Assembly (NCBI GenBank): GCA_021324545.1
Contig: JAJPIX010000047.1
Coordinates: forward strand, 1 to 64,000
Origin: Alphaproteobacteria bacterium
Lineage (GTDB): Bacteria > Pseudomonadota > Alphaproteobacteria > Micropepsales > Micropepsaceae
Length of the DNA: 64,000 bases
Reading direction: 5' to 3'
The notes beneath the pieces were generated by a model. The model saw only the letters and a list, made by a program, of their open reading frames with translations, was not told where the DNA came from and did no database searches. The position numbers and the translations under genes are program-made. This document shows, piece after piece, positions 1-64,000 of this stretch (positions are counted from its first letter, which is position 1; every line of letters begins with the position of its first letter).

Positions 1-47
1 ACATGGTGTTCGCCGCGAATAACCTGCTTTCAGGAGAAAGCCGTACT

Positions 48-254
48 ATGTCGACCAACGGTCAGGTCAAGTTCTTCAACACCACGAAGGGTTTCGGATT
101 CATCGCGCCGGAAGGCGGCGGCAAGGACGTGTTCGTCCATGTCACCGCGGTTCAGGCCGCAGGACTCCGCGGCCTGCAGGAAGGCCAGCGCGTGAGCTTC
201 GATATCGAAGCCGACAAGCGCGGGCCCAAGGCCGTGAACCTGAAGCTGCTCTGA
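48..254 (+). CDS. CspA-family cold shock protein
   Basis: A 68-residue single-domain cold shock protein that binds single-stranded RNA/DNA and acts as an RNA chaperone in the cytoplasm. The RNP1-type motif (KGFGFI) and RNP2-type motif (VFVHV) are both present, and the length is typical for the family. I chose the ATG at 48 because an AGGAG ribosome site lies at 32-36 and the protein then begins MSTNGQVKFF; the open frame upstream is the 5' leader. Most of the leader, where cold-shock thermosensor structure would sit, lies outside the window. A strong hairpin terminator follows, so the gene is probably monocistronic. The family is certain; which paralog is not. Confidence 0.95.
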   Translation: MSTNGQVKFFNTTKGFGFIAPEGGGKDVFVHVTAVQAAGLRGLQEGQRVSFDIEADKRGPKAVNLKLL

Positions 255-280
255 GCACATCAGGCGTTGAAAACGGAAGC

Positions 281-307
281 GGCGCGGGAGAAATCCCGCG
301 CCGTTTT
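281..307 (+). terminator. Rho-independent terminator after the cold shock gene
   Basis: A perfect 9-bp GC-rich stem (281-289 with 294-302) closed by a GAAA tetraloop and followed by GTTTTC. It starts 26 bases after the cold shock stop codon. Confidence 0.85.
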
Positions 308-336
308 CATTTGCACCCATTTGGCCCCGGGCAGGC

Positions 337-363
337 GCATGCTTCGACAAGCCCGGCGTGCGG
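337..363. repeat. REP-like palindrome, degenerate copy
   Basis: A short imperfect palindrome built around CTTCGACAAGC and flanked by GCATG / CGTGC, lying between the cold shock gene and cutA. The same core recurs at 23311-23340, 30911-30974 and 34136-34285. This copy has diverged in its right arm. Confidence 0.6.
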
Positions 364-408
364 GGACTAGATTGCTACTCATCCGGGGCTGCAGAAGGAT
401 GAAGCGGC

Positions 409-735
409 ATGAACGACAGCGAATTCATCTTCATCTACTCCACCTTCCCCGACGAGCCTTCCGCGCGGCGCGTGGCGGACATGCTGGTGCGCGAAAAGCT
501 CGCCGCCTGCGTGAACATCCACGCGCCGATGACGTCTGTCTATGAATGGCAGGGAAAGATGGAGACCGCGGCGGAAGTGGCCGTTTTCATCAAGACTCGC
601 CGGATGCTGGCCGATCGGGTGATGGACGCCGCGCGGCCGATGCATCCCTATAGCGTGCCATGCTTCCTGGTGCTGCCGATCGAAAGCGGCAACGAGGATT
701 ATCTGGAATGGGCGCGAAGGCAGACCGGGCAATGA
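409..735 (+). CDS. cutA: CutA1 family protein
   Basis: A 108-residue CutA1 protein, a small trimeric ferredoxin-like-fold cytoplasmic protein linked historically to divalent cation tolerance; its molecular role is unsettled. Family hallmarks are the AACVNI segment around Cys34, the YEWQGK motif at 45-50 and the later segment with PYSVPCFLVLPI. Length is normal. An AAGGA ribosome site lies about nine bases before the ATG at 409. It stands alone between the cold shock gene and a convergent alcohol dehydrogenase. Confidence 0.93.
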   Translation: MNDSEFIFIYSTFPDEPSARRVADMLVREKLAACVNIHAPMTSVYEWQGKMETAAEVAVFIKTRRMLADRVMDAARPMHPYSVPCFLVLPIESGNEDYLEWARRQTGQ

Positions 736-742
736 GCCTGTT

Positions 743-1726
743 TCAGGGAATGAGCACGGCCGCGCCGGTGAGATTGCCGCCCCGCAGGTCGGAGAGCGCT
801 TCGTTCGCCTTCTCCAGTGGATAGCAGACTGTTTCGGTGCGGATCGGCGTCGCAGCAGCGAGCGCAAGAAATTCCTCCGCGTCCCGCCGCGTGAGATTGG
901 CGATGGAGCGCACCGCCCGCTCCATCCACAAGATCGAATATGGAAACGCCGGAATGTCGCTCATGTGGATGCCGCCGCACACGACCGTGCCGCCGGGCCG
1001 CACGGCGCGTAACGCCGCCGGGACGAGATCGCCCACGGGCGCGAAGATGATCGCCGCATCGAGGGGCACAGGCGCCGCCTTGCCGGAATCGCCGGCCCAG
1101 GCGCAGCCCATCTGTTCCGCGAAGGCCGCCGCCCTGGCATCGCCGGGCCGCACGAAGGCAAAGACATCCTGGCCGCGGTGGCGCGCCGCCTGCACCGCGA
1201 TGTGCGCGGCCGCGCCAAAGCCATAAAGCCCGAGACGCTTGCCCTCGCCTGCCGCCTTCAGCGCGCGATAGCCGATGAGGCCCGCGCACATCAGCGGCGC
1301 GGCATGCTCGTCGGAATAATTCTCCGGAACCGGAAAACAATACCGCGCGTCGGCGATGGCGTGATCGGCGAAGCCGCCATCGATCTGGTAGCCGGTAAAG
1401 AGCGCGAGCGGGCAGAGATTTTCTTCGCCCCGCCTGCAGAATTCACATTCGCCGCAGGTCCAGCCGAGCCAGGGAATTCCCACGCGGTCGCCCGGCTTGA
1501 ACCGGCTCACCGCTTCGCCCACCGCATCCACGCGGCCAATGATTTCGTGACCCGGCGTGACGGGAAGCCGGGGATGGGGCAGTTCGCCGTCCACGACGTG
1601 CAGATCGGTGCGGCACACCCCGCAGGCGGAGATCTTCACGCGAATCTGGCCTGGCGCCGGGTCCCGCAGCGGAAGCTCCCTGAGCGCGAGTCTTTCGCCC
1701 GGATGTGCGAGCTGCATCGCGTGCAA
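743..1726 (-). CDS. zinc-dependent alcohol dehydrogenase
   Basis: A 327-residue medium-chain (MDR) alcohol dehydrogenase that oxidises alcohols or reduces aldehydes with NAD(P) in the cytoplasm. Catalytic-zinc residues are visible as GVCRTDLH with Cys38 and GHE at 59-61; the structural-zinc cysteines are Cys91, Cys94, Cys97 and Cys105 in the classical CxxCxxC-x7-C arrangement. A Rossmann segment with GLYGFGAAAH follows. The architecture resembles the AdhA/propanol-preferring branch. The substrate cannot be read from sequence. It is convergent with cutA (7-base gap) and divergent from glnD. Start ATG at 1726; a second ATG three codons in is possible. Confidence 0.9.
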   Translation of the reverse strand: MHAMQLAHPGERLALRELPLRDPAPGQIRVKISACGVCRTDLHVVDGELPHPRLPVTPGHEIIGRVDAVGEAVSRFKPGDRVGIPWLGWTCGECEFCRRGEENLCPLALFTGYQIDGGFADHAIADARYCFPVPENYSDEHAAPLMCAGLIGYRALKAAGEGKRLGLYGFGAAAHIAVQAARHRGQDVFAFVRPGDARAAAFAEQMGCAWAGDSGKAAPVPLDAAIIFAPVGDLVPAALRAVRPGGTVVCGGIHMSDIPAFPYSILWMERAVRSIANLTRRDAEEFLALAAATPIRTETVCYPLEKANEALSDLRGGNLTGAAVLIP

Positions 1727-1783
1727 AAAGCCCTCTCCTTGTTTTCGCAGTCCCGGCGGTCATTCTATGGCAAGAACGCCGAT

Positions 1784-4537
1784 GTGCAGGTGCGAAAATT
1801 GGGCTTTCAGAAGCCGGTACCGCGGGAATTGCTGGACGCGACTGCGCTGAAACGCGATCTCGCCGCGCTGGCGCATGCGCAGGCGGACCGGCCGGCGCTG
1901 CGCGCCGAAGCGCTTGGCCTGATCAAGCGCAACTTCGCAGCGCCGCGCGCCGGCATCCGCGCACGCGTGGAAGCCGGCAGCATGTCCGGCGTGGCGGCGG
2001 CACGCGCGCTTTCGGACATGCAAGACCGCCTGATCGGCGTTCTCTACGAATTCACGACGGCCAATTTCTACCGCGCGGAGAATCCGACGGCCGCCGAACA
2101 TATCGCCATCATCGCGGTGGGCGGCTATGGCCGCGGCCAGCTTGCGCCCTTTTCCGACATAGACCTGCTTTTCCTGCGGCCGCACAAGACCACGGCGTGG
2201 GGCGAAAGCGTGATCGAATTCGTGCTCCAGATGCTGTGGGATCTGGGGCTCAAGGTGGGCCATGCCACCCGCTCGCTGGAGGAATGCCTGCGGCTTGCAA
2301 AAAAGGATTCGACGATCGCCACCGCGCTTCTGGAGGCGCGCCTCATCTGCGGCGACAAAAAACTGTTCCACGACCTGCATGAGCGCTTCTGGAAGGAGGT
2401 TGCGGCCGGAAGCGGGCTCGCCTTCGTGCAGACCAAGCTCGCGGAGCGCGATGCGCGGCACCGGCGGCAGGGCGAAAGCCGCTATCTCGTCGAGCCGAAC
2501 ATCAAGGAGGGCAAGGGCGGCCTGCGCGACCTGCAGACGCTCTACTGGATCGGGAAGTATCTCTATCACGCGCAGGATGCCGACGGGCTCGTGGACCATG
2601 GCGTGTTCACGCGCGCCGAACTGAAGACGCTGCAGAAGGCCGAAGCGTTCCTGTGGGACGTGCGCTTCCAGCTTCACTATCTCGCGGGCCGCGCGGAAGA
2701 ACGGCTGACCTTCGACATGCAGCCCGACGTGGCAAGGCGGCTGGGCTTTGCGGGCGCCGATTCCAGGCGCGCGGTGGAACGCTTCATGAAGGCCTATTTC
2801 ACCGCCGCCAAGGATGTCGGCGACCTCACCCGCATTTTCTGCGCGGCGCTGGAACAGCAGAACGTCAAGCCCAGGCCTTCGCTTTCGCGCCTTCTGCCCG
2901 GATTCCTGAAGCTGCGCGAAGGCACGGACGAGCTCTTCGTGGAAAACGGGCGCCTGAACGCGCGGCCGAACGCTTTCCGGCGCGATCCCATCAACCTCAT
3001 CCGCATCTTCCACCTGGCGGACGCCAAGGGCGTCGATGTGCACCCGGCCGCGCTGCGCACGATGACCCGCTCGCTTGACCTTGTGAACGCCGAACTGCGC
3101 GGCAATGCCGAGGCCAACCGGCTGTTTCTGGAAACGCTCACCTCGCGCAACGATCCCGAACGCGCGCTGCGCCTGATGAACGAGGCCGGCGTGCTCGGCC
3201 GCTTCATTCCGGAATTCGGGCGCATCGTGGCCCAGATGCAGTTCAACATGTACCACCACTTCACGGTGGACGAGCATCTGATCCGCGCGGTCGGCAACGT
3301 GGCGGCGATCGAGCGCGAGGAGCTGAAGAAAGACCATCCACTTTCGACGGAGACCGTCCGGCGCATCAAGTCGCGGCCCACGCTTTATTGCGCCATCCTG
3401 CTGCACGACATCGCCAAGGGCCTGAAAGGCGATCATTCCGGCGAAGGCGCCGCGATTGCGCGCAAACTCTGTCCCAGGCTCGGGCTTTCGCCGGAGGAAA
3501 CCGCCGACGTGGCGTGGCTCGTGCAGAACCATCTCGTGATGAGCGACACCGCGCAGCGGCGCGACATTTCCGATCCCAAGACCGTGCGCGATTTTGTCGA
3601 TGCGGTGCAGACGCCCGAGCGGCTGCGCCTGCTTCTGATCCTGACCGTGGCCGATATCCGCGCGGTGGGCCCGGGCGTGTGGAACGGATGGAAAGGCGAG
3701 CTTCTGCGCGAGCTTTATTTCGAGGCCGAGGCGCTCATGACCGGCGGCGACGCCGCGCCCAGGCGCCGGTCGCGCATCGCAGAAGCCAGGGCGGCGCTGG
3801 AAGCGCGGCTCTCCCGCTGGACGGCGGCGGAACGCGAACGCGCGCTTTCGCGCCACAATGACGCTTATTGGCTGGCGTTCAGCACAGACGAGCATCTGGC
3901 GCACGCCAGGCTTATGCGGGACGCAGATGCCCGCGGCGCCCCGCTGGCGCTGGCGGCGGAAAGCAACGCTGTGCGCGCGGTGACGGATATCGCGATCTAC
4001 ACGTCCGATCATGCCGGGCTTTTCTCGCAGCTGGCCGGCGCGATTGCGCTGTCGGGCGGAACGATCGTGGATGCCAAGGCTTTTACCACGGCCGATCGCC
4101 ACGCGCTTGACGTGTTTTCGGTGCAGGATGCCGACGGCGGGCCGTTCGGCGACATGGCGCGCATCGAGCGCCTGAAAGCCAACATCGAAAAGACGCTGAG
4201 GGGCGAAATCGCGCCGAAAAAGGTTTTTGCCGCAAGAAAGCGGAAGCGGCGCGCCGCCGCATTCCGGGTTCGGCCGCGCGTCCAATTCGACAACGAGGCC
4301 TCGGCAACCTCCACCGTGCTGGAGGTCGAAGGCGCGGACCGGCCGGGCCTGCTCTACGACGTGACGCACGCCATTTTCGAATCCGGGCTCTCCATTTCGT
4401 CGGCCATGGTGGCGACCTATGGCGAGCGCGCGGTGGATGCCTTCTATGTGCGGGACGCCTATGGCCACAAGGTCACGCATCCCGAGCGCATCGCCGCCGT
4501 CGAAGCCCGCCTGAAGCAGGCGCTTGAAGGCGGGTAA
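1784..4537 (+). CDS. glnD: [protein-PII] uridylyltransferase / uridylyl-removing enzyme
   Basis: Bifunctional nitrogen sensor that uridylylates PII proteins when glutamine is low and deuridylylates them when it is high. The nucleotidyltransferase domain shows GGYGRG at 113-118 and the metal-binding SDID (Asp125, Asp127); the HD domain carries HDIAKGLKGDHSGEG near 541; two ACT domains begin near residues 733 and 845, the second with GADRPGLLYDVTHAIFESG. About 917 residues is normal for alphaproteobacterial GlnD. The start is uncertain: no good ribosome site is visible and GTG at 1784 was chosen because homology to GlnD begins just after it; GTG 1790, TTG 1799 or an ATG at 1703 overlapping the divergent dehydrogenase are alternatives. 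Confidence 0.95.
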   Translation: MQVRKLGFQKPVPRELLDATALKRDLAALAHAQADRPALRAEALGLIKRNFAAPRAGIRARVEAGSMSGVAAARALSDMQDRLIGVLYEFTTANFYRAENPTAAEHIAIIAVGGYGRGQLAPFSDIDLLFLRPHKTTAWGESVIEFVLQMLWDLGLKVGHATRSLEECLRLAKKDSTIATALLEARLICGDKKLFHDLHERFWKEVAAGSGLAFVQTKLAERDARHRRQGESRYLVEPNIKEGKGGLRDLQTLYWIGKYLYHAQDADGLVDHGVFTRAELKTLQKAEAFLWDVRFQLHYLAGRAEERLTFDMQPDVARRLGFAGADSRRAVERFMKAYFTAAKDVGDLTRIFCAALEQQNVKPRPSLSRLLPGFLKLREGTDELFVENGRLNARPNAFRRDPINLIRIFHLADAKGVDVHPAALRTMTRSLDLVNAELRGNAEANRLFLETLTSRNDPERALRLMNEAGVLGRFIPEFGRIVAQMQFNMYHHFTVDEHLIRAVGNVAAIEREELKKDHPLSTETVRRIKSRPTLYCAILLHDIAKGLKGDHSGEGAAIARKLCPRLGLSPEETADVAWLVQNHLVMSDTAQRRDISDPKTVRDFVDAVQTPERLRLLLILTVADIRAVGPGVWNGWKGELLRELYFEAEALMTGGDAAPRRRSRIAEARAALEARLSRWTAAERERALSRHNDAYWLAFSTDEHLAHARLMRDADARGAPLALAAESNAVRAVTDIAIYTSDHAGLFSQLAGAIALSGGTIVDAKAFTTADRHALDVFSVQDADGGPFGDMARIERLKANIEKTLRGEIAPKKVFAARKRKRRAAAFRVRPRVQFDNEASATSTVLEVEGADRPGLLYDVTHAIFESGLSISSAMVATYGERAVDAFYVRDAYGHKVTHPERIAAVEARLKQALEGG

Positions 4538-4576
4538 AAGACGCGCGATAAGGCCCGCTCTCTTCCGGGCCACTCC

Positions 4577-5596
4577 ATGAGCACGCACAAGCAACTGGTT
4601 CTTTCCGGCATGCAGCCGACCAACACGCTGCATCTGGGCAATTATCTGGGCGCGCTCAAGAACTGGGTGCGGATGCAGAACGAGATGCCCTGCCTGTTCT
4701 GCGTGGTGGACATGCACGCCATCACCCAGGACGTGGGCTATGGCCGGCGCAAAGAACTGACAGACGCCACGCGCGAAGTGGCCGCCGCCTATATCGCCGC
4801 GGGCGTCGATCCCGAGCGCACGCCCATCTTCAACCAGGCGCAGGTGCCCGAGCATGCCGAGCTTGCCTGGATCTTCAACTGCGTGGCGCGGCTCGGCTGG
4901 CTGGACCGCATGACGCAGTTCAAGGAAAAGAGCGGAAAGCACAAGGAGCGTGCGAGCGTGGGGCTTTACACCTATCCGGTGCTGATGGCCGCCGACATTC
5001 TGGTTTACAAGGCCACCCATGTTCCGGTGGGCGAGGACCAGAAGCAGCATCTGGAGCTTTCGCGCGACATCGCGCAGAAATTCAACAACGACTTCCAGGC
5101 GCCCGATTTCTTTCCGCTGCCGGAGCCGGTGATCACCGGGCCCGCCACGCGCGTGATGAGCCTGCGCGACGGCACCAAGAAGATGTCGAAATCCGACGAA
5201 AGCGATTATTCGCGCATCAACCTGACCGACGATGCCGACGCCATCGCGCAGAAGATCCGCAAGGCGAAAACCGATCCCGATCCCCTGCCCGACGCGAAGA
5301 AAGGGCTCGAAGGGCGGCCGGAAGCGGAGAACCTGATCAACATTTATGCGGCGCTGTCGGACCAGAGTGTGGATGCCACGGTTGCGCAGTTCGCGGGCCA
5401 GCAATTCTCCGGATTTAAGAACGCGCTGGCCGATCTGGCGGTCGCCCGGCTTACGCCCATCGCCGCCGAGATGCGCCGGTTGCTCGCCGATCCGGGCGAG
5501 ATCGATCGCGTGCTGAAATCCGGCGCGGATCGGGCGCGCGCCCTGGCCGCGCCTGTCATGGCCGAAGTCAAGAAGCTGGTCGGGTTCATCGCCTGA
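4577..5596 (+). CDS. trpS: tryptophanyl-tRNA synthetase
   Basis: Class Ic aminoacyl-tRNA synthetase charging tRNA-Trp, 339 residues, normal for bacterial TrpS. The HIGH-type signature appears as TLHLGN around residues 17-22 and the KMSKS loop is intact at 202-206. It follows glnD by 39 bases on the same strand. In many alphaproteobacteria a lipid II flippase gene (murJ/mviN) lies between glnD and trpS; here it is absent. Confidence 0.97.
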
Positions 5597-5646
5597 CGGT
5601 TGATCTTGCAGCCGCAAGCCACAACTATGCGCCATCGGAGGGGCCG

Positions 5647-6681
5647 ATGGATTTTGGCCAACTTTTGCGTCATCGCTGGCGGGAGATGCGGATGCGCGCC
5701 GCAGAGGCGCACGCGCGCGCCACAGATGCCGCGGACGAACATCTGAGCCGGCTGGAATTCCTGCGCGAATGGCGCTGGAGCAGCCTCGAGGGAGTTCTGG
5801 CCGCGCTTGCCATTGTCATCGTGCTGATTTATCCGCTGGCCGCCTGGATCGACTCCACCATCGACGACAATCCCGATTTCGCCGCGCCGGCCAAGGCGCT
5901 CGCGCCCGGCAAGAGCCGCGCGGTCGCCAATGCGGCAGCCCTGATCAGCCGCGAAGTGAACAGGCACGGCTGGACGGCGAATGCCCCCTGGTTCTGGCCG
6001 ACGGCCCTGCTGGACGACATGCCGGCCTATCAGAGCGGGATCGTGGCGGGCGTCCGCCGCTTTGCGGGCGCGATGCCGGCAATCGGCCGGGCCAACGGCG
6101 CGGCCGATGCCGACCTGGCCGAAGCCGGGCAGCTTTTCCGCTATCCGCCCGACGTGTGGGTATGGGATCCGTCCTATTCGATATGGCCGGTGGCGACGAG
6201 CGCCTCGCAATACAAGCGCGCAGCGCGCTCACTGCGCGCCTATAATTCCCGGCTGGCCAGCCATCAGGCCGCGTTCGACGCCAGCGCCGCCAATCTTGCC
6301 GCCCTGCTCGGCGCCCTGGCGGACGGACTTGACGACTCGTCGGCGGCGATTGCGGCGCATCTGGACAAAAATGCCGGCTGGCCATTCGATTTTGCGAGCG
6401 ATGACGTGTTCTACCGCGCGAAGGGGGAAGCCTACGCCGACTACATCGTGCTGAAGGGAGCCCGGTCGGATTTCGCGCCGGCGATTCGGGCGCGAAACCT
6501 TGGCCGGCCGTGGGCCGCCGCGATGGAAAGTCTCAGGCATGCCATTGGGTTACGGCCCGGGGTGGTGCTGAACGGCGCGCCGGACAGCAGCTTTTTCCCG
6601 TGCCCTGTCTGCGGCGAGGGGTTCTATCTTTCGCGGGCCGGGCAGCAGCTGCGGGCCATGGAAGCCAGCCTGCGGCAATAG
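5647..6681 (+). CDS. DUF2333 family membrane-anchored protein
   Basis: A 344-residue protein that I recognise as DUF2333-like, a family of unknown function. One hydrophobic anchor lies near residues 40-62 (EGVLAALAIVIVLIYPLAAW) after a positively charged cytoplasmic N-terminus; the rest is probably periplasmic. The family-like segment ISREVNRHGWTANAPWFWP and the later ALLDDMPAYQSGI region support the call. It follows trpS by 50 bases with a GGAGGGG ribosome site just before the ATG. Function cannot be assigned. Confidence 0.8.
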   Translation: MDFGQLLRHRWREMRMRAAEAHARATDAADEHLSRLEFLREWRWSSLEGVLAALAIVIVLIYPLAAWIDSTIDDNPDFAAPAKALAPGKSRAVANAAALISREVNRHGWTANAPWFWPTALLDDMPAYQSGIVAGVRRFAGAMPAIGRANGAADADLAEAGQLFRYPPDVWVWDPSYSIWPVATSASQYKRAARSLRAYNSRLASHQAAFDASAANLAALLGALADGLDDSSAAIAAHLDKNAGWPFDFASDDVFYRAKGEAYADYIVLKGARSDFAPAIRARNLGRPWAAAMESLRHAIGLRPGVVLNGAPDSSFFPCPVCGEGFYLSRAGQQLRAMEASLRQ

Positions 6682-6760
6682 TGCATAAGTACTGCCCCTG
6701 ATCTTGCGGCGTTTGGCTTGTGCGCCAAACTGCCATGTGCGCGCATGGGGAACGGCACGC

Positions 6761-8146
6761 ATGCATCTTGATCCACTGCTCCTGTCACGCCTTCAGTTCG
6801 TCTGGGTTGTCGCATTCCATATCCTGCTTCCGGCTTTCACGGTGGGGCTTGCGTCGTATATCGCCACGCTGGAAGGCATCCATTTCTTCACCGGCAAGGA
6901 TATCTATTTCCGCATCTCCAATTTCTGGATCCGCATCTTCGCCGTGTCCTTCGGCATGGGCGTGGTGTCGGGCGTCATCATGCCGTTCCAGTTCGGGACG
7001 AACTGGAGCCGCTTTTCGGATGCGACCGCCAACGTGCTTTCGCCGCTGCTGGCCTATGAGGGGCTGACGGCATTCTTTCTCGAAGCCTCATTCCTGGGCG
7101 TGCTGCTGTTCGGCCGCAAGCTTGTGCCGCGCTGGGCGCATTTCGGCTCGGCCCTGATGGTGGCGCTGGGGACCCTGTTTTCGACCTTCTGGATTCTGGC
7201 CACAAACAGCTGGATGCAGACGCCGCAGGGCTACAAGATCGTGGACGGCCGGTTCTTTCCGGTGGACTGGATCGCGATCATCTTCAATCCGTCGTTCCCG
7301 TACCGCTTCTTCCACACGGTTGTCGCCTTCTACATCACCACGGGCTTTGTGGTTCTGGCCGTGGGCGCGATGTTCATCCTGCGGCGCCGGTATGTGGAGG
7401 AAGGCCGCATCATGCTGTCCATGACGCTGTGGCTGTTGACTGCCCTGGTGCCGCTGCAGGTGTTTCTGGGCGATCTGCACGGGCTGAACACGCTGAAATA
7501 CCAGCCGGCGAAGCTTGCGGCCATCGAGGCGCACTGGAACAAGGAAGCCCGCGCGCCGCTGATCCTTTTTGCCCTGCCCGATGAACAGGCGCAGACCAAT
7601 CATGCCGTCGTTCAGATACCGGACTGGGGAAGCCTGATCCTGACGCATGATCCGAACGGCGTGGTGCCCGGCCTGAAGGAATTTCCGGCGCAGGATGTGC
7701 CGCCGGTGGCTATTCCGTTCTTTTCCTTCCGCATCATGGTCGGAATCGGGATCCTGATGCTGGCGGTGGTGATTGCGGGGCTGTTCCTGCGCTTGCGCCG
7801 CAAGCTCTATGATACAGGCTGGTTCCTGAAGGCGTGCGAGCTGGCTTCTCCTGCCGGATTTCTGGCCGTGCTGGCCGGCTGGACGACCACCGAAGTCGGG
7901 CGCCAGCCGTGGACAGTCTATGGCCTGCTGCGCACGGCGGATTCCGTTTCGCCATCGCTTTCGGGCGGCGATGTGCTGGTGTCGCTGTTGGCATATATGG
8001 TCGTCTATCTCATCATGTTTCCGGCCGGCGCGTTCCTGATCTTGCGGATCTTGCGGAGCGGCATGCCGGCCGCGACCCAGGAGGCCGCCGTGGAAAGCGG
8101 ACGGCCCAAGGCGCCGGTGGTGGCGCCGCCGGAGGCAGCAACATGA
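6761..8146 (+). CDS. cioA: cytochrome bd-type quinol oxidase subunit I (CioA type)
   Basis: Catalytic subunit of a bd-family terminal oxidase in the inner membrane, taking electrons from quinol to reduce oxygen to water. Haem ligands are visible as His20 near the N-terminus (SRLQF...AFH) and His185 (FFHTVVAFYITTGF); conserved glutamates lie in AYEGLTAFFLEASFLG and the GRQPW motif is present. At 461 residues with a short Q-loop region it fits the cyanide-insensitive CIO branch rather than E. coli-type CydA. ATG at 6761 was chosen because it gives the standard N-terminus and has GGGGAA just upstream; the frame is open to 6704. It overlaps the next gene by ATGA. Confidence 0.94.
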   Translation: MHLDPLLLSRLQFVWVVAFHILLPAFTVGLASYIATLEGIHFFTGKDIYFRISNFWIRIFAVSFGMGVVSGVIMPFQFGTNWSRFSDATANVLSPLLAYEGLTAFFLEASFLGVLLFGRKLVPRWAHFGSALMVALGTLFSTFWILATNSWMQTPQGYKIVDGRFFPVDWIAIIFNPSFPYRFFHTVVAFYITTGFVVLAVGAMFILRRRYVEEGRIMLSMTLWLLTALVPLQVFLGDLHGLNTLKYQPAKLAAIEAHWNKEARAPLILFALPDEQAQTNHAVVQIPDWGSLILTHDPNGVVPGLKEFPAQDVPPVAIPFFSFRIMVGIGILMLAVVIAGLFLRLRRKLYDTGWFLKACELASPAGFLAVLAGWTTTEVGRQPWTVYGLLRTADSVSPSLSGGDVLVSLLAYMVVYLIMFPAGAFLILRILRSGMPAATQEAAVESGRPKAPVVAPPEAAT

Positions 8147-9144
8147 TCGATTTCGTCTGGCTGTGGACCGTCATTCTGGGAACCGGCGTATTCCTGTACG
8201 TGCTGCTCGACGGCTTCGATCTGGGCGTGGGCATCCTTTACGGCTTTGCGCCCGATACGCCCGCGCGCAATCTGGTGATGAATTCGATCGCGCCGGTGTG
8301 GGACGGCAACGAGACGTGGCTTGTGCTGGGCGGCGTGGCGTTGCTGGCGGCCTTTCCGCTGGCCTTCGCGATCATCCTTCCCGCGCTTTATTTTCCGATC
8401 CTCGTCATGCTTCTGGCGCTCGTTTTTCGCGGCGTGGCGTTCGAATTCCGCTTTCGCGACGCCGAGCATCGCACCTTCTGGGACCATGCGTTCAATTACG
8501 GCTCTGTGGTCGCGACATTCGCGCAAGGGGTGGTTCTGGGAAGCTTCATCCAGGGCTTCAAGGTGGACGGGCGGCACTTTGCGGGCGGCTCGTTCGATTT
8601 TCTCACACCCTTCTCGGTCTTTACGGGGCTGGCGCTGGTATTTGGCTATGCGCTGCTGGGCGCCGGCTGGCTCATCCTGAAGACGGAAGGCGACCTGCAG
8701 GCATGGGCGCGGCGGCTGGGGCGCTGGGCGCTGCTGGGCACGCTCGTCGGCATTGGCGTGGTCAGCATCTGGACGCCATTGATGGACAAGGGCATTGCCG
8801 ATCGCTGGTTCACCTGGCCCGATATCGCGTTCCTTTCGCCGGTGCCGATCATCACCCTTCTCATCGCTTTTGGCGAATGGCGCGCGCTTGCCGGGCGCAG
8901 GGAAGTGGCGCCCTTCATCGCCGCCATCGGGCTGTTTGTGATGTCCTATGTCGGCATCGCCATCAGCCTGTGGCCCATGATCGTGCCGCATGCCTACACG
9001 CTGTGGCAGGCGGCAAGCTCGCCCGACACGCAGGTGTTCATGCTGCTTGGCACCCTGTTCCTTCTGCCGGTGATCCTGGTTTACACCAGCTGGTCCTATT
9101 GGGTGTTCCGCGGAAAGGTGCGGGCCGATATCGGCTACCACTGA
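8143..9144 (+). CDS. cioB: cytochrome bd-type quinol oxidase subunit II (CioB type)
   Basis: Second, structural subunit of the bd-type oxidase, 333 residues with about eight to nine membrane helices. The N-terminus with LLDGFDLGVGILYGF and the segment APVWDGNETWLVLGG are the classic CydB/CioB signatures. Its ATG overlaps the TGA of subunit I, so the two are translationally coupled. No CydX-like small ORF fits in the 21 bases before the next gene, and no cydDC assembly transporter is nearby. Confidence 0.95.
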   Translation: MIDFVWLWTVILGTGVFLYVLLDGFDLGVGILYGFAPDTPARNLVMNSIAPVWDGNETWLVLGGVALLAAFPLAFAIILPALYFPILVMLLALVFRGVAFEFRFRDAEHRTFWDHAFNYGSVVATFAQGVVLGSFIQGFKVDGRHFAGGSFDFLTPFSVFTGLALVFGYALLGAGWLILKTEGDLQAWARRLGRWALLGTLVGIGVVSIWTPLMDKGIADRWFTWPDIAFLSPVPIITLLIAFGEWRALAGRREVAPFIAAIGLFVMSYVGIAISLWPMIVPHAYTLWQAASSPDTQVFMLLGTLFLLPVILVYTSWSYWVFRGKVRADIGYH

Positions 9145-9165
9145 ATTTCGCCTATACTGGCCGGC

Positions 9166-9915
9166 ATGAAAGCCGTTCTCGTCACCGGCGCGGCAAAGAG
9201 ACTTGGCCGCGCGATTGCGCTGGATCTCGCCCGCGCGGGCTGGGCCGTGGCCATTCACTACAAAAGCTCAGACGCCGAGGCGCGGCAGACCGCTGCGGAC
9301 GCAAGGGTAGCAGGGGCAAAGGTCTCGCTGGTCAGGGCCGATCTTGCGAACGAGGCGGAGGCTTCGGCGCTGATCGGGCAGGCGGCCAGGGAGCTGGGAC
9401 CGCTGACCGCGCTCGTCAACAGCGCCTCGCTGTTCGAAAACGACGACTGGCAGAGCGCAACCCGCAAGAGCTGGGATGCGCATATGGAAACCAATCTGCG
9501 CGCGCCGTTTGTTCTTTCCCAGGCCTTTGCCAAACAGCTTGCACGGGGCGCGGAGGGAGCGATTGTCAACGTCATTGACCAGCGCGTGCTGAAGCCCACG
9601 CCGCAATTCATCTCCTACAGCCTGAGCAAGGCGGGCCTCTGGTGGCTCACCACCACGCTCGCGCAGGCGCTGGCGCCGCGGGTGCGCGTGAATGCGGTGG
9701 CGCCCGGGCCCACCATGCGCAACGTGCGCCAGTCGGAGGCCGATTTCCGCCGGCAGCAGGAAGCGACCCTTCTTGGCCGCGGCGCCGATGCAGAAGATAT
9801 CTGTCAGGCCGTGCGTTATCTTCTGGACGCCAGGGCGGTGACCGGCCAGATGATCGCGGTGGACGGCGGGCAGCATCTCATCTGGCAGACGCCGGACGTT
9901 ATGGGAAAAGAGTAA
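9166..9915 (+). CDS. folM: pteridine reductase-like SDR (FolM/PTR1 type)
   Basis: A 249-residue short-chain dehydrogenase. The N-terminal TGAAKRLGRAIA matches the TGxxxRxG cofactor motif that separates pteridine reductases (PTR1, FolM) from ordinary SDRs, and YSLSKAG supplies the catalytic YxxxK. Such enzymes reduce dihydromonapterin or dihydrobiopterin and sometimes dihydrofolate with NADPH. The gene overlaps folB (TAATG junction), which fits a pterin role. The exact substrate is inferred from the motif and neighbour, not proven. Confidence 0.8.
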   Translation: MKAVLVTGAAKRLGRAIALDLARAGWAVAIHYKSSDAEARQTAADARVAGAKVSLVRADLANEAEASALIGQAARELGPLTALVNSASLFENDDWQSATRKSWDAHMETNLRAPFVLSQAFAKQLARGAEGAIVNVIDQRVLKPTPQFISYSLSKAGLWWLTTTLAQALAPRVRVNAVAPGPTMRNVRQSEADFRRQQEATLLGRGADAEDICQAVRYLLDARAVTGQMIAVDGGQHLIWQTPDVMGKE

Positions 9916-10310
9916 TGACCAACGTGCAGCCCCTTCGCATCGCTGACGCGGCCAAGGCCGTCCGCCATGTCTTCATCCGCAATCTGGAGGTGCTGGCGCA
10001 GATCGGGATTCACGGCCACGAACAGGGCAAGCTTCAGCCGGTGCGCATCAATGTGGACCTGGCGGTGGAAGATACGGCGAAGCTCGAGGACAGGCTGGAA
10101 AAGGTCGTGGACTACGAAGCGATCACGAAAAAGATCCGCGACATCGTGGCCAGCGGGCACATCAATCTGGCCGAAACCTTCGCCGAACGCATCGCGCAGG
10201 CCTGTTTCGAAGATGCCCGCGTGAAAATTGCCCGCGTGCGCGTGGAAAAACTGCATGCGCTTCCGGGCGCCGAGTCGGCCGGAGTCGAAATCGAGCGCGT
10301 GCGCGGCTGA
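9915..10310 (+). CDS. folB: dihydroneopterin aldolase
   Basis: A 131-residue FolB homolog converting 7,8-dihydroneopterin to 6-hydroxymethyl-dihydropterin in folate synthesis. Family features include VFIRNLEVLAQIGIHGHEQG, the VDYEAI segment and NLAETFAERIAQAC. The start is the ATG at 9915 overlapping the last base of the upstream stop (TAATG). It forms a pair with the pteridine reductase; folK and folP are not in the window. Confidence 0.93.
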   Translation: MTNVQPLRIADAAKAVRHVFIRNLEVLAQIGIHGHEQGKLQPVRINVDLAVEDTAKLEDRLEKVVDYEAITKKIRDIVASGHINLAETFAERIAQACFEDARVKIARVRVEKLHALPGAESAGVEIERVRG

Positions 10311-10313
10311 GTT

Positions 10314-10655
10314 CTATTCGGTCGCACGCTTCTCGCTGTTCCAGCGCAACATGCCGCCCGGAAGGTTGGCGCAACGGAATCCCGACCGCTGGAGCAGCGC
10401 CGTGGCCTTCCCGGACCGGCCGCCGGATTTGCAGACGCAGACAACCGGCCTGTCCTTCGGCAGCTCGCCGATCCGCGCGGGCAACTGGCCGAGCGGAATG
10501 AGCATCGCGCCGGGAATGTGCCCAAGCTCGCCGGTAAACTCGTCAGGCTCGCGCACATCCAGGACAAGCACCTTGGCCCGGTTGCCTTCAACCCAGTCCG
10601 GCGGCACTTCGGAAATGCCGCCGGGCCCTGGCGCAAGCGGCGCCCAATCGCTCAC
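10314..10655 (-). CDS. single-domain rhodanese-like protein
   Basis: A 113-residue rhodanese-fold protein. The active-site loop CKSGGRS carries the catalytic cysteine, and LDVREPDEFTGELGHIPGA matches the usual beta-strand/DVRE segment. It may transfer sulfane sulfur or serve a redox role. The GTG start overlaps the TGA of the DUF1993 gene (GTGA), so the two are one operon. It converges on folB with a three-base gap. Confidence 0.9.
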   Translation of the reverse strand: MSDWAPLAPGPGGISEVPPDWVEGNRAKVLVLDVREPDEFTGELGHIPGAMLIPLGQLPARIGELPKDRPVVCVCKSGGRSGKATALLQRSGFRCANLPGGMLRWNSEKRATE

Positions 10656-11161
10656 AGCAGGCCCGCCATGAAATCGGGCTTGCCGATCTCGACGCCGTTG
10701 TGCCGCAGGATCGCATAGGCTGTGGTGCAGTGGAAAAAGAAATTGGGCAGCACGAAATGGAGCAGATACTTCTGGCCGGTGAAATTCACGTCCTGCCCTC
10801 CGATCTTGAGCGTGACCGTTTTCTCTTCCGAGCCGTCGATCTGTTCGGGCCTGAACCCCTTCACGAAGGCAATGGTTTTTTCAATACGGGCCTTCAGTTC
10901 CGGAAATGTGGATTCGGTGTCAGGATAGGCGGGGATTTCCGTGCCGGAAAGCCGCGCCATGCAGCCCTTGGCCTGATCGGAGGCGATCTGGACCTGGCGC
11001 GACAGCGGAAACATGTTCGGAAAAAGCCGCGCGTTCACCAGCACCGACGGATCGATCTTTCTTGCCTCGGCATAAGCTGCGCCCTTGTCGAGCACGCCGC
11101 CAAGGCTCGTGAGATAATGCGTGAAGACCGGCGCAGACGCTTGGTACATGCCCAATGACAT
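10652..11161 (-). CDS. DUF1993 domain-containing protein
   Basis: A 169-residue protein matching DUF1993 in layout: an N-terminal [13 protein letters not shown] start, a helical region, and the C-terminal [15 protein letters not shown] segment with conserved histidine. Related to DinB-like four-helix proteins; function unknown. It is the first gene of a two-gene unit with the rhodanese and diverges from uvrC, sharing a 72-base promoter region. Confidence 0.85.
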
Positions 11162-11233
11162 CGAAAACTCCTTCCGGATGGATGTGCCGGGGCTCTCTTT
11201 GCCGCCCCGCGTGAGGCTATTATATCCGGCGCG

Positions 11234-13105
11234 ATGAACGACGCCACCGGAACGGATGCACCCCTGAAAGGCCCCGAACGCATTGGGGCCTATCTGAAGA
11301 CGCTGCCCGATGCGCCCGGCGTCTATCGCATGCTCAACGACAGGGGCGAGGTGCTTTATGTCGGCAAGGCCAAAAGCCTGAAGAAGCGCGTGACATCCTA
11401 CGCGCGGGGCGCGGTGCACAGCGAGCGCTTGACGCGAATGATTTCGGAAACGGCCGAAATGATTTTCGTCACCACGGCATCCGAGACCGAAGCGCTCCTT
11501 CTGGAATCCAACCTGATCAAGCGGCTGAAGCCGCGCTACAATGTTTCCTATCGCGACGACAAGTCGTTTCCCAACATTCTCTTGCGGCAGGACCACCCCT
11601 TTCCGCAGCTTCTGAAGCATCGCGGGGCCAAAAGCACCAGGGGCATCTATTTCGGGCCGTTCGCAAGCGCGGGCGCGGTGAACCGCACGCTCAACACCCT
11701 GCAGCGGGCGTTTCTTCTGCGATCCTGTTCCGACTCGGTTTTCGAATCGCGCACCCGGCCGTGCCTGCTCTTCCAGATCAAGCGCTGCAGCGCGCCCTGC
11801 ACCGGCCGCATCGATCAGGCGGGCTATGCGGAACTGGTGCGCGAAGCCGAGCAGTTTCTCACGGGCAAGCGCCGCACCGTGCAGGATCAGGTGGTGAGGG
11901 ACATGAACGCAGCCGCGGCGGCGCTGGATTTCGAGCGCGCCGCGCGCCTGCGGGACCGCATCCGCGCCATGAGCCATGTGCAGGAGTCGCAGGGCATCAA
12001 TCCCACGACCTTTTCGGACGCCGACGTGTTCGCGGCCCATTCGGAAGGCGGCCAGACCTGCATCCAGGTGTTCTTCTTCCGCGCGGGCCAGAACTGGGGC
12101 AACCGCCCCTACTTCCCGCGGCATGCGGCCGACATGCCGACGGCCGAAGTCCTGGAATCCTTCATCGGCCAATTCTACGACGACCGCACGGCGCCCAGGC
12201 TGATCCTGCTGTCTGAAGGCGTGACCAATGCGCATCTGCTCGCCTTGGCCCTGGGAACGCGCGCCGGGCACAAGGTCGAAATCAGCGTGCCCGAGCGCGG
12301 CGAGAAGCGGCAGATCGTGGACATGGCGGTTACCAACGCGCGCGAGCAGCTTGGCCGGCGCATGGCGGAAAACACCGCCCAGCGCGAACTGCTGGAAGGC
12401 GTGGCCGAAATCTTTGGTCTCGAAAGCCCGCCGCGGCGCATCGAAGTGTATGACAACTCCCACATCCAGGGCGCGCATGCGCTGGGCGCGATGATCGTGG
12501 CGGGGCCGGACGGGTTCGAGAAGGGCGAATACCGCAAGTTCAACATCAAATCGGCCGAGCTCACGCCGGGCGACGATTACGCCATGATGCGTGAAGTGCT
12601 GACGCGGCGCTTCTCGCGGCTGGTGAAGGAAAACGAGGCCGATGAAGCCAAGGCGAAATGGCCCGATCTGGCGCTGATTGACGGAGGGCCGGGCCAGCTG
12701 GCCGTGGCGCAGGCGGTGCTGGAGGATCTTGGCGTGGAAGACGTGTGCCTGGCCGCCATTTCCAAGGGACCGGACCGCGACGCGGGCCGCGAGCATTTCT
12801 ACATGCCGGGGCGCGAGCCGTTTCGCCTCGATCCCAGGTCGCCCGTTCTTTACTATCTGCAGCGGTTGCGCGACGAGGCGCACCGTTTTGCCATCGGCAG
12901 CCACCGGAAAAAGCGCAGCAAGGCGATCGGCGCCAGTCCGCTGGATGAGATCGGCGGCGTGGGTGCGGCGAGAAAGCGCGCCCTCCTGCAGCACTTCGGC
13001 TCCGCCAAAGCTGTGGCCGGCGCAAGCCTTGCCGATCTTGAATCTGTCGGTGGCGTGAACAGGACACTGGCCAAGAAAATTTTCGATTTCTTCCATCCCG
13101 GATAG
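11234..13105 (+). CDS. uvrC: UvrABC excinuclease subunit C
   Basis: Nucleotide excision repair nuclease making the two incisions around a lesion, 623 residues as usual. The N-terminal GIY-YIG domain begins at GVYRML...[13 protein letters not shown]; a UVR coiled segment ([16 protein letters not shown]) lies near 220-235; the RNase H-like endonuclease domain contains VYDNSHIQG and LIDGGPGQL; the C-terminus ends in a helix-hairpin-helix pair. It starts the alphaproteobacterial uvrC-pgsA-moaD-moaE run. Confidence 0.97.
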
Positions 13106-13127
13106 GGGCGGATGCTATGGTTGGGAC

Positions 13128-13736
13128 ATGTTCGGACTTGCCAATTCCATCACCGTGCTGCGCATCCTTCTGGTGCCGGTTTTCGTCGCGCTTTTCTGGC
13201 AGCCGGGGGACACCGCCCGGCTGATCGCATTCGTCATCTTCTGCATCGCGGGCGCCAGCGACGCGCTCGACGGCCTGGTGGCGCGCCGGTTCAACCAGCC
13301 CTCCGATTTCGGGCGGATGCTGGATCCCATCGCCGACAAGATTCTCGTGGCCGTGGCGCTGATGATGCTTGTGGCCAATAACACCTTCGACGGGCTGCGG
13401 CTGGTTCCCGCCCTCGTGATCCTGGCCCGCGAGATCCTTGTCTCCGGCATGCGGGAATTCCTGGCGGGCGCGGACGTCAGCATCCCCGTCACGCTGCTCG
13501 CCAAGATGAAGACCACCATCCAGATGATCGCCATCGGCGCAATGATTCTGGGACCGCTGGCCGACCGCTTCATTCCCGGTGCGCTGGCCTTTGCCTATGT
13601 CGCGCTGTGGGTGGCGGCGGCCCTGACCGTCTATACCGGTTTTGAGTATTTTCGCGCGGGCATCCGCCACGCGCGGCCCACGCCGGCGCCGGCGCCGCCG
13701 GCACGGCGCAGGAACAAGGCGGGAGAAACGGTGTGA
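13128..13736 (+). CDS. pgsA: CDP-diacylglycerol-glycerol-3-phosphate 3-phosphatidyltransferase
   Basis: Integral membrane enzyme for the committed step of phosphatidylglycerol and cardiolipin synthesis, 202 residues. The CDP-alcohol phosphotransferase motif is complete and correctly spaced: Asp48-Gly49, Ala52-Arg53, Gly62, Asp66 and Asp70, with the extra Asp45. The proline/alanine-rich basic C-terminal tail (from about residue 178) is cytoplasmic. Its TGA overlaps the GTG of moaD. Confidence 0.95.
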   Translation: MFGLANSITVLRILLVPVFVALFWQPGDTARLIAFVIFCIAGASDALDGLVARRFNQPSDFGRMLDPIADKILVAVALMMLVANNTFDGLRLVPALVILAREILVSGMREFLAGADVSIPVTLLAKMKTTIQMIAIGAMILGPLADRFIPGALAFAYVALWVAAALTVYTGFEYFRAGIRHARPTPAPAPPARRRNKAGETV

Positions 13737-13984
13737 AGCTTCTCTATTTCGCGTGGGTGCGCCAGAAAGTCGGGCGCGGAGAAGAAATTCTCGCCCCACC
13801 CGCGAATGTGAGGACGGTGGCGGACCTGGCCCATCACCTTCGGCTCAGGGGCAACGGCTATGCCGAAGCCTTTTCGGACATGACGCGCCTGCGCGCCGCG
13901 GTCAACCAGCGGCACGCAACCCTCGATGCCGCCATTGGCGCGGACGACGAGATCGCCTTCTTCCCGCCGGTGACGGGAGGCTGA
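13733..13984 (+). CDS. moaD: molybdopterin synthase sulfur carrier subunit
   Basis: Small ubiquitin-fold subunit, 83 residues, ending in the required Gly-Gly (FFPPVTGG), whose C-terminus is thiocarboxylated to donate sulfur to precursor Z. The GTG start at 13733 overlaps pgsA's stop, and moaE follows after one base. The N-terminal MKLLYFAWVRQKVG is typical. Confidence 0.94.
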   Translation: MKLLYFAWVRQKVGRGEEILAPPANVRTVADLAHHLRLRGNGYAEAFSDMTRLRAAVNQRHATLDAAIGADDEIAFFPPVTGG

Positions 13985-13985
13985 C

Positions 13986-14426
13986 ATGGGCACCCATATC
14001 CGCGTCCAGGCGGAAGATTTCGAGATCGCCGACGAAACCGCGGCGCTGGCCGAAACGGGCGCCGGCGCAATTGTCACGTTCACGGGCCGTGTCCGGGGAC
14101 AGGATGGTGTGAGCGCGCTCGTGGTCGAGCATTACCCCGGCATGACCGAACGCGAGATTGCGCGCATCGCGGCAGAAGCCGAGGGCCGCTGGCCGCTTCT
14201 CGGCATCACCGTCATTCACCGGGTCGGGCGGCTGAACGCGGGCGAACAGATCGTGCTTGTTGCCGCGGCGGCGGCGCACCGAAAGTCGGCTTTCGAAGCC
14301 TGCGAATTCCTGATGGATTATCTCAAGTCCGAAGCGCCGTTCTGGAAGCAGGAAGAACGCGCCGGCGCGCTCGTGTGGGTGGAGGCAAAGCCGGCCGATG
14401 ACGCCGCACTCAGGCGGTGGCGCTGA
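13986..14426 (+). CDS. moaE: molybdopterin synthase catalytic subunit
   Basis: Large subunit of molybdopterin synthase, 146 residues, forming the dithiolene with MoaD. Visible signatures include GAIVTFTGRVRG, LVVEHYPGMTE, HRVGRLNAGEQIV and the catalytic-lysine regions FLMDYLKSEAPFWKQE. It is the last gene of the uvrC-pgsA-moaDE run. Its final 17 bases overlap the 3' end of the convergent ilvE. Confidence 0.96.
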   Translation: MGTHIRVQAEDFEIADETAALAETGAGAIVTFTGRVRGQDGVSALVVEHYPGMTEREIARIAAEAEGRWPLLGITVIHRVGRLNAGEQIVLVAAAAAHRKSAFEACEFLMDYLKSEAPFWKQEERAGALVWVEAKPADDAALRRWR

Positions 14427-15318
14427 CCTTTTTCGGCTCGACATGGCTGTGCACGTCGGCCATGTATTCGTTCATCATCGTCTCGCACATTCTTCCGGGC
14501 GTGAAGCGATACGGCCCGATCTCGGAGACGGGCGTCACTTCGGCGGCCGTGCCGGTCAGGAAACATTCGGAGAAGCCGGAAAGCTCGGCCGGCTCGATAT
14601 GCCGTTCCTCCACCGGAATATGCCGCGCCTTGGCCAGCGCAATGATCGAGCGGCGGGTAATGCCGTCGAGGAAGCAGTCCGCTATCGGCGTGACCAGGCG
14701 GCCGTCCTTTGCGAAAAACATGTTCGCGCCCGTGGCCTCGGCCACATAGCCGCGATAATCGAGCATCATGGCGTCGGAGTAGCCCTTCTTCTCCGCGGCA
14801 TGTTTGGAAAGCGTGGCGATCATGTAGAGCCCCGCCGCTTTCGACCGCCAGGGCGCGGTGTCCGGCGCCGGGCGCCGCCAGTCTGCAATCGTCAGACGGA
14901 TGCCCTTGAGCTTTTCCTTCACGTCGAAATACGACGCCCATTGCCAGGTCGCGATGGCGACATGGATTCGCGAATCCGGCGCGGCCACCGACATGCGCTC
15001 GCTGCCGCGCCACACCACGGGGCGGACATAGGCGTTCTCGAACCCCATGGCTTCGGCCGCCTGCTGGCTGGCGCGGCTGATTTCGGCCTCCGTGTAGGGA
15101 ATTTTCATGTCGAGGATGCGGGCCGATTCGAACAGCCGCGCGGTATGCTCTTCCAGCCTGTAGATGCGCCCCGCATACATGCGCTCGCCTTCGAAAACGC
15201 TTGAGGCATAGTGGAGCCCGTGGGTGAGCACGTGGATTTTGGCGTCCCGCCATGGAATCAGTTTCCCGTCGAACCAGAGCGAACCGTCGCGATCGTCGAA
15301 GGGAATGACAGGAACCAT
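14410..15318 (-). CDS. ilvE: branched-chain amino acid aminotransferase
   Basis: Fold-type IV PLP aminotransferase catalysing the last step of isoleucine, leucine and valine synthesis. At 302 residues it is normal; the PLP lysine is Lys160 in WRSKAAGLYM, and the TGTAAEVTPV segment that contacts the phosphate is present. ATG at 15318 gives MVPVIPFDDRDGSLWFDGK, the standard N-terminus. It converges on moaE with a 17-base overlap and diverges from the response regulator. Confidence 0.94.
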   Translation of the reverse strand: MVPVIPFDDRDGSLWFDGKLIPWRDAKIHVLTHGLHYASSVFEGERMYAGRIYRLEEHTARLFESARILDMKIPYTEAEISRASQQAAEAMGFENAYVRPVVWRGSERMSVAAPDSRIHVAIATWQWASYFDVKEKLKGIRLTIADWRRPAPDTAPWRSKAAGLYMIATLSKHAAEKKGYSDAMMLDYRGYVAEATGANMFFAKDGRLVTPIADCFLDGITRRSIIALAKARHIPVEERHIEPAELSGFSECFLTGTAAEVTPVSEIGPYRFTPGRMCETMMNEYMADVHSHVEPKKVSATA

Positions 15319-15505
15319 GATGGGCCTCGTGTTCTGGCGGGCCTGGCGCCCGGCTGTGCAATGGGTAGAACGCGCGGGCGGCGTCACATGTCAATATCGG
15401 CTATAAAATGTGTCTGAACGGGCGGACAAGTCCTTATAAGATAACAAAGCCGGCAGGCCGGCGGATTGGTTATTGCCCCCGTTTTAACCAGGATTGCATT
15501 GCAGC

Positions 15506-16210
15506 ATGAACAGCCCGGGAAGAATCGAGGACACACATGTCCTGGTCGTGGACGACGACGAAAGGTTGCGCGCCCTCCTGCAGCGCTATCTGTCGTCCAA
15601 CGGCTTTCGGGTCAGCGTGGCGGCCGACGCCGCGGCCGCGCGCGCCCTGATGAAGAGCATCGCGTTCGACCTTCTGATTCTCGACGTGATGATGCCCGGC
15701 GAAACCGGCCTCGACCTGACCAAGGCGGTCAGGGCCCATTCGCAGGTGCCCATCCTGATGCTCACCGCGCGCGGCGAGCCGGCAGACCGGATCGCGGGCC
15801 TGGAACATGGGGCCGATGACTATCTGCCCAAGCCGTTCGAGCCGCGCGAGCTTCTGCTGCGCGTGAGCGCGCTTCTGCGGCGGGCTGCGCCGCCCGCGCG
15901 CTCGGCGCACAGGGAAGTGCAAATGGGCGAGGCCGTGTTCGATCCGGAGCGCGGCGAGCTTCGCCGGAACGGCAAGCCGGTGCGCCTGACAAGCTCCGAG
16001 GCGGCGTTGCTGAAGCTGTTTGCCGCCAATGCCGGGCGCGCCTTCAGCCGGACCGATCTGTGCACGCGGCTCGGCGTGGCGCTGGAGCGTTCCATCGACG
16101 TGCAGGTGACGCGGCTCAGGCGCAAGATCGAGGAGGATCCCAAATTGCCCCTCTATCTGCAGACTGTGCGGGGCATCGGCTATGTCCTTGTGCCCGACCG
16201 GGTAAGCTGA
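15506..16210 (+). CDS. OmpR-family response regulator (PetR-like)
   Basis: A 234-residue two-component regulator: receiver domain with acidic pocket DDD at 16-18, phospho-acceptor Asp60 (LLILDVMMPGETG) and the conserved Lys in YLPKPFEPRE, followed by a winged-helix DNA-binding domain ending QTVRGIGYVLVPD. ATG 15506 was preferred to TTG 15494. The next base after its stop begins the histidine kinase gene. In several alphaproteobacteria a regulator of this subtype (PetR of Rhodobacter) also lies next to ilvE, so this is probably an ortholog; target genes cannot be read. Confidence 0.92.
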   Translation: MNSPGRIEDTHVLVVDDDERLRALLQRYLSSNGFRVSVAADAAAARALMKSIAFDLLILDVMMPGETGLDLTKAVRAHSQVPILMLTARGEPADRIAGLEHGADDYLPKPFEPRELLLRVSALLRRAAPPARSAHREVQMGEAVFDPERGELRRNGKPVRLTSSEAALLKLFAANAGRAFSRTDLCTRLGVALERSIDVQVTRLRRKIEEDPKLPLYLQTVRGIGYVLVPDRVS

Positions 16211-17542
16211 ATGGCGATCCACCCGTTCCGCACGATCAAGCGCGGATTGCCGCGGGGGCTCTTCTGGCGTTCGCTCATCATCATCGTCACGCCGATGGTG
16301 CTGTTGCAGGCGATCGTGACCTATGCCTTTTTCGAGCGGCACTACGATATCGTCACGCGCCACATGGCGGGAAACGTGGCGGCGGATGTGGCCTTCCTGG
16401 TGAGCATCGAAGAAAGCTATCCGCCGGGGGCGGAACGCACGCGGCTTTTGCAGATGGCAACGCGCGCACTCAACTACCAGATTTCGTTCATGCCCGGCGA
16501 GCATGTGGCGAAACTTTCGCGCCGCGAGCAGATCGATACGGCGCTTAATGCCGATTTCACCGAACAGCTCGGCGGCCTGAGGCGTTTTCACACGAATTTC
16601 GAGGGCGATTTCCTGGACCTGCGCGTCGAGGTGAAAGACGGCGTGCTGCGGCTGATGATTCCCAGGAAACGGCTCACCGCATCCAACGTGGATGTGTTCA
16701 TCCTGTGGATGGTCATATCGTCCCTGGTGCTTCTGGCGATCGCCATCATCTTCCTGCGCAATCAGGTCCGTCCGATCGAGCGGCTGGCCCGCGCCGCGGA
16801 TGCCTTCGGCAAGGGCCGCGCCGTGCCCGATTTCAAGCCGACGGGCGCAAGCGAAGTGCGCAGCGCCGCCCAGTCGTTTCTCACCATGCGCGCGCGCATC
16901 GAGCGCTATGTCCAGCAGCGGACGGAAATGCTGGCCGGCGTCAGCCATGACCTGAAGACGCCCCTCACCCGCATGAAGCTTCAACTGGCCATGATGGGCA
17001 GCGGCGCCGACGTGGAAGCCATGCGCCAGGACGTGGCCGAAATGGAGCGCATGCTGGACGAATATCTGGACTTTGCGCGCGGCGAGGGCGGCGAGGAGGC
17101 CGCGCCGGCCGATGTGGGCGAAATCGTGCAGGACGCCGCCGCGGCGGCCGGCCGCGCCCGCCACGCCGGAGGCGAACGGGTGAAGGTGGATGCGCCGGCC
17201 GGCATACGGCTGTCGGTGCGCAAGAATGCGCTGAAGCGCTGCGCGACAAACCTGATCGACAACGCGCTGAAGCACGGCGCGCATGTGGCGGTCGCGCTGA
17301 AGCGCAACGGCCGTTATGTGGACATCACCATCGATGATGACGGGCCGGGCATTCCGCCCGAGCGGCGTGAGGAAGCCTTCCGTCCCTTTCATCGGCTGGA
17401 CGAAGGCAGAAATCTGCAAAGCGGCGGTTCCGGGCTGGGGCTGGCCATCGCGCGCGACATCGCGCGGGCGCATGGCGGCGACCTGATTCTCGGCGACAGC
17501 CCGCTGGGCGGCCTTCGCGCGGCTATCCGCCTGCCCGTTTAG
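16211..17542 (+). CDS. EnvZ-like sensor histidine kinase
   Basis: A 443-residue inner-membrane kinase: first transmembrane helix around residues 18-38, a periplasmic loop of about 130 residues, second helix around 160-180, HAMP linker, then the dimerisation domain with phospho-accepting His246 (GVSHDLKTPLTRM) and a HATPase_c domain with the N-box around NLIDNALKHG and GSGLGLAIARDI. It abuts the response regulator with no gap, so they are a cognate pair. The last 20 bases overlap the convergent TetR-type gene. The signal sensed is unknown. Confidence 0.92.
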   Translation: MAIHPFRTIKRGLPRGLFWRSLIIIVTPMVLLQAIVTYAFFERHYDIVTRHMAGNVAADVAFLVSIEESYPPGAERTRLLQMATRALNYQISFMPGEHVAKLSRREQIDTALNADFTEQLGGLRRFHTNFEGDFLDLRVEVKDGVLRLMIPRKRLTASNVDVFILWMVISSLVLLAIAIIFLRNQVRPIERLARAADAFGKGRAVPDFKPTGASEVRSAAQSFLTMRARIERYVQQRTEMLAGVSHDLKTPLTRMKLQLAMMGSGADVEAMRQDVAEMERMLDEYLDFARGEGGEEAAPADVGEIVQDAAAAAGRARHAGGERVKVDAPAGIRLSVRKNALKRCATNLIDNALKHGAHVAVALKRNGRYVDITIDDDGPGIPPERREEAFRPFHRLDEGRNLQSGGSGLGLAIARDIARAHGGDLILGDSPLGGLRAAIRLPV

Positions 17543-18104
17543 ATTTCTTGCCGAAGCGCTTCGAGAGATCTTCCGCGCGGCCGAAATCACCATCGAGCGA
17601 GGCCATGGTTTTCGATAAATCCTTGCCGTCTGCGAGCCATGCGGGGATCGCGCGCGCAAGCGCCAGCGCAAAGCCGATGGCTTTGAGGCCGGACGGACCG
17701 GTATCGGCTTCCGCCAACGCAAGCAGCGTGGCGGCAGCGGAAAGAATGTCTTGGCGCGCGGCGATGAGCGCCAGCGGATCGCGGACGAGGCCGCCGTGCA
17801 GATTGCGGACTGCAGTCTTGCGGGGCCCGAGCGCCTCGAACCAGCACATCGCCACATCGAATGCACGCTCTCGCGGGGTGTGCGAGGAACGGTCGGGCTT
17901 GTAGCGTTTCAGCGTATCTGCGACCGACCGCTGCAGCAGAAGGCCGATAAGCCGGGGCTTGGCGGGAACCTCGCGCAGCAGAGCGGGCAACGACAGCTTT
18001 GCCGCCTTGGCGACATCCGCCAGCGTCAACGCGTCCCAGCGTTTCTTCGCCAGCACGCGAAACGCGGCTTCTGCGATCTTGTTTTCAGCGTCGGCTCCGG
18101 CCAT
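17523..18104 (-). CDS. TetR-type transcriptional regulator
   Basis: A protein of about 193 residues with an N-terminal TetR-like helix-turn-helix (LTLADVAKAAKLSLPALLREV) and an alpha-helical C-terminal half with no recognisable ligand signature. The basic tail ends KKSKRAGG. Start ATG at 18104 (MAGADAENK) is preferred; ATG at 18131 is possible. It is the last of a minus-strand series after the VOC gene (41-base gap). The helix-turn-helix is clear, the subfamily is not; COQ9-like proteins share this fold and cannot be fully excluded. Confidence 0.75.
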   Translation of the reverse strand: MAGADAENKIAEAAFRVLAKKRWDALTLADVAKAAKLSLPALLREVPAKPRLIGLLLQRSVADTLKRYKPDRSSHTPRERAFDVAMCWFEALGPRKTAVRNLHGGLVRDPLALIAARQDILSAAATLLALAEADTGPSGLKAIGFALALARAIPAWLADGKDLSKTMASLDGDFGRAEDLSKRFGKKSKRAGG

Positions 18105-18145
18105 GCACCAGCATTGCGCCGCCGGTTTCAAGACTCAAGTCACGT

Positions 18146-18550
18146 TCATTTCTCAGAAAGCGTCCAGGCGTGCCCTGCGGGATCTGAAATGCGGGCCCGG
18201 CGGCCGCCTTCGTTGGGATTGTTCTCGACAGGCCGCGTGATTTGGGCGCCGGCATCCACGGCACGCTTGAGCGCCACATCCAGATCGCCCACCTGAAGCC
18301 AGATGTTCACCGTCGTGCCGCCGAGAGCGCGTGGGCTTTTCACGCCGATCTTTTCCATTACGGCATAACTGTCCGCGACATAGAGCGAGCAGTCCCCGAA
18401 ACGGATTTCGGCATGCCCCACCTTGCCGTTCTCCGGATCAATCCAGCGCTCCACCTCTTTGGCGCCAAGACCCTTCACATAGAAATCGAGCGCTGCGGCT
18501 GCCGGCGTGGCGATCAGATATATGGAAAGCGGCGGGCGTTCTTCGGACAT
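18146..18550 (-). CDS. VOC-superfamily (glyoxalase/PhnB-like) protein
   Basis: A 134-residue single VOC-fold protein, similar in layout to PhnB-like and bleomycin-resistance-like proteins: beta-alpha repeats with ALDFYVKGLGAKEVERW, AEIRFGDCSLYVAD, VNIWLQVGDLDVALKRAVDA and the C-terminal ISDPAGHAWTLSEK. Substrate or role cannot be told. ATG 18550 is preceded by an AAAGGAA ribosome site. It lies between AraC-type and TetR-type regulators on the same strand. Confidence 0.85.
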   Translation of the reverse strand: MSEERPPLSIYLIATPAAAALDFYVKGLGAKEVERWIDPENGKVGHAEIRFGDCSLYVADSYAVMEKIGVKSPRALGGTTVNIWLQVGDLDVALKRAVDAGAQITRPVENNPNEGGRRARISDPAGHAWTLSEK

Positions 18551-18613
18551 GGCACGTTCCTTTTGCCGCACGCTAGTCCACCTTGAGGGCAAAGGATTGG
18601 AGAAATTTTCCGC

Positions 18614-19432
18614 CTAGGCCGAAAGCGGGATGTGCTGCGAATAAGGTCCGCGCCGGCGCATATAGTCGGTTGGCGTGAAGCCGGAGAATTCATGGAACTC
18701 GCGGATGAGGTGCGGCTGGTCGTAATAGCCGTGGACAAATGCTTCCTCGGCCCAGTCCACCGAAGGCCGCCGCCATACCGCGTCGAGCAGGCGCCGGAAG
18801 CGGCGCATGCGCAGGAACAGCTTCGGCGCAACACCCATTTCTTCGGTGAAAAGGCGGATGAACCTCTTGTGGCTGACTTCGGCCTCCTTCGCGAGCGAAG
18901 CGACGCTTGCATCGCGGCAGCGCCTAAGCCGCGCCAGCGCGGTGGCGACGGCGGGATGATGACCGAGATCGCGCGGCGCAGCCGCCAGCAGCGCCCGCTC
19001 CAGAATCGCAAACTTGTCCTGCGGCGTGGGCGCCTGCACCAGGCGCTGGTACAGACGCTCTGCATCGGCGCCCCACAGATCTTCCAGCGAAAGAAAGCGG
19101 TTGCTCAATTCGCTGGCCGGCGGGCGGAAGAATGGAAACGCGCCGCCGGGCCAGAATTGCACGCCCATCATGTGCGGCTGCCGGGCGTCGATGGCAAAAG
19201 CCTGCGCATGCGTGCCACGGAGCGCCATACCTTTCAGTTTGCTGTGCGCCGCAAAACCATCGCCGCTGTACCATGAGAGATCGTCGCGCCTGAGGTTTAT
19301 GAGCAGTCCCATGCGGCTCGAGGCGACGATCGCATCTTTGGCATGGCCGGGGTCTTCGCCTTCCCAGTACCAATAGGTCTGGATGAAAGGCGCAAGCGGA
19401 CCAGCGGGCGGGTGCTGCTCGTGATAAATCAT
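18614..19432 (-). CDS. AraC-family transcriptional regulator
   Basis: A 272-residue regulator with an N-terminal ligand/sensor domain (ALRGTHAQAFAI, MMGVQFWPGGAFPFF) like that of many single-copy AraC proteins, and a C-terminal pair of helix-turn-helices (ASVASLAKEAEVSHKRFIRL and the later HGYYDQPHLIREFHEFSGFTP). Start ATG 19432 or GTG 19438; neither has a strong ribosome site. The VOC gene 63 bases downstream on the same strand is a plausible target. Confidence 0.88.
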   Translation of the reverse strand: MIYHEQHPPAGPLAPFIQTYWYWEGEDPGHAKDAIVASSRMGLLINLRRDDLSWYSGDGFAAHSKLKGMALRGTHAQAFAIDARQPHMMGVQFWPGGAFPFFRPPASELSNRFLSLEDLWGADAERLYQRLVQAPTPQDKFAILERALLAAAPRDLGHHPAVATALARLRRCRDASVASLAKEAEVSHKRFIRLFTEEMGVAPKLFLRMRRFRRLLDAVWRRPSVDWAEEAFVHGYYDQPHLIREFHEFSGFTPTDYMRRRGPYSQHIPLSA

Positions 19433-19463
19433 GACCACATGGTGCGCGTCCGCGTCACGCGCA

Positions 19464-20300
19464 TCAAGCGCCCAGTTCCTTGGCCCGTTTGGTGGCGGCA
19501 GAGACGGCGCGGGCGATCAATTCCGGCAAGCCGCGCGGCGACATCAGAATGTCAAGTGCAGCTTCGGTGGTGCCATGCGGGCTTGTGACGGCCTTGCGGA
19601 GTTCGGCCGCGTCGCGAGGGTCGGCATCCAGCAGCGCGCCGCTGCCGATAACGGTGGCGCGGGCAAGCGACATGGCGTCGGCGCGCGGCAGGCCCTGTTG
19701 TTCCGCGGCGGCGGCCAACGCCTCGACCATCAGGAACACATAGGCGGGGCCGGAACCGGAAACGGCGGTCACCGGATCGAGCAGCGATTCCTCACGGACC
19801 CAGATTGTCTGGCCGAGGGCTGACAGAAGCATGACGGCCAGCCTTCGATCGGCCGGCCCGATATTCCGGGGCGCAAAGATGGCGCTGATCCCCTTGCCCA
19901 CGGCGCCCGGCGTATTCGGCATGGCGCGCACAATGCGGGCGCCCCTGCCCCATGCTTTGGCGAGCGTCGCGATGCGCGTGCCTGCCGCAATGGAGAGCAT
20001 CAGCGCGCCGGATCGCGCAACCGGCTTCAGGTTCGGCGCTTCGGTTTTCAGCACTTGCGGCTTCAGCGCGATTGCGCAGGCGCGAATGCGGCGGTTGCCG
20101 ATTTCATCGACGGTCTTGTGCAGCCTGATCTTCCGCGCCCGGGCCAGCGCGCGGATTGGCGGCGAAGGGTGGGGCTCGACCACAAAAAGCGGCCGGATTT
20201 TCGCGGCCACGCAGCCTTTGACCAGCGCGCCACCCATGTGCCCGGCGCCGATGACAAGGATGCCGCCTGCGCGCCTTTGGCTCAGGCCTGTCCCTGACAT
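19464..20300 (-). CDS. proC: pyrroline-5-carboxylate reductase
   Basis: Last enzyme of proline synthesis, reducing pyrroline-5-carboxylate with NAD(P)H, 278 residues. The N-terminal Rossmann motif VIGAGHMGGALV, the RAMPNTPGAVGKG segment and the C-terminal signature region AVSGSGPAYVFLMVEAL with VTSPHGTTEAAL are all intact. The start overlaps the end of the YbjN gene by 19 bases, indicating coupling. ybjN-proC-ubiK clustering is common in alphaproteobacteria. Confidence 0.95.
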   Translation of the reverse strand: MSGTGLSQRRAGGILVIGAGHMGGALVKGCVAAKIRPLFVVEPHPSPPIRALARARKIRLHKTVDEIGNRRIRACAIALKPQVLKTEAPNLKPVARSGALMLSIAAGTRIATLAKAWGRGARIVRAMPNTPGAVGKGISAIFAPRNIGPADRRLAVMLLSALGQTIWVREESLLDPVTAVSGSGPAYVFLMVEALAAAAEQQGLPRADAMSLARATVIGSGALLDADPRDAAELRKAVTSPHGTTEAALDILMSPRGLPELIARAVSAATKRAKELGA

Positions 20301-20782
20301 TCGAGAATGGCCGCGGCGACGGCCTCTTCGGCGGATTTGCCGCCCCAGAGCACGAACTGGAACGCCGGGTAATAGTGTTCGCAGGCTTCCACGGCGAGAT
20401 TGAGCAGCGCCTCGCATTGGGCGGAGCTGGCGCGCGCATCGGGGAAAATCATGGCGTGGCGGAAAATGAGCGAATTGTCTTCCGGCCACAGATCGAAATG
20501 ACCAATCCACAGGCGCGCATTCACGGTCATCAACAGATTCGCGACTTCGCGCTTGCGCGACGGAGCGACGCGCATGTCGAAGGCCGATGACAGGTGCAGC
20601 GATTGCAGGTCGTCGCGCCAGGTGAAGCAGAAATGATGGTCGCACCAGCGGCCGCTGACCGAAAGGTTCAGCTCATCCCGCCCGCTGCGTTCGAACGGCC
20701 AGCCGTTGTTCTCCACCGACTTCTCGAGCATGTCGAGCGGATGAAGCGCGAGGGCGGGCTCTTCGTAGTGGGCGATGGACAT
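20282..20782 (-). CDS. YbjN domain-containing protein
   Basis: A 166-residue YbjN-fold protein (type III secretion chaperone-like fold), a family of uncertain role. Recognisable features are the NGWPFERSGRDELNLSVSG start of the domain, WRDDLQSLHLS, and the region NARLWIGHFDLWPEDNSLIFR. ATG 20782 starts MSIAHYEEPALALHP. It is the first gene of the unit with proC. Confidence 0.85.
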   Translation of the reverse strand: MSIAHYEEPALALHPLDMLEKSVENNGWPFERSGRDELNLSVSGRWCDHHFCFTWRDDLQSLHLSSAFDMRVAPSRKREVANLLMTVNARLWIGHFDLWPEDNSLIFRHAMIFPDARASSAQCEALLNLAVEACEHYYPAFQFVLWGGKSAEEAVAAAILECQGQA

Positions 20783-20964
20783 CCGGCACACTCCCCAATG
20801 TGGGCGAAGCAAAGCGAAGCAGTTGCGAACCAACCTGACACAAGATTTCGTGGTCGCACAAGAGTCCACGCCGCGTGTCCATGGGATAAACGCGCAACCC
20901 ACAGCTTCGGGGCGCGTCGTTCACAGCTTCGGAGCCCGAACGCCGATTTCGTGAGTCAAATGAA

Positions 20965-21231
20965 TCACTTGGCCGCTTTGGCGATCGTCTTTGCCGCCCG
21001 TTCCAGTTCGGCGACGCGGGCGGAGAGCGCATCGTTTTCGGCGCGCGCCCGGGCGGCCATTGCCTTGACGGCTTCAAATTCCTCGCGGGGGACGAAATCC
21101 ATGTCGGCGACCAGCTTCTCCAGCCGCTGGCGAACGAAGGTATCGATTTCGTCGCGCAGGGACTTTGCCGCGCCTGCCGCGTCGGTGAACAGCCGGGCCA
21201 TGCCGTCAAGGAACGGATTGTCTGTCTGCAT
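20965..21231 (-). CDS. ubiK: UbiK/BMFP-family accessory protein
   Basis: A small 88-residue protein of the BMFP (membrane fusogenic) / UbiK family, an accessory factor of aerobic ubiquinone synthesis in E. coli. It has the N-terminal amphipathic helix MQTDNPFLDGMARLFTDAAG and a C-terminal heptad coiled coil (FEAVKAMAARARAENDALSA) typical of trimeric family members. It diverges from lgt across 120 bases. Confidence 0.85.
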   Translation of the reverse strand: MQTDNPFLDGMARLFTDAAGAAKSLRDEIDTFVRQRLEKLVADMDFVPREEFEAVKAMAARARAENDALSARVAELERAAKTIAKAAK

Positions 21232-21351
21232 GACGGAACACCTTTCAGGCCTTAATATAGTCGCGAATGGCAAGCCGCGAATAGCAGACGGGGGTGACAG
21301 AAGAGCCCCGGATTGGTCTATTCGCCGGCGGTCATTCGTTACCTGTCAGGC

Positions 21352-22239
21352 ATGCCGCTCGCTCTGCTCCCCTATCCCGAAATCGATCCGGTGCTGATTC
21401 ACCTGGGGCCATTGGCCGTCCGCTGGTACGCGCTGGCCTATATCGCCGGCCTTCTGCTGGGCTGGTGGTTCATCGTCCTCATGTTGCGACAGAAATCGCT
21501 GTGGACGAATCCGCCTTTCGGGGGGCGGCCGCCCGCAACCGCCGATGACATCGGCGACCTGGTGGTGTGGGCCACGTTCGGCGTGATCGTCGGCGGCCGG
21601 CTGGGCTGGGTGCTGTTCTACGGCGTCGCACTTTGCAGCGTGTCGCCGGGCCAGGGCATGTGCGTCGGGCTGCCCGGCGATTTCATCAGCCATCCCATCC
21701 GCATCATCGCCGCCTGGGACGGCGGCATGTCGTTCCACGGGGGGCTGATCGGCATGGCCGTGGCGCTGTGGCTGTTCTGCCGGCGGCGCAAGCTCATGCT
21801 GTTTGCCCTTGGCGACCTTGTGGCGAGCGTCGCGCCCATCGGCCTGTTCTTCGGCCGCATCGCCAATTTCATCAACGGAGAGCTGTGGGGCAAACCGGCC
21901 GACGTTCCCTGGGCGATGATCTTTCCGCGCGCGGGCGATGTGCCGCGGCACCCGAGCCAGCTCTACGAGGCGGCCCTGGAGGGAATCGTTCTCTTCATCG
22001 TGTTGCAGGCCGGCCTTCGCACATTCCGGTGGCACGAGCGGCCCGGGCTGATGACGGGGGTGTTTTTCCTGCTCTATGGATGCTTCCGCGCCTTTGTGGA
22101 GATCTTCCGCGAACCCGATGCGCCATTCTGGGGACCCATTTCGATGGGTCAGGCCTTATCCTTTCCCATGTTCGCGGTGGCGGCCTTTTTCCTCTGGTAC
22201 GCGCTGGGGCGAAAGCCCGTGGCACAGGCCGGCGCATGA
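21352..22239 (+). CDS. lgt: prolipoprotein diacylglyceryl transferase
   Basis: Inner-membrane enzyme that moves a diacylglyceryl group from phosphatidylglycerol to the lipobox cysteine of prolipoproteins, 295 residues with seven predicted helices. The Lgt signature GRIANFINGELWG and the HPSQLYEA segment are present. ATG 21352 is preferred over TTG 21313. Its TGA overlaps the ATG of the next gene. lgt-midA-pgeF is a recurrent alphaproteobacterial trio. Confidence 0.95.
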   Translation: MPLALLPYPEIDPVLIHLGPLAVRWYALAYIAGLLLGWWFIVLMLRQKSLWTNPPFGGRPPATADDIGDLVVWATFGVIVGGRLGWVLFYGVALCSVSPGQGMCVGLPGDFISHPIRIIAAWDGGMSFHGGLIGMAVALWLFCRRRKLMLFALGDLVASVAPIGLFFGRIANFINGELWGKPADVPWAMIFPRAGDVPRHPSQLYEAALEGIVLFIVLQAGLRTFRWHERPGLMTGVFFLLYGCFRAFVEIFREPDAPFWGPISMGQALSFPMFAVAAFFLWYALGRKPVAQAGA

Positions 22240-23303
22240 ATGTGCTCGGCAGGCGCATCGCCTCGCTGATCGCGGCGCAAGGGCCGCTTTCGATCGCGCA
22301 GTTCATGGCAATCGCATTGCATGACCCGCAACGCGGCTATTACGCGACACGTGAGGCGATCGGCGCCGATTTCATCACCGCGCCGGAAGTGAGCCAGATG
22401 TTCGGCGAACTTGTTGGCCTCTGGCTTGTGCAGGTCTGGCAGGACCAAGGCGGCCCTTCGCCGGCGCGCCTTGTCGAGCTGGGGCCGGGGCGCGGCACGC
22501 TTTTGGCCGATGCCCTGCGCGCCGCACGCATGAAGCCGGAATTCCTTGCCGCCGTTGAAGTGGTGCTTGTCGAATCCAGCCCGGTGATGCGCAGGCTTCA
22601 GGCCGAAAAGCTCGCGCAAGGCGGCATGAAGATTTCGTTTGCCGCGCAATTCGGCCAGGGCCTCACGGACCGGCCGCTTTTCCTCGTCGCCAACGAGTTT
22701 TTCGACGCGCTGCCGATCCGCCAATATGTACGCACCGAACGGGGCTGGTGTGAGCGGATGATTGTGGCCCGGGATGAGGATCTTGCATTCGCCCTGTCGC
22801 CCGTGCCGACCGCCATTTCGATTCCCGCCGCCCGCGGCCAGCCCGAAATCGGCGCGGTGTACGAAGTTTCCCCGGCGGCGGGGGCGCTTGCCGAAGAGAT
22901 TGCACACACGATTGCGCAGCAAGGGGGCGCGGCGCTGATTTTGGATTATGGCTATGCGGAGGCCGGATTCGGCGAAACCCTGCAGGCGGTGGGCCGCCAC
23001 CGGTTTGCCGGGCTGCTGGAATCGCCGGGCGAAGCAGACCTTTCGGCGCATGTGAATTTTGCCGAGCTTGCAAAAGCGGCTCAGGACGCCGGGGCCGCCA
23101 TCTACGGGCCGGTGGATCAGGGAGGATTTCTCGAGCGCCTTGGCATTCGCGAGCGCGCCGAACGGCTCAAGCGCGCCAACCGCACCATGACCGCAACGAT
23201 CGACGCGGCGCTGCATCGGCTGACCGATCCACAGGCCATGGGCAGGCTTTTCAAGGCGCTGGCCATCGCGCCGCACGGGGCGCCCGTGCCGCCGGGCTTT
23301 TGA
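22236..23303 (+). CDS. MidA/NDUFAF7-family SAM-dependent methyltransferase
   Basis: A 355-residue class I methyltransferase of the family of human NDUFAF7, which dimethylates an arginine of complex I subunit NDUFS2. Family features: HDPQRGYYATREAIGADF, ITAPEVSQMFGELVGLW, the SAM motif LVELGPGRGTLLAD and ANEFFDALPIRQY. The substrate in bacteria is inferred, not shown. The start overlaps lgt by ATGA. Confidence 0.9.
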   Translation: MNVLGRRIASLIAAQGPLSIAQFMAIALHDPQRGYYATREAIGADFITAPEVSQMFGELVGLWLVQVWQDQGGPSPARLVELGPGRGTLLADALRAARMKPEFLAAVEVVLVESSPVMRRLQAEKLAQGGMKISFAAQFGQGLTDRPLFLVANEFFDALPIRQYVRTERGWCERMIVARDEDLAFALSPVPTAISIPAARGQPEIGAVYEVSPAAGALAEEIAHTIAQQGGAALILDYGYAEAGFGETLQAVGRHRFAGLLESPGEADLSAHVNFAELAKAAQDAGAAIYGPVDQGGFLERLGIRERAERLKRANRTMTATIDAALHRLTDPQAMGRLFKALAIAPHGAPVPPGF

Positions 23304-23310
23304 GTTTTGC

Positions 23311-23340
23311 CTTCATCTTCGACAAGCTCCGGATCGTCCG
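23311..23340. repeat. REP-like palindrome, single copy
   Basis: CATCTTCGACAAGCTCCGGATCGTCC, a slightly diverged unit of the repeat family seen as a tandem array at 34136-34231. It lies between midA and pgeF; the frame of pgeF is open through it, so an upstream TTG/ATG read-through start would add repeat-encoded residues. Confidence 0.7.
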
Positions 23341-23357
23341 CACAAAATCGGGGGCGC

Positions 23358-24122
23358 ATGCTGATTCTCCACGCCGGAAACCTGCGGAGCGAAACGATCG
23401 GTCATGGTTTCTTTGGCCGGTCCGGGGGCGTTTCCGCCGGGATTTTCGCTTCGCTGAATTGCGGGCCCGGGTCAGGAGACGCGCGCGATGCCGTGGCGGA
23501 GAATCGTGCACGCGTGGCGCGAGCACTTGGCGCAGACGCGCTGATCACGCTTTATCAAATGCACAGCCCCGACGCGGTGACCGTGACCGAGCCGTGGGAG
23601 GTGGGCAAGGGTCCAAAGGCCGATGCGATGGTGACGGACAGGCCGGGCTTGGCGTTGGGCATTTTGACCGCCGACTGCGCGCCGGTTCTTCTGGCCGATT
23701 CACAGGCAGGCGTGATCGGCGCAGCCCACGCCGGATGGAAGGGTGCGTTTTCGGGCATTCTCGAATCGGCGATCGGGGCCATGGAACGGCTTGGCGCAAA
23801 GCGCGCGCGAATCGCCGCGGCCATCGGGCCCTGCATTTCCCGGCAGAATTACGAAGTGGGACAGGACTTCCACGATCGTTTTGCGGCAGCCGATTCCACC
23901 AACGAGCGATTCTTTCAGCCAGGCAATCGTCCTGATCATTGGCAGTTTGATCTTGCCGGTTATGTTTTCCACAAGTTGCGCGCCGCAGGCGTGGACAACG
24001 TGGAAACACAGGCGGCATGCACCTATGGCCGTGAAAGCGACTTCTTCAGCTTCCGGCGCGCAACCCATCGCGGCGAAGCGGACTATGGACGGCAAATCAG
24101 CGCCATTCTGTTGCGCAAATAG
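23358..24122 (+). CDS. pgeF: peptidoglycan editing factor PgeF (YfiH/laccase-domain family)
   Basis: A 254-residue protein of the multicopper polyphenol oxidoreductase-like (DUF152) family; in E. coli the homolog removes wrongly incorporated residues from peptidoglycan precursors. Conserved zinc/catalytic elements are YQMHSPDAV, TADCAPVLLAD and AAHAGWKGAFSGIL with GPCISRQNYEVG. The ATG at 23358 gives MLILHAGNL; the open frame before it runs through a repeat. Third member of the lgt-midA-pgeF run. Confidence 0.9.
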   Translation: MLILHAGNLRSETIGHGFFGRSGGVSAGIFASLNCGPGSGDARDAVAENRARVARALGADALITLYQMHSPDAVTVTEPWEVGKGPKADAMVTDRPGLALGILTADCAPVLLADSQAGVIGAAHAGWKGAFSGILESAIGAMERLGAKRARIAAAIGPCISRQNYEVGQDFHDRFAAADSTNERFFQPGNRPDHWQFDLAGYVFHKLRAAGVDNVETQAACTYGRESDFFSFRRATHRGEADYGRQISAILLRK

Positions 24123-24188
24123 CGCGTTTACCGCCGCCTTGGCCCTTGCTAAGAACCGTCGTCAAAGCGTTACAGCGGGGCAGCATCG

Positions 24189-25148
24189 ATGACCGAGACC
24201 AACGGCACGCACCGCATGAAGCTTCTGGCCGGCAACTCCAACCGGGAACTGGCCGACAAGATCGCCGCCTATCTCAAGCTTCCGCTGGTGAAGGCGCAGG
24301 TGCGCCGCTTCGCCGACATGGAGGTCTTTGTCGAGGTTCAGGAAAACGTGCGCGGCGAAGATATCTTCGTCATCCAGTCCACGAGCTTTCCGGCCAACGA
24401 CAACCTGATGGAATTGCTGATCGTCATCGATTGCCTCAAGCGCGCCAGCGCCCGGCGCGTGACGGCGGTGATTCCGTATTTCGGCTATGCGCGGCAGGAC
24501 CGCAAGGTTGGCCCGCGCACGCCGATTTCGGCCAAGCTTGTGGCCAACCTGATCACGCGCGCGGGCGCCGACCGCGTGCTGACCGTTGATCTGCATGCCG
24601 GCCAAATCCAGGGTTTCTTCGACATTCCCACCGACAATCTTTACGCCGCGCCGGTCATCGTGAAGGACATCCTGGACTATCTGGGCGGCAACAACCTCAT
24701 GATCGTCTCGCCGGATGTGGGCGGCGTGGTGCGCGCGCGGGCGCTGGCCAAGCGGCTCGGCGCGGACCTTGCGATTGTGGACAAGCGGCGCGAGCGGGCG
24801 GGCGAATCCGAGGTGATGAACATCATCGGCGACGTGAAAGGCCGCTCCTGCATTCTGGTGGACGACATCGTGGATTCCGGCGGCACAATCTGCAACGCGG
24901 CCGAAGCGCTGCTGAAGAACGGCGCGAAAGACGTTTGCGCCTATGCTACGCATGGCGTGCTTTCCGGCGGCGCCGTGGCGCGCATCCAGGGCTCCAAACT
25001 GAAGAGCATGGTCATCACCGATACCATCGCCGCCACCGAAGAGGTTTCCAAATGCCGCAACATCCGGCGCATTTCGATCGCCCCGCTGATCGGCGAAGCC
25101 ATGCGGCGAATCAACAACGAAGAAAGCGTGTCGAGCTTGTTTGACTGA
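24189..25148 (+). CDS. prs: ribose-phosphate pyrophosphokinase
   Basis: Makes PRPP from ribose-5-phosphate and ATP for nucleotide, histidine and tryptophan synthesis. 319 residues, class I. Signatures: [10 protein letters not shown], the [19 protein letters not shown] segment, the flexible-loop region VDKRR and the PRPP-binding loop [16 protein letters not shown]. It lies alone, 66 bases after pgeF, and is convergent with the DUF1236 gene. Confidence 0.96.
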
Positions 25149-25282
25149 CGAAAGGCCGGCCCATCCTTTTCGTGAATTGCGTCGCCGCGATCGAACATTG
25201 CCCACGAGCAGGCTGCCGGCGGTTTTTCCGGCGTCCCTATGGTCCATGTCTGGGCCAGCGTCATTTGACCCGTCCCTGACGC

Positions 25283-25313
25283 TGCCAAAAGGAAAGGGCG
25301 GCCGAAGCCGCCC
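25283..25313 (-). terminator. terminator of the DUF1236 gene
   Basis: A perfect GGGCGGC/GCCGCCC stem (25296-25302 with 25307-25313) around a CGAA loop. Read on the minus strand it is followed by TTTCCTTTT, so it terminates the minus-strand gene ending at 25343; it may also stop prs transcripts. Confidence 0.75.
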
Positions 25314-25342
25314 TCTCGCAAGGCGCGAAAACGCCGGGGCGC

Positions 25343-26008
25343 TCAGATGGCGAGCACGCCTGCGATCTCGAAGCTGGCCGGATCGACGATCACGATCTCG
25401 TCGCCATAGACGAAATACTCAAATCCCGCCCACGCCGGATTGATCTCGACGATTTCTTCCGGAACAGGCACGACCCGGACATGCCGCGGCACGGGCACGC
25501 CGACATTGATCCGGAAATCCACATGATCGACCCGCGGTGCGCGGCCGGTCGCGATGATGTCCTGGCGCAGGCGCGTTTTCTGCGTGACATTGAGCCGGAC
25601 GTTGGTGCGATTGACGGTGCGGCTGTTGTTGATGTTCGTGCGCACGTTTGTCCGCTCGTTGGTGCGCTCGTTGATATTGCCGTTGGTCGCGTTGTTCTGG
25701 CTCTGGTCGTTGAACTGCGTGTTGGTGCGCAGGTTGTTGTTCTGCTCGTCCGGACCGGCGCCGGAATAACCGGTATTGACGTGGTGCCTCGGCGGGCCGG
25801 AAGCCGGTCCGTTCATCTGGGCGCCCGCGCCGCCGGACGTCTGGTCCTGGTCTTCGGCGGCCGGCTGCGAAGGCGTCGCAGAATGATGCTTCATTTGATC
25901 GGTCGATTGCGGCGCATGTCCGTTCTGCTGATCGCCCGTTTGCTGCGCAAGCGCGCCGCCGCCTAGAAGCGCCGCGACAGCCGCCGCTGCAAGAAGTTGT
26001 GTTCGCAT
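25343..26008 (-). CDS. secreted DUF1236-domain protein with Asn/Thr/Arg-rich repeats
   Basis: A 221-residue exported protein. A signal peptide occupies residues 1-21 (AAAVAALLGGGALAQ). Residues 22-100 are polar and low-complexity; residues about 104-140 repeat N-x-R-T-N units (NERTNERTNVRTN); residues about 150-221 form a DUF1236 domain (VPVPEEIVEINPAWAGFEYF). Function of DUF1236 is unknown; it is common in Hyphomicrobiales. It has its own terminator and a 144-base upstream gap. Confidence 0.82.
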   Translation of the reverse strand: MRTQLLAAAAVAALLGGGALAQQTGDQQNGHAPQSTDQMKHHSATPSQPAAEDQDQTSGGAGAQMNGPASGPPRHHVNTGYSGAGPDEQNNNLRTNTQFNDQSQNNATNGNINERTNERTNVRTNINNSRTVNRTNVRLNVTQKTRLRQDIIATGRAPRVDHVDFRINVGVPVPRHVRVVPVPEEIVEINPAWAGFEYFVYGDEIVIVDPASFEIAGVLAI

Positions 26009-26152
26009 TCTCGTTCTCCTCGAATGCCCCGCCGCCGCCGCCGCATGTGCGGCGGTCCGTGAGGGAACGCCAGCTTGAAGCAGCCGGTTCCTGCATCGGT
26101 ATGGAACTGTTGTGGCGGAACTGGGCCGCGGATATGGCGCGCCAATCGGATG

Positions 26153-27088
<936 letters not shown>

Positions 27089-27244
27089 GGACCGGCATGC
27101 TAGAGGGCCAAGGCTTTAAGATTCCCTATCGGCCGCGGGGCTTGGTTGCGCCTTTGACATTCATCCGCTAAAAGCCTCGCCTTTCCGGGCCGAAAGCGAA
27201 ACGGTCTGGCGGCCAAATATCTGTTATTCCAAGGACTTACGACC

Positions 27245-28024
27245 ATGCGGCAGGTGCAGGCATTGCGCGCGGAAAAGCGCGAGGGAACCGGCAAGGGCGC
27301 GGCGTTTCGCGCGCGCGCCAAAGGGCTTGTTCCCGGCATCCTTTACGGCGGCGAAAGCGCGCCGGAGCCGGTGGCGGTGGCCGCCCGCGACCTGGAACGC
27401 CATGTGGGCACCGGCACGTTTCTGACCACGCTCTTCATGCTCGACGTGGGCGGCGCCAAGACGCGCGTCATTCCCCGCGACGTGCAGATCGATCCGGTCT
27501 CGGACCGGCCTGTCCATGTGGATTTCATGCGGCTGCCGCAGGGCGCCAAGGTGAAAATTGCGGTGCCGGTGCGCTTCAAGGGCCAGGAAAATTCGCCGGG
27601 GCTCAAGCGCGGCGGCGTGCTCAACATCATCCGCCACGAAGTGGAGATGCTCTGCCCCGCCGACAACATTCCCGAATATATCGAAGGCGATCTGTCGGGC
27701 CTCGAGATCCACGGCACGCTGCACATCTCCAATTTCAAGCTGCCCGAGGGCGTGAAGGTGCTCGTCAAGGAGCGCGACTTCACCATCGCTTCCATCGTCG
27801 CGCCCACCAGCGTGATCGAAGAGGCGCGCGCGGCGGCCGAGGCCGCCGCTGCCGCAGCGGCTGCGCCGCCGGTGGAAGGCGTCGAAGGCGAAGCGGCACC
27901 GGGGGCCGAAGGCGCTCCGGCTGCGGGCGCTGCGCCGGCCGCGGGTGCCGCCGGCGCGCCGGCAGGTGCCGCTGCGGCTCCTGCCGCAGGCGCCGAAAAA
28001 GGCAAGGCTGCGCCCAAGAAGTGA
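27245..28024 (+). CDS. rplY: 50S ribosomal protein L25 (CTC type)
   Basis: 5S rRNA-binding ribosomal protein in its long CTC form, 259 residues. The L25 domain covers about residues 1-95 (RAKGLVPGILYGGESAPEP), the TL5 C-terminal domain about 100-190 (VPVRFKGQENSPGLKRGGVL), and the last 70 residues are an Ala/Gly/Pro-rich low-complexity tail ending in lysines. An AAGGA ribosome site precedes the ATG. Next to pth and ychF, the usual bacterial neighbours. Confidence 0.95.
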   Translation: MRQVQALRAEKREGTGKGAAFRARAKGLVPGILYGGESAPEPVAVAARDLERHVGTGTFLTTLFMLDVGGAKTRVIPRDVQIDPVSDRPVHVDFMRLPQGAKVKIAVPVRFKGQENSPGLKRGGVLNIIRHEVEMLCPADNIPEYIEGDLSGLEIHGTLHISNFKLPEGVKVLVKERDFTIASIVAPTSVIEEARAAAEAAAAAAAAPPVEGVEGEAAPGAEGAPAAGAAPAAGAAGAPAGAAAAPAAGAEKGKAAPKK

Positions 28025-28150
28025 TCCTCCGGGGCGCGCGCCCCTTCCGGCCGCGCACCTGGGGAATAACGGCGGCCGAAGAAAGGGCCATGCCAATTTT
28101 GTCCTTCGCAGCGCGTCGTGGTGATGTGCGGGCGAAGCGGGCCTCGAACC

Positions 28151-28786
28151 ATGACTGACTCCCCATTGCTCCTGACCGGTCTGGGCAACCCCGGCGCGGA
28201 ATACGCGCGCAACCGCCACAACGCCGGTTTCATGGCCGTGGATGTGATCCACGAAAGCTACGATTTCGGGCCATGGCGCAGGCGGTTCCAGGGCGTCGTG
28301 TCGGAAGGAAAGCTGGCGGGCCGCAGAACCTATCTGCTGAAGCCCATGACCTACATGAACGACAGCGGGATTGCGGTGGCCGCCGCGGCGCAATTCTTCA
28401 AGGTGCCCAACGATGCGATCGTGGTGATGCACGACGAGATCGATCTCGCCGCCGGCAAGTTGCGCGCAAAGCGCGGCGGAGGCGATGCCGGGCACAACGG
28501 CCTGCGCTCCATCACGGCGGCCATCGGGTCCGATTACCGGCGCGTGCGCATCGGCGTGGGCCATCCGGGCGAGAAGGCGCGCGTGCATGGCCATGTGCTG
28601 AACAATTTCTCGAAAGCCGATGAGGCCTGGCTTGTCCCGCTTCTTTCGGCCATCGCGGAAGCGGCGCCCCATCTTGCGAAGAACGACGATCCGGGCTTCA
28701 TGAACAAGGTGACCGTGATACTGAAACCGCCGGCGAAAAGGGAAGATCCGGCGCGGAAGGGCCCGGATTCAGGACGGGGCGGATAA
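28151..28786 (+). CDS. pth: peptidyl-tRNA hydrolase
   Basis: Recycles tRNA from peptidyl-tRNAs released by stalled ribosomes, 211 residues. Active-site features: GLGNPGAEYARNRHNAGF with catalytic His23, KPMTYMNDSG and the HDEIDLAAGKLRAKRGGG loop. ATG 28151 chosen over the upstream in-frame ATG/GTG at 28118 because it gives the standard N-terminus. Its stop overlaps ychF's ATG (TAATG). Confidence 0.95.
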   Translation: MTDSPLLLTGLGNPGAEYARNRHNAGFMAVDVIHESYDFGPWRRRFQGVVSEGKLAGRRTYLLKPMTYMNDSGIAVAAAAQFFKVPNDAIVVMHDEIDLAAGKLRAKRGGGDAGHNGLRSITAAIGSDYRRVRIGVGHPGEKARVHGHVLNNFSKADEAWLVPLLSAIAEAAPHLAKNDDPGFMNKVTVILKPPAKREDPARKGPDSGRGG

Positions 28787-29883
28787 TGGGTTTCCGGTGT
28801 GGAATTGTCGGCTTGCCGAACGTGGGCAAATCGACGCTGTTCAATGCGCTGACGCAGACGGCCGCGGCGCAGGCCGCAAACTACCCATTCTGCACCATCG
28901 AACCCAATGTGGGCGATGTGGCCGTGCCGGACGCGCGTCTGGACAGGCTCGCCGCCATCGCGCATTCGGCCCAGATCATTCCCACGCGCATCACATTCGT
29001 TGACATTGCCGGACTGGTGCGCGGCGCCTCGAAGGGCGAAGGTCTGGGCAACCAGTTCCTGGCCAACATCCGCGAAGTGGACGCCATCGCCCATGTCCTG
29101 CGCTGTTTCGAGGACGGCGACGTGACGCATGTGGAAAACCGCATCGATCCGGTGGCCGATGCCGAAACGGTCGAAACCGAGCTGATGCTGGCCGATCTTG
29201 AAAGCCTGGAAAAGCGCGTCGTGCCGATCGAAAAGAAGGCGAAAACCGGCGAGAAGGATGCCAAAGAACAATATGCGCTGATGATGAAGGCGCTTGCGCT
29301 CTTGCGCGACGGCAGGCCAGCGCGCCTGGCGCAGCTGACGCCGGAAGAGCGCGAGCCCTATCGCCAGCTCAATCTCCTGACGGAAAAGCCCGTGCTCTAT
29401 GTCTGCAACGTGGACGAAGCGTCGGCTGCGAGCGGCAACCGTTACTCGAAGGCCGTCGAGGAGATGGCCAAAAGGCAGGGGGCGGGAAGCGTGGTGATTT
29501 CCGCCCGCATCGAAGAGGAAGTGGCGCAGCTTCCGTCCGGCGAGCGCGATGAATTTCTCGCAAGCCTCGGCCTGAAGGAGCCGGGCCTGAACCGGCTCAT
29601 CCGCGCAGGCTATGCGCTGCTGGGCCTCATCACCTTCTTCACCGCCGGGCCCAAGGAAGCGCGCGCCTGGACTGTAACAAAAGGCGCCACCGCGCCCAGG
29701 GCCGCGGGCGTGATCCACACCGATTTCGAGAAGGGTTTCATCCGCGCGGAAACGATCGCCTATGACGACTATGTTTCGCTCGACGGCGAGGCGGGCGCGC
29801 GCGATGCGGGCAAAATGCGGCTGGAAGGCAAGGATTACGTCGTGCAGGATGGCGACGTGATGCACTTCCGGTTCAACGCGTGA
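28786..29883 (+). CDS. ychF: redox-regulated ATPase/GTPase YchF
   Basis: Obg-related P-loop protein of the YchF/OLA1 family (ATP-preferring), 365 residues, associated with ribosomes and oxidative stress response. Walker A is GLPNVGKST at 9-17, the G2-like segment NYPFCTIEPNVG follows, FVDIAGLVRGASKGEGLGNQ is the G3 region, and the C-terminal TGS-like domain includes TVTKGATAPRAAGVIHTDF. Coupled to pth. Confidence 0.95.
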   Translation: MGFRCGIVGLPNVGKSTLFNALTQTAAAQAANYPFCTIEPNVGDVAVPDARLDRLAAIAHSAQIIPTRITFVDIAGLVRGASKGEGLGNQFLANIREVDAIAHVLRCFEDGDVTHVENRIDPVADAETVETELMLADLESLEKRVVPIEKKAKTGEKDAKEQYALMMKALALLRDGRPARLAQLTPEEREPYRQLNLLTEKPVLYVCNVDEASAASGNRYSKAVEEMAKRQGAGSVVISARIEEEVAQLPSGERDEFLASLGLKEPGLNRLIRAGYALLGLITFFTAGPKEARAWTVTKGATAPRAAGVIHTDFEKGFIRAETIAYDDYVSLDGEAGARDAGKMRLEGKDYVVQDGDVMHFRFNA

Positions 29884-29899
29884 GCGCCGGCACCTCTGG

Positions 29900-30005
29900 T
29901 TCGTCCCCCGTTCACGGGGGAGGTGGCGCGCGCGGCGCGACGGAGGGGGCGGATATGCGCGCCGCCCTCCCCGTCTTCGGCGGCAATCCCCCCGCAAACG
30001 GGTCG
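29900..30005. repeat. palindromic intergenic element
   Basis: A roughly 105-base GC-rich block between ychF and the first MaoC gene. It holds a CCCCCG-TTCA-CGGGGG hairpin (29905-29920) and a second stem pairing GGAGGG/GGCGG near 29943-29954 with CCGCC/CTCC near 29961-29970. Elements of this general type (CCCCGTTCACGGGGGAGGTGGC) recur in alphaproteobacterial genomes; only one copy is in this window. It may act as a transcript end. Confidence 0.6.
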
Positions 30006-30010
30006 AAAGC

Positions 30011-30457
30011 ATGAATGCGCCAACCCACTTTGAGGATTTCTTTGTCGGTCAGAAGCTCGCCTTCGGCCACTACGAAGTGACGAAGGAAGAGATCATCGCC
30101 TTTGCCCGCGAATTCGATCCGCAGCCGCATCATCTGGACGAGGAGGCAGGCAAGCGCTCCATCCTGGGCGGCCTTGCAGCATCCGGCTGGCACGTCTGTT
30201 CCATGGCCATGCGCATGTGCGTGGACGGTCTGTTTGCGAAGGCGCAGGCGCGCGGCGGCGCGGGCGTGGAAGATTGCCGTTGGCTGAAACCGGTCAAGCC
30301 CGGCGATGTGCTGCGGATGGAAGTCGAGATCCTGAGCCTGCGCGCCCATCCCCGCCGGCCGGTCGGCTTTGTTCAGATGCGATGGGACATCTTCAATCAG
30401 CGCGAGCTTGTCTGCAGCATCGTCACCACGCCGCTGTTCGCACGGAGGGGCGCCTGA
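30011..30457 (+). CDS. MaoC-like (R)-hydratase, first of a pair
   Basis: A 148-residue hotdog-fold protein of the MaoC dehydratase family, which hydrates enoyl-CoA-type substrates. The catalytic Asp/His motif is visible as FAREFDPQPHHLDEEAG, followed by GGLAASGWHVCSMAMRM. Its TGA overlaps the ATG of the second copy. Substrate unknown; the pair could act as a heterodimer or as two enzymes. Confidence 0.88.
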   Translation: MNAPTHFEDFFVGQKLAFGHYEVTKEEIIAFAREFDPQPHHLDEEAGKRSILGGLAASGWHVCSMAMRMCVDGLFAKAQARGGAGVEDCRWLKPVKPGDVLRMEVEILSLRAHPRRPVGFVQMRWDIFNQRELVCSIVTTPLFARRGA

Positions 30458-30933
30458 TGTGGTTCGAGGATGTGGTGGTGGGCACGAGGACCGATCTCGG
30501 CACCTACACCTTCACCGCCGGGGAGATCATCCGGTTCGCCGCGAAATACGATCCGCAAGCGTTCCATCTGAGCGTCAAAGGCGGCGAAGACAGCGTGTTC
30601 GGAGGACTGATCGCCTCCGGCTGGCATACGGTGTCGGTGTGGATGAAGCTTGTGGTCGCCAGGCGCGCGGAGTTCGAGGATTCGGGCGGCATGCGCGCCG
30701 GCGTGTCGCCGGGTTTTGAGAACCTGCGCTGGGTCAGGCCCGTTTATGCCGGCATGACGTTGCGCTATTCGATGCAGACCATTGCGAAGGTCGAATTGAA
30801 GTCGCGGCCCGAATTCGGCCTTGTCAAAAGCCTGAACGAGGCGCGCGATGCGAAAGACGGAGCGCTTGTGATGCAGTTTACCGGCAAGGGTTTCATGCCG
30901 CGAAAACCTAACCCTTCGGCAGGCTCGGGGTGA
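30457..30933 (+). CDS. MaoC-like (R)-hydratase, second of a pair
   Basis: A 158-residue hotdog-fold homolog of the preceding gene, with the motif FAAKYDPQAFHLS and GGLIASGWHTVSVWMKL. The second histidine of the motif in the first copy is replaced by Phe here. The last residues (NPSAGSG) are encoded by a REP-like repeat that begins at 30911, so the natural C-terminus may have been altered by the repeat. Confidence 0.86.
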   Translation: MWFEDVVVGTRTDLGTYTFTAGEIIRFAAKYDPQAFHLSVKGGEDSVFGGLIASGWHTVSVWMKLVVARRAEFEDSGGMRAGVSPGFENLRWVRPVYAGMTLRYSMQTIAKVELKSRPEFGLVKSLNEARDAKDGALVMQFTGKGFMPRKPNPSAGSG

Positions 30934-30974
30934 TGGGTTTTTCAATTCCGCATGCTTAGCCTGTCGAAGCATGA
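30911..30974. repeat. inverted pair of REP-like palindromes
   Basis: Two units in opposite orientation: CCCTTCGGCAGGCTCGGGG at about 30912-30930 and CATGCTTAGCCTGTCGAAGC at 30951-30970. The left unit encodes the end of the second MaoC protein; the right unit lies just before the ribosome site of the dienelactone hydrolase gene. Confidence 0.75.
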
Positions 30975-30990
30975 GCAAAAGGAGATTCCA

Positions 30991-31680
30991 ATGGCGCACA
31001 AGGGCACGATGACGAAACTGAAGATGAGCGATGGCGCGGACATCGGCGTCTATCATGTGGAGGCGCAGGGCAGGCGCCGCGGCGGGCTTGTGCTGATCCA
31101 GGAAATCTTCGGCGTGACGGACCACATCAAGGATTGCTGCGACCGCTTTGCGGCCGAAGGCTATGAGGTTCTGGCGCCTTCTCTTTATGACCGCGAAGCG
31201 CCGGGCTTTGCCGTGAGCTATTCGCCGGAAGATGTCCAGAAGGCGATCAGGATCGCGCGCGGCGGCCACCCGTTCGAGCTTTCCATCGCCGATGCCGGCA
31301 CCTGCATCGATGCGCTCAAGGGCAAAGGCCCCGTGTTCATCACCGGCTATTGCTATGGCGGCTCCGTCACCTGGGCGGCGGCCTGCAAATGCGACGGGCT
31401 GGCCGCAGCCTCGGGTTATTACGGCGGCAACATCGCCCAGATGGCGGACTGGCAGCCCAAATGCCCGACCATCCTGCATTTCGGCCGCGAGGATCACGGC
31501 ATTCCGATGGAAGCCGTGCAAAAGATCGAAAAGCTGCATCCGGAGGTGAAGGTTTATGTCTATGACGGCGTGGGCCACGGGTTCAATTCCGACCGCCGCA
31601 GCGACTACAACGAAGCCGCCGCGAAACTCGCGATGCAGCGGACGCTGGAGCTCTTCCGCGCGAATGGGGGTGAAGGGTAA
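30991..31680 (+). CDS. dienelactone hydrolase family protein
   Basis: A 229-residue alpha/beta hydrolase of the dienelactone hydrolase family. The triad is Cys121 (GYCYGG), Asp168 (REDHGI) and His196 (GHGFN), with the conserved Glu in LIQEIFGVTDH. True dienelactone hydrolases act in chlorocatechol degradation; no such pathway is nearby, so the substrate is open. ATG 30991 has AAAGGAG upstream; the earlier in-frame ATG at 30952 lies inside a repeat and is rejected. Confidence 0.9.
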   Translation: MAHKGTMTKLKMSDGADIGVYHVEAQGRRRGGLVLIQEIFGVTDHIKDCCDRFAAEGYEVLAPSLYDREAPGFAVSYSPEDVQKAIRIARGGHPFELSIADAGTCIDALKGKGPVFITGYCYGGSVTWAAACKCDGLAAASGYYGGNIAQMADWQPKCPTILHFGREDHGIPMEAVQKIEKLHPEVKVYVYDGVGHGFNSDRRSDYNEAAAKLAMQRTLELFRANGGEG

Positions 31681-31752
31681 GCGCCAGGTGCCGGGCGATC
31701 GCGGCGTCTGTACGGAAACCCGCATCACAGCCCCGGAAAAATCCTGATTTTC

Positions 31753-31781
31753 TTGACATGGGGCCCGTGCTTCGTTACATT
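31753..31781 (+). promoter_or_regulatory. sigma-70-like promoter
   Basis: A perfect TTGACA -35 at 31753-31758, a 17-base spacer and TACATT (4 of 6) as -10 at 31776-31781. No protein gene lies downstream on this strand, so it would drive the candidate small RNA. Confidence 0.6.
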
Positions 31782-31786
31782 ATTCC

Positions 31787-31922
31787 CATATCTGGAATTG
31801 CGCCCTGAGCTGATTCTGCTGGAAAGACGCGGCAGAACAATGGCTTAGGCTCGCGCACCGGAACGACAAGAAGGAATCACCAATGATCAGGCCTATATTC
31901 CGCTAGCCCCTTCGGGGCTGGC
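31787..31922 (+). ncRNA. candidate small RNA with mini-ORF
   Basis: A predicted transcript of about 135 bases. A long hairpin pairs 31800-31803 with 31853-31856, 31804-31810 with 31843-31849 (seven pairs with one G-U) and 31815-31820 with 31831-31836, leaving a ten-base loop and an asymmetric internal loop. Then AAGGAA precedes ATG at 31883, opening a seven-codon frame (MIRPIFR) whose stop lies at the foot of the final hairpin. The bulged long-hairpin shape recalls 6S RNA, but I cannot match it to a family. Alternatively it is a leader whose downstream gene has been lost. Confidence 0.4.
31902..31922 (+). terminator. hairpin ending the candidate small RNA
   Basis: A nine-pair stem (31902-31910 with 31914-31922) around a TTC loop, with one G-U pair. 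There is no T-run after it, so it may be a weak or Rho-assisted terminator. Confidence 0.45.
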
Positions 31923-32060
31923 GAACGGACGTGTCCGCGCAAAGCGGTTCCGGCCCTGCCCGGAATCCGCCTTCGCGCCAAATTCGAAAAAAACCGGATT
32001 CTGTCGGCGGGCGTATTGTGTCTTTCGCGATCCGCAATTTCGCGAAATTCGCGCAACGCG

Positions 32061-34118
32061 CTACCGCAAGCTCGCCTCGATATTCCCGCCGTCCACGGTG
32101 ATGACGCCGGCGGTGGTTTTGTCGGCGTGGGCGAGATAGACGAAAGCTTCCGCCACTTCGTCGGCATAGACTTCGCGGCCCAGAAGGTTGCCCGCCATGT
32201 ATTCCTTTTCGGAAATGCCGCGCGCGGCGGCGCGTTTGGCGACCATCTCGTCGGTCAGCAGGCCTGAGCGGATGCGGTCGGCGTTCACCGCGTTGGAGCG
32301 GATGCCGAACTTGCCGTAATCCAGCGCATACTGCTTCATCAGGAACAGGGTCGAGGCTTTCGGCAATCCGTACGGCCCGAAATCCTTGCCCGGGTTGATC
32401 GCCTGCTTGGAGGTGTTGAACAGAAGGCAGCCACCGGTGCCCTGCTTCAGCATGATGGCGACCGCCGCCTGCGCCACGCTCTGATGGGCGAAGAAATTGA
32501 GCTCGAAGCTCTTGCGCAGCGTTTCGTCATCCACCTCGCCGATGCGGCCAGCCCAGGCTGCGCCCGCGTTGGAAACGACGATGTCCACGCCGCCGAACGC
32601 CTTCACCACTTCCTTGAAGGCGAAGGCGACGTCGGCGGGTTTTGTGACGTCGCAATTCACCGCAATGGCGGTCCTGGAAATCCTGCGCGCCACTTCGGCG
32701 GCGGCCGCGCGGTCGCGATCCAGCACCGCAACTTCCGCGCCTTCCGCGGCCATCGCTTTCGCCACGGCCGCGCCGATGCCGGAGCCGCCGCCGGTGACGA
32801 CGCAAACCTGCCGCGCGAGCAATTTCTCCGCGGCCTTGCCGAGCTTGGCCTGCTCCAGCGACCAGTATTCCACGTCGAACTGGTCGGCTTCGGAGATCGG
32901 CTGATAGCGGCCGATGGCTTCGGCGTCGGTGATCACTTCCACCGTGTTCTCGGCGATGTCGGCGGCGATGGCGGCATCCTTGGCCGTGGCGCCGAGCCCG
33001 AACAGGCCCTTGCCCGGCACCAGCACCACGCGCGGCAGCGGATCGAGCTCCGTCTTCTTCGGCTGCGCGCGTTCGTTATGCCGCGCGAAATAGGCGTGGT
33101 AACGCGCCTTGTAATCGGCGACCGCCTTCTCGACGTCCTTTTTCCATTCGTCGAGCCTGCCTTCCTCGGGCGCAGGTACGAGGAGCGGCCAGTTCTTGGT
33201 GCGGATGGTGTGGTCGGGCGTCACCACGCCCTGCTGCGAATAACGCGCAAGCTCCGCTCCGTTCACATATTCCAGAATCTGCGGAGAGGTGCGGAAACAG
33301 AGGATCTGCCGCTTCCAGGTGCCGGCCGCCTCGTCATGGGAAATGGCGCAGGCCCCGCGGATGATGGGCGCAATCTCGGCGGTCTTCGCCAGCTTCTCCG
33401 GAAGTCTGGCCGGTGTGAAACCCTTGCGGTTTTTCTGCAGCCGTTCTTCCGCGCGCGACACGAATTCGATCATGCGCTCGTAAGCGGTTTTCGCATCCTC
33501 CGCGAAGGTGAAGATGCCATGCTTCAAAAGCACCAGCCCTTCCACATCCGGATTTTTCGCAAAGACCTGCGCCACGCTTTTCGCCAGCGCGAAGCCCGGA
33601 ATCGTGTAGGGCACATAGGCCAGGCGCTTGCCGAACACATCGCGCGCGAGCGCTTCGCCATCGGGCTGATCGGTGAGCGAAAGCACGGCGGTGGAGTGGG
33701 TGTGGTCGATGAACTTGTGCGGCAGGAAGGCATGCAGCAGCGTTTCCACCGAGGGATTTGGCGCCGATGCATCGAGCAGATTGATCCGCTGGTAGTTGAC
33801 CATGTCTTCATCGGACAGCTTTGGCAGCGCAAGCAGCCGGCGGAGCGGCGCCAGCCGCACGGCGGGCAAGCCCGCGGGCTCGATATTGCCCATGTCCCAG
33901 CCGGAACCCTTGATGCAGATGACCTCCACATCCTCGCCGAGCAGGTCTTTCGCCGTGGTCTTCACACTGGTGTTGCCGCCGCCATGCAGCACCAGCCGGG
34001 GATCGGAACCCAGCAGCCGCGTGGTATAGACGCGCAGCGCCAGGTCTTCGGCCACACCCTGCGCGGCGTAGCGTTTTACGAACTCTTGCGCTTCGGCATC
34101 CGACCAGCGGGATTTCAT
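32061..34118 (-). CDS. class II aldolase / short-chain dehydrogenase fusion
   Basis: A 685-residue two-domain cytoplasmic enzyme. Residues 1 to about 400 are a zinc class II aldolase (VLHGGGNTSVKT, metal-ligand FIDHTHSTAVLSL near 138-140, LLKHGIFTF); residues about 430-685 are an SDR with TGGGSGIG and catalytic YGLPKAS. Similar fusions are annotated as rhamnulose-1-phosphate aldolase/lactaldehyde dehydrogenase, but no rhamnose genes are near. It follows mtnP-apt-mtnA on the same strand, 140 bases after mtnA. I infer cleavage of 5-methylthioribulose-1-phosphate or 5-deoxyribulose-1-phosphate to DHAP and an aldehyde, which the SDR domain then reduces or oxidises. Confidence 0.85.
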   Translation of the reverse strand: MKSRWSDAEAQEFVKRYAAQGVAEDLALRVYTTRLLGSDPRLVLHGGGNTSVKTTAKDLLGEDVEVICIKGSGWDMGNIEPAGLPAVRLAPLRRLLALPKLSDEDMVNYQRINLLDASAPNPSVETLLHAFLPHKFIDHTHSTAVLSLTDQPDGEALARDVFGKRLAYVPYTIPGFALAKSVAQVFAKNPDVEGLVLLKHGIFTFAEDAKTAYERMIEFVSRAEERLQKNRKGFTPARLPEKLAKTAEIAPIIRGACAISHDEAAGTWKRQILCFRTSPQILEYVNGAELARYSQQGVVTPDHTIRTKNWPLLVPAPEEGRLDEWKKDVEKAVADYKARYHAYFARHNERAQPKKTELDPLPRVVLVPGKGLFGLGATAKDAAIAADIAENTVEVITDAEAIGRYQPISEADQFDVEYWSLEQAKLGKAAEKLLARQVCVVTGGGSGIGAAVAKAMAAEGAEVAVLDRDRAAAAEVARRISRTAIAVNCDVTKPADVAFAFKEVVKAFGGVDIVVSNAGAAWAGRIGEVDDETLRKSFELNFFAHQSVAQAAVAIMLKQGTGGCLLFNTSKQAINPGKDFGPYGLPKASTLFLMKQYALDYGKFGIRSNAVNADRIRSGLLTDEMVAKRAAARGISEKEYMAGNLLGREVYADEVAEAFVYLAHADKTTAGVITVDGGNIEASLR

Positions 34119-34135
34119 GGATTCACCCTTGCATC

Positions 34136-34285
34136 CTCATCGTTCGACCAGCTCATCCTTCGACAAGCTCATCCTTCGACAAGCTCATCCTTCGGCAAGC
34201 TCATCCTTCGACAAGCTCATCCTTCGACAAGCTCAGGATGAGGATTGTTCATGTTTCCTCATGCTGAGCTTGTCGAAGCATGAGG
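34136..34285. repeat. REP-like tandem array plus inverted unit
   Basis: Six head-to-tail 16-base units of CTCATCCTTCGACAAG (34136-34231; unit one and unit four carry single-base to three-base changes), closed by CTCAGGATGAGG (34232-34243), then an inverted unit at 34257-34285 that is itself palindromic (CCTCATGC...GCATGAGG). The inverted unit overlaps the end of mtnA. The array separates mtnA from the aldolase gene and may stabilise or terminate the transcript. Confidence 0.95.
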
Positions 34286-35359
34286 AAACAAAGATCGCAA
34301 CCCCTTTTCGCTGGCCGCGCAAGTGCCGCGTTCGGTGATGAAACCGGTAACCAGCCGCGCCGGCGTGACATCGAAGCCTGGATTGGCGGCTTCGCTGCCG
34401 GGGGCGGCAATTTCCACCGTGGCGATTCCACCGGTGGGCAGCCGGCCCGTCATCTTGAGCAGCTCGTCCGGCGAGCGTTCCTCGATGGGAATGTCACCGC
34501 CGGATTTCAGCGTCCAGTCAATGGTGGACGACGGGAGCGCCACATAGAACGGCACGTTATTGTCCTTGGCGGCGAGCGCCTTGAGATAGGTGCCGATCTT
34601 GTTGGCGACATCGCCGTTGGCGGTAACGCGATCGGTTCCGACGATGCAAACGTCCACCCGGCCCGCCTGCATGTAGTGGCCGCCGGCGTTGTCGGCGATG
34701 ATGGTGTGCGGCACACCATGGCCGCCAAGCTCGAATGCGGTGAGCGAGGCGCCCTGATTGCGCGGGCGGGTTTCATCCACCCACACATGCAGCCTGATGC
34801 CTTCGTCATGCGCCATGTAGATGGGCGCAAGCGCGGTGCCCCAATCCACGCAGGCCAGCCAGCCGGCGTTGCAATGGGTGAGGATGTTGAGCGGCTCGCC
34901 GGACTTTTTCTTCGCCGCGGCTTCGCGCAGGATTTTCAGGCCATGTTCGCCGATGGAGCGGCAAACGGCCACGTCTTCCTCGGCAATCGCGGCCGCTTCC
35001 TTCCAGGCAAGCGCCGCACGCTCTTCGCGCGGGTGGTTCCGCAAGCGGTCGCGCATGCGGTCCAGCGCCCAGCGCAGATTGACGGCTGTCGGCCGTGTTT
35101 GGAGCAGCATGTCATGCGCATGATCCAGCGATTCATCCGACGTGTCCTCGCGCATGGCGAGCGCGATGCCATAGGCGGCCGTGGCGCCGATCAGCGGCGC
35201 GCCGCGGACGACCATCGTCTTGATCGCGTGGGCACATTCGGCCGCGGTTTTGAGCTGCAGTGTGCGGAATTCATGTGGCAGCCGGTTCTGGTTGATGACC
35301 TCGACGGATGTTTCGCCGTGCGGCCAGATCGTGCGGTAATGCTTGCCGTTGATGTTCAA
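34259..35359 (-). CDS. mtnA: S-methyl-5-thioribose-1-phosphate isomerase
   Basis: Converts 5-methylthioribose-1-phosphate to 5-methylthioribulose-1-phosphate, 366 residues. The catalytic Cys in [10 protein letters not shown] and Asp in [18 protein letters not shown] are present, with [15 protein letters not shown] near the N-terminus. Three bases separate it from apt. The last seven residues (HASTSSA) and the stop codon are encoded by a REP-like repeat at 34257-34285, so the original terminus was probably replaced. Confidence 0.95.
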
Positions 35360-35362
35360 CGG

Positions 35363-35890
35363 TCAGTGTCCTTCGAAGGCGACAAGCGTTTGCACATTCT
35401 TGCCGAGCGCGCGGATTTTTGCGGCGCCGCCAAGCTCCGGCAGGTGGATCACGAAGCTTGCGCCGATCACCTTGGCACCCGCCCGTTCGAGCAGCTTGAT
35501 CGCGGCAAAGCAGGTGCCGCCGGTGGCGATGAGATCGTCGATCACCAGAACATGATCGCCCTTGCTCACCGCGTCGGTGTGGATTTCGACGGAATCCTTG
35601 CCGTATTCGAGGTCGTATTCCTCGTTCAACACCGTATGCGGCAGCTTGCCTTTCTTGCGCACGGGAATGAAGCCGACCGACAGCTGATGCGCCACCGCGC
35701 CGCCCAGAATGAAACCGCGCGCCTCGATGCCGGCCACCTTGTCGATCTTCACGCCGGCATATGGCTGCACCAGCCCGTCCACCGCGGCGCGGAAGGCGCG
35801 CGCGTGGCCGAGCAGCGTGGTGATGTCGCGGAACATGATCCCCTTCTTGGGATAATCTGGGATCGTGCGGATGACGGTTTTGAAGTCCAT
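35363..35890 (-). CDS. apt: adenine phosphoribosyltransferase
   Basis: Salvages adenine to AMP with PRPP, 175 residues. The PRPP loop [14 protein letters not shown] and the N-terminal [20 protein letters not shown] are typical. It lies between mtnP (one-base gap) and mtnA (three-base gap), matching its job of recapturing the adenine released by MtnP. Confidence 0.96.
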
Positions 35891-35891
35891 T

Positions 35892-36767
35892 CTATTTCCC
35901 CTTCAGCACCCTGCCAGCCACCGCATCGAGCTTGGCGAACAGCTCCGGATCGCGTTTTTCCGGCGCGGTGATGAGCGCGGTATCGAGTGCGTTGTCGATG
36001 CCGGGCGAAGGCTTGCGTTCGGGCCCGAGCTTCGGCGCCACGCGCATCACGAGCCTGCGGGCGTTTTCGGCGTTGTCGTGGAGCACCTTCACCACCTGAT
36101 CCACCGTCACATGGCCATGATGTTCATGCCAGCAGTCGTAATCGGTGACCATCGCGACGATCGCATAGGGCAGCTCCGCTTCCCGCGCGAGCTTGGCCTC
36201 GGGCATGGCCGTCATGCCGATCACCGCGCAGCCCCAGGACCGATAGAGATTCGATTCGGCGAGCGAAGAAAACTGCGGCCCTTCCATCGCCAGATAGGTG
36301 CCGCCCAGCGCATGATGAATCTGTTCTTCCACGCAGGCTTCATGCAACGCCTTGGTGAGCTTGGCGTCCACCGGATGGGCCATGGAGACATGCGCCACGA
36401 AGCCCTTGCCGAAAAAACTTTTCTCGCGGGCATGGGTGCGGTCGATGAACTGATCGGCAATGACGAAGGTGCCCGGCGCCAGCTCTTCTTTCAGCGAACC
36501 GCAAGCCGAAACCGAAATCATGTCGGTGACGCCCGCCCGCTTCAGCGCGTCGATGTTGGCGCGATAGTTGATGGTGGTGGGCGAATGGACATGGCCGCGG
36601 CCGTGGCGCGGCAGGAACACCATGTCCACGCCCCGGAAGGTGCCGAACAGGAGGTGATCGCTGGGCTCGCCCCACGGGCTTTTCACGGCCTTCCAGCGCG
36701 CGTTTTCAAGGCCGGGGATGTCATAAACCCCGCTGCCGCCGACGATGCCGAGAACCGTTCTGCCCAT
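35892..36767 (-). CDS. mtnP: S-methyl-5'-thioadenosine phosphorylase
   Basis: Phosphorolyses methylthioadenosine to adenine and 5-methylthioribose-1-phosphate, 291 residues. Family marks: [14 protein letters not shown], the phosphate-binding region [20 protein letters not shown], and substrate-site [16 protein letters not shown] with [11 protein letters not shown]. First gene of the cluster; it diverges from a small membrane protein gene at 36882. Confidence 0.95.
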
Positions 36768-36881
36768 GGCGGCCTTCTAGCACGAAATCCGGCCGTGACT
36801 ATCTGCCGCTCAACCGCGAGCACCGCCGGGGCGTTCCCTTTCTGATCGCAGGCCTGCTGCGAAATAATCGGGAAGGCATGA

Positions 36882-37292
36882 GTGAGCAGAAGAATCACGC
36901 GCCGCCATAACAGCAGACACACCGGGGACCTTCATCCGGTGATCTACCGGATCATCATCGGCCTGGTCGTTGTGTGGACCGTGGCGACATGGAGCTTTTT
37001 TGCCGGCGGCAAGGGCTATGATGGCGCCATCATCCTGGTCGTGACATTTTTCGCGCTGATGACGGTCCTCATTCCGCTTACGCTGGCCCGTATCCAGCGG
37101 CATCACCCGGTTGGGCGGAAGGGCCAACTGCACGAAACCCTGCGCGACTGGCTGGGTGGCGAAATCGATACCTGGCAGGAGCGAATCAGCGGCCGGGACG
37201 CCGCAATCATGATCTTGCTGCCCGTCGGCGTTGCCGCGGCCGGCGCGATCGCCTTCACGATCGTCTTCTATGTCACGCTGGCCGGCCGCTGA
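36882..37292 (+). CDS. small two-helix membrane protein, unknown function
   Basis: A 136-residue protein with hydrophobic segments near residues 21-41 and 48-68 and a third near 108-132, and a basic N-terminus. Homologs of this shape are common in Hyphomicrobiales near respiratory genes but have no known function. GTG at 36882 is chosen because GGGAAGG lies five bases upstream; the ATG at 36878 is in another frame. It converges on petC with a 13-base gap. Confidence 0.75.
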   Translation: MSRRITRRHNSRHTGDLHPVIYRIIIGLVVVWTVATWSFFAGGKGYDGAIILVVTFFALMTVLIPLTLARIQRHHPVGRKGQLHETLRDWLGGEIDTWQERISGRDAAIMILLPVGVAAAGAIAFTIVFYVTLAGR

Positions 37293-37305
37293 CCCCGGCG
37301 GAAGG

Positions 37306-38112
37306 TCAGTGCTTGTCCTTCCAGACGCGGCGGTAGGACAGATAGAGCAGCCCCGACAGCAGAAGCAGAAACGCGACGACAACGAATCCCGTGCGCTTCC
37401 TTTCGTCCATCGTGGGGTCGGACGCCCAGGCAAGGAAGGCGACCACGTCATGGGCTTCGTCCGCCACCTTGTTGGGCGAGCCGTCGGCGAAAGTCACCTG
37501 GCCGTCGGTCAGCGGCGGCGGCATGGAAATGTTCCAGCCGTCGAAATAGGGATTGTAGTACTTGTTCGCCATCACGTGAAACCAGGCCGGCGGCTTCTCA
37601 TGGAAGCCGGTGATGATCGAATAGACGTATTGCGGCCCGCCGGCGCGCGCCTTGACGATCATGGAAAGATCGGGGGGCAGCGCGCCGTTGTTGGCGGCAC
37701 GTGCCGCTTCTTCGTTCGGGAAGGGCCCGGGGAAATAATCGGCCGGCGTTCCCGGCCGCATCAACGGATTGCCGTTGGCGTCCACCGTGTCGCCCTTGTC
37801 GTTGGGCCCGGCGGGAATCTTGTAGGACGCCGCAATCGCCTTCATTTGCGCGTCGGTGAAGCCGGGGCCGCCGGGTTCGGACAAGGCATGGAATGCGACA
37901 TGGCTCAGGTTGTGACAGGCCGAGCAGACCTCCTTGTAAACCTGGAAGCCGCGCTGCAGTTCGGCCTGATCATAAACTCCGAACGGGCCTTCAAAGGACC
38001 ACTGCACGTCTTTCGGGGCTTGCGGCGCCGTACTCTGCGTCGCATCCGCTGCGAATGCCGCAGCAGAGATTCCGAAGCCAAGCGCAAGACCGAGCGGGAG
38101 AATGAAGCGCAT
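37306..38112 (-). CDS. petC: cytochrome c1 of the bc1 complex
   Basis: Membrane-anchored c-type cytochrome passing electrons from the Rieske protein to cytochrome c, 268 residues. Signal peptide 1-22, haem motif Cys63-x-x-Cys66-His67 (CSACHNLSH), the methionine-ligand region DGWNISMPPPLTDG, and a C-terminal anchor helix (GFVVVAFLLLLSGLLYL). Last gene of petABC; here b and c1 are separate proteins, not the fused form found in Bradyrhizobium. Confidence 0.96.
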   Translation of the reverse strand: MRFILPLGLALGFGISAAAFAADATQSTAPQAPKDVQWSFEGPFGVYDQAELQRGFQVYKEVCSACHNLSHVAFHALSEPGGPGFTDAQMKAIAASYKIPAGPNDKGDTVDANGNPLMRPGTPADYFPGPFPNEEAARAANNGALPPDLSMIVKARAGGPQYVYSIITGFHEKPPAWFHVMANKYYNPYFDGWNISMPPPLTDGQVTFADGSPNKVADEAHDVVAFLAWASDPTMDERKRTGFVVVAFLLLLSGLLYLSYRRVWKDKH

Positions 38113-38124
38113 ATCCGTCTCCTT

Positions 38125-39408
38125 TTACTCGGCGGGCGCGGGTTGTGAACGGCCTGCACCCAAAACCGCCTGCGCAATGGTTTGCGGCAGGGATTTCGGA
38201 CGCTCTATCAGGCCGACGAACGGAAGGATGACCCAGAAGAAGGCGTAATAATAAATGGTGCCAAGGCGGGCGAGCCAGACCAGCGGCAGATCGAAGCCGC
38301 CCAGATGCCATGCCGCATCGGCCGTCTGCGAGCCGACATAGCCGAGCAGCACGCAATCGAGCGCGAATATCCAGAAGAACTGTTTCATCAGCGGACGGAA
38401 GCGGCAGGAACGGACCTTGGAGGTATCCAGCCATGGAACGAAGAAGAGCGTCGCGAGCGCGCCGAACAGCACCAGCACGCCGATCAGCTTCTGCGGCACC
38501 GACCGCAGCATCGCGTAGAACGGCAAGAGGTACCATTCGGGCACGATGTCTGTGGGCGTGACCAGCGGATTGGCGGGAATGTAATTGTCGGGGTTGCCGA
38601 AAAAGTCCGGCCGGTAGAACACGATGATCGCGTACACCAGCACAAACAGGCAGAGATAGAAGCTGTCCTTGGCCGTGTAATAGGGATGGAAGGGGACGGT
38701 GTCCTGCGGGCCCTTCACGTCAATGCCCAGCGGATTGTTGTTGCCGGGCACGTGCAGCGCCCAGATATGCAGCCCCACCACGCCTGCGATGATGAACGGC
38801 AGAAGATAGTGCAGCGAGAAGAAGCGGTTGAGCGTGGGGTCACCGACCGCGAAATCGCCCCAGAGCCAGGTGGTGATGGCCGTGCCGGCGTGCGGCACGA
38901 TCTGATCGATGGACGAGAACAGGTTCGTGATGACCGTGGCGCCCCAGAAAGACATCTGCCCCCAGGGCAGCACGTAGCCGAAGAAGGCGGTCGCCATCAT
39001 GAGAATGTAGATGATGACGCCAAGGATCCAGAGCAGTTCGCGCGGTTCCTTGTAGGACCCGTAATAGAGGCCGCGGAACATGTGGATATAGACCGCGAGG
39101 AAAAACATCGAGGCGCCGTCGGCGTGCAGGAAACGCAGCAGCCAGCCGTAATTCACGTCGCGCGTGATGTTCTCAACAGAATCGAATGCCAGGTTCGCGT
39201 TCGGCACATAGTGCATGGCGAGCACAATGCCGGTGACGATCTGCACACCGAGCATGAACGTCAGAATGCCGCCGAATGTGTACCAGAAGTTCAGGTTGCG
39301 CGGCGTCGGATAGGTCGTGATCGTGTCGTTGACGAAGCGGATGATCGGCAGGCGCTTGTCGAGCCAGCGGGTGAAATTGGTCTTTGGAACATAGGCCGGT
39401 CCATGCAT
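38125..39408 (-). CDS. petB: cytochrome b of the bc1 complex
   Basis: Core quinol-oxidising subunit with two b haems, 427 residues and eight helices. The PEWY motif of the Qo site is present ([16 protein letters not shown]), as is [19 protein letters not shown] and haem-ligand region [24 protein letters not shown] 39408 begins [12 protein letters not shown]. Located between petA and petC. Confidence 0.96.
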
Positions 39409-39419
39409 TGCTCGACTCC

Positions 39420-39974
39420 TTATCCGACCCGGATGCGCGTGGGATTGAGGAAGGTATAGACAGGCACGGCCAGGTTTTGTGGCGCCGGGCCTTTGCGTAT
39501 GCGGCCCGCCGTGTCGTATTGCGAGCCGTGGCAATGGCAGAGCCAGCCGCCATATTCCCCTTCGAAGGCCGTGGGTGTGCAGCCCAGATGCGTGCACACC
39601 CCCACAAGGATGAGCCATTCGGCCTTGGTGGCGCGGTTCTTGTCCGTCGCCGGGGCGTCATCCGGAAGATTGGCGTTCCGTGCCAGGGGGTCGGGGAGCG
39701 AGTCCACCGACACGTTGTCGGCTTCGGCAATTTCCTTCGGCGTGCGCCGGCGCACGAAAAGCGGATGGCCGCGCCACTTGAAGACCACCTGCTGCCCAGG
39801 CTGGATCGCCGAGATGTCCTGCTCGATCGAGGCCATCGCGAGCACGCCGCCCGTGGGATTCATCTGGTCGATGAAGGGCCATGCTGCGAAGACGGCGCCG
39901 ACCGCTGTCACCGCGCCTGTCGCGACATACAGGAAATCGCGTCGTGTGGGTTCGGGCGCTGTTATTTCTGCCAC
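39420..39974 (-). CDS. petA: Rieske iron-sulfur subunit of the bc1 complex
   Basis: Tat-exported, membrane-anchored 2Fe-2S protein, 184 residues. The N-terminus carries a twin arginine ([13 protein letters not shown]) and one helix. Cluster ligands lie in CTHLGC and [10 protein letters not shown]; the second box reads C-H-C-H where many bc1 Rieske proteins have [19 protein letters not shown] is family-typical. First gene of the operon; the 181-base upstream gap holds its promoter and an imperfect GCAGAA/TTCTGC inverted repeat at 40108-40128. Confidence 0.96.
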
Positions 39975-40155
39975 GGTATCACCTTGATCTGGCGTTCCGG
40001 GAGGCGGGAACGAGGAGGCGCGCGACCCCCGGAATTTCCCGGCGCGCCCGTTGAATCCGGGCCGTAAAATAGAGAACGAGTTTTAGAGGGTCTTGCGGCA
40101 CGATGACGCAGAAAATGCATGATTCTGCCGTGTCTTGAGAGGTTCGCACATTCGC

Positions 40156-40602
40156 ATGAGGCTGGCACTTTTCGAGGCCGACATTCCGCAAAACACAGGC
40201 GCCCTGATGCGGCTCTGTGCCTGTCTTGGCGTTCCGCTCGACATCATCGAGCCGTGCGGCTTTCTTTTCAGCGACAGGGGCTTCAGGCGTGCGGGCATGG
40301 ACTATGTGAAAGACGCGCAGATCGTGCGGCACAGTTCATGGACCGGATTTCTCGCGGCGCGGCGCGGACGCATCGTGCTTTTGACCACGAAAGCGGACAC
40401 GGCCCATACGGAGTTCGCTTTCAATCGCGATGACATCCTGCTGCTTGGCCGCGAGAGCGCGGGCGTTCCCGAACATGTGCACGGGGCATCCGATGCCAGG
40501 CTCAGTATCCCCATGCGGCCGGGCTTGCGGTCGCTCAATGTCGCCCTTGCGGGAGCGATGGTATTGGGCGAAGCCTTGCGGCAGACGGGAGGCTTTCCGT
40601 GA
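40156..40602 (+). CDS. trmL: tRNA (cytidine/uridine-34-2'-O)-methyltransferase
   Basis: SPOUT-class enzyme methylating the wobble ribose of certain leucine tRNAs, 148 residues. Knot-forming motifs include [35 protein letters not shown] and [18 protein letters not shown] 40156 gives the standard start. It diverges from petA and overlaps hemF by GTGA. Confidence 0.93.
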
Positions 40603-41465
40603 GCCTTGAAGCCGAGCATCGCAAAACGCAGGCACGCGCCTGGTTCGAGGAATTGCGCGACCGGATTTGTGCGGAATTCGAAGCAATCGAACAGGATTAT
40701 GCCGAAAAGTCGGCAGAACATGCGGCGGGACACTTTGTACGCACCGCCTGGACGCGGCCGCGCGAAGGGGAAAACGACACGGGCGGCGGGACGATGAGCG
40801 TCATGCGCGGGCGCGTGTTTGAGAAGGTCGGCGTCAATGTTTCCACGGTCTATGGAACGTTCAGCCCGGAATTCGCCAGGCAAATTCCCGGGGCCGACAG
40901 CGACCCGCATTTCTGGGCAAGCGGAATCTCGCTGGTTGCACATATGCAGAATCCGTTCGTGCCGGCCGTGCATATGAACACTCGGCATATCGTGACGACC
41001 AAGAGCTGGTTCGGCGGCGGGGCTGACCTTACGCCGATCTATCCCGACGAACAGGCAGCGAAGGATTTCCACGCCGCGCTGAAGGGCGCCTGCGACCGGC
41101 ACGACCGGGACTATTATCCCCGCTTCAAGAAATGGTGCGACGAGTATTTCTTTCTCCCGCACCGCAATGAGCCGCGCGGCGCAGGCGGCATTTTTTTCGA
41201 TTATCTGGACAGCGGAAACTGGCAAAAAGATTTTGCCTTCACCCGCGATGTGGGGCTGGCATTTCTGTCCGTCTATCCCCAGATCGTAAGGCGGACCATG
41301 AACCGCCCGTGGACGGAAGCAGAACGCGCGTTCCAGCTTGTCCGCCGCGGACGATATGTCGAGTTCAATCTGTTGTACGACCGTGGCACCCAATTCGGCC
41401 TGAAAACAGGCGGCAATGTCGAGGCAATCCTGATGTCCCTTCCCCCCGAAGCGCGCTGGCCATAA
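40599..41465 (+). CDS. hemF: oxygen-dependent coproporphyrinogen III oxidase
   Basis: Aerobic haem synthesis enzyme, 288 residues. Signature parts: [55 protein letters not shown] and [19 protein letters not shown]. The GTG start overlaps trmL's stop. Position next to the bc1 operon fits a shared respiratory theme. Confidence 0.96.
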
Positions 41466-41483
41466 ACAGGTTCGGGGGATTTC

Positions 41484-42290
41484 TTGCCGCATTCGATTTC
41501 GGAACTTCTCAGCTTTTCGCCCGCACTGGCTGCGCTGCTGCAGGTCGTGCTGATCGACATTACGCTCGCGGGCGACAACGCCGTCGTGCTCGGCATGGTA
41601 GCCGCGCATGTCCCCCGCACGCAGCGCGGCAAGGTGATGTTCTGGGGATTGGCGATCGCCGTGGTGCTCCGCATTCTTCTGGCGGTGCTTGCGGCGACCC
41701 TGCTGAAAATCATCGGGCTGATGTTTGCCGGGGGCATCCTGCTGCTTTGGGTCGCATGGCGGCTTTACCGCGACGTTCGTCAGGCCCAGGCCGAACGCGA
41801 AGGCGCCGACGTTGCGGGCGGCGCCGAGCCTGCCCACGCCGGGACGGTGTTCGATTTGCGCCGCGTGATTCTGCAGATCACGATCGCGGACATTTCCATG
41901 TCGCTGGACAACGTGCTGGCGGTGGCCGGCGCCGCAATGGATCACATCTGGGTGCTCGCGGCCGGGCTCATTCTTTCGATCGGACTGATGGGTGTGGCCG
42001 CAACGCTGGTGGCGCGCCTTCTGAAGCGTCACCCGTGGATCAGCTATGCCGGACTGATTATCGTCTTCTATGTCGCGATATCACTGATCGTGCGGGGCGG
42101 AGCGGACATCTGGCATGCGAGCGAAACCGCTCAGCTGTATCGCAGCAACACGGCGGTTGCGTCGTCGCTTGTCTTGAAGCGCGGATATCTGACTCCGCGC
42201 GGATCTTCTTCTTCGACTGCGCGCAATTCCGCCCCCAGCGCTTCCAGGCCTTTCCCGCGGGCGGCGCTCATGAGCTCGGCCGCGTTGTAA
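41484..42290 (+). CDS. TerC-family integral membrane protein
   Basis: A 268-residue protein of the TerC/YjbE family (tellurium resistance-like, in some cases manganese export). Both acidic family motifs are visible: LIDITLAGDNAVVLGM and ADISMSLDNVLAVAG, with about six to seven helices. Translation starts at TTG 41484 after a GGGGGAT ribosome site. The last ~50 residues are hydrophilic, Ser-rich and unlike the family; they lie antisense to the end of the PP2C gene for 160 bases. Confidence 0.85.
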   Translation: MPHSISELLSFSPALAALLQVVLIDITLAGDNAVVLGMVAAHVPRTQRGKVMFWGLAIAVVLRILLAVLAATLLKIIGLMFAGGILLLWVAWRLYRDVRQAQAEREGADVAGGAEPAHAGTVFDLRRVILQITIADISMSLDNVLAVAGAAMDHIWVLAAGLILSIGLMGVAATLVARLLKRHPWISYAGLIIVFYVAISLIVRGGADIWHASETAQLYRSNTAVASSLVLKRGYLTPRGSSSSTARNSAPSASRPFPRAALMSSAAL

Positions 42291-42979
42291 CGCCCATAAT
42301 CGCTGGCAAGCGCAAGAAATCCGTCGGTCGCAAGAAGGATAGTCGTGCCGGAGACGGCGGCCAATTGTCTGGACGCGACATGGCCGGCCGCACACGCGTC
42401 CGGCCCGAAAAGCCATGCACCGCCATCGCGGTTGATCCGGTTGCGCGCCTTGCGCAGCGACGGCAGATATTCGTCGCGGTTGAATCCGGCTGCCGGCGCA
42501 AGACCCTTGGCCTTGGCGAGCTGCGCCACGCCCCTGGCCTCCGCTGCGCGCGAGGCGAAAGCATGACCCACGATCTCCACTTCGCCGTCGCGGGACTGAA
42601 ACACCGCCGTGCAGTCACCGAACCACAGGGCCGCGATTGCATGGTCCTGTTCGGCGACGAGCATCATCGAGGCGAAGGGCATCTCATAAGTCTCCGCAGG
42701 CGCGCGGCGGCGCAGCGCGCAGAAGGATCGATCGGCATCTTCCATGGCGGCGCGCAGAGATTCGCGCGCAGACATGCCCTCCTGGAGATGCGCAAGAATG
42801 CGTCGCGTTCCGAAGGCGGCAAGCCATGCAGCATCGCTCTTTCCCGGCATCAGCGGCTCGGCAAGCGAGGTTGCCCCGTCCATGACGAGCGCGGCCTTTT
42901 CGCTGAATCCGAAGGAATCGTCATTGGGCCGCTCGCTGTCGCCCGGCAGGCTCAGGGAATCGAGCAGTTCGAAGGGCAT
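42131..42979 (-). CDS. PP2C-like protein phosphatase
   Basis: A 282-residue protein with the sparse metal-site pattern of bacterial PP2C phosphatases: NDDSFGF near the start, LVMDGATSL, ALWFGDCTAVF and the late LLATDGFLAL and SDDATAVLLR. These carry aspartates at expected positions, although overall similarity to classical PP2C is modest. Its start shares one base with the stop of cca, so it ends that operon. Target proteins unknown. Confidence 0.78.
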   Translation of the reverse strand: MPFELLDSLSLPGDSERPNDDSFGFSEKAALVMDGATSLAEPLMPGKSDAAWLAAFGTRRILAHLQEGMSARESLRAAMEDADRSFCALRRRAPAETYEMPFASMMLVAEQDHAIAALWFGDCTAVFQSRDGEVEIVGHAFASRAAEARGVAQLAKAKGLAPAAGFNRDEYLPSLRKARNRINRDGGAWLFGPDACAAGHVASRQLAAVSGTTILLATDGFLALASDYGRYNAAELMSAARGKGLEALGAELRAVEEEDPRGVRYPRFKTSDDATAVLLRYS

Positions 42980-44208
42980 CAGTATGCCGTCGCCTGGACG
43001 ACGGCCTTCAGGCGCTCGGCGAGCGAGAATTGGTCGTCCGTAAAATCGCTATCGACCCACCATGCCTCCACCTCGGAAAGTATGGTTCCGACCAGAGGAC
43101 CCTGTGGCACGCCCGCCGCGATGACGTCGCGGCCGGTAAGGGGAAATTGCGGCCGCTGCCATGCATCTGCCACAGCCAGCATGGCGCGCCACGCAATCGT
43201 GTTGTCCTTGGGATCTTCGGCCCAGCGCAGAAACACGCGATCCCGGAACCGCTGCTGACCAAGATGATAAAGGAGCTTGCGCACCTCGCGGACCGACAGA
43301 TAGGAGACGATCTTTTCATGCGCGCCCGCCAGGTCCGCGAGACGGTCGCGCTCCGCATTGGAGAATTTCAGGCGATCGCCAACCTGGTTGGCAACATTTG
43401 CATCCGGCGGCAGCAGGGCCGCCAGCCGGAGCAGCGGGTCGGGTGCGAAGAAGTTGCGCGAATCGATGGCGACGAGCCTTTCCAGCCGCGCAAGAGAGGC
43501 CGCGCCTGGCAGGATTTCCGACAGCACCGATACGGCGGCCATGCACCGCAGGGCCGGGATGGGGTCATCCGCCGCCAGCAGTTTCAGCAGCTCCCGGTGC
43601 ACGCGCTCGCCGGACAGTTTCGACAGCCCGGCCTTTTCCGCCGAAACGGCGCGCAGCGCGGCCGGATCGACCTCGCCTTTGCCGTACCAGGCGTGAAACC
43701 GGAACAGACGCAGGATTCTGAGATAATCTTCGCGGATGCGGGTGGCCGGATCGCCGACAAATCGCACGTGACCGGCATTGAGATCGGCCACGCCGCCGAC
43801 AAAATCGAACACTTCGCCGTCTGCGCTCGCAAATAGCGCGTTCATCGTGAAATCGCGCCGCCGCGCATCTTCCGCCCAGTCTTGCGTGAAAGCGACGACC
43901 GCGCGCCGGCCATCGGTAGAGACATCGCGCCTGAGTGTCGTGATCTCGAAAGGTTTGGCTTCCACCAGCGCCGTGACCGTTCCATGCTCGAGCCCTGTCG
44001 GCACAAAATCGATCCCGGCAGCTTTCAGGCGCGTCATCACTTCGTCGGGCACAAGCGGCGTGGCGATATCGATTTCGTCAACCGGCCGCCGCAGCAAGGC
44101 ATTGCGGACCGCACCTCCCACAAAACGAGCCTCGCCAAGCGCATCCATGATGCGGCGCGTTTTTGGCGCATCCATCCAGCTTTCGCGTTTCGGATCGAGC
44201 CGCGTCAC
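42979..44208 (-). CDS. cca: CCA tRNA nucleotidyltransferase / poly(A) polymerase family
   Basis: Class II nucleotidyltransferase adding or repairing the tRNA 3' CCA end, 409 residues. The head domain shows FVGGAVRNALL at 29-39 and the catalytic stretch DEIDIATP at 44-51; the usual D-x-D appears as E45-x-D47. RRDFTMNALFASADGEVFDFVGG and the RILRLFRFHAWYG motif follow. The GTG start overlaps DUF6111's stop (GTGA); I chose it over upstream frame because the upstream part is covered by that gene. Confidence 0.92.
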   Translation of the reverse strand: MTRLDPKRESWMDAPKTRRIMDALGEARFVGGAVRNALLRRPVDEIDIATPLVPDEVMTRLKAAGIDFVPTGLEHGTVTALVEAKPFEITTLRRDVSTDGRRAVVAFTQDWAEDARRRDFTMNALFASADGEVFDFVGGVADLNAGHVRFVGDPATRIREDYLRILRLFRFHAWYGKGEVDPAALRAVSAEKAGLSKLSGERVHRELLKLLAADDPIPALRCMAAVSVLSEILPGAASLARLERLVAIDSRNFFAPDPLLRLAALLPPDANVANQVGDRLKFSNAERDRLADLAGAHEKIVSYLSVREVRKLLYHLGQQRFRDRVFLRWAEDPKDNTIAWRAMLAVADAWQRPQFPLTGRDVIAAGVPQGPLVGTILSEVEAWWVDSDFTDDQFSLAERLKAVVQATAY

Positions 44209-44480
44209 GGCTTTTTCCCCTGCTCCACATGCCCCGGCACGATCTTGCCGTTGACCACCTGCGGCGGAACATAGACGCCTTTTGTCGTCTCGCCTTCCGT
44301 GAGCCCTGTATAAATGAAGCTTGCGACCACGAGCAAAAGCCCGGCGATGAAAATGGCGGTCCAGGGATGATTGTGCTGCGGCGGACCGCCGGAGCGCACC
44401 CGCACAAGCAGCAAATAGCCGCCATAGATTGCGAACGGCACAACAAAAAGCGCAATTCGCTCGAGAAGCTCGCGTGTCAT
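44205..44480 (-). CDS. DUF6111-family small membrane protein
   Basis: A 91-residue protein with two helices (residues about 7-26 and 41-60) and a conserved-looking tail with KGVYVPPQVVNGKIVPGHVE. I recognise it as the alphaproteobacterial DUF6111 family; function unknown. Coupled by ATGA to the Nudix gene before it and by GTGA to cca after it. Confidence 0.78.
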   Translation of the reverse strand: MTRELLERIALFVVPFAIYGGYLLLVRVRSGGPPQHNHPWTAIFIAGLLLVVASFIYTGLTEGETTKGVYVPPQVVNGKIVPGHVEQGKKP

Positions 44481-45115
44481 GGCGAAGCAAGCCTTTCGGC
44501 AAAATTTACCAGCATGGCCGCCGTTGCGCCCCAAATGTAATGCGGACCATATGTAAAGGCATGGAATTCGCGCCGCCTGCCGTTCCATTCGCGGGCGTGG
44601 CGTTGCCGGTTCTTCGGATCGAGAAGAAAGCCAAGAGGCACTTCGAAGATCTCCGCCACTTCGTTGGCATCCGGTGTCAGCACAAAACCTTCGCGCAGAA
44701 GACCCACGACCGGCAGAATCGCATACCCGGTGCCGGTTTCATACGGATCAAGAAAGCCCGCGACCGTGACGAAAGATGCCGCAATACCGGTCTCCTCCCG
44801 GGTTTCGCGCAAGGCCGTTTCCACAAGCGACGCGTCGCCCTCGTGCGCGCGGCCGCCGGGAAAGCTGACTTGCCCGGCGTGGCGCGACAGATGCGGCGTT
44901 CTCCGGGTGAACAGGATGGAGGGTTCTTCGCGCGTGATGATCGGCAGGAGCACGGCGGCCTGCGCCAGGTCGCGGGCCGGATTTGGCCGCATTTCGGGAT
45001 TGAGGTCGTAGTCACCCCGTGTGGGCGAAAGCGGCAGCGATGGCGGCTGCGCATGCAGGCGCCGTTTCAGGAGCGGCAGCGCTATGCGCTCGCGAATATC
45101 GCTTCCCGGGCTCAT
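44477..45115 (-). CDS. Nudix hydrolase, CoA pyrophosphatase type
   Basis: A 212-residue Nudix protein resembling coenzyme A diphosphatases (NudL/YeaB). The family block FPGGRAHEGD is followed by the Nudix helix TALRETREETGI. ATG 45115 overlaps the TGA of DUF1285. The role may be CoA turnover; substrate is inferred from the family. Confidence 0.87.
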   Translation of the reverse strand: MSPGSDIRERIALPLLKRRLHAQPPSLPLSPTRGDYDLNPEMRPNPARDLAQAAVLLPIITREEPSILFTRRTPHLSRHAGQVSFPGGRAHEGDASLVETALRETREETGIAASFVTVAGFLDPYETGTGYAILPVVGLLREGFVLTPDANEVAEIFEVPLGFLLDPKNRQRHAREWNGRRREFHAFTYGPHYIWGATAAMLVNFAERLASP

Positions 45116-45675
45116 GCCGGATTCCCCAGCGGAAAACAGATGTGATCGCTCCACACCCCGAGCGTGCCGTTTTCGCCAGGCTCTGCCAGATCCACGAGCT
45201 GGTAGAACACACTGCGCGCGATCTTCGCCTCCAGCCCTTTGCGCACATGAATATAGGGCGCAGGTTCCCCGCTGTCCGGATCCGTCTGCACCCGGATGCG
45301 GTTGTCTGCGCCGGCGACGACGTCGTCACCAACATTTGTCGTGAAGATGAGCCGCTGGGCGCTGCCGCCGCCTTCGCGCGCGAGCAGAACCGCGACAAAG
45401 GGAGCGTCTTCAACTGTGATGCGCATCTTTTCGGCCGGGGTAACAAGGTAAAAGCCGTCGGCCTCTTTGCGCAATATGGTGGAAAACAGCCGAACCAGCT
45501 CGTGGCGGGCGACGGGCGTGCCTTGGTGATACCAGGTGCCGTCTCGGGCGATGCGGATGTCAATTTCGCCGCAATGAGGCGGATTCCATTTTTCCACGGG
45601 CGGCAATTTGCGCCCGGCCGCCCGCTCGCGCTGGAGGGCGGCGAGACCCATGGAAAAGCCTGAAATATCAGTCAT
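45112..45675 (-). CDS. DUF1285-domain protein
   Basis: A 187-residue protein of DUF1285, a PH-like-fold family of unknown function. Recognised by PPHCGEIDIRIARDGTWYHQG, LVRLFSTILRKEADGFYLVTP and ARSVFYQLVDLAE. First gene of the DUF1285-Nudix-DUF6111-cca-PP2C operon; diverges from moxR across 124 bases. Confidence 0.88.
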   Translation of the reverse strand: MTDISGFSMGLAALQRERAAGRKLPPVEKWNPPHCGEIDIRIARDGTWYHQGTPVARHELVRLFSTILRKEADGFYLVTPAEKMRITVEDAPFVAVLLAREGGGSAQRLIFTTNVGDDVVAGADNRIRVQTDPDSGEPAPYIHVRKGLEAKIARSVFYQLVDLAEPGENGTLGVWSDHICFPLGNPA

Positions 45676-45799
45676 GTTCCGCCTCACAGCGATGTGCGGA
45701 ATTGGCCGGGCAAGCTTGTTGCGCGCCTGCCCGCCGGATGCAACATAGGTGAGCCTTGCGCCCGATACCAACCTCAGGCCCTTTGACGGATTTTTTCGC

Positions 45800-46813
45800 A
45801 TGACCGATACACTCACCGTTTCCGGCGAACAGCTCAAAGGCGAAGCGGTTGCGCGCGCCGAACGGGCCGCCGCCACCTTCGCGCGCGCGCGCGATGCCAT
45901 CGGGAAGGTCATTTTCGGGCAGCGCGACGTCATCGATCAGTCTCTGATCACGCTGCTGGCCGGCGGTCATGGCCTTCTGATCGGCGTGCCGGGTCTTGCC
46001 AAGACGCGCCTTGTGGAGACGCTCGGCATCGTGCTGGGACTCGACTGGAAGCGCATCCAGTTCACGCCCGATCTGATGCCCGCCGATATCGTGGGATCGG
46101 AAGTCCTTGAAGAAGGCGACACGCATCGCCGTGCCTTCCGCTTCATCAAGGGGCCGGTGTTCACGCAACTGCTCATGGCCGATGAGATCAACCGCGCCTC
46201 GCCGCGCACGCAGAGCGCACTCCTGCAATCGATGCAGGAACGTTATGTCACGGTCGCGGGCCAGCGTTACGATCTGCCCAGGCCCTTTCACGTGCTGGCT
46301 ACGCAAAACCCGCTGGAGCAGGAAGGCACTTATCCGCTGCCTGAAGCACAGCTTGACCGTTTCCTGCTGCAGATTGACGTCGGCTATCCCGACAAGGATG
46401 CCGAGAAGCGCATGATGATCGCGACCACGTTCGGCGAGGATGCCGCGCCGGAGAAGATCTGCGATTCTGTTGCGCTGATGGAAGCGCAGGCGATCGTCCG
46501 GAATCTCCCGGTGGGCGAAAAGGTGGTGGAAGCCATTCTCAAGCTGGTGCGCGCCGCGCGGCCTGATGAATCCGGCGCCGCAGACCTGCGCGGTTTCATC
46601 TCGTGGGGGCCTGGTCCGCGCGCAAGCCAGGCGCTCATGCTGGCCGTGCGCGCCAAGGCGCTGCTCGAGGGCCGCCTTGCGCCATCCACCGACGATGTCG
46701 TGGCGCTTGCACATCCGATCCTGCGTCACCGCATGGCGCTCAATTTCTCCGCGCGCGCCGAAGGCACAACACTCAACCAGGTCATCGACCGGCTTTGCAC
46801 GAGCATTCTTTGA
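45800..46813 (+). CDS. MoxR-family AAA+ ATPase
   Basis: A 337-residue MoxR ATPase, a chaperone class that usually works with VWA-domain proteins. Walker A is GVPGLAKT at 62-69, Walker B is LLMADEINRASPRTQ, and the sensor region reads FHVLATQNPLEQEGTYPLPE. ATG 45800 starts MTDTLTVSGEQ. It is coupled (TTGA) to the DUF58 gene. Confidence 0.94.
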   Translation: MTDTLTVSGEQLKGEAVARAERAAATFARARDAIGKVIFGQRDVIDQSLITLLAGGHGLLIGVPGLAKTRLVETLGIVLGLDWKRIQFTPDLMPADIVGSEVLEEGDTHRRAFRFIKGPVFTQLLMADEINRASPRTQSALLQSMQERYVTVAGQRYDLPRPFHVLATQNPLEQEGTYPLPEAQLDRFLLQIDVGYPDKDAEKRMMIATTFGEDAAPEKICDSVALMEAQAIVRNLPVGEKVVEAILKLVRAARPDESGAADLRGFISWGPGPRASQALMLAVRAKALLEGRLAPSTDDVVALAHPILRHRMALNFSARAEGTTLNQVIDRLCTSIL

Positions 46814-47736
46814 CCGACCAGAAACCAGCAACCGATCTTCGCCAGCGCGGCAGATGGAGCCCGTTGCGCGAGGAGGCCGAAATGCTGGGAGCGGCGCTAC
46901 CGCCGCTTCTTGTGGCGGCCGAACGCCTTGCCTCGGTCGTAAGCCTTGGCGTGCACGGACGCCGCAAGGCCGGCATGGGCGAAACCTTCTGGCAGTTCCG
47001 CCGCTATCAGGCCGAAGACCCCGCGACAGCCATAGACTGGCGGCAATCGGCAAAATCGCAGCATCTTTATGTGCGCCAGCGCGAATGGGAAGCGGCCGAA
47101 GCGGTGTGGCTGTGGCGCGACGGCTCGCCCGGCATGCGGTTCAAGTCGGATTTCTCGCGCACGACGAAGATCGATCGAGCCAGCGTTCTCTGCCTCGCGC
47201 TGGCCTCGCTTCTGGTGCGCGGCGGCGAGCGCATTGCGCTCTATGGCGACGGGCATGGGCCGGCAACGGGCCGCGCGCCTTTGCGCCGCATCGCCCACGA
47301 GCTGATTGAGCAGGATCCGCAGGCAGGCGGCCTCCCGCCCGATGCGCCCGCAAGCAGCAACGCCCAGTTCGTGTGGTTCAGCGATTTCCTTTCGCCATTC
47401 GCGGAGATCGAAAAAAGCATGCGGCGGCTGGCGCATGAGGGTTTGACCGGGCATCTGGTGCACATCATCGATCCGGCGGAAGAGGATTTCCCGTTTTCCG
47501 GGCGCATCCGCTTCGAAGATGTTCCCGGAAGCATGCGCGAAACGCTGGGCCGGGCGGAAACGGTTCACGATGCCTACCGCGAACGGTTCCGCGCGCATGC
47601 GGAAGCCTTGTCGGCCTTCGCCCGCAGGCTGGGCTGGAGCTATCTCGCGCACCGAACCGACAAACAGCCGGAGCTCGCGTTGGTGGCGCTTTACACAGAT
47701 CTCGGCGGGACTCGCGCGCAAATCCGGCGCGCATGA
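46810..47736 (+). CDS. DUF58-domain protein
   Basis: A 308-residue DUF58 protein, the usual partner of MoxR and distantly VWA-like. The domain signature GMGETFWQFRRYQAEDPATA followed by IDWRQSAK is present near residues 58-85. The TTG start at 46810 overlaps moxR's stop; ATG 46882 is an alternative that would drop 24 residues. Cytoplasmic, no membrane helix seen, unlike some DUF58 proteins. Confidence 0.9.
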   Translation: MTDQKPATDLRQRGRWSPLREEAEMLGAALPPLLVAAERLASVVSLGVHGRRKAGMGETFWQFRRYQAEDPATAIDWRQSAKSQHLYVRQREWEAAEAVWLWRDGSPGMRFKSDFSRTTKIDRASVLCLALASLLVRGGERIALYGDGHGPATGRAPLRRIAHELIEQDPQAGGLPPDAPASSNAQFVWFSDFLSPFAEIEKSMRRLAHEGLTGHLVHIIDPAEEDFPFSGRIRFEDVPGSMRETLGRAETVHDAYRERFRAHAEALSAFARRLGWSYLAHRTDKQPELALVALYTDLGGTRAQIRRA

Positions 47737-47739
47737 CAC

Positions 47740-50493
47740 ATGAGCGCGATGACAAGCCTGTTCGCCTCCCTGAGCTTCACGACACCCTGGATTCTGGCGG
47801 CGCTCGCTGTTCTGCCCGTGGTCTGGTGGCTGCTGCGCGTGACGCCGCCGTCGCCCCGGCGCATAGTCTTTCCACCGCTGCGCCTTCTGCTTGGGCTGGG
47901 CGGCCGCGAGGAAACACCGGCGCGCACGCCCCTCTGGCTCTTGTTGCTCCGGCTTGTCGTGGCGGCTCTGGTGATCGTCGCGCTGGCGGAGCCGATGCTG
48001 GGACAGCCGCCGAAGCTTGGGGGTTCGGGACCGCTTGTCCTGTTCGTAGATAACGGCTGGACAGCGGCGCACGCCTGGGATGCGCGGCAGGCGGCGATGT
48101 CGGATGCTTTGACGTCGGCCAATCGTGCCGGACGGCCCGTCGCTATCGTCCCAACGGCGACCGCCTTGACGCCGAATGTCAGCCTGCTCGATGCCGGCAG
48201 CGCTTTGCGGGCAACGCGCGAACTTGAGCCGCAGCCCTGGCTTCCAGACCGCGCGCGCGCCGCAGCCGCACTGGCGAAAATCCATTTTGCAACGCGTCCC
48301 GAAATTCTCTGGTTGAGCGACGGCATCGACCAGAATGACGCGCGCAAAACGGCAGCCGCCTTGTCAGCGATCGGCGACCTCCAGATCTATGGGGATGCGC
48401 CGGGCAAGGGGCCGCTCGCGCTGCGTCCGGCGCAAAACGAAGCGAACGGGTTTTCGACAATCGTCTTTCGCGCCGACGCACACGGAAGCCGCGGCGGCGA
48501 GATCGCCGCCATCGGCAGCCATGGCGAGAACCTCATGTCGGCGCAATTCCGTTTCGCCGATGGCGCGAGCGTGGCAACCGCAAGGATTTCATTGCCGCTG
48601 GAAGTGCGCAACGAAACGGCCCGGCTGGAAATCGTGAATGAAAATTCCGCCGGCGGCGTGCAGCTGCTCGATCTCAATGCAAGGCGGCGCGCCGTCGGTC
48701 TTGTTTCGGCAAGCAGCAATGACGAGCAGCCGCTTCTGTCCGACGTGTATTATCTGCAGCGCGCCCTTTCGCCTTACGCCGACCTGCACAAAGGCACGAT
48801 CGGCGAAGCCCTGTCGCGCGGGATTTCGGTGCTGGTGCTCGCCGACGTCGGAAGGATCGCCGGCGCCGACTACGCGCGCGTGGCCAGGTTCGTCGCTGAC
48901 GGGGGCGTGCTCGTGCGCTTCGCCGGCCCGCGCATGACGGAAAACGTGGACGATCTGGTGCCGGTGAAGCTGCGCACAGGCGGGCGCTATCTCGGCGGCG
49001 CGATGGGATGGGCTTCTCCCCAACATCTGGCGCCATTTCCGGATTCGAGCCCCTTCCGCGGCCTGGCCGTTCCTCCTGACGTCACGATTTCAAGGCAAAT
49101 TCTTGCCGAACCGTCGGTGGAGCTTTCCGACCGCACATGGGCGCGCCTCGCGGACGGCACGCCGCTCGTAACGGCACAGCAGCGCGGCAAGGGCTGGATC
49201 GTGCTTTTCCATGTGACGGCCGGACCATCCTGGTCATCGCTGCCCTTGTCGGGCCTCTATGTGGACATGCTGCGCCGGGTGCTGGCACTGGCGAGCGGTG
49301 CAAGCCCCGGTGACATGGGTTCCGGCGCGAGCGCAGTCTATCCGGCCTTTGAGACGCTCGACGGATTCGGGCGGCCGCACAAAGCGCCTGCCGACGTTCT
49401 GCCAATTCGCGGCATGGAGATTGGCAAGATCAAGCCGGGACCGACCCATCCGCCGGGCCTCTACGGCGTGGAGGGGGCGCAAATCGCGCTCAATGCCGTC
49501 GGCGCGAAAACCTTTCTTCTGCCGATCCGCGGATTGGATTTGAGGACGTATAGCGGCAGCGCTTCGATCGCGCTGGAGTTTCCATTCCTGGCCATCGCGA
49601 TTGCGTTGCTGTTTCTCGATGCGCTGATTTCCCTGTTCCAGCGCGGCTATCTCTCGTTGCCGCGGCGCCTCGTTGCCGGAGCGGGCACCGTCCTTTTTCT
49701 CGCCGCCATTGTTCATCCCGTGCCCTCACGCGCCGACGATGCGTTCGACATGCAGGCCGCGCTCAACACCCGGCTGGCTTATGTAATCACCGGTATTCCG
49801 GACATAGACCAGATCAGCAAAGAGGGCCTGACCGGCCTTGGGCAGGCGTTGCGCGCGCGCACATCCTACGAGCCGATGGAGCCGATGGGCGTCAATCTAG
49901 AAATCGATGACCTCAGCTTCTTTCCCCTGCTTTATTGGCCGATGGATCCGCGTGAAAAGGATCTTTCGCCAAAGGCGCTCGCCAAGGTCGCCGATTACAT
50001 GCGCAACGGGGGCGTTATCCTGTTCGATACACGCGATCTGTCGCTTGGTGCGATGGAAGGCCCGAACTCGCCCGGCGAACAGACGTTGCGGCGGCTTGTT
50101 TCGAAACTCGATCTGCCGCCGCTTGAGCCGATACCGTCCGATCACGTGCTGACCAAGACATTCTATTTGCTGCAGGAATTTCCGGGCCGCTGGGTTGGCG
50201 GGAAAGTGTGGGTCGAGGCGCTCCCCCCAGCCGATCCAAATGCAGGCCCAAGACCGGCACGCGGCGGCGACGGCGTGTCGCCTGTGATCATCGGACCCAA
50301 TGACTGGGCCGCCGCCTGGGCGGTGGATGATTCCGGCCGTCACCTGTTCGAGCCGGTTCCTGGCGGCGAAGACCAGCGTGAGCTCGCCGGCCGGTTCGGC
50401 ATCAACGTGGTGATGTATGCGCTGACCGGCAACTACAAGACCGATCAGGTGCATGCGCCGGCCCTGCTGGAGCGGCTGGGGCACGGTCCATGA
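47740..50493 (+). CDS. BatA-N / DUF4159-domain membrane protein
   Basis: A 917-residue protein. Residues about 7-90 form a BatA-type N-terminus with two helices (PWILAALAVLPVVWWLLRV and LLLLRLVVAALVIVALAEP). The middle ~500 residues are a large exposed region, helices recur near 610-650, and the C-terminal ~220 residues match DUF4159 (SFFPLLYWPMDP, YMRNGGVILFDTRD, DHVLTKTFYLLQEFPGRW). Family function unknown; the context (MoxR, DUF58, VWA-like) resembles aerotolerance (Bat) operons. Confidence 0.88.
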   Translation: MSAMTSLFASLSFTTPWILAALAVLPVVWWLLRVTPPSPRRIVFPPLRLLLGLGGREETPARTPLWLLLLRLVVAALVIVALAEPMLGQPPKLGGSGPLVLFVDNGWTAAHAWDARQAAMSDALTSANRAGRPVAIVPTATALTPNVSLLDAGSALRATRELEPQPWLPDRARAAAALAKIHFATRPEILWLSDGIDQNDARKTAAALSAIGDLQIYGDAPGKGPLALRPAQNEANGFSTIVFRADAHGSRGGEIAAIGSHGENLMSAQFRFADGASVATARISLPLEVRNETARLEIVNENSAGGVQLLDLNARRRAVGLVSASSNDEQPLLSDVYYLQRALSPYADLHKGTIGEALSRGISVLVLADVGRIAGADYARVARFVADGGVLVRFAGPRMTENVDDLVPVKLRTGGRYLGGAMGWASPQHLAPFPDSSPFRGLAVPPDVTISRQILAEPSVELSDRTWARLADGTPLVTAQQRGKGWIVLFHVTAGPSWSSLPLSGLYVDMLRRVLALASGASPGDMGSGASAVYPAFETLDGFGRPHKAPADVLPIRGMEIGKIKPGPTHPPGLYGVEGAQIALNAVGAKTFLLPIRGLDLRTYSGSASIALEFPFLAIAIALLFLDALISLFQRGYLSLPRRLVAGAGTVLFLAAIVHPVPSRADDAFDMQAALNTRLAYVITGIPDIDQISKEGLTGLGQALRARTSYEPMEPMGVNLEIDDLSFFPLLYWPMDPREKDLSPKALAKVADYMRNGGVILFDTRDLSLGAMEGPNSPGEQTLRRLVSKLDLPPLEPIPSDHVLTKTFYLLQEFPGRWVGGKVWVEALPPADPNAGPRPARGGDGVSPVIIGPNDWAAAWAVDDSGRHLFEPVPGGEDQRELAGRFGINVVMYALTGNYKTDQVHAPALLERLGHGP

Positions 50494-52553
50494 GCACGTC
50501 GCTCGCCTTTGCGCCGCATGTCCCGGACTGGCTTCTGTGGGTGTTCATAGCCGGCGCGGCGGTCATTGCAATTTACGGAGGTTTGCGCGGCGCGCGCGGC
50601 TGGTGGGCGCGCGGACTTGCGTTGGGTGCCGTCATCGCCGCGCTCGCCAATCCGATGATCGTGCATGAAACGCGCGAAGGGTTGCCTGATGTCGTCGCCA
50701 TCGTCGTGGATCATTCACAGAGCATGAGCGTGGGGAACAGGCGCGCGCAAGCCGACGACGCGGCGGCGAGACTGAAAGCGGAGCTGGCGAAAGACAAGTC
50801 CCTCGAAATTCGCGAAGTCCAGATCACCACCCGAACGACGGGGGACGATAACGGCACCCAGGCTTTTGTCGCGATCGACGCCGCACTGGCAGACGTTCCG
50901 CCCGAGCGCGTGGCGGGTGCCATCCTGATTACCGACGGCGAAGTGCACGATGCCCCAAAGAACGGCAAGACAACCCTGCACGGGCCGCTGCAGGTGGTTC
51001 TTGTTGGGCGGCCGGACGAGCGCGACCGCAAGCTTTCAGTTGTGAGCGCCGCACGCTACGCCATCGTGGGCCAGCAGGTGTATATCGTTCTGCGCGTTGA
51101 CGACTTCGGCACCAGCGCGAACAGCTTTGCTGACGTGGATGTGCGCGTGGACGGGCAGGATCGTGGCACGCAGCCAGTACCCGTGGGCAAGAATTCCATC
51201 ATCCGCGTGCCCATCGCCCATGGCGGCGAAAACGTGATCGAGCTTGCGGCGAAGCCCGGCCCCTCCGAACTGACCTTGCAGAACAACCGCGCGGTTGTGA
51301 CGGTCAGTGGTGTGCGCGACCGCCTGCGTGTGCTGCTGGTGTCCGGCGAGCCGCATGCGGGCGAACGGGTATGGCGAAGCCTGCTCAAATCCGATCCGTC
51401 CGTGGATCTCGTGCACTTCACCATCCTGCGTCCGCCGGACAAGCAGGATACCACGCCCATCGATCAGCTTTCGCTTATCGCATTTCCCACGCGCGAGCTG
51501 TTCGTGGAAAAGCTCAATTCATTCGATCTTATCATCTTCGACCGTTACAGGGAGCGCGGCATCCTTCCGCTCACCTATTTCGACAATATTGCGCGCTATG
51601 TGGAGAACGGCGGCGCGCTGCTGGTGTCCGCCGGTCCCGAATATGCCGAGCCAATGAGCATCTACCGCACGCCGCTGGCCGCCGTGCTGCCCGCGCAGCC
51701 GACCGGACAGGTGATCACGCAGGGGTTCAAGCCCATGGTGACACCCGAAGGCATGGCGCATCCGGTGACTCAAGATCTTCCCGGCGCCAACACCAATGGC
51801 AAGCCGCCGGGCTGGGGCCGCTGGTTCCGGCTGATTGGCGCCACAAAGCTTGCCGGCCAGACGCTGCTGTCCGGCCCCGGCGATCAGCCGCTCCTCATTC
51901 TGGACAAGGTCGGCAAAGGGCGCGTCGCGGAGTTGCTTTCCGATCACATCTGGCTGTGGGCGCGCGGGTTCGAAGGCGGCGGCCCGGATGCAGAACTGCT
52001 GCGCCGCCTTGCACATTGGGCCATGAAAGAGCCCGAGCTGGAGGCCGAACGTCTTTCGGCCTCTATCGCAAACGGAATGATTTCGGTGGAGCGGCGCACG
52101 ATGGCCGACACCGCAAAGCCAGTGACCCTGACCTATCCTTCCGGCAAGCAGACGACTTTGAACCTGGAGAAGACCGGACCGGGCGTGTGGCGGGCCGCGG
52201 CCAAGGCCGGCGAGCTTGGGCTTTATCGCCTAACCGATGGCACGCTGAACGCAGTGGCGGCGGCGGGACCACTCAATCCCAAGGAAGTGGCCGACATGCG
52301 CGCGACGGATGCGATCCTGCGGCCGGTGACCGATGCCAGTGGCGGTTCGATCCATTGGCTGAAAGATGGATTGCCTTCCATCCGGCGCGTGGGCGCGGAT
52401 CGTGTCGCGGCCGGCGATGACTGGATAGGCTTGCGTCAGAACGGCGCCTATCGCGTGACCAGCGTAGAGCAGGAAGCATTGCTGCCCGTATGGGCGACTC
52501 TTGTCATTCTCCTCGGAACCATCTTGCTGGCCTGGCGCCTGGAAGGACGCTAG
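50490..52553 (+). CDS. membrane protein with VWA-like MIDAS motif
   Basis: A 687-residue protein: two N-terminal helices (about 13-30 and 40-56), then a VWA-like domain with a D-x-S-x-S metal site at Asp74, Ser76, Ser78 (IVVDHSQSMSVG), a long region with a glutamine-amidotransferase-like fold pattern (RVLLVSGEPHAGERVWRSLL), and a C-terminal helix near 660-683. It overlaps the DUF4159 gene by ATGA. Last gene of the MoxR operon; its stop shares a CTAG with the convergent acetyltransferase gene. Confidence 0.8.
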   Translation: MSTSLAFAPHVPDWLLWVFIAGAAVIAIYGGLRGARGWWARGLALGAVIAALANPMIVHETREGLPDVVAIVVDHSQSMSVGNRRAQADDAAARLKAELAKDKSLEIREVQITTRTTGDDNGTQAFVAIDAALADVPPERVAGAILITDGEVHDAPKNGKTTLHGPLQVVLVGRPDERDRKLSVVSAARYAIVGQQVYIVLRVDDFGTSANSFADVDVRVDGQDRGTQPVPVGKNSIIRVPIAHGGENVIELAAKPGPSELTLQNNRAVVTVSGVRDRLRVLLVSGEPHAGERVWRSLLKSDPSVDLVHFTILRPPDKQDTTPIDQLSLIAFPTRELFVEKLNSFDLIIFDRYRERGILPLTYFDNIARYVENGGALLVSAGPEYAEPMSIYRTPLAAVLPAQPTGQVITQGFKPMVTPEGMAHPVTQDLPGANTNGKPPGWGRWFRLIGATKLAGQTLLSGPGDQPLLILDKVGKGRVAELLSDHIWLWARGFEGGGPDAELLRRLAHWAMKEPELEAERLSASIANGMISVERRTMADTAKPVTLTYPSGKQTTLNLEKTGPGVWRAAAKAGELGLYRLTDGTLNAVAAAGPLNPKEVADMRATDAILRPVTDASGGSIHWLKDGLPSIRRVGADRVAAGDDWIGLRQNGAYRVTSVEQEALLPVWATLVILLGTILLAWRLEGR

Positions 52554-53107
52554 CGCGGGCCGACAGGTGCGCCGACGGCGCAGACCGGATCGTCAATCCG
52601 CGCGCGCATTACGTCGCCTTCGAGCGACTCGAATACACCATCCACCAAGCCCAACCCAAGAATGCGCGCGGGGTTCACGGGCCCGGGGAATTTCACTTTA
52701 CCCGGCGGAACGGGCCTGAAGCCGACGCGGGAATAATAGGGCTCATCGCCGACCAGAACGATGGCGCGGTGGCCGAGTGTCTTCGCCTCTTCGATGCCAC
52801 GCTGCATGAGCGCGATACCGATGCCGCGGCCACGCTGATCGGACTGCACTGCGAGCGGCCCCAGCAGCAGCGCGCGCGTGGCGCCAACGAAGACAGGCCA
52901 GAAACGCACCGAACCGCGCAAGGCGCCGCTTTCGACGGCGACAAAACTCAGACCGCTTTCCGGATGCACGCCCTCGCGCAACCGGTAGGCGGTTTTGGCA
53001 AAACGGCCAGGGCCGAAACTTTCGGCGACCAGAGCCTCGACAGCGGCCATATCGTCCGGGGTTTCGGCGCGGATTTTCCAGCCCGCCTCTTTGCCGCCCT
53101 TCGCCAC
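52550..53107 (-). CDS. GNAT-family N-acetyltransferase
   Basis: A 185-residue GCN5-type acetyltransferase. The acetyl-CoA loop appears as VQSDQRGRGIGIALMQRGIE, with LLGPLAV before it and the VGDEPYYSRVGFRP segment typical of the YhbS-like subgroup. GTG 53107 is used because a GGGAG site lies nine bases upstream; upstream frame would run antisense into the next gene. Substrate unknown. Confidence 0.85.
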   Translation of the reverse strand: MAKGGKEAGWKIRAETPDDMAAVEALVAESFGPGRFAKTAYRLREGVHPESGLSFVAVESGALRGSVRFWPVFVGATRALLLGPLAVQSDQRGRGIGIALMQRGIEEAKTLGHRAIVLVGDEPYYSRVGFRPVPPGKVKFPGPVNPARILGLGLVDGVFESLEGDVMRARIDDPVCAVGAPVGPR

Positions 53108-53147
53108 CCGCCTAATCTCCCGCCAGACAACAAACGGAGGTAATCCC

Positions 53148-54065
53148 ATGGGTGTGCTCGATGGCAAGGTGGTTCTGGTCACGGGCGGGGCCAACGGCAT
53201 CGGCAAGGAATGTGCGCTTCTGGCCGCGAAGGAAGGTGCGAAGGTCGTGGTGAACGATCTGGGCGGAGGTGTGGCGGGCGGAGACGAAGGGTCCGCCGGC
53301 CCCGCCGAGCAGGTGGCGCGCGCGATCAAGGCGGCCGGCGGCCAGGCGGTCGCCAATTCCGATTCCGTTTCCAGCCGACAAGGCGTGGCCCGCATGATCG
53401 AGCAGGCGATGGATACGTTCAAAGGGCTTCATGCCATCATCAATCCGGCCGGCATCCTGCGCGATGGCATGTTCCACAAGATGACTGACCAGGATTGGGA
53501 CCAGGTGATCGAGGTACATCTGCAGGGCAGCTACAATGTATGCAAGGCGGCGATCAACCACTTCCGCGAACAGCAGGAAGGGTCGTTCGTGCTGTTTACT
53601 TCTACATCGGGGCTGATCGGCAATATCGGGCAGGCCAATTACGCCGCGGCCAAGATGGGGATTGTGGGCCTTTCCCGCATCATCGCCATGGAAGGCGCGC
53701 AGAAGAACGTTCGCGCCAATACGATTGCGCCGTTCGCCTGGACGCGCATGATCGCAACCATTCCGGTGAAGGATGAAGCGAGCGCCAAGCGTGTCGAGCG
53801 CATGAAGAACATGATGCGCGCCGATCAGGTGGCGCAGCTGGCAGTGTCGCTGGCTTCCCCGGCCTGCAAGGACGTTTCGGGCCAGATATTCGTGGCGCGC
53901 GGCAACGAAATTTTCCTGATGAGCCAGCCGCGCCCGATCCGCGGCATCGGCAAGGTGGAGGGCTGGACGCCGGAGACGATCGCCAACCATTGCATGCCCG
54001 CGCTGAAACCCAGCTTCTTCGACCTTGCACCGACGACCGGAACATTCGGGTGGGATCCGATCTGA
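53148..54065 (+). CDS. SDR-family dehydrogenase (MFE-2-like)
   Basis: A 305-residue short-chain dehydrogenase resembling the hydroxyacyl-CoA dehydrogenase part of multifunctional enzyme 2. Cofactor motif TGGANGIG near 12-19, DLGGGVAGGDEG after the second strand, catalytic YAAAK, and a C-terminal extension of about 60 residues (RPIRGIGKVEGWTPETIANH) found in this subgroup. Likely acts on 3-hydroxyacyl-CoA; AGGAGG-like GGAGGT lies before the ATG. Confidence 0.87.
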   Translation: MGVLDGKVVLVTGGANGIGKECALLAAKEGAKVVVNDLGGGVAGGDEGSAGPAEQVARAIKAAGGQAVANSDSVSSRQGVARMIEQAMDTFKGLHAIINPAGILRDGMFHKMTDQDWDQVIEVHLQGSYNVCKAAINHFREQQEGSFVLFTSTSGLIGNIGQANYAAAKMGIVGLSRIIAMEGAQKNVRANTIAPFAWTRMIATIPVKDEASAKRVERMKNMMRADQVAQLAVSLASPACKDVSGQIFVARGNEIFLMSQPRPIRGIGKVEGWTPETIANHCMPALKPSFFDLAPTTGTFGWDPI

Positions 54066-54068
54066 CGA

Positions 54069-54542
54069 TTACCAGCGATGTGACGGCGAAGCACCGCCGG
54101 AAAGCTCGGCAAGCCGGCGCCGCACGGCCGGCAGCGTGCCTTCGGGCGGATTTGCAGGATCGGCCAGAACGATTTCACGAATTTCGAGGTTGGGCTTGAA
54201 GTCGATCATGGCCTCTCGCACGCGATAAAGCGCAATCACATTGGTCGCGATGCCGAGCCGCCGCGTATAGAGCCCGAATACTTGCGGCGGAGCGCTGCGC
54301 AACAGCCCCACTTCTTCCCTCAGTTCGCGCAGCAACGCCTGATCCGGTTGCTCACCGCGGCTCACGCCGCCGCCGGGAAAGGACAGACCTTTCAAATAAC
54401 TGTGGCGCACAAGGATTACGCGGCCCTGCCCATCCTCGACAATTGCGTGTGCGCCGAAGGTGACCGGCGAGGACAACGAACGGACGCTGGCGGCAGCGGC
54501 CAACAGAAGCCGCTGGTGAAAGGGCAGACGTTCATCCTTCAA
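54069..54542 (-). CDS. Nudix hydrolase
   Basis: A 157-residue Nudix protein: FPGGGVSRGEQPDQALLREL followed by REEVGL gives the complete Gx5Ex7REUxEExGU box. The N-terminus (RLLLAAAASVRSLSSPVTFG) resembles alphaproteobacterial membrane-proximal Nudix proteins. Substrate unknown. Converges on the SDR gene with a three-base gap. Confidence 0.88.
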   Translation of the reverse strand: MKDERLPFHQRLLLAAAASVRSLSSPVTFGAHAIVEDGQGRVILVRHSYLKGLSFPGGGVSRGEQPDQALLRELREEVGLLRSAPPQVFGLYTRRLGIATNVIALYRVREAMIDFKPNLEIREIVLADPANPPEGTLPAVRRRLAELSGGASPSHRW

Positions 54543-54698
54543 TGGCGGAAATCTCCTGACGTCACGATGGTTTAATCAAATCCTAACCCGGGGCCAATAT
54601 CCTGTCCTCAGGGCCTGACAACTGGGTGTCCGATCTTGGCGCCGCGCGACCGCCACAAACAAGCGACACGCGCGCATGCTTTGCGCGGTTGACCGCTC

Positions 54699-55211
54699 AT
54701 GCCCGCAAGCTTCGACTATCTTAAGGCACTCGTCATTGAGGACAATGCGCACATGCGGGCGTTGTTGCGCTCGCTGCTGCATACGCTCGGGATCAAGACC
54801 GTGCTGGAAGCCGCCGATGGCGGCGCGGGTTATGTCGAGCTGCGCGAGAAACGGCCCGATTTCGTGCTGAGCGATCTTTCCATGAAGCCGGTTGACGGCA
54901 TCGAGTTCACCAGGATGGTGCGAACGGCACAGGACAGCCCCAATCCCTATGTTCCGATCGTGATGGTCACCGGGCACACCGAGCGCCACCGCGTGGAAGC
55001 GGCCCGCGACGCCGGTGTTACGGAATTCCTGGCCAAGCCAATCACGGCACAAAACCTGTTCCTCCGCGTCGCGGAGCTGGTGGAACGGCCGCGCGCCTTT
55101 GTGCGCAGCGACAGCTATTTTGGACCCGACCGCCGGCGCCACAAGTCGGCCGATTATCCCGGGCCATTCCGCCGCAAGGACGACTTCAAGGACGATATCG
55201 AAATCCAGTGA
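54699..55211 (+). CDS. CheY-like stand-alone response regulator
   Basis: A 170-residue receiver-only protein: acidic pair Glu14-Asp15 (LVIEDNAHMR), phospho-acceptor Asp59 (FVLSDLSMKPVDG), Thr in VMVTGHTE and Lys in FLAKPIT. After the receiver, a ~45-residue tail carries GPDRRRHKSADYPGPFRRKD, a twin G-P-x-R-R motif seen in many alphaproteobacterial regulators of this type. It overlaps the HPt-like gene (GTGA) and lies upstream of motA. Confidence 0.9.
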   Translation: MPASFDYLKALVIEDNAHMRALLRSLLHTLGIKTVLEAADGGAGYVELREKRPDFVLSDLSMKPVDGIEFTRMVRTAQDSPNPYVPIVMVTGHTERHRVEAARDAGVTEFLAKPITAQNLFLRVAELVERPRAFVRSDSYFGPDRRRHKSADYPGPFRRKDDFKDDIEIQ

Positions 55212-55720
55212 GCGAGGGCGACATGGCGCATGGAACAAGACCGGGATCCGGAGCGGAAATGATTGCACCAAAGCCGCTGCTGCGAAGCGCGGACGTGGCG
55301 GAGTTTCTGCGCAATGTCAACAACGCCGAGACCGCGAAACGGGCCGAGCGCATCATCGCTTCCAGGAGTCAGGAGCTGTGCACCGTCGTCGACGGCTACG
55401 TGACCAAGCTCGAAGGAGCATTGAAAGCCGGCGACATGGATGCGCTGTACAGCGAAGCCCATGAAATCCGGGGCCTTGCCGAAACCGTGGGTCTTGTCGC
55501 GGCGGGGCGGATCGCAAACGGCCTTTGCAGCTACCTGGATGAGGTAAAGCACCGGGCGGTCGCCGCGGATCGGCCACTGCTCCGGCTTTACGTGGAAGCC
55601 GCCGTGCGCGCCACGCGTGCCACCGACGACGCCACGCGCCTGGGGGACAAGGTCGCCGTCGAACTTGCGGCACTTGCCGCACGCCGGCTCGGCGAAGCGA
55701 AAGAGAATATTAGGAAATAG
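55208..55720 (+). CDS. HPt-like phosphorelay protein
   Basis: A 170-residue all-helical protein. His85 in the stretch YSEAHEIRGLAETVGL matches the xHxxKG phospho-acceptor helix of histidine phosphotransfer domains, except that Lys is Arg. The flanking helices fit a four-helix HPt bundle. GTG start overlaps the response regulator's stop, so the pair is translationally coupled and probably exchanges phosphate. The partner kinase is not in the window. Confidence 0.7.
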   Translation: MSEGDMAHGTRPGSGAEMIAPKPLLRSADVAEFLRNVNNAETAKRAERIIASRSQELCTVVDGYVTKLEGALKAGDMDALYSEAHEIRGLAETVGLVAAGRIANGLCSYLDEVKHRAVAADRPLLRLYVEAAVRATRATDDATRLGDKVAVELAALAARRLGEAKENIRK

Positions 55721-55840
55721 GGGGCGCGAGCGCGCGGCAAAACCGGCGCTTTCATCGCTCTTTAAGTCCTTTCCATAATACTAACACCGTCCGGCCGCGG
55801 GTTTTGCCTTGCGGCTTTCGCATTGTCACGGGTCCGGTTC

Positions 55841-56713
55841 ATGCTCCAGATTGGCGGCATTGTATTCCTCTTTCTCATGGTGTTCGGCGGCTTCCTGATG
55901 TCGGGCGGCTCGCTGGGCTCGGTTCTTGAGGCGTTGCCGCACGAGATCATGACCATCGGAGGCGCAGCGATCGCTGCGCTCCTTATCGGCGGCTCCATGT
56001 ACTCGTTGAAGAAGATCGGCAAGGAGATGTCGAAAGTGATCTCCGGCCCGAAATGGAAGCCCGCGGATTATCGCGATCTCCTGTGTCTTCTTTTCCTGTT
56101 GACCAAGACCATGAAGACCAAAGGCATGATCGCGCTGGAGCAGCATGTTGAGAAACCCGACCAGTCGGGGATCTTCAAGCGCTATCCCCGCATCACGAAG
56201 GACCATTTCGCTCTTTCCTTCATCTGCGACACGCTGCGGATGATGACCATGAGCCTGGAGGATCCGCACCAGGTCGAGGCGGCAATGGAAAAACAGCTCG
56301 AAAAGCACCATCACGAAGCGATGGGGCCGGCCAATGCGTTGCAAACGATGGCCGACGGATTGCCCGCGCTCGGCATTGTGGCCGCGGTCCTGGGCGTGAT
56401 CAAAACGATGGGCGCAATATCCGAACCGCCGGAGGTTCTGGGCCGCATGATCGGATCAGCGCTCGTGGGCACGTTCATGGGCGTGTTTCTGGCCTATGGC
56501 ATCGTGGGGCCGATCGCCACGCGGCTGAAGGCGATCGTCGAAAACGAGGCGCAGTTCTATCACGTCATTCGGGATATTCTTGTTGCGCATTTGCATGGCA
56601 ACGCCGCGCAGGTGTCCGTGGAAATTGGGCGCGGCAGCGTACCCACCGAAGCGCAACCGACCTTCCAGGAAATGGAGGAGGCGCTCAACAACATTCCGCC
56701 GGAACCCGCCTAG
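55841..56713 (+). CDS. motA: flagellar motor stator protein MotA
   Basis: Proton-channel stator subunit of the flagellar motor, 290 residues with four helices (GGIVFLFLMVFGGFLMSGG first). The pore-lining segment GLPALGIVAAVLGVIKTMGA and GSALVGTFMGVFLAYGIVGP are MotA signatures, as is the cytoplasmic loop between helices two and three. ATG 55841 is preferred over TTG 55823. motB, its obligate partner, is not adjacent, as in some other alphaproteobacteria. Confidence 0.93.
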   Translation: MLQIGGIVFLFLMVFGGFLMSGGSLGSVLEALPHEIMTIGGAAIAALLIGGSMYSLKKIGKEMSKVISGPKWKPADYRDLLCLLFLLTKTMKTKGMIALEQHVEKPDQSGIFKRYPRITKDHFALSFICDTLRMMTMSLEDPHQVEAAMEKQLEKHHHEAMGPANALQTMADGLPALGIVAAVLGVIKTMGAISEPPEVLGRMIGSALVGTFMGVFLAYGIVGPIATRLKAIVENEAQFYHVIRDILVAHLHGNAAQVSVEIGRGSVPTEAQPTFQEMEEALNNIPPEPA

Positions 56714-56731
56714 GGCCGGCGTCTGCCGCTT

Positions 56732-56751
56732 CCGCAGGCGCCAGCCTGCGG
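56732..56751. terminator. bidirectional hairpin terminator between motA and a small membrane ORF
   Basis: A perfect eight-pair stem CCGCAGGC/GCCTGCGG (56732-56739 with 56744-56751) with a GCCA loop, nineteen bases after motA and seven bases beyond the end of the convergent 56-residue ORF. Confidence 0.65.
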
Positions 56752-56757
56752 ATTCAG

Positions 56758-56928
56758 CTATTTGCCGTTGTTTGCAATGGTGCGCTGTTCCGACAGCGCA
56801 ACAAAGAACGTCGCCAGTGTGCCCGCGAATATGCCAAGCGGCACCGCATAGAGCACATCCATGTCGCAGCCAAGCACGACGATCGTGGTTACGATGATGC
56901 CAGTCCACTGGCCCACGTTTCTGGGCAT
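56758..56928 (-). CDS. 56-residue small membrane protein, unknown
   Basis: A short minus-strand ORF of 57 codons. It begins MPRNVGQW, continues with two hydrophobic stretches (GIIVTTIVVLG and LYAVPLGIFAGTLATFFVAL) separated by CDMDV, and ends in a polar tail. Codon use follows the local high-GC third-position pattern and a GGGG-rich site precedes the ATG. I do not recognise the family. Position next to motA, converging, suggests nothing certain about its role. Confidence 0.6.
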   Translation of the reverse strand: MPRNVGQWTGIIVTTIVVLGCDMDVLYAVPLGIFAGTLATFFVALSEQRTIANNGK

Positions 56929-57020
56929 CCCCTGAACTCACCCCAAGCAACGCGCAACTGTTGCCTGCGGCTCAGCGGACATGAAGCATACACTTAAAAA
57001 AGGGTTAACGGCTCGCGGGA

Positions 57021-57284
57021 TCAGATCCGCGGATCCTCGCGCGAATGGGCGCGTGCAATCGCTTCAAGCAGAATGGGCGACAGCTTGCTGCGGTCGAGCA
57101 CGACTTTTTCGGAGTCCACCTCTTTCACTGCAGATACCGGCACGCGGAAGTCCCCCGCGTTTTCGATATAGACAACGATCTCGTTCTTGCGGGCCTCGCG
57201 AACGGCGCCGAAGGCATGGCCGCCGTCATGCAGAAAGACATCGAAACCTTCCCGGATGTTCTGGTGTTGCATCGCCGTCTCCAT
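57021..57284 (-). CDS. DUF2171-like small protein
   Basis: An 87-residue protein with a PRC-barrel/DUF2171-like pattern: IREGFDVFLHDGGHAFGAV, then NEIVVYIENAG, FRVPVSAVKEVDSEKVVLD. Such proteins are small beta-barrels of unknown function. Start ATG 57284 (METAMQHQ) or 57272 (MQHQ). Separated by 127 bases from amaB upstream of it on the same strand. Confidence 0.7.
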   Translation of the reverse strand: METAMQHQNIREGFDVFLHDGGHAFGAVREARKNEIVVYIENAGDFRVPVSAVKEVDSEKVVLDRSKLSPILLEAIARAHSREDPRI

Positions 57285-57411
57285 GAGATGGCGGATATTA
57301 TCGCGCCATTGAACCGGAGTCTCCCTTGCATGTTGTGAAGACAAACGGGCGCACCCCGCGCCGGTTCCGGACCGGACGGATGGCCCGCCGCTGCATACCC
57401 GCATCGTGCCC

Positions 57412-58896
57412 TTATGCTGTGAACTCGATGCCCTGTGCGAGGGGAAGCGCGTCGGAATAGTTGATGGTGGCCGTCTGCCGGCGCATATAGGCCTTCCACG
57501 CATCGGAACCGCTTTCACGCCCGCCGCCGGTTTCCTTTTCACCGCCGAAGGCTCCGCCGATCTCCGCGCCGGACGGCCCGATATTCACGTTGGCGATGCC
57601 GCAATCGGAGCCGGCAGCGGCCAGGAACCTTTCGGCCTCCTGCATGTCTTGCGTGAAGATACAGGATGAAAGACCCTGCGGAACGGCATTGTGTCTGGCG
57701 AGCGCGTCTTCGAATCTGGAATAGCGCATCAGATAAAGAATTGGCGCGAATGTTTCGCGGCAAACAACAGGCGTCTGGTCCGGCATTTCCACGATCGCCG
57801 GGCGCACGTACCAGGCGTTCTGGAATTTTTCGGCGAGGACGCGGCCCCCGCCCGTAACCCTGCCGCCTTCGTCGCGCGCGGCCACTAGCGCGCGCTCCAT
57901 GTTGTCGAACGCGGCCTTGTCGATCAGCGGCCCGACCAACGTCCCCTTCTCCAGCGGATTGCCAATCGGGAGATTTGAATAGGTCTTCTTCAGGGCCGGC
58001 ACGAGCCGGTCATAAATCGATTCATGCACGAAAAGGCGCCGGAGCGTCGTGCAGCGCTGGCCAGCCGTGCCGACGGCGGCGAACAGGATGGCCCGCTGCG
58101 CAAGATCCAGTTTCGCCGAAGGACAGACGATCATGCCATTGTTGCCGCCGAGTTCCAGAATGGACTTGCCGAAACGCGCGGCGACCACGGGCGCGAGCTC
58201 CCGCCCCATGCGCGTGGACCCAGTGGCGCTGACCACTGGAATGCGATGGTCTTTCGCGAGGGCCTCGCCTGCCTGCCGCAATCCAAGGACCACCTGTGAA
58301 AGACCGGCGGGCGCCGAAGCAAATTTTCTTGCCGCGCGCTCGAAGAGCGCCTGCGTGGCAAGCGCCGAAAGCGGAGTTTTCTCGCTCGGCTTCCAGATCA
58401 CGCTGTCGCCGCAAACGAGCGCAAGCGCTGCGTTCCAGGCCCACACTGCCACAGGAAAGTTGAAGGCGGATATGATCGCCACTGGGCCCGCCGGATGCCA
58501 TTGCTCCATCATGCGGTGGCCGGGGCGTTCGGAAGCGATCGTTAGGCCATAAAGTTGGCGCGAAAGGCCGACGGCGAAGTCGCAGATGTCGATCATCTCC
58601 TGGACCTCGCCCAGGCCTTCCTGAAGGATTTTTCCGCTCTCCAGCGTCACCAGCCGGCCCAGATGATCCTTGTTGGTGCGCAATTCCTCGCCGAACAGGC
58701 GCACGAGCTCGCCGCGCTTCGGGGCGGGGATTTCGCGCCAGGCGTTGAACGCCGCCACACTGTTTGCAATCTTCGTTTCAACGGTTTTGGCATCGTCGTG
58801 GGCGACGCGACCGATCTCGGCCCCGTCGATGGGCGAATGCACGGCGTGATCGCCGAAGGACGAGAGGCCAAAATGGCTCAGGAGATTCGTGACCAT
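57412..58896 (-). CDS. amaB: L-aminoadipate-semialdehyde / piperideine-6-carboxylate dehydrogenase (ALDH7)
   Basis: A 494-residue aldehyde dehydrogenase of the ALDH7 (AmaB, antiquitin) type, oxidising aminoadipate semialdehyde to aminoadipate in lysine breakdown. Nucleophile Cys in GTAGQRCTTLRR, general base Glu in ILELGGNN, and the ALDH7 features EQWHPAGPVAIISAFNFPVA and IFTQDMQEAERF with NVNIGPSGAEIGGAFGGEK. Two bases follow the upstream dehydrogenase gene, so it is an operon with it. Confidence 0.92.
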   Translation of the reverse strand: MVTNLLSHFGLSSFGDHAVHSPIDGAEIGRVAHDDAKTVETKIANSVAAFNAWREIPAPKRGELVRLFGEELRTNKDHLGRLVTLESGKILQEGLGEVQEMIDICDFAVGLSRQLYGLTIASERPGHRMMEQWHPAGPVAIISAFNFPVAVWAWNAALALVCGDSVIWKPSEKTPLSALATQALFERAARKFASAPAGLSQVVLGLRQAGEALAKDHRIPVVSATGSTRMGRELAPVVAARFGKSILELGGNNGMIVCPSAKLDLAQRAILFAAVGTAGQRCTTLRRLFVHESIYDRLVPALKKTYSNLPIGNPLEKGTLVGPLIDKAAFDNMERALVAARDEGGRVTGGGRVLAEKFQNAWYVRPAIVEMPDQTPVVCRETFAPILYLMRYSRFEDALARHNAVPQGLSSCIFTQDMQEAERFLAAAGSDCGIANVNIGPSGAEIGGAFGGEKETGGGRESGSDAWKAYMRRQTATINYSDALPLAQGIEFTA

Positions 58897-58898
58897 GC

Positions 58899-59966
58899 TC
58901 AAGCGTAATACTTGCCGAAGCGGTTGGCGAGGAAATCGGACAGCTTGCATTCCTCCTGCCGCACAAAGCCTTTTTGCGGCAGTTTCCCTTCCATCAGGAG
59001 GTCGGTCATGGCGCAGATGCCGGCGGCCGTCGTGACCTGAATGCCAGTCATGAACATGCTGCCAACCTGCTGTGCATAAACCTTCTTCGCATAGCTTTCC
59101 TGGGTAAGCTTGCCGCCGATCCAGCCCGTAACCGTCACGAAAATCAGAATGACGTCCTGCTTGGTGCCGGGAATCGCGTGCTCCAGCATGTCCTTGAAGA
59201 TATCGCGCCGCACGCCAAGGCCGAGGTCACGCACCAGAAGCTTGACTATATCGCGATGGCCGGGATAGCGCGCGGTCTTGTAGTTGAGGTTCTCGACCTT
59301 GCCTTCGAGCGTCTCACTGAGCGTGCCAAGGCCCCCAGAGGTGTTGAACGCCTCGTACTCCACCCCGTCCAGCGTGAAGTGTTCAAGCTCTTCCAGCGAG
59401 GGCACTTCGGTTTTCTTGCCGTCGCGGACCGCTTCGCAAGGATTGCAGTATTCGTTGATCAGGCCATCGGTGGACCATGTGAGATTGTATTTCAGGGCGT
59501 TCGTCGGATAGACGGGCAGCGCGCCAACGCGCAGGTTCACATCGCGCAGTTTTTCGAACTTCTTGCAAACGTCGTAGGCGACGATGGAGATGAACCCGGG
59601 CGCCAGTCCGCATTGCGGTATGAAGGCCGTGTCCGACCCTTTGGCTAGCTTCTTGATCGTGCGGGTGGATTCCACATCTTCCGTAAGATCGAGGTAATGC
59701 GCGTTGGCCTTTTTCGCCGCCTCGGCCACCGTGGACGTCAGGTGATAGGGGGTGGCGCAAAGAACGACATCTTGTCCCTCCATTTCCCGGGCAAGACCTG
59801 GCGCTGCGATGTCCACTTTGCGGACTTCAACGTTCTTGCGCGGCATACGCTCGAGGCTTGCAGCATCGCGGTCGATCACCGTGACCTTGTAGTCGCCGCT
59901 TGTGGAAAGGAAGTGGGTGATGGCTATTCCGATCTTGCCACCCCCGACCAGCATCACGTTCTTCAT
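58899..59966 (-). CDS. saccharopine dehydrogenase-family protein (probable lysine 6-dehydrogenase)
   Basis: A 355-residue NAD-dependent enzyme: N-terminal Rossmann motif VGGGKIGIAITHF, VIDRD after strand two, then the saccharopine dehydrogenase-like domain (CGLAPGFISIVAYDV, LTWSTDGLINEYCNP). Its operon with amaB and its size fit lysine 6-dehydrogenase, which yields aminoadipate semialdehyde directly; a saccharopine dehydrogenase is the alternative. Divergent from an Lrp-type regulator. Confidence 0.88.
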   Translation of the reverse strand: MKNVMLVGGGKIGIAITHFLSTSGDYKVTVIDRDAASLERMPRKNVEVRKVDIAAPGLAREMEGQDVVLCATPYHLTSTVAEAAKKANAHYLDLTEDVESTRTIKKLAKGSDTAFIPQCGLAPGFISIVAYDVCKKFEKLRDVNLRVGALPVYPTNALKYNLTWSTDGLINEYCNPCEAVRDGKKTEVPSLEELEHFTLDGVEYEAFNTSGGLGTLSETLEGKVENLNYKTARYPGHRDIVKLLVRDLGLGVRRDIFKDMLEHAIPGTKQDVILIFVTVTGWIGGKLTQESYAKKVYAQQVGSMFMTGIQVTTAAGICAMTDLLMEGKLPQKGFVRQEECKLSDFLANRFGKYYA

Positions 59967-60024
59967 GGCGCGCTCCCGTCTAACTACCGGGAAAAGCTAG
60001 GGCTTTGCGCCCTCAAAAAGGAGG

Positions 60025-60080
60025 CGGCGATTCGCCGGTTTGTAGGCTAGTATCCGGCGAAACGCCGGAAAATCCGGCGA
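60025..60080. promoter_or_regulatory. operator cluster between lysine genes and Lrp-type regulator
   Basis: Three related sites: CGGCGATTCGCCG (60025-60037), CCGGCGAAACGCCGG (60054-60068) and half-site TCCGGCGA (60073-60080). The first two palindrome centres are 30 bases apart, about three helix turns, as expected for an Lrp/AsnC octamer. They lie in the 130-base divergent promoter region, so they may control both directions. Confidence 0.65.
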
Positions 60081-60096
60081 TTTGCAGGAACTTTGC

Positions 60097-60522
60097 ATGC
60101 GCGAAAAGGATGCCGAGCTGATTGCTCTTCTGAAGGCCAATGCGCGCGAACCGGCCGCCTCGCTCGCCCGCAAACTGGGCCTGGCGCGTTCGACCGTGCA
60201 GGAGCGGATCGCCCGCCTGGAGCGGGAGGGCATCATCCAGGGTTACACCGTGCAACTTTCGGACAAGGCGACCGCCGGGCGCCTGAGCGCGATTGTCATG
60301 ATTCTGGCCGACCCGAAGCGGGCTGACCGCGTTTCGGGAGAATTGAAGAAAATGCCCGAAGTGCGCTCGCTTTCCGCCGTTTCCGGGGCCTTCGACATGG
60401 TGGCGATGGTCGAAGCCGACACTCCCGCCCGTATGGATGCCGCGCTTGACCGCATCGGCAGCGCCCATGGCGTGTCGCGAACGGTGTCATCCATCATCCT
60501 TTCTGAAAAGTTTGCACGCTGA
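60097..60522 (+). CDS. Lrp/AsnC-family transcriptional regulator
   Basis: A 141-residue feast/famine regulator: helix-turn-helix at about 8-50 (ASLARKLGLARSTVQERIAR) and a RAM ligand domain (MPEVRSLSAVSGAFDMVAMV). Ligand is probably an amino acid, by context lysine or an intermediate. Divergent from the lysine catabolic pair with palindromic sites between. Confidence 0.92.
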   Translation: MREKDAELIALLKANAREPAASLARKLGLARSTVQERIARLEREGIIQGYTVQLSDKATAGRLSAIVMILADPKRADRVSGELKKMPEVRSLSAVSGAFDMVAMVEADTPARMDAALDRIGSAHGVSRTVSSIILSEKFAR

Positions 60523-60595
60523 GTTCCGGTTTTTCCGCCACGCCGCGTCGTGATAGCCTTCTGCCTGCAATCGCCAGTTCGGGGTCCGAGCGGGG

Positions 60596-62113
60596 ATGGG
60601 CGTCAGCGACTCGCCGACAGCGCCCAAGCGCGGCTTTATCGAGCGCGCGCGCAGGCCCAACCGTGAGCACATGAACGCGCTGCGTGCGCGCATGCCGTTC
60701 TGGTGGGTCGTTGTAGTTCTTGTGGCGCTTGCGTGCTGGCAGATCTTGCTCAACCCGTTCGGATTCTCAAGCCTCGTCCAGCGCTACACACAGGACATTT
60801 CCAACCTTCTGATCAGCGGACCCTATCTTTACGGTACGTCCGGCCATGACCAGATCGCCGTAGCGCTGATCGACGACAACACGCTTTCGGACACCGAATC
60901 GTCGTGGCCATGGTCCTACGGCATGCATGCGCGCGTGCTCGACGCGCTCAGGCTCTACAAGCCGAAAGCTGTGATCGTGGATTTCCTGTTCGTGGACAGC
61001 CGCAAAAGCGGGCTGCGCAAGGACGAGACCCTGAAGGAATTGATTGACGAAATCCGCCGTTATCAGGCCGACGGAATTCCGATCTATTTCGAAGCCGGCG
61101 AAGACGAACCCCTGATCAAGCCGATCGTCAGGACGGGCGTGCGGATTCTCGATCCCACGATCATGCTCAACCAGGGAATTGCGCGACAGTATCCGGTGAC
61201 GGGCCGCTGCCTGAACGGCGAGAAGGGAAATATGCCGTGCCATTCGCTGGCGCTTTCCGTTTACAGCGACTTCTACCGCGCGCATCGCAATGATCCTGAA
61301 ATCGCCGCTCTCGGCCTGAAACCTCTCGACGCCAACCCGGATGGCGTGATGGAGCTCGTGTGGGGCACGCGCACCGATCCCATAAACCGCAAATGGATGC
61401 GGCCCACCGACGAGAGCGGAAAAAGCTATTCCTGCGATCAGGACATAGGCTTTTTCAGCCGCATCTATCTTGCGTTCTTCGATCCGGAACAGGTGCGGGC
61501 GCGATGCCCCTATGAAAGCGTCATCCCCGTCGAAAGCCTCTTGAGCGGGCGGCCCGATGCCGATGTGTCCGACATGGCCCGGCGCATCGTTTTCTATGGC
61601 GGCGGCATCGAAGGCGCGCAGGACAAATCCTACACGCCGGTGAACGGGCCCTTGCAGCCCGATGTGTTCGTGCATGCCATGGCGCTGGACAACCTCATCA
61701 CCTTCAAGGGCAAGCCCGAGCAGAACGTGGTGAGGATTTTCGGCGAGACATTTTCCAACGATCCCATCCAGATCGTGACCATCGTGCCGGTGATCTTCAT
61801 CCTGTCGTGGCTGCACATGCAGCGGCTCAAGCGCAAGCGCCGGCGCGGGCATCACGCCAGGGAGCGCAGCGTGACAGCGGAATATGTGCTTGAAAAATCC
61901 GCCGAGATCGCCTGGCATTGGCTGGCGTTTTTCCTGGCGCTCGGCGCAGGGTTGGCGCTGACGCTGGCGGCGGGGCTTTCGGTCGCCAATTGGGTGGAAG
62001 TTGTTTTCGTATCGGTGGAACTGGCCGCACTTCTGCTAGTCGGTTTCCCCGATGCGCTCTGGGGCTATGTGCATCATGTGGCGGGCGGAATTCCCGACCT
62101 GCAAACATCATGA
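60596..62113 (+). CDS. CHASE2-domain membrane protein
   Basis: A 505-residue protein: cytoplasmic N-terminus, first helix near 36-53, a periplasmic CHASE2 domain of about 330 residues (IAVALIDDNTLSD, WPWSYGMHARVLDAL, AVIVDFLFVDSR), then three C-terminal helices (about 395-412, 440-462, 466-488). No kinase or cyclase output domain follows, unlike typical CHASE2 proteins. Coupled to two secreted-protein genes downstream. Confidence 0.86.
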   Translation: MGVSDSPTAPKRGFIERARRPNREHMNALRARMPFWWVVVVLVALACWQILLNPFGFSSLVQRYTQDISNLLISGPYLYGTSGHDQIAVALIDDNTLSDTESSWPWSYGMHARVLDALRLYKPKAVIVDFLFVDSRKSGLRKDETLKELIDEIRRYQADGIPIYFEAGEDEPLIKPIVRTGVRILDPTIMLNQGIARQYPVTGRCLNGEKGNMPCHSLALSVYSDFYRAHRNDPEIAALGLKPLDANPDGVMELVWGTRTDPINRKWMRPTDESGKSYSCDQDIGFFSRIYLAFFDPEQVRARCPYESVIPVESLLSGRPDADVSDMARRIVFYGGGIEGAQDKSYTPVNGPLQPDVFVHAMALDNLITFKGKPEQNVVRIFGETFSNDPIQIVTIVPVIFILSWLHMQRLKRKRRRGHHARERSVTAEYVLEKSAEIAWHWLAFFLALGAGLALTLAAGLSVANWVEVVFVSVELAALLLVGFPDALWGYVHHVAGGIPDLQTS

Positions 62114-62126
62114 AAGGGAGCTTGAA

Positions 62127-62531
62127 ATGAGACCGATCATCGGAACCGTGACGTTCGCCGCCGCGCTCACGTTATTTGTGCCTGCTTTCGCCGACACCAC
62201 CTGCCCGGGCACCGGCGACATGGTACTGTCAGCCAAGACACCGCAGGTGGACCTCTATGATGCGGCCAACGGCAAACGCGTCCAGACAATGGACGCCGAC
62301 AAGTTTCCGACCTGCCTTCCGATTGCTGCAAAGGCGCCCAACATGATGCTGGAAGTGAATGTGAACGGCACCAACTACTGGGTGCCGCCGCACATGGTGA
62401 ACACGCGCATGACGACCGCCGGCCAGCCGATCTGCCGCAAGCTTGCCATGGGCGGCGATCAGGACAAGAAAGCCGGTTCGACACGCGCGCTCGGCGAAGG
62501 CTGCCCCAAACCCACGAATGGCGGACAGTGA
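62127..62531 (+). CDS. secreted SH3b-like protein
   Basis: A 134-residue exported protein with a signal peptide to about residue 22 (VTFAAALTLFVPAFA). The mature part has four cysteines, probably two disulfides, and a bacterial SH3-like pattern (VDLYDAANGKRVQTM ... MLEVNVNGTNYWVPPHMV). AAAGGGAG lies just upstream of the ATG. It sits between the CHASE2 and M48 genes. Function unknown. Confidence 0.72.
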   Translation: MRPIIGTVTFAAALTLFVPAFADTTCPGTGDMVLSAKTPQVDLYDAANGKRVQTMDADKFPTCLPIAAKAPNMMLEVNVNGTNYWVPPHMVNTRMTTAGQPICRKLAMGGDQDKKAGSTRALGEGCPKPTNGGQ

Positions 62532-62532
62532 T

Positions 62533-64000
62533 ATGATTACCTTCCGCCGCGCTTTTTCCCTTACGACCCTGTCCTGTGCCGCGCTGCTTCTTGCAGTCAG
62601 CGCCGATGCGAGCCTCTTCGGCGGCGGTGGAGAGGGCGATGGCTACCCCGACAAAGGCAAGGCCATCGAACTTCTGAAACCCGCCGCGGACTACAGCGGC
62701 ATGCTGACAGACCGGCCGCGCACATTAGGCATCATGCGCGCACGCGCGCAGGGATTTGTGCCTTCCCCGGCACTCCATGACTACGTCAAGGGCGTGATGC
62801 TGAAGCTGCTGGCGGGCATCAATCTGCCGCCATCGTTCCAGCCGGAGGTGCGCATTCTTGCCGCGCCGGAATTTGCGGGCGAATGCACGCCGGATGGAAC
62901 GCTCATCATCACGGTGGGACTGCTGGAAAAGCTCGACAATGAAGACGAATTGGCCTTCGTGCTCGGCCATGAACTCGCGCATGCGATCTACCGGCACCGG
63001 ATTGCGGACTGGTACAAGAAATCGCAGCTCTACGCGGTGGTGAACGGAGCGGCCGTGGATCAGGTTGGCATCTCCACTGCGGTGGCCGTGTCCGGGGCCA
63101 ATGCCGGGCAGGTCGCGCGTGGACTGGATTTTGCGCAGCACTTGCTGAAACTGAGCGCCAATGTGCTCACACCGCAGTTCGAGAAGGGGCAGGAAGACGC
63201 CGCCGACGCGCTGGGCTTCGATATGATGGTCAAGGCCGGTTATTCGACCGATGCCGCCAATTCCGTTCTCGACAAGCTTGCGGAGCAGGAACGAGAAGCC
63301 AAAGCTGCGGCGGACGCAGCCAGGGCAGCCGCGCAGCGCGACAACGGATCGGGGGGCGGTCCGGTGGCCAATGTGTTCAACGCGATCGGCGGCGTGAGCG
63401 GCTTGCTCAGCCTGAGCCAGGGCCATGTCAGCACACAACAGATCGAAGATGTGGGACTGACCGTATTCGACGCAGCGGTCGACTCCATGGCGGAGGATGC
63501 AACGACGCATCATCCCGCAAAGGAACGCGAGAAGCTGCTCGCAGCTTATGAATTCCGCGAATATCGCGACACGCTTCCTGCTACGCCCAAGCCATTGCCG
63601 TGGAAGGGGGCGCATCCCGCAAATCCGGCGCTTGCGCAACTGATCGCGCACTATGGCGATGCGGAGAACGCCGCCGCCTATGTTGCCGATGCCAATGCAG
63701 GATCGGCGTCGAGCGCCAAGGCCGATGCCCAGCGCGCGATCACGGCTCCGACTTCAAATCATGCCTACACGGAATATGTCGTGGCGGAACTTTACGACCA
63801 GGAGAAGAATTCCGCACAGTCCGAGGCAGCACTGCTCCGCGCGGTGAACGGACCCGAGCCTTCATGGGCTGTGTATTCGCGACTGGCGAACATCTACATC
63901 GCGCGCGGAGAATGGGCCAAGGCGCAGGCGCTGATGGATCAGGCAAATGCGCGCTTCGACAATTCGCCCGTGCTCCTGCCCATGCGCATCAAGGTGCTGG
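62533..64000 (+). CDS. M48-family metalloprotease (partial, runs off the window)
   Basis: A periplasmic zinc protease; 489 codons are visible and the 3' end lies beyond the window. Signal peptide to about residue 28. The zinc motif is H146-E-L-A-H150 in VLGHELAHAIYRH, with the third ligand probably Glu221 (KGQEDAADALGFDMM). After an Ala-rich helical stretch comes a TPR-like region (HAYTEYVVAELYDQEKNSAQ). The layout matches BepA/LoiP-type M48 proteins that police outer-membrane assembly. Confidence 0.9.
   Translation, partial: MITFRRAFSLTTLSCAALLLAVSADASLFGGGGEGDGYPDKGKAIELLKPAADYSGMLTDRPRTLGIMRARAQGFVPSPALHDYVKGVMLKLLAGINLPPSFQPEVRILAAPEFAGECTPDGTLIITVGLLEKLDNEDELAFVLGHELAHAIYRHRIADWYKKSQLYAVVNGAAVDQVGISTAVAVSGANAGQVARGLDFAQHLLKLSANVLTPQFEKGQEDAADALGFDMMVKAGYSTDAANSVLDKLAEQEREAKAAADAARAAAQRDNGSGGGPVANVFNAIGGVSGLLSLSQGHVSTQQIEDVGLTVFDAAVDSMAEDATTHHPAKEREKLLAAYEFREYRDTLPATPKPLPWKGAHPANPALAQLIAHYGDAENAAAYVADANAGSASSAKADAQRAITAPTSNHAYTEYVVAELYDQEKNSAQSEAALLRAVNGPEPSWAVYSRLANIYIARGEWAKAQALMDQANARFDNSPVLLPMRIKVL

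Follow-up and report, generated by a model that had tools for sequence, protein, structure and literature searches.

A CHASE2 receptor gene without an output domain, in a conserved unit with genes for a small SH3-like protein and an M48 protease

Sensor domains of the CHASE2 type are widespread in bacteria. The locus described here raises the question of what a CHASE2 protein does when it carries no output domain and its gene is directly followed by those of two putatively exported proteins, one of them a zinc protease. The three genes are located at the end of the window, which is the whole stretch of 64,000 nucleotides that was analysed, and are separated by 13 nt (CHASE2 and SH3-like) and 1 nt (SH3-like and M48).

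60596..62113, + strand: CHASE2 membrane protein without an output domain, 505 aa (Pfam, AlphaFold2 model, hydropathy)
about 60764-61738, + strand: CHASE2 domain, residues 57-381 (Pfam PF05226)
62127..62531, + strand: small SH3-like protein, 134 aa, with an export-type N-terminus and a C-terminal tail between C103 and C126
62533..64000 in the window, + strand: M48 zinc metalloprotease, 524 aa; N-terminus of the export type, C-terminal part possibly TPR-like
62968..62982, + strand: HExxH zinc-binding motif of the M48 protease (HELAH, residues 146-150; sequence and conservation)

The three genes and their products

The initial annotation had described a CHASE2 protein without an output domain directly before two exported proteins, and had proposed that the sequence be extended. 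Beyond position 64000 the M48 gene was found to be completed at the equivalent of 64107, which is 107 bases outside the window. Export of the SH3-like and M48 proteins is predicted from their hydrophobic N-termini. A fourth open reading frame, whose N-terminus is also of the export type, follows the protease outside the window (equivalent to 64111-64605) but was dropped as part of the unit, being unmatched in the five related loci compared. The promoter scan gave 1 hit against 1.2 in shuffled sequences and the terminator scan 5 against 3.1 (sd 2.1), from neither of which a conclusion was drawn.

The first gene product is identified as a CHASE2 receptor by PF05226, which matches residues 57-381 with 76 bits against a cut-off of 26.3, and no further Pfam family was found above cut-off, nor any NCBIfam match. 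Hydrophobic stretches are located at residues 27-61, before the domain, and then at 385-411 and 436-492, the last of which was left unsplit by the method. The AlphaFold2 model (pLDDT 89.3, pTM 0.88) agrees with the hydropathy in placing helices at 389-420, 426-459 and 463-482. Because 13 residues remain after the last hydrophobic stretch of this 505-residue protein, there is no space for an output domain; the cytoplasmic domain that is usual, though not obligatory, in CHASE2 receptors is therefore absent both by Pfam and by length, as had been claimed. Among the 80 loci of the window's form analysed below, the residues past this stretch number 19 at the median and 61 at the maximum. The protein is thus predicted to retain one membrane segment followed by the CHASE2 domain and a membrane-embedded C-terminal part, with no enzyme.

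Residues D129, W256, H360 and N366 of the CHASE2 protein were each observed in 60 of the 60 aligned rows, and C280 and C304 each in 51. A phmmer search for solved relatives returned none that was credible (best E 0.5) and Foldseek gave no match to the PDB at E 0.001. The best Z in a structural second look (VIA) was 5.2, which possibly reflects just a common arrangement and is not evidence of a new fold. Against viral models, Foldseek returned one CHASE2-like phage protein (E 8.1e-10). A 2016 paper gives the factors recognised by CHASE2 as not known (PMC5192318), and CHASE2 in metacaspases is treated in another (PMC3501461).

The small protein has a hydrophobic N-terminus at residues 1-23 and matches nothing in Pfam or NCBIfam, so that it is not a bacterial SH3 protein by Pfam. 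Its model has a seven-strand core with a pLDDT of about 95, and the top Foldseek match is the bacterial SH3 structure 2krs (TM 0.60 by target length). Since the E value of this match is 0.026, the likeness to SH3 is suggestive only, and the predicted fold may be an SH3-like barrel. Among relatives, the small protein of locus L135 scores 16 for SH3_3 against a cut-off of 27, and those of L080, L088 and L111 have no Pfam SH3 match. Residues C103 and C126, which flank the C-terminal tail, are highly conserved (59 of 60 rows).

The third protein, which has a hydrophobic N-terminus at residues 6-33, belongs to M48 (PF01435, 62.3 bits against a cut-off of 20.3). Its zinc site is intact, as H146, E147 and H150 of the HExxH motif and E221 were found in 42 of 42 rows. 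The HPX4R plug positions have the same spacing, with H in 41 and R in 42 of the 42 rows, and the proline position is mostly occupied by another residue. In the C-terminal part, Pfam TPR models stay below cut-off. The M48 family profile matches designed PPR chains with 44-55 bits, no single stretch passing alone, and matches the TPR part of BepA weakly. A C-terminal cysteine pair is present in 41 of 42 rows. The conserved cysteine pairs of the locus could have a merely structural role.

Conservation of the unit across proteobacteria

The initial annotation had named co-occurrence across genomes as the check to be made, and a gene order limited to close relatives as the refuting result, which did not occur. 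One peptide pattern gave 264 matched stretches in a scan of named genomes, from which 177 relatives were confirmed, and the best 80 of these 177 were analysed. All three genes are side by side in 78 of the 80 loci, the remaining 2 being interrupted by contig ends, and gene order is thus conserved beyond close relatives: CHASE2-SH3-M48 was observed in 72 of the 78 loci and SH3-M48-CHASE2 in 6. The best 80 of 177 represent the Alpha-, Beta- and Gammaproteobacteria, with the class of several genera inferred from the genus name, and include records of Stutzerimonas stutzeri and Pseudomonas fluorescens. The profiles scoring the 80 loci were built on 14 trios, and 7 of the loci (L062, L063, L065, L066, L068, L070 and L124) were apparently already among the records used for building them. 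Gene starts, and hence gaps, across the 80 loci were guessed by script.

A search of 397 phylum genomes recovered the subfamily CHASE2 in 7, the window's own included, with at least 180 bits, the next place being at 46.9. The small gene and M48 adjoin it in all 7, one of the small genes (L145) having been identified by eye. A separate search of the 397 genomes with the M48 profile placed the same 7 on top, at 138.8 bits or more, with the next at 119.8. Each genome was represented in these searches by its 3 or 4 top-scoring candidates (13 in one search), so that a lower-ranked copy could be missed. Within one genus the trio is present in 10 of 119 genomes.

The pairwise distances of the three proteins were observed to correlate (r 0.85, 0.67 and 0.70), with 0 of 2000 permutations reaching each value. 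Furthermore, when gene calls from 33 loci were clustered by BLAST, M48 was recovered in 30, CHASE2 in 28 and SH3 in 18, counts in which the simple gene caller and the cut-off miss some members. No other cluster occurs in more than 5 of the 33 loci; most of these are neighbours common to the window and its closest relatives, and a few connect 3-5 loci from separate genera. At other CHASE2 loci M48 adjoins in 4 of 20, and all four are of a cyclase-bearing form with an SH3 gene between. With the two SH3 profiles built for this analysis, no SH3 gene was found next to M48 at any of 22 other M48 loci. By gene content and order, the CHASE2, SH3-like and M48 genes are shown to be a conserved unit in distant proteobacteria.

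Cyclase-bearing counterparts and the nearest known systems

Counterpart loci (L189-L194, L256 and L257) encode CHASE2 with a class III nucleotide cyclase, followed by SH3 and then M48. Pfam identified the cyclase in L190, in L256 and in L172, which is the gene also listed as L189, and the remaining loci show similarity along the cyclase part; the SH3 genes were mostly read by eye, with Pfam SH3_3 confirmed in the three tested (L171, L256 and L258). These loci have the same three domain types as the window's form in identical order, but their M48 proteins, of about 300 aa where measured, are without the putatively TPR-like C-terminal part and the tail of their SH3 protein is unlike that of the window's form. 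Comparing the small proteins between the forms gave only weak matches (best 16.3 bits). In two of the cyclase-form loci the next gene encodes a GAF-GAF-HD type protein, assigned by Pfam on one of the two.

In the CHASE2 tree a branch with an SH-aLRT of 100 sets off the window's form (29 rows), and the cyclase form lies elsewhere. The M48 tree also sets off the window's form, on a branch whose support is only 47, and the cyclase form (6 rows, 99) is apart. The trees were made quickly and have long branches, and neither recovers the two forms as sisters. In addition, locus L195, whose CHASE2 falls inside the cyclase-form clade, has neither an M48 nor an SH3 gene in its flank, loci L195-L218 having been judged on about 1500 bases. 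Because of the trees and of L195, function may not transfer from one form to the other. It had been suggested from the window that the trio may be an envelope-stress or protease-control unit in which the CHASE2 protein senses or scaffolds rather than signals by a kinase. The latter part of this reading fits the window's output-less form and fails for the combination overall, because the counterparts carry a class III cyclase.

We found no description of the CHASE2-SH3-M48 trio in the open PubMed Central literature, outside which most subscription journals lie, and to that extent the earlier statement that no system with these three parts is described holds. According to PMC7950410, what M48 proteases do is not well understood, and an active-site plug is suggested there to autoregulate BepA. 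BepA of E. coli resembles the window's protease in its M48 domain, its HExxH motif and its third zinc ligand; the window's protein also keeps the residues that correspond to H and R of the BepA plug, and its C-terminal part is possibly TPR-like as well. The window's protein differs in having mostly lost the plug proline, in its C-terminal cysteine pair and in being encoded with CHASE2 and SH3-like genes. It reaches 46.7 bits against the cut-off of 570 for the BepA equivalog (NCBIfam NF052400) and 34.1 against 365 for LoiP (NF052399), and was accordingly identified as neither.

Other CHASE2 receptors are associated with envelope partners. As an example, the Sinorhizobium meliloti CHASE2 cyclases CyaD1, CyaD2 and CyaK are reported to respond through the outer-membrane partner NsrA (PMC13001267); there, however, CHASE2 itself bears the cyclase and the partner named is a beta-barrel instead of an SH3 protein and a protease. 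The Burkholderia BiofilmReg operon combines a CHASE2 receptor with a LysM/FecR protein that binds the wall and for which export is predicted, but CHASE2 is fused to a histidine kinase, a response regulator is present and no M48 is among the four components listed (PMC5192318). In the mtxA cluster of magnetotactic bacteria the gene of a signal-peptide protein adjoins a CHASE2 cyclase gene, whereas MtxA is described as having no known homologues and the available text mentions no protease (PMC4439547).

Proposed control of the protease and its alternatives

The most likely arrangement, we infer, is that a periplasmic protease inhibited by its plug is linked to the CHASE2 receptor through the SH3-like protein. 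At rest the M48 protease would be in the plugged state, docked by the SH3-like protein to the periplasmic CHASE2 domain through either the barrel or the cysteine-bounded tail. A change in the envelope would then alter the complex and open or close the protease. Regulated proteolysis would thus be what the window's form puts out, with the CHASE2 receptor retained as regulator and anchor. Cyclase-bearing trios would relay the event inwards as a cyclic nucleotide. Taken as a whole, a conserved envelope sensor-protease unit working in this manner is a tentative proposal, somewhat short of an even chance.

Signal flow could also be reversed, with the protease and the SH3-like protein making or presenting a periplasmic ligand, such as a cleaved protein or a wall fragment, which CHASE2 would pass to an unlinked cytoplasmic partner reading its membrane part. 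The cyclase of the counterparts, the GAF-GAF-HD type gene next to two of them and the S. meliloti cyclases, which answer a signal sensed through an outer-membrane protein (PMC13001267), all favour such a direction. The window's form, however, has few residues after its last hydrophobic stretch and no widespread fourth gene next to it, and we consider this reading unlikely. It is also unlikely that the trio is built around a plain quality-control protease of the outer membrane, comparable to BepA or LoiP, with CHASE2 and the SH3-like protein as accessory anchors and no sensing. That view is consistent with the M48 catalytic domain joined to a possibly TPR-like part, as in BepA, and with a lipobox-like motif in the proteases of 55 of 75 relatives (4 of 79 left out, their starts being unsure), yet it leaves the strict CHASE2 linkage unexplained, the scores are far under both NCBIfam cut-offs and the genome already has four other M48 places.

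The patchy spread of the trio, in 7 of the 397 phylum genomes and 10 of the 119 of one genus, and trees that place different classes together would suit a horizontally transferred defence or competition system built from a membrane sensor and a protease. Against this, 0 of 6 module proteins matched PADLOC-DB 2.0.0 at E 0.01, and the genes annotated beside the window's copy encode an Lrp-type regulator and an ACT-domain PLP enzyme and are not mobile genes, which makes such a role very improbable. Chance adjacency, or synteny common to close relatives, is hardly credible. Some flanking genes are indeed shared with the window by each of four other genomes with close copies, but the trio is retained in other contexts where CHASE2 identity falls to 20-26%, in two gene orders, and the co-occurrence in 78 of 80 loci and in 7 of 7 phylum-search genomes was taken to rule this explanation out.

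With the coupled sensor-protease reading preferred, the conservation of the trio points to an unstudied mode of protease control at the cell envelope. A wider proposal is that the trios represent an undescribed class of envelope sensor-protease complex, assembled more than once from a CHASE2 receptor, an SH3-like adaptor whose tail is bounded by cysteines and an M48 protease inhibited by its plug. The output would be a cyclic nucleotide in one branch and, in the window's branch, where the enzyme end has been lost, periplasmic proteolysis; we regard this proposal as doubtful. Given the cysteine pairs conserved in all three proteins of the window's form, such a complex might sense the redox state of the envelope or the folding state there. 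With an output-less CHASE2 protein, an M48 protease and a small adaptor tied together in a conserved operon, the partner of CHASE2, perhaps its input, and the control of the protease become testable. Culturable carriers such as Stutzerimonas stutzeri and Pseudomonas fluorescens make the trio experimentally approachable, and the cyclase-bearing counterparts would allow the same event to be followed as a second messenger.

The trio at the end of the window and its neighbours

Three adjacent genes at the end of the window encode a CHASE2 membrane protein, a small SH3-like protein of 134 residues and an M48 zinc protease (the trio). They lie in a genome assembly of 68 contigs and 2.70 Mb and are listed here with two flanking genes assigned by Pfam.

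60596-62113, + strand: CHASE2 gene (PF05226, 76 bits)
62127-62531, + strand: small protein gene, without a family match and SH3-like by model
62533 to the equivalent of 64107, + strand: M48 protease gene (PF01435, 62.3 bits), full length taken from the genome
Within 57412-60522, just upstream of the trio: gene with Lrp/AsnC domains
Downstream of the trio, on the opposite strand: ACT-domain PLP enzyme

The CHASE2 protein ends in a short tail, with nothing else beyond the last membrane stretch. When its model was compared with the BFVD viral models, the sole match at E 0.001 or better was A0A6J5RWB7, an uncultured Caudovirales protein annotated as COG4252. The small protein gave no family match in Pfam and NCBIfam scans, and its model is a beta barrel for which the top solved-structure match in Foldseek is a bacterial SH3 domain; the E-value of this match is no more than suggestive of kinship with that domain. 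Hydropathy shows a hydrophobic N-terminus in the small protein as well as in the protease, and both are therefore predicted to be exported.

A fourth open reading frame of 164 aa with an export-type N-terminus begins 3 nt past the protease (L004:6112-6606, equivalent to window 64111-64605). It has no match in Pfam or NCBIfam and gave none in the five other related loci compared. Upstream, the - strand carries genes for an aldehyde dehydrogenase and a saccharopine dehydrogenase opposite the Lrp/AsnC-type regulator (57412-60522; Pfam), and this region looks like a lysine-related cluster.

Distribution of the trio

Within the genus, a close CHASE2 homologue was found in five of 61 genomes including the source assembly (E 1e-136 or better), where the small protein is also present (E 1e-38 or better) and the protease is next in line in all five. 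Some flanking genes are common to the window and its four close-copy genomes, and therefore these genomes alone constitute little proof. A remote homologue occurs in one further genome, G028 (E 7.8e-22), in which CHASE2 and M48 genes adjoin a gene for a protein of 146 aa; the CHASE2 and M48 proteins share only 25-26% identity with those of the window in local alignment. Four more of the 61 genomes gave weak CHASE2 matches (E 1.8e-5 to 1e-3). The trio's kind of CHASE2 was observed in 10 of 119 genomes of one genus, which makes the trio an accessory unit rather than a core one.

In a draw of 397 genomes from the phylum, CHASE2 matches of some kind at E 1e-6 turned up in 65. The scores are bimodal, with seven genomes (the source assembly included) at 180 bits or above and the next at 46.9 bits; the frames are 481-547 aa long in the top seven and at least 572 aa from 46.9 bits downward. 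The protease adjoins CHASE2 in all seven, and the small gene was recognized by profile in six and by eye in the seventh. In an equal-sized phylum draw, the protease profile matched 75 genomes at E 1e-25, and its top seven (at least 138.8 bits; next 119.8) are the same seven genomes, with the matches adjoining CHASE2. Since both profiles rank the same genomes first, neither CHASE2 nor M48 was seen by itself there at the subfamily level.

Searching 387 genomes of the class with a CHASE2 profile built from six proteins (E 1e-15) gave nine matching genomes, the source assembly and two congeners among them, all with both partners next to CHASE2; one is ordered SH3-M48-CHASE2. A scan of named genomes reduced 264 pattern matches to 177 confirmed relatives, the best 80 of which were taken as loci. 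Among these best 80 of 177, CHASE2 is found in 80, the small gene in 79, the protease in 79 and all three in 78, the two incomplete trios (L061 and L118) being truncated by contig ends. The nearest CHASE2 relatives among these 80 include Rhizomicrobium sp. and Alphaproteobacteria bacterium; other records are from Pseudomonas, Stutzerimonas, Alteromonas, Salinimonas and Cognaticolwellia, and further genera include Rhodoferax, Polaromonas, Massilia, Pusillimonas, Dechloromonas, Thalassospira and Thalassobaculum. The genes lie on a single strand throughout, in the order CHASE2-SH3-M48 in 72 of 78 loci and SH3-M48-CHASE2 in six. Median gaps in the 72 are -1 and 1 nt, with starts guessed by script. 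One locus (L067:3966-7103) carries a tandem pair of subfamily M48 genes behind CHASE2 and the small gene.

Control loci and the cyclase-bearing counterpart

As a control, 12-kb stretches were taken from the 20 top-scoring CHASE2 genomes outside the subfamily. M48 was found by profile in four (L169-L172) and not in the other 16, and the window-type small protein was found by profile in none. The two other CHASE2 loci of the source assembly have neither M48 nor a window-type small protein. In L169-L172, CHASE2 is joined to a class III cyclase and is followed by an SH3 protein and an M48 protein of about 300 aa.

With one of these cyclase-form CHASE2 proteins as query, 147 of 397 genomes match at E 1e-40. 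Among the 30 loci listed, the six best (at least 490 bits) all have M48 and an SH3 gene, as does one more, L197 (extended as L258), and the remaining 23 have no M48 within the flank examined. One of these 23, L195, falls inside the same CHASE2 clade as the cyclase form. In L258 (2228-5486) the CHASE2 frame adjoins an SH3_3 gene and a short-kind M48; Pfam found no cyclase in this 580-aa frame, possibly a second, separate loss of output. Two genomes noticed through the protease search, G433 and G459 (L256:2064-7843 and L257:1335-7088), carry CHASE2-cyclase, SH3 and M48 genes with a gene for a GAF-GAF-HD type protein next in the row. The genes were assigned by Pfam in the first genome and by profile, similarity and reading in the second. 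This row is possibly a pair for second-messenger synthesis and breakdown around a protease. By two SH3 profiles made in this analysis, an SH3 neighbour was found at none of 22 other M48 loci. The window form and the cyclase form are not joined in the CHASE2 or M48 trees, and the CHASE2-SH3-M48 combination may therefore have more than one origin.

Co-inheritance, conserved residues and proposed role

Tree distances over 32 loci correlate at 0.85 for CHASE2/M48, 0.67 for CHASE2/SH3 and 0.70 for SH3/M48; each value exceeds all 2000 permutations, and kinship of the species would by itself also yield correlation. The nearest neighbour is identical for CHASE2 and M48 in 22 of the 32 loci. Both trees hold some placements against taxonomy, for example Pseudomonas saudimassiliensis and a gammaproteobacterial record grouping with Pusillimonas, which fits transfer of the trio as a unit.

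The HExxH motif and E221 of the protease are conserved in all 42 aligned rows. H326 (41/42) and R332 (42/42) are spaced as the H and R of the active-site plug motif (HPX4R) of BepA, the M48 metalloprotease of E. coli, but the proline of this motif is mostly another residue in the trio proteases. In the BepA study, plug movement is reported as essential and autoregulation of the enzyme is suggested (PMC7950410). A lipobox-like motif was found in 55 of 75 protease relatives; the aligned cysteine column holds C in 28 of 42 rows and V in the window's protein. Residues D129, W256, H360 and N366 are among those kept in all 60 CHASE2 rows, and G121 of the small protein in 55 of 60. A conserved cysteine pair occurs in all three proteins: C280 and C304 of CHASE2 (51/60), C505 and C517 of the protease (41/42) and two tail cysteines of the small protein (59/60). 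In 78 of 79 loci the last two cysteines of the small protein have a spacing of 19-27 residues. The pairs in the three proteins may form disulfides.

No description of CHASE2 with M48 and SH3 was found in the open PubMed Central literature. Partial precedents are the CHASE2 cyclases of S. meliloti, which are reported to respond through an outer-membrane protein (PMC13001267), and other CHASE2 operons in which the receptor is paired with exported proteins (PMC5192318; PMC4439547). The protease of the trio would be plug-inhibited, and the CHASE2 receptor, which has no enzyme in the window's branch, would control it by way of the SH3-like protein. What the data support best is that the three genes form a genuine and conserved unit of the envelope.
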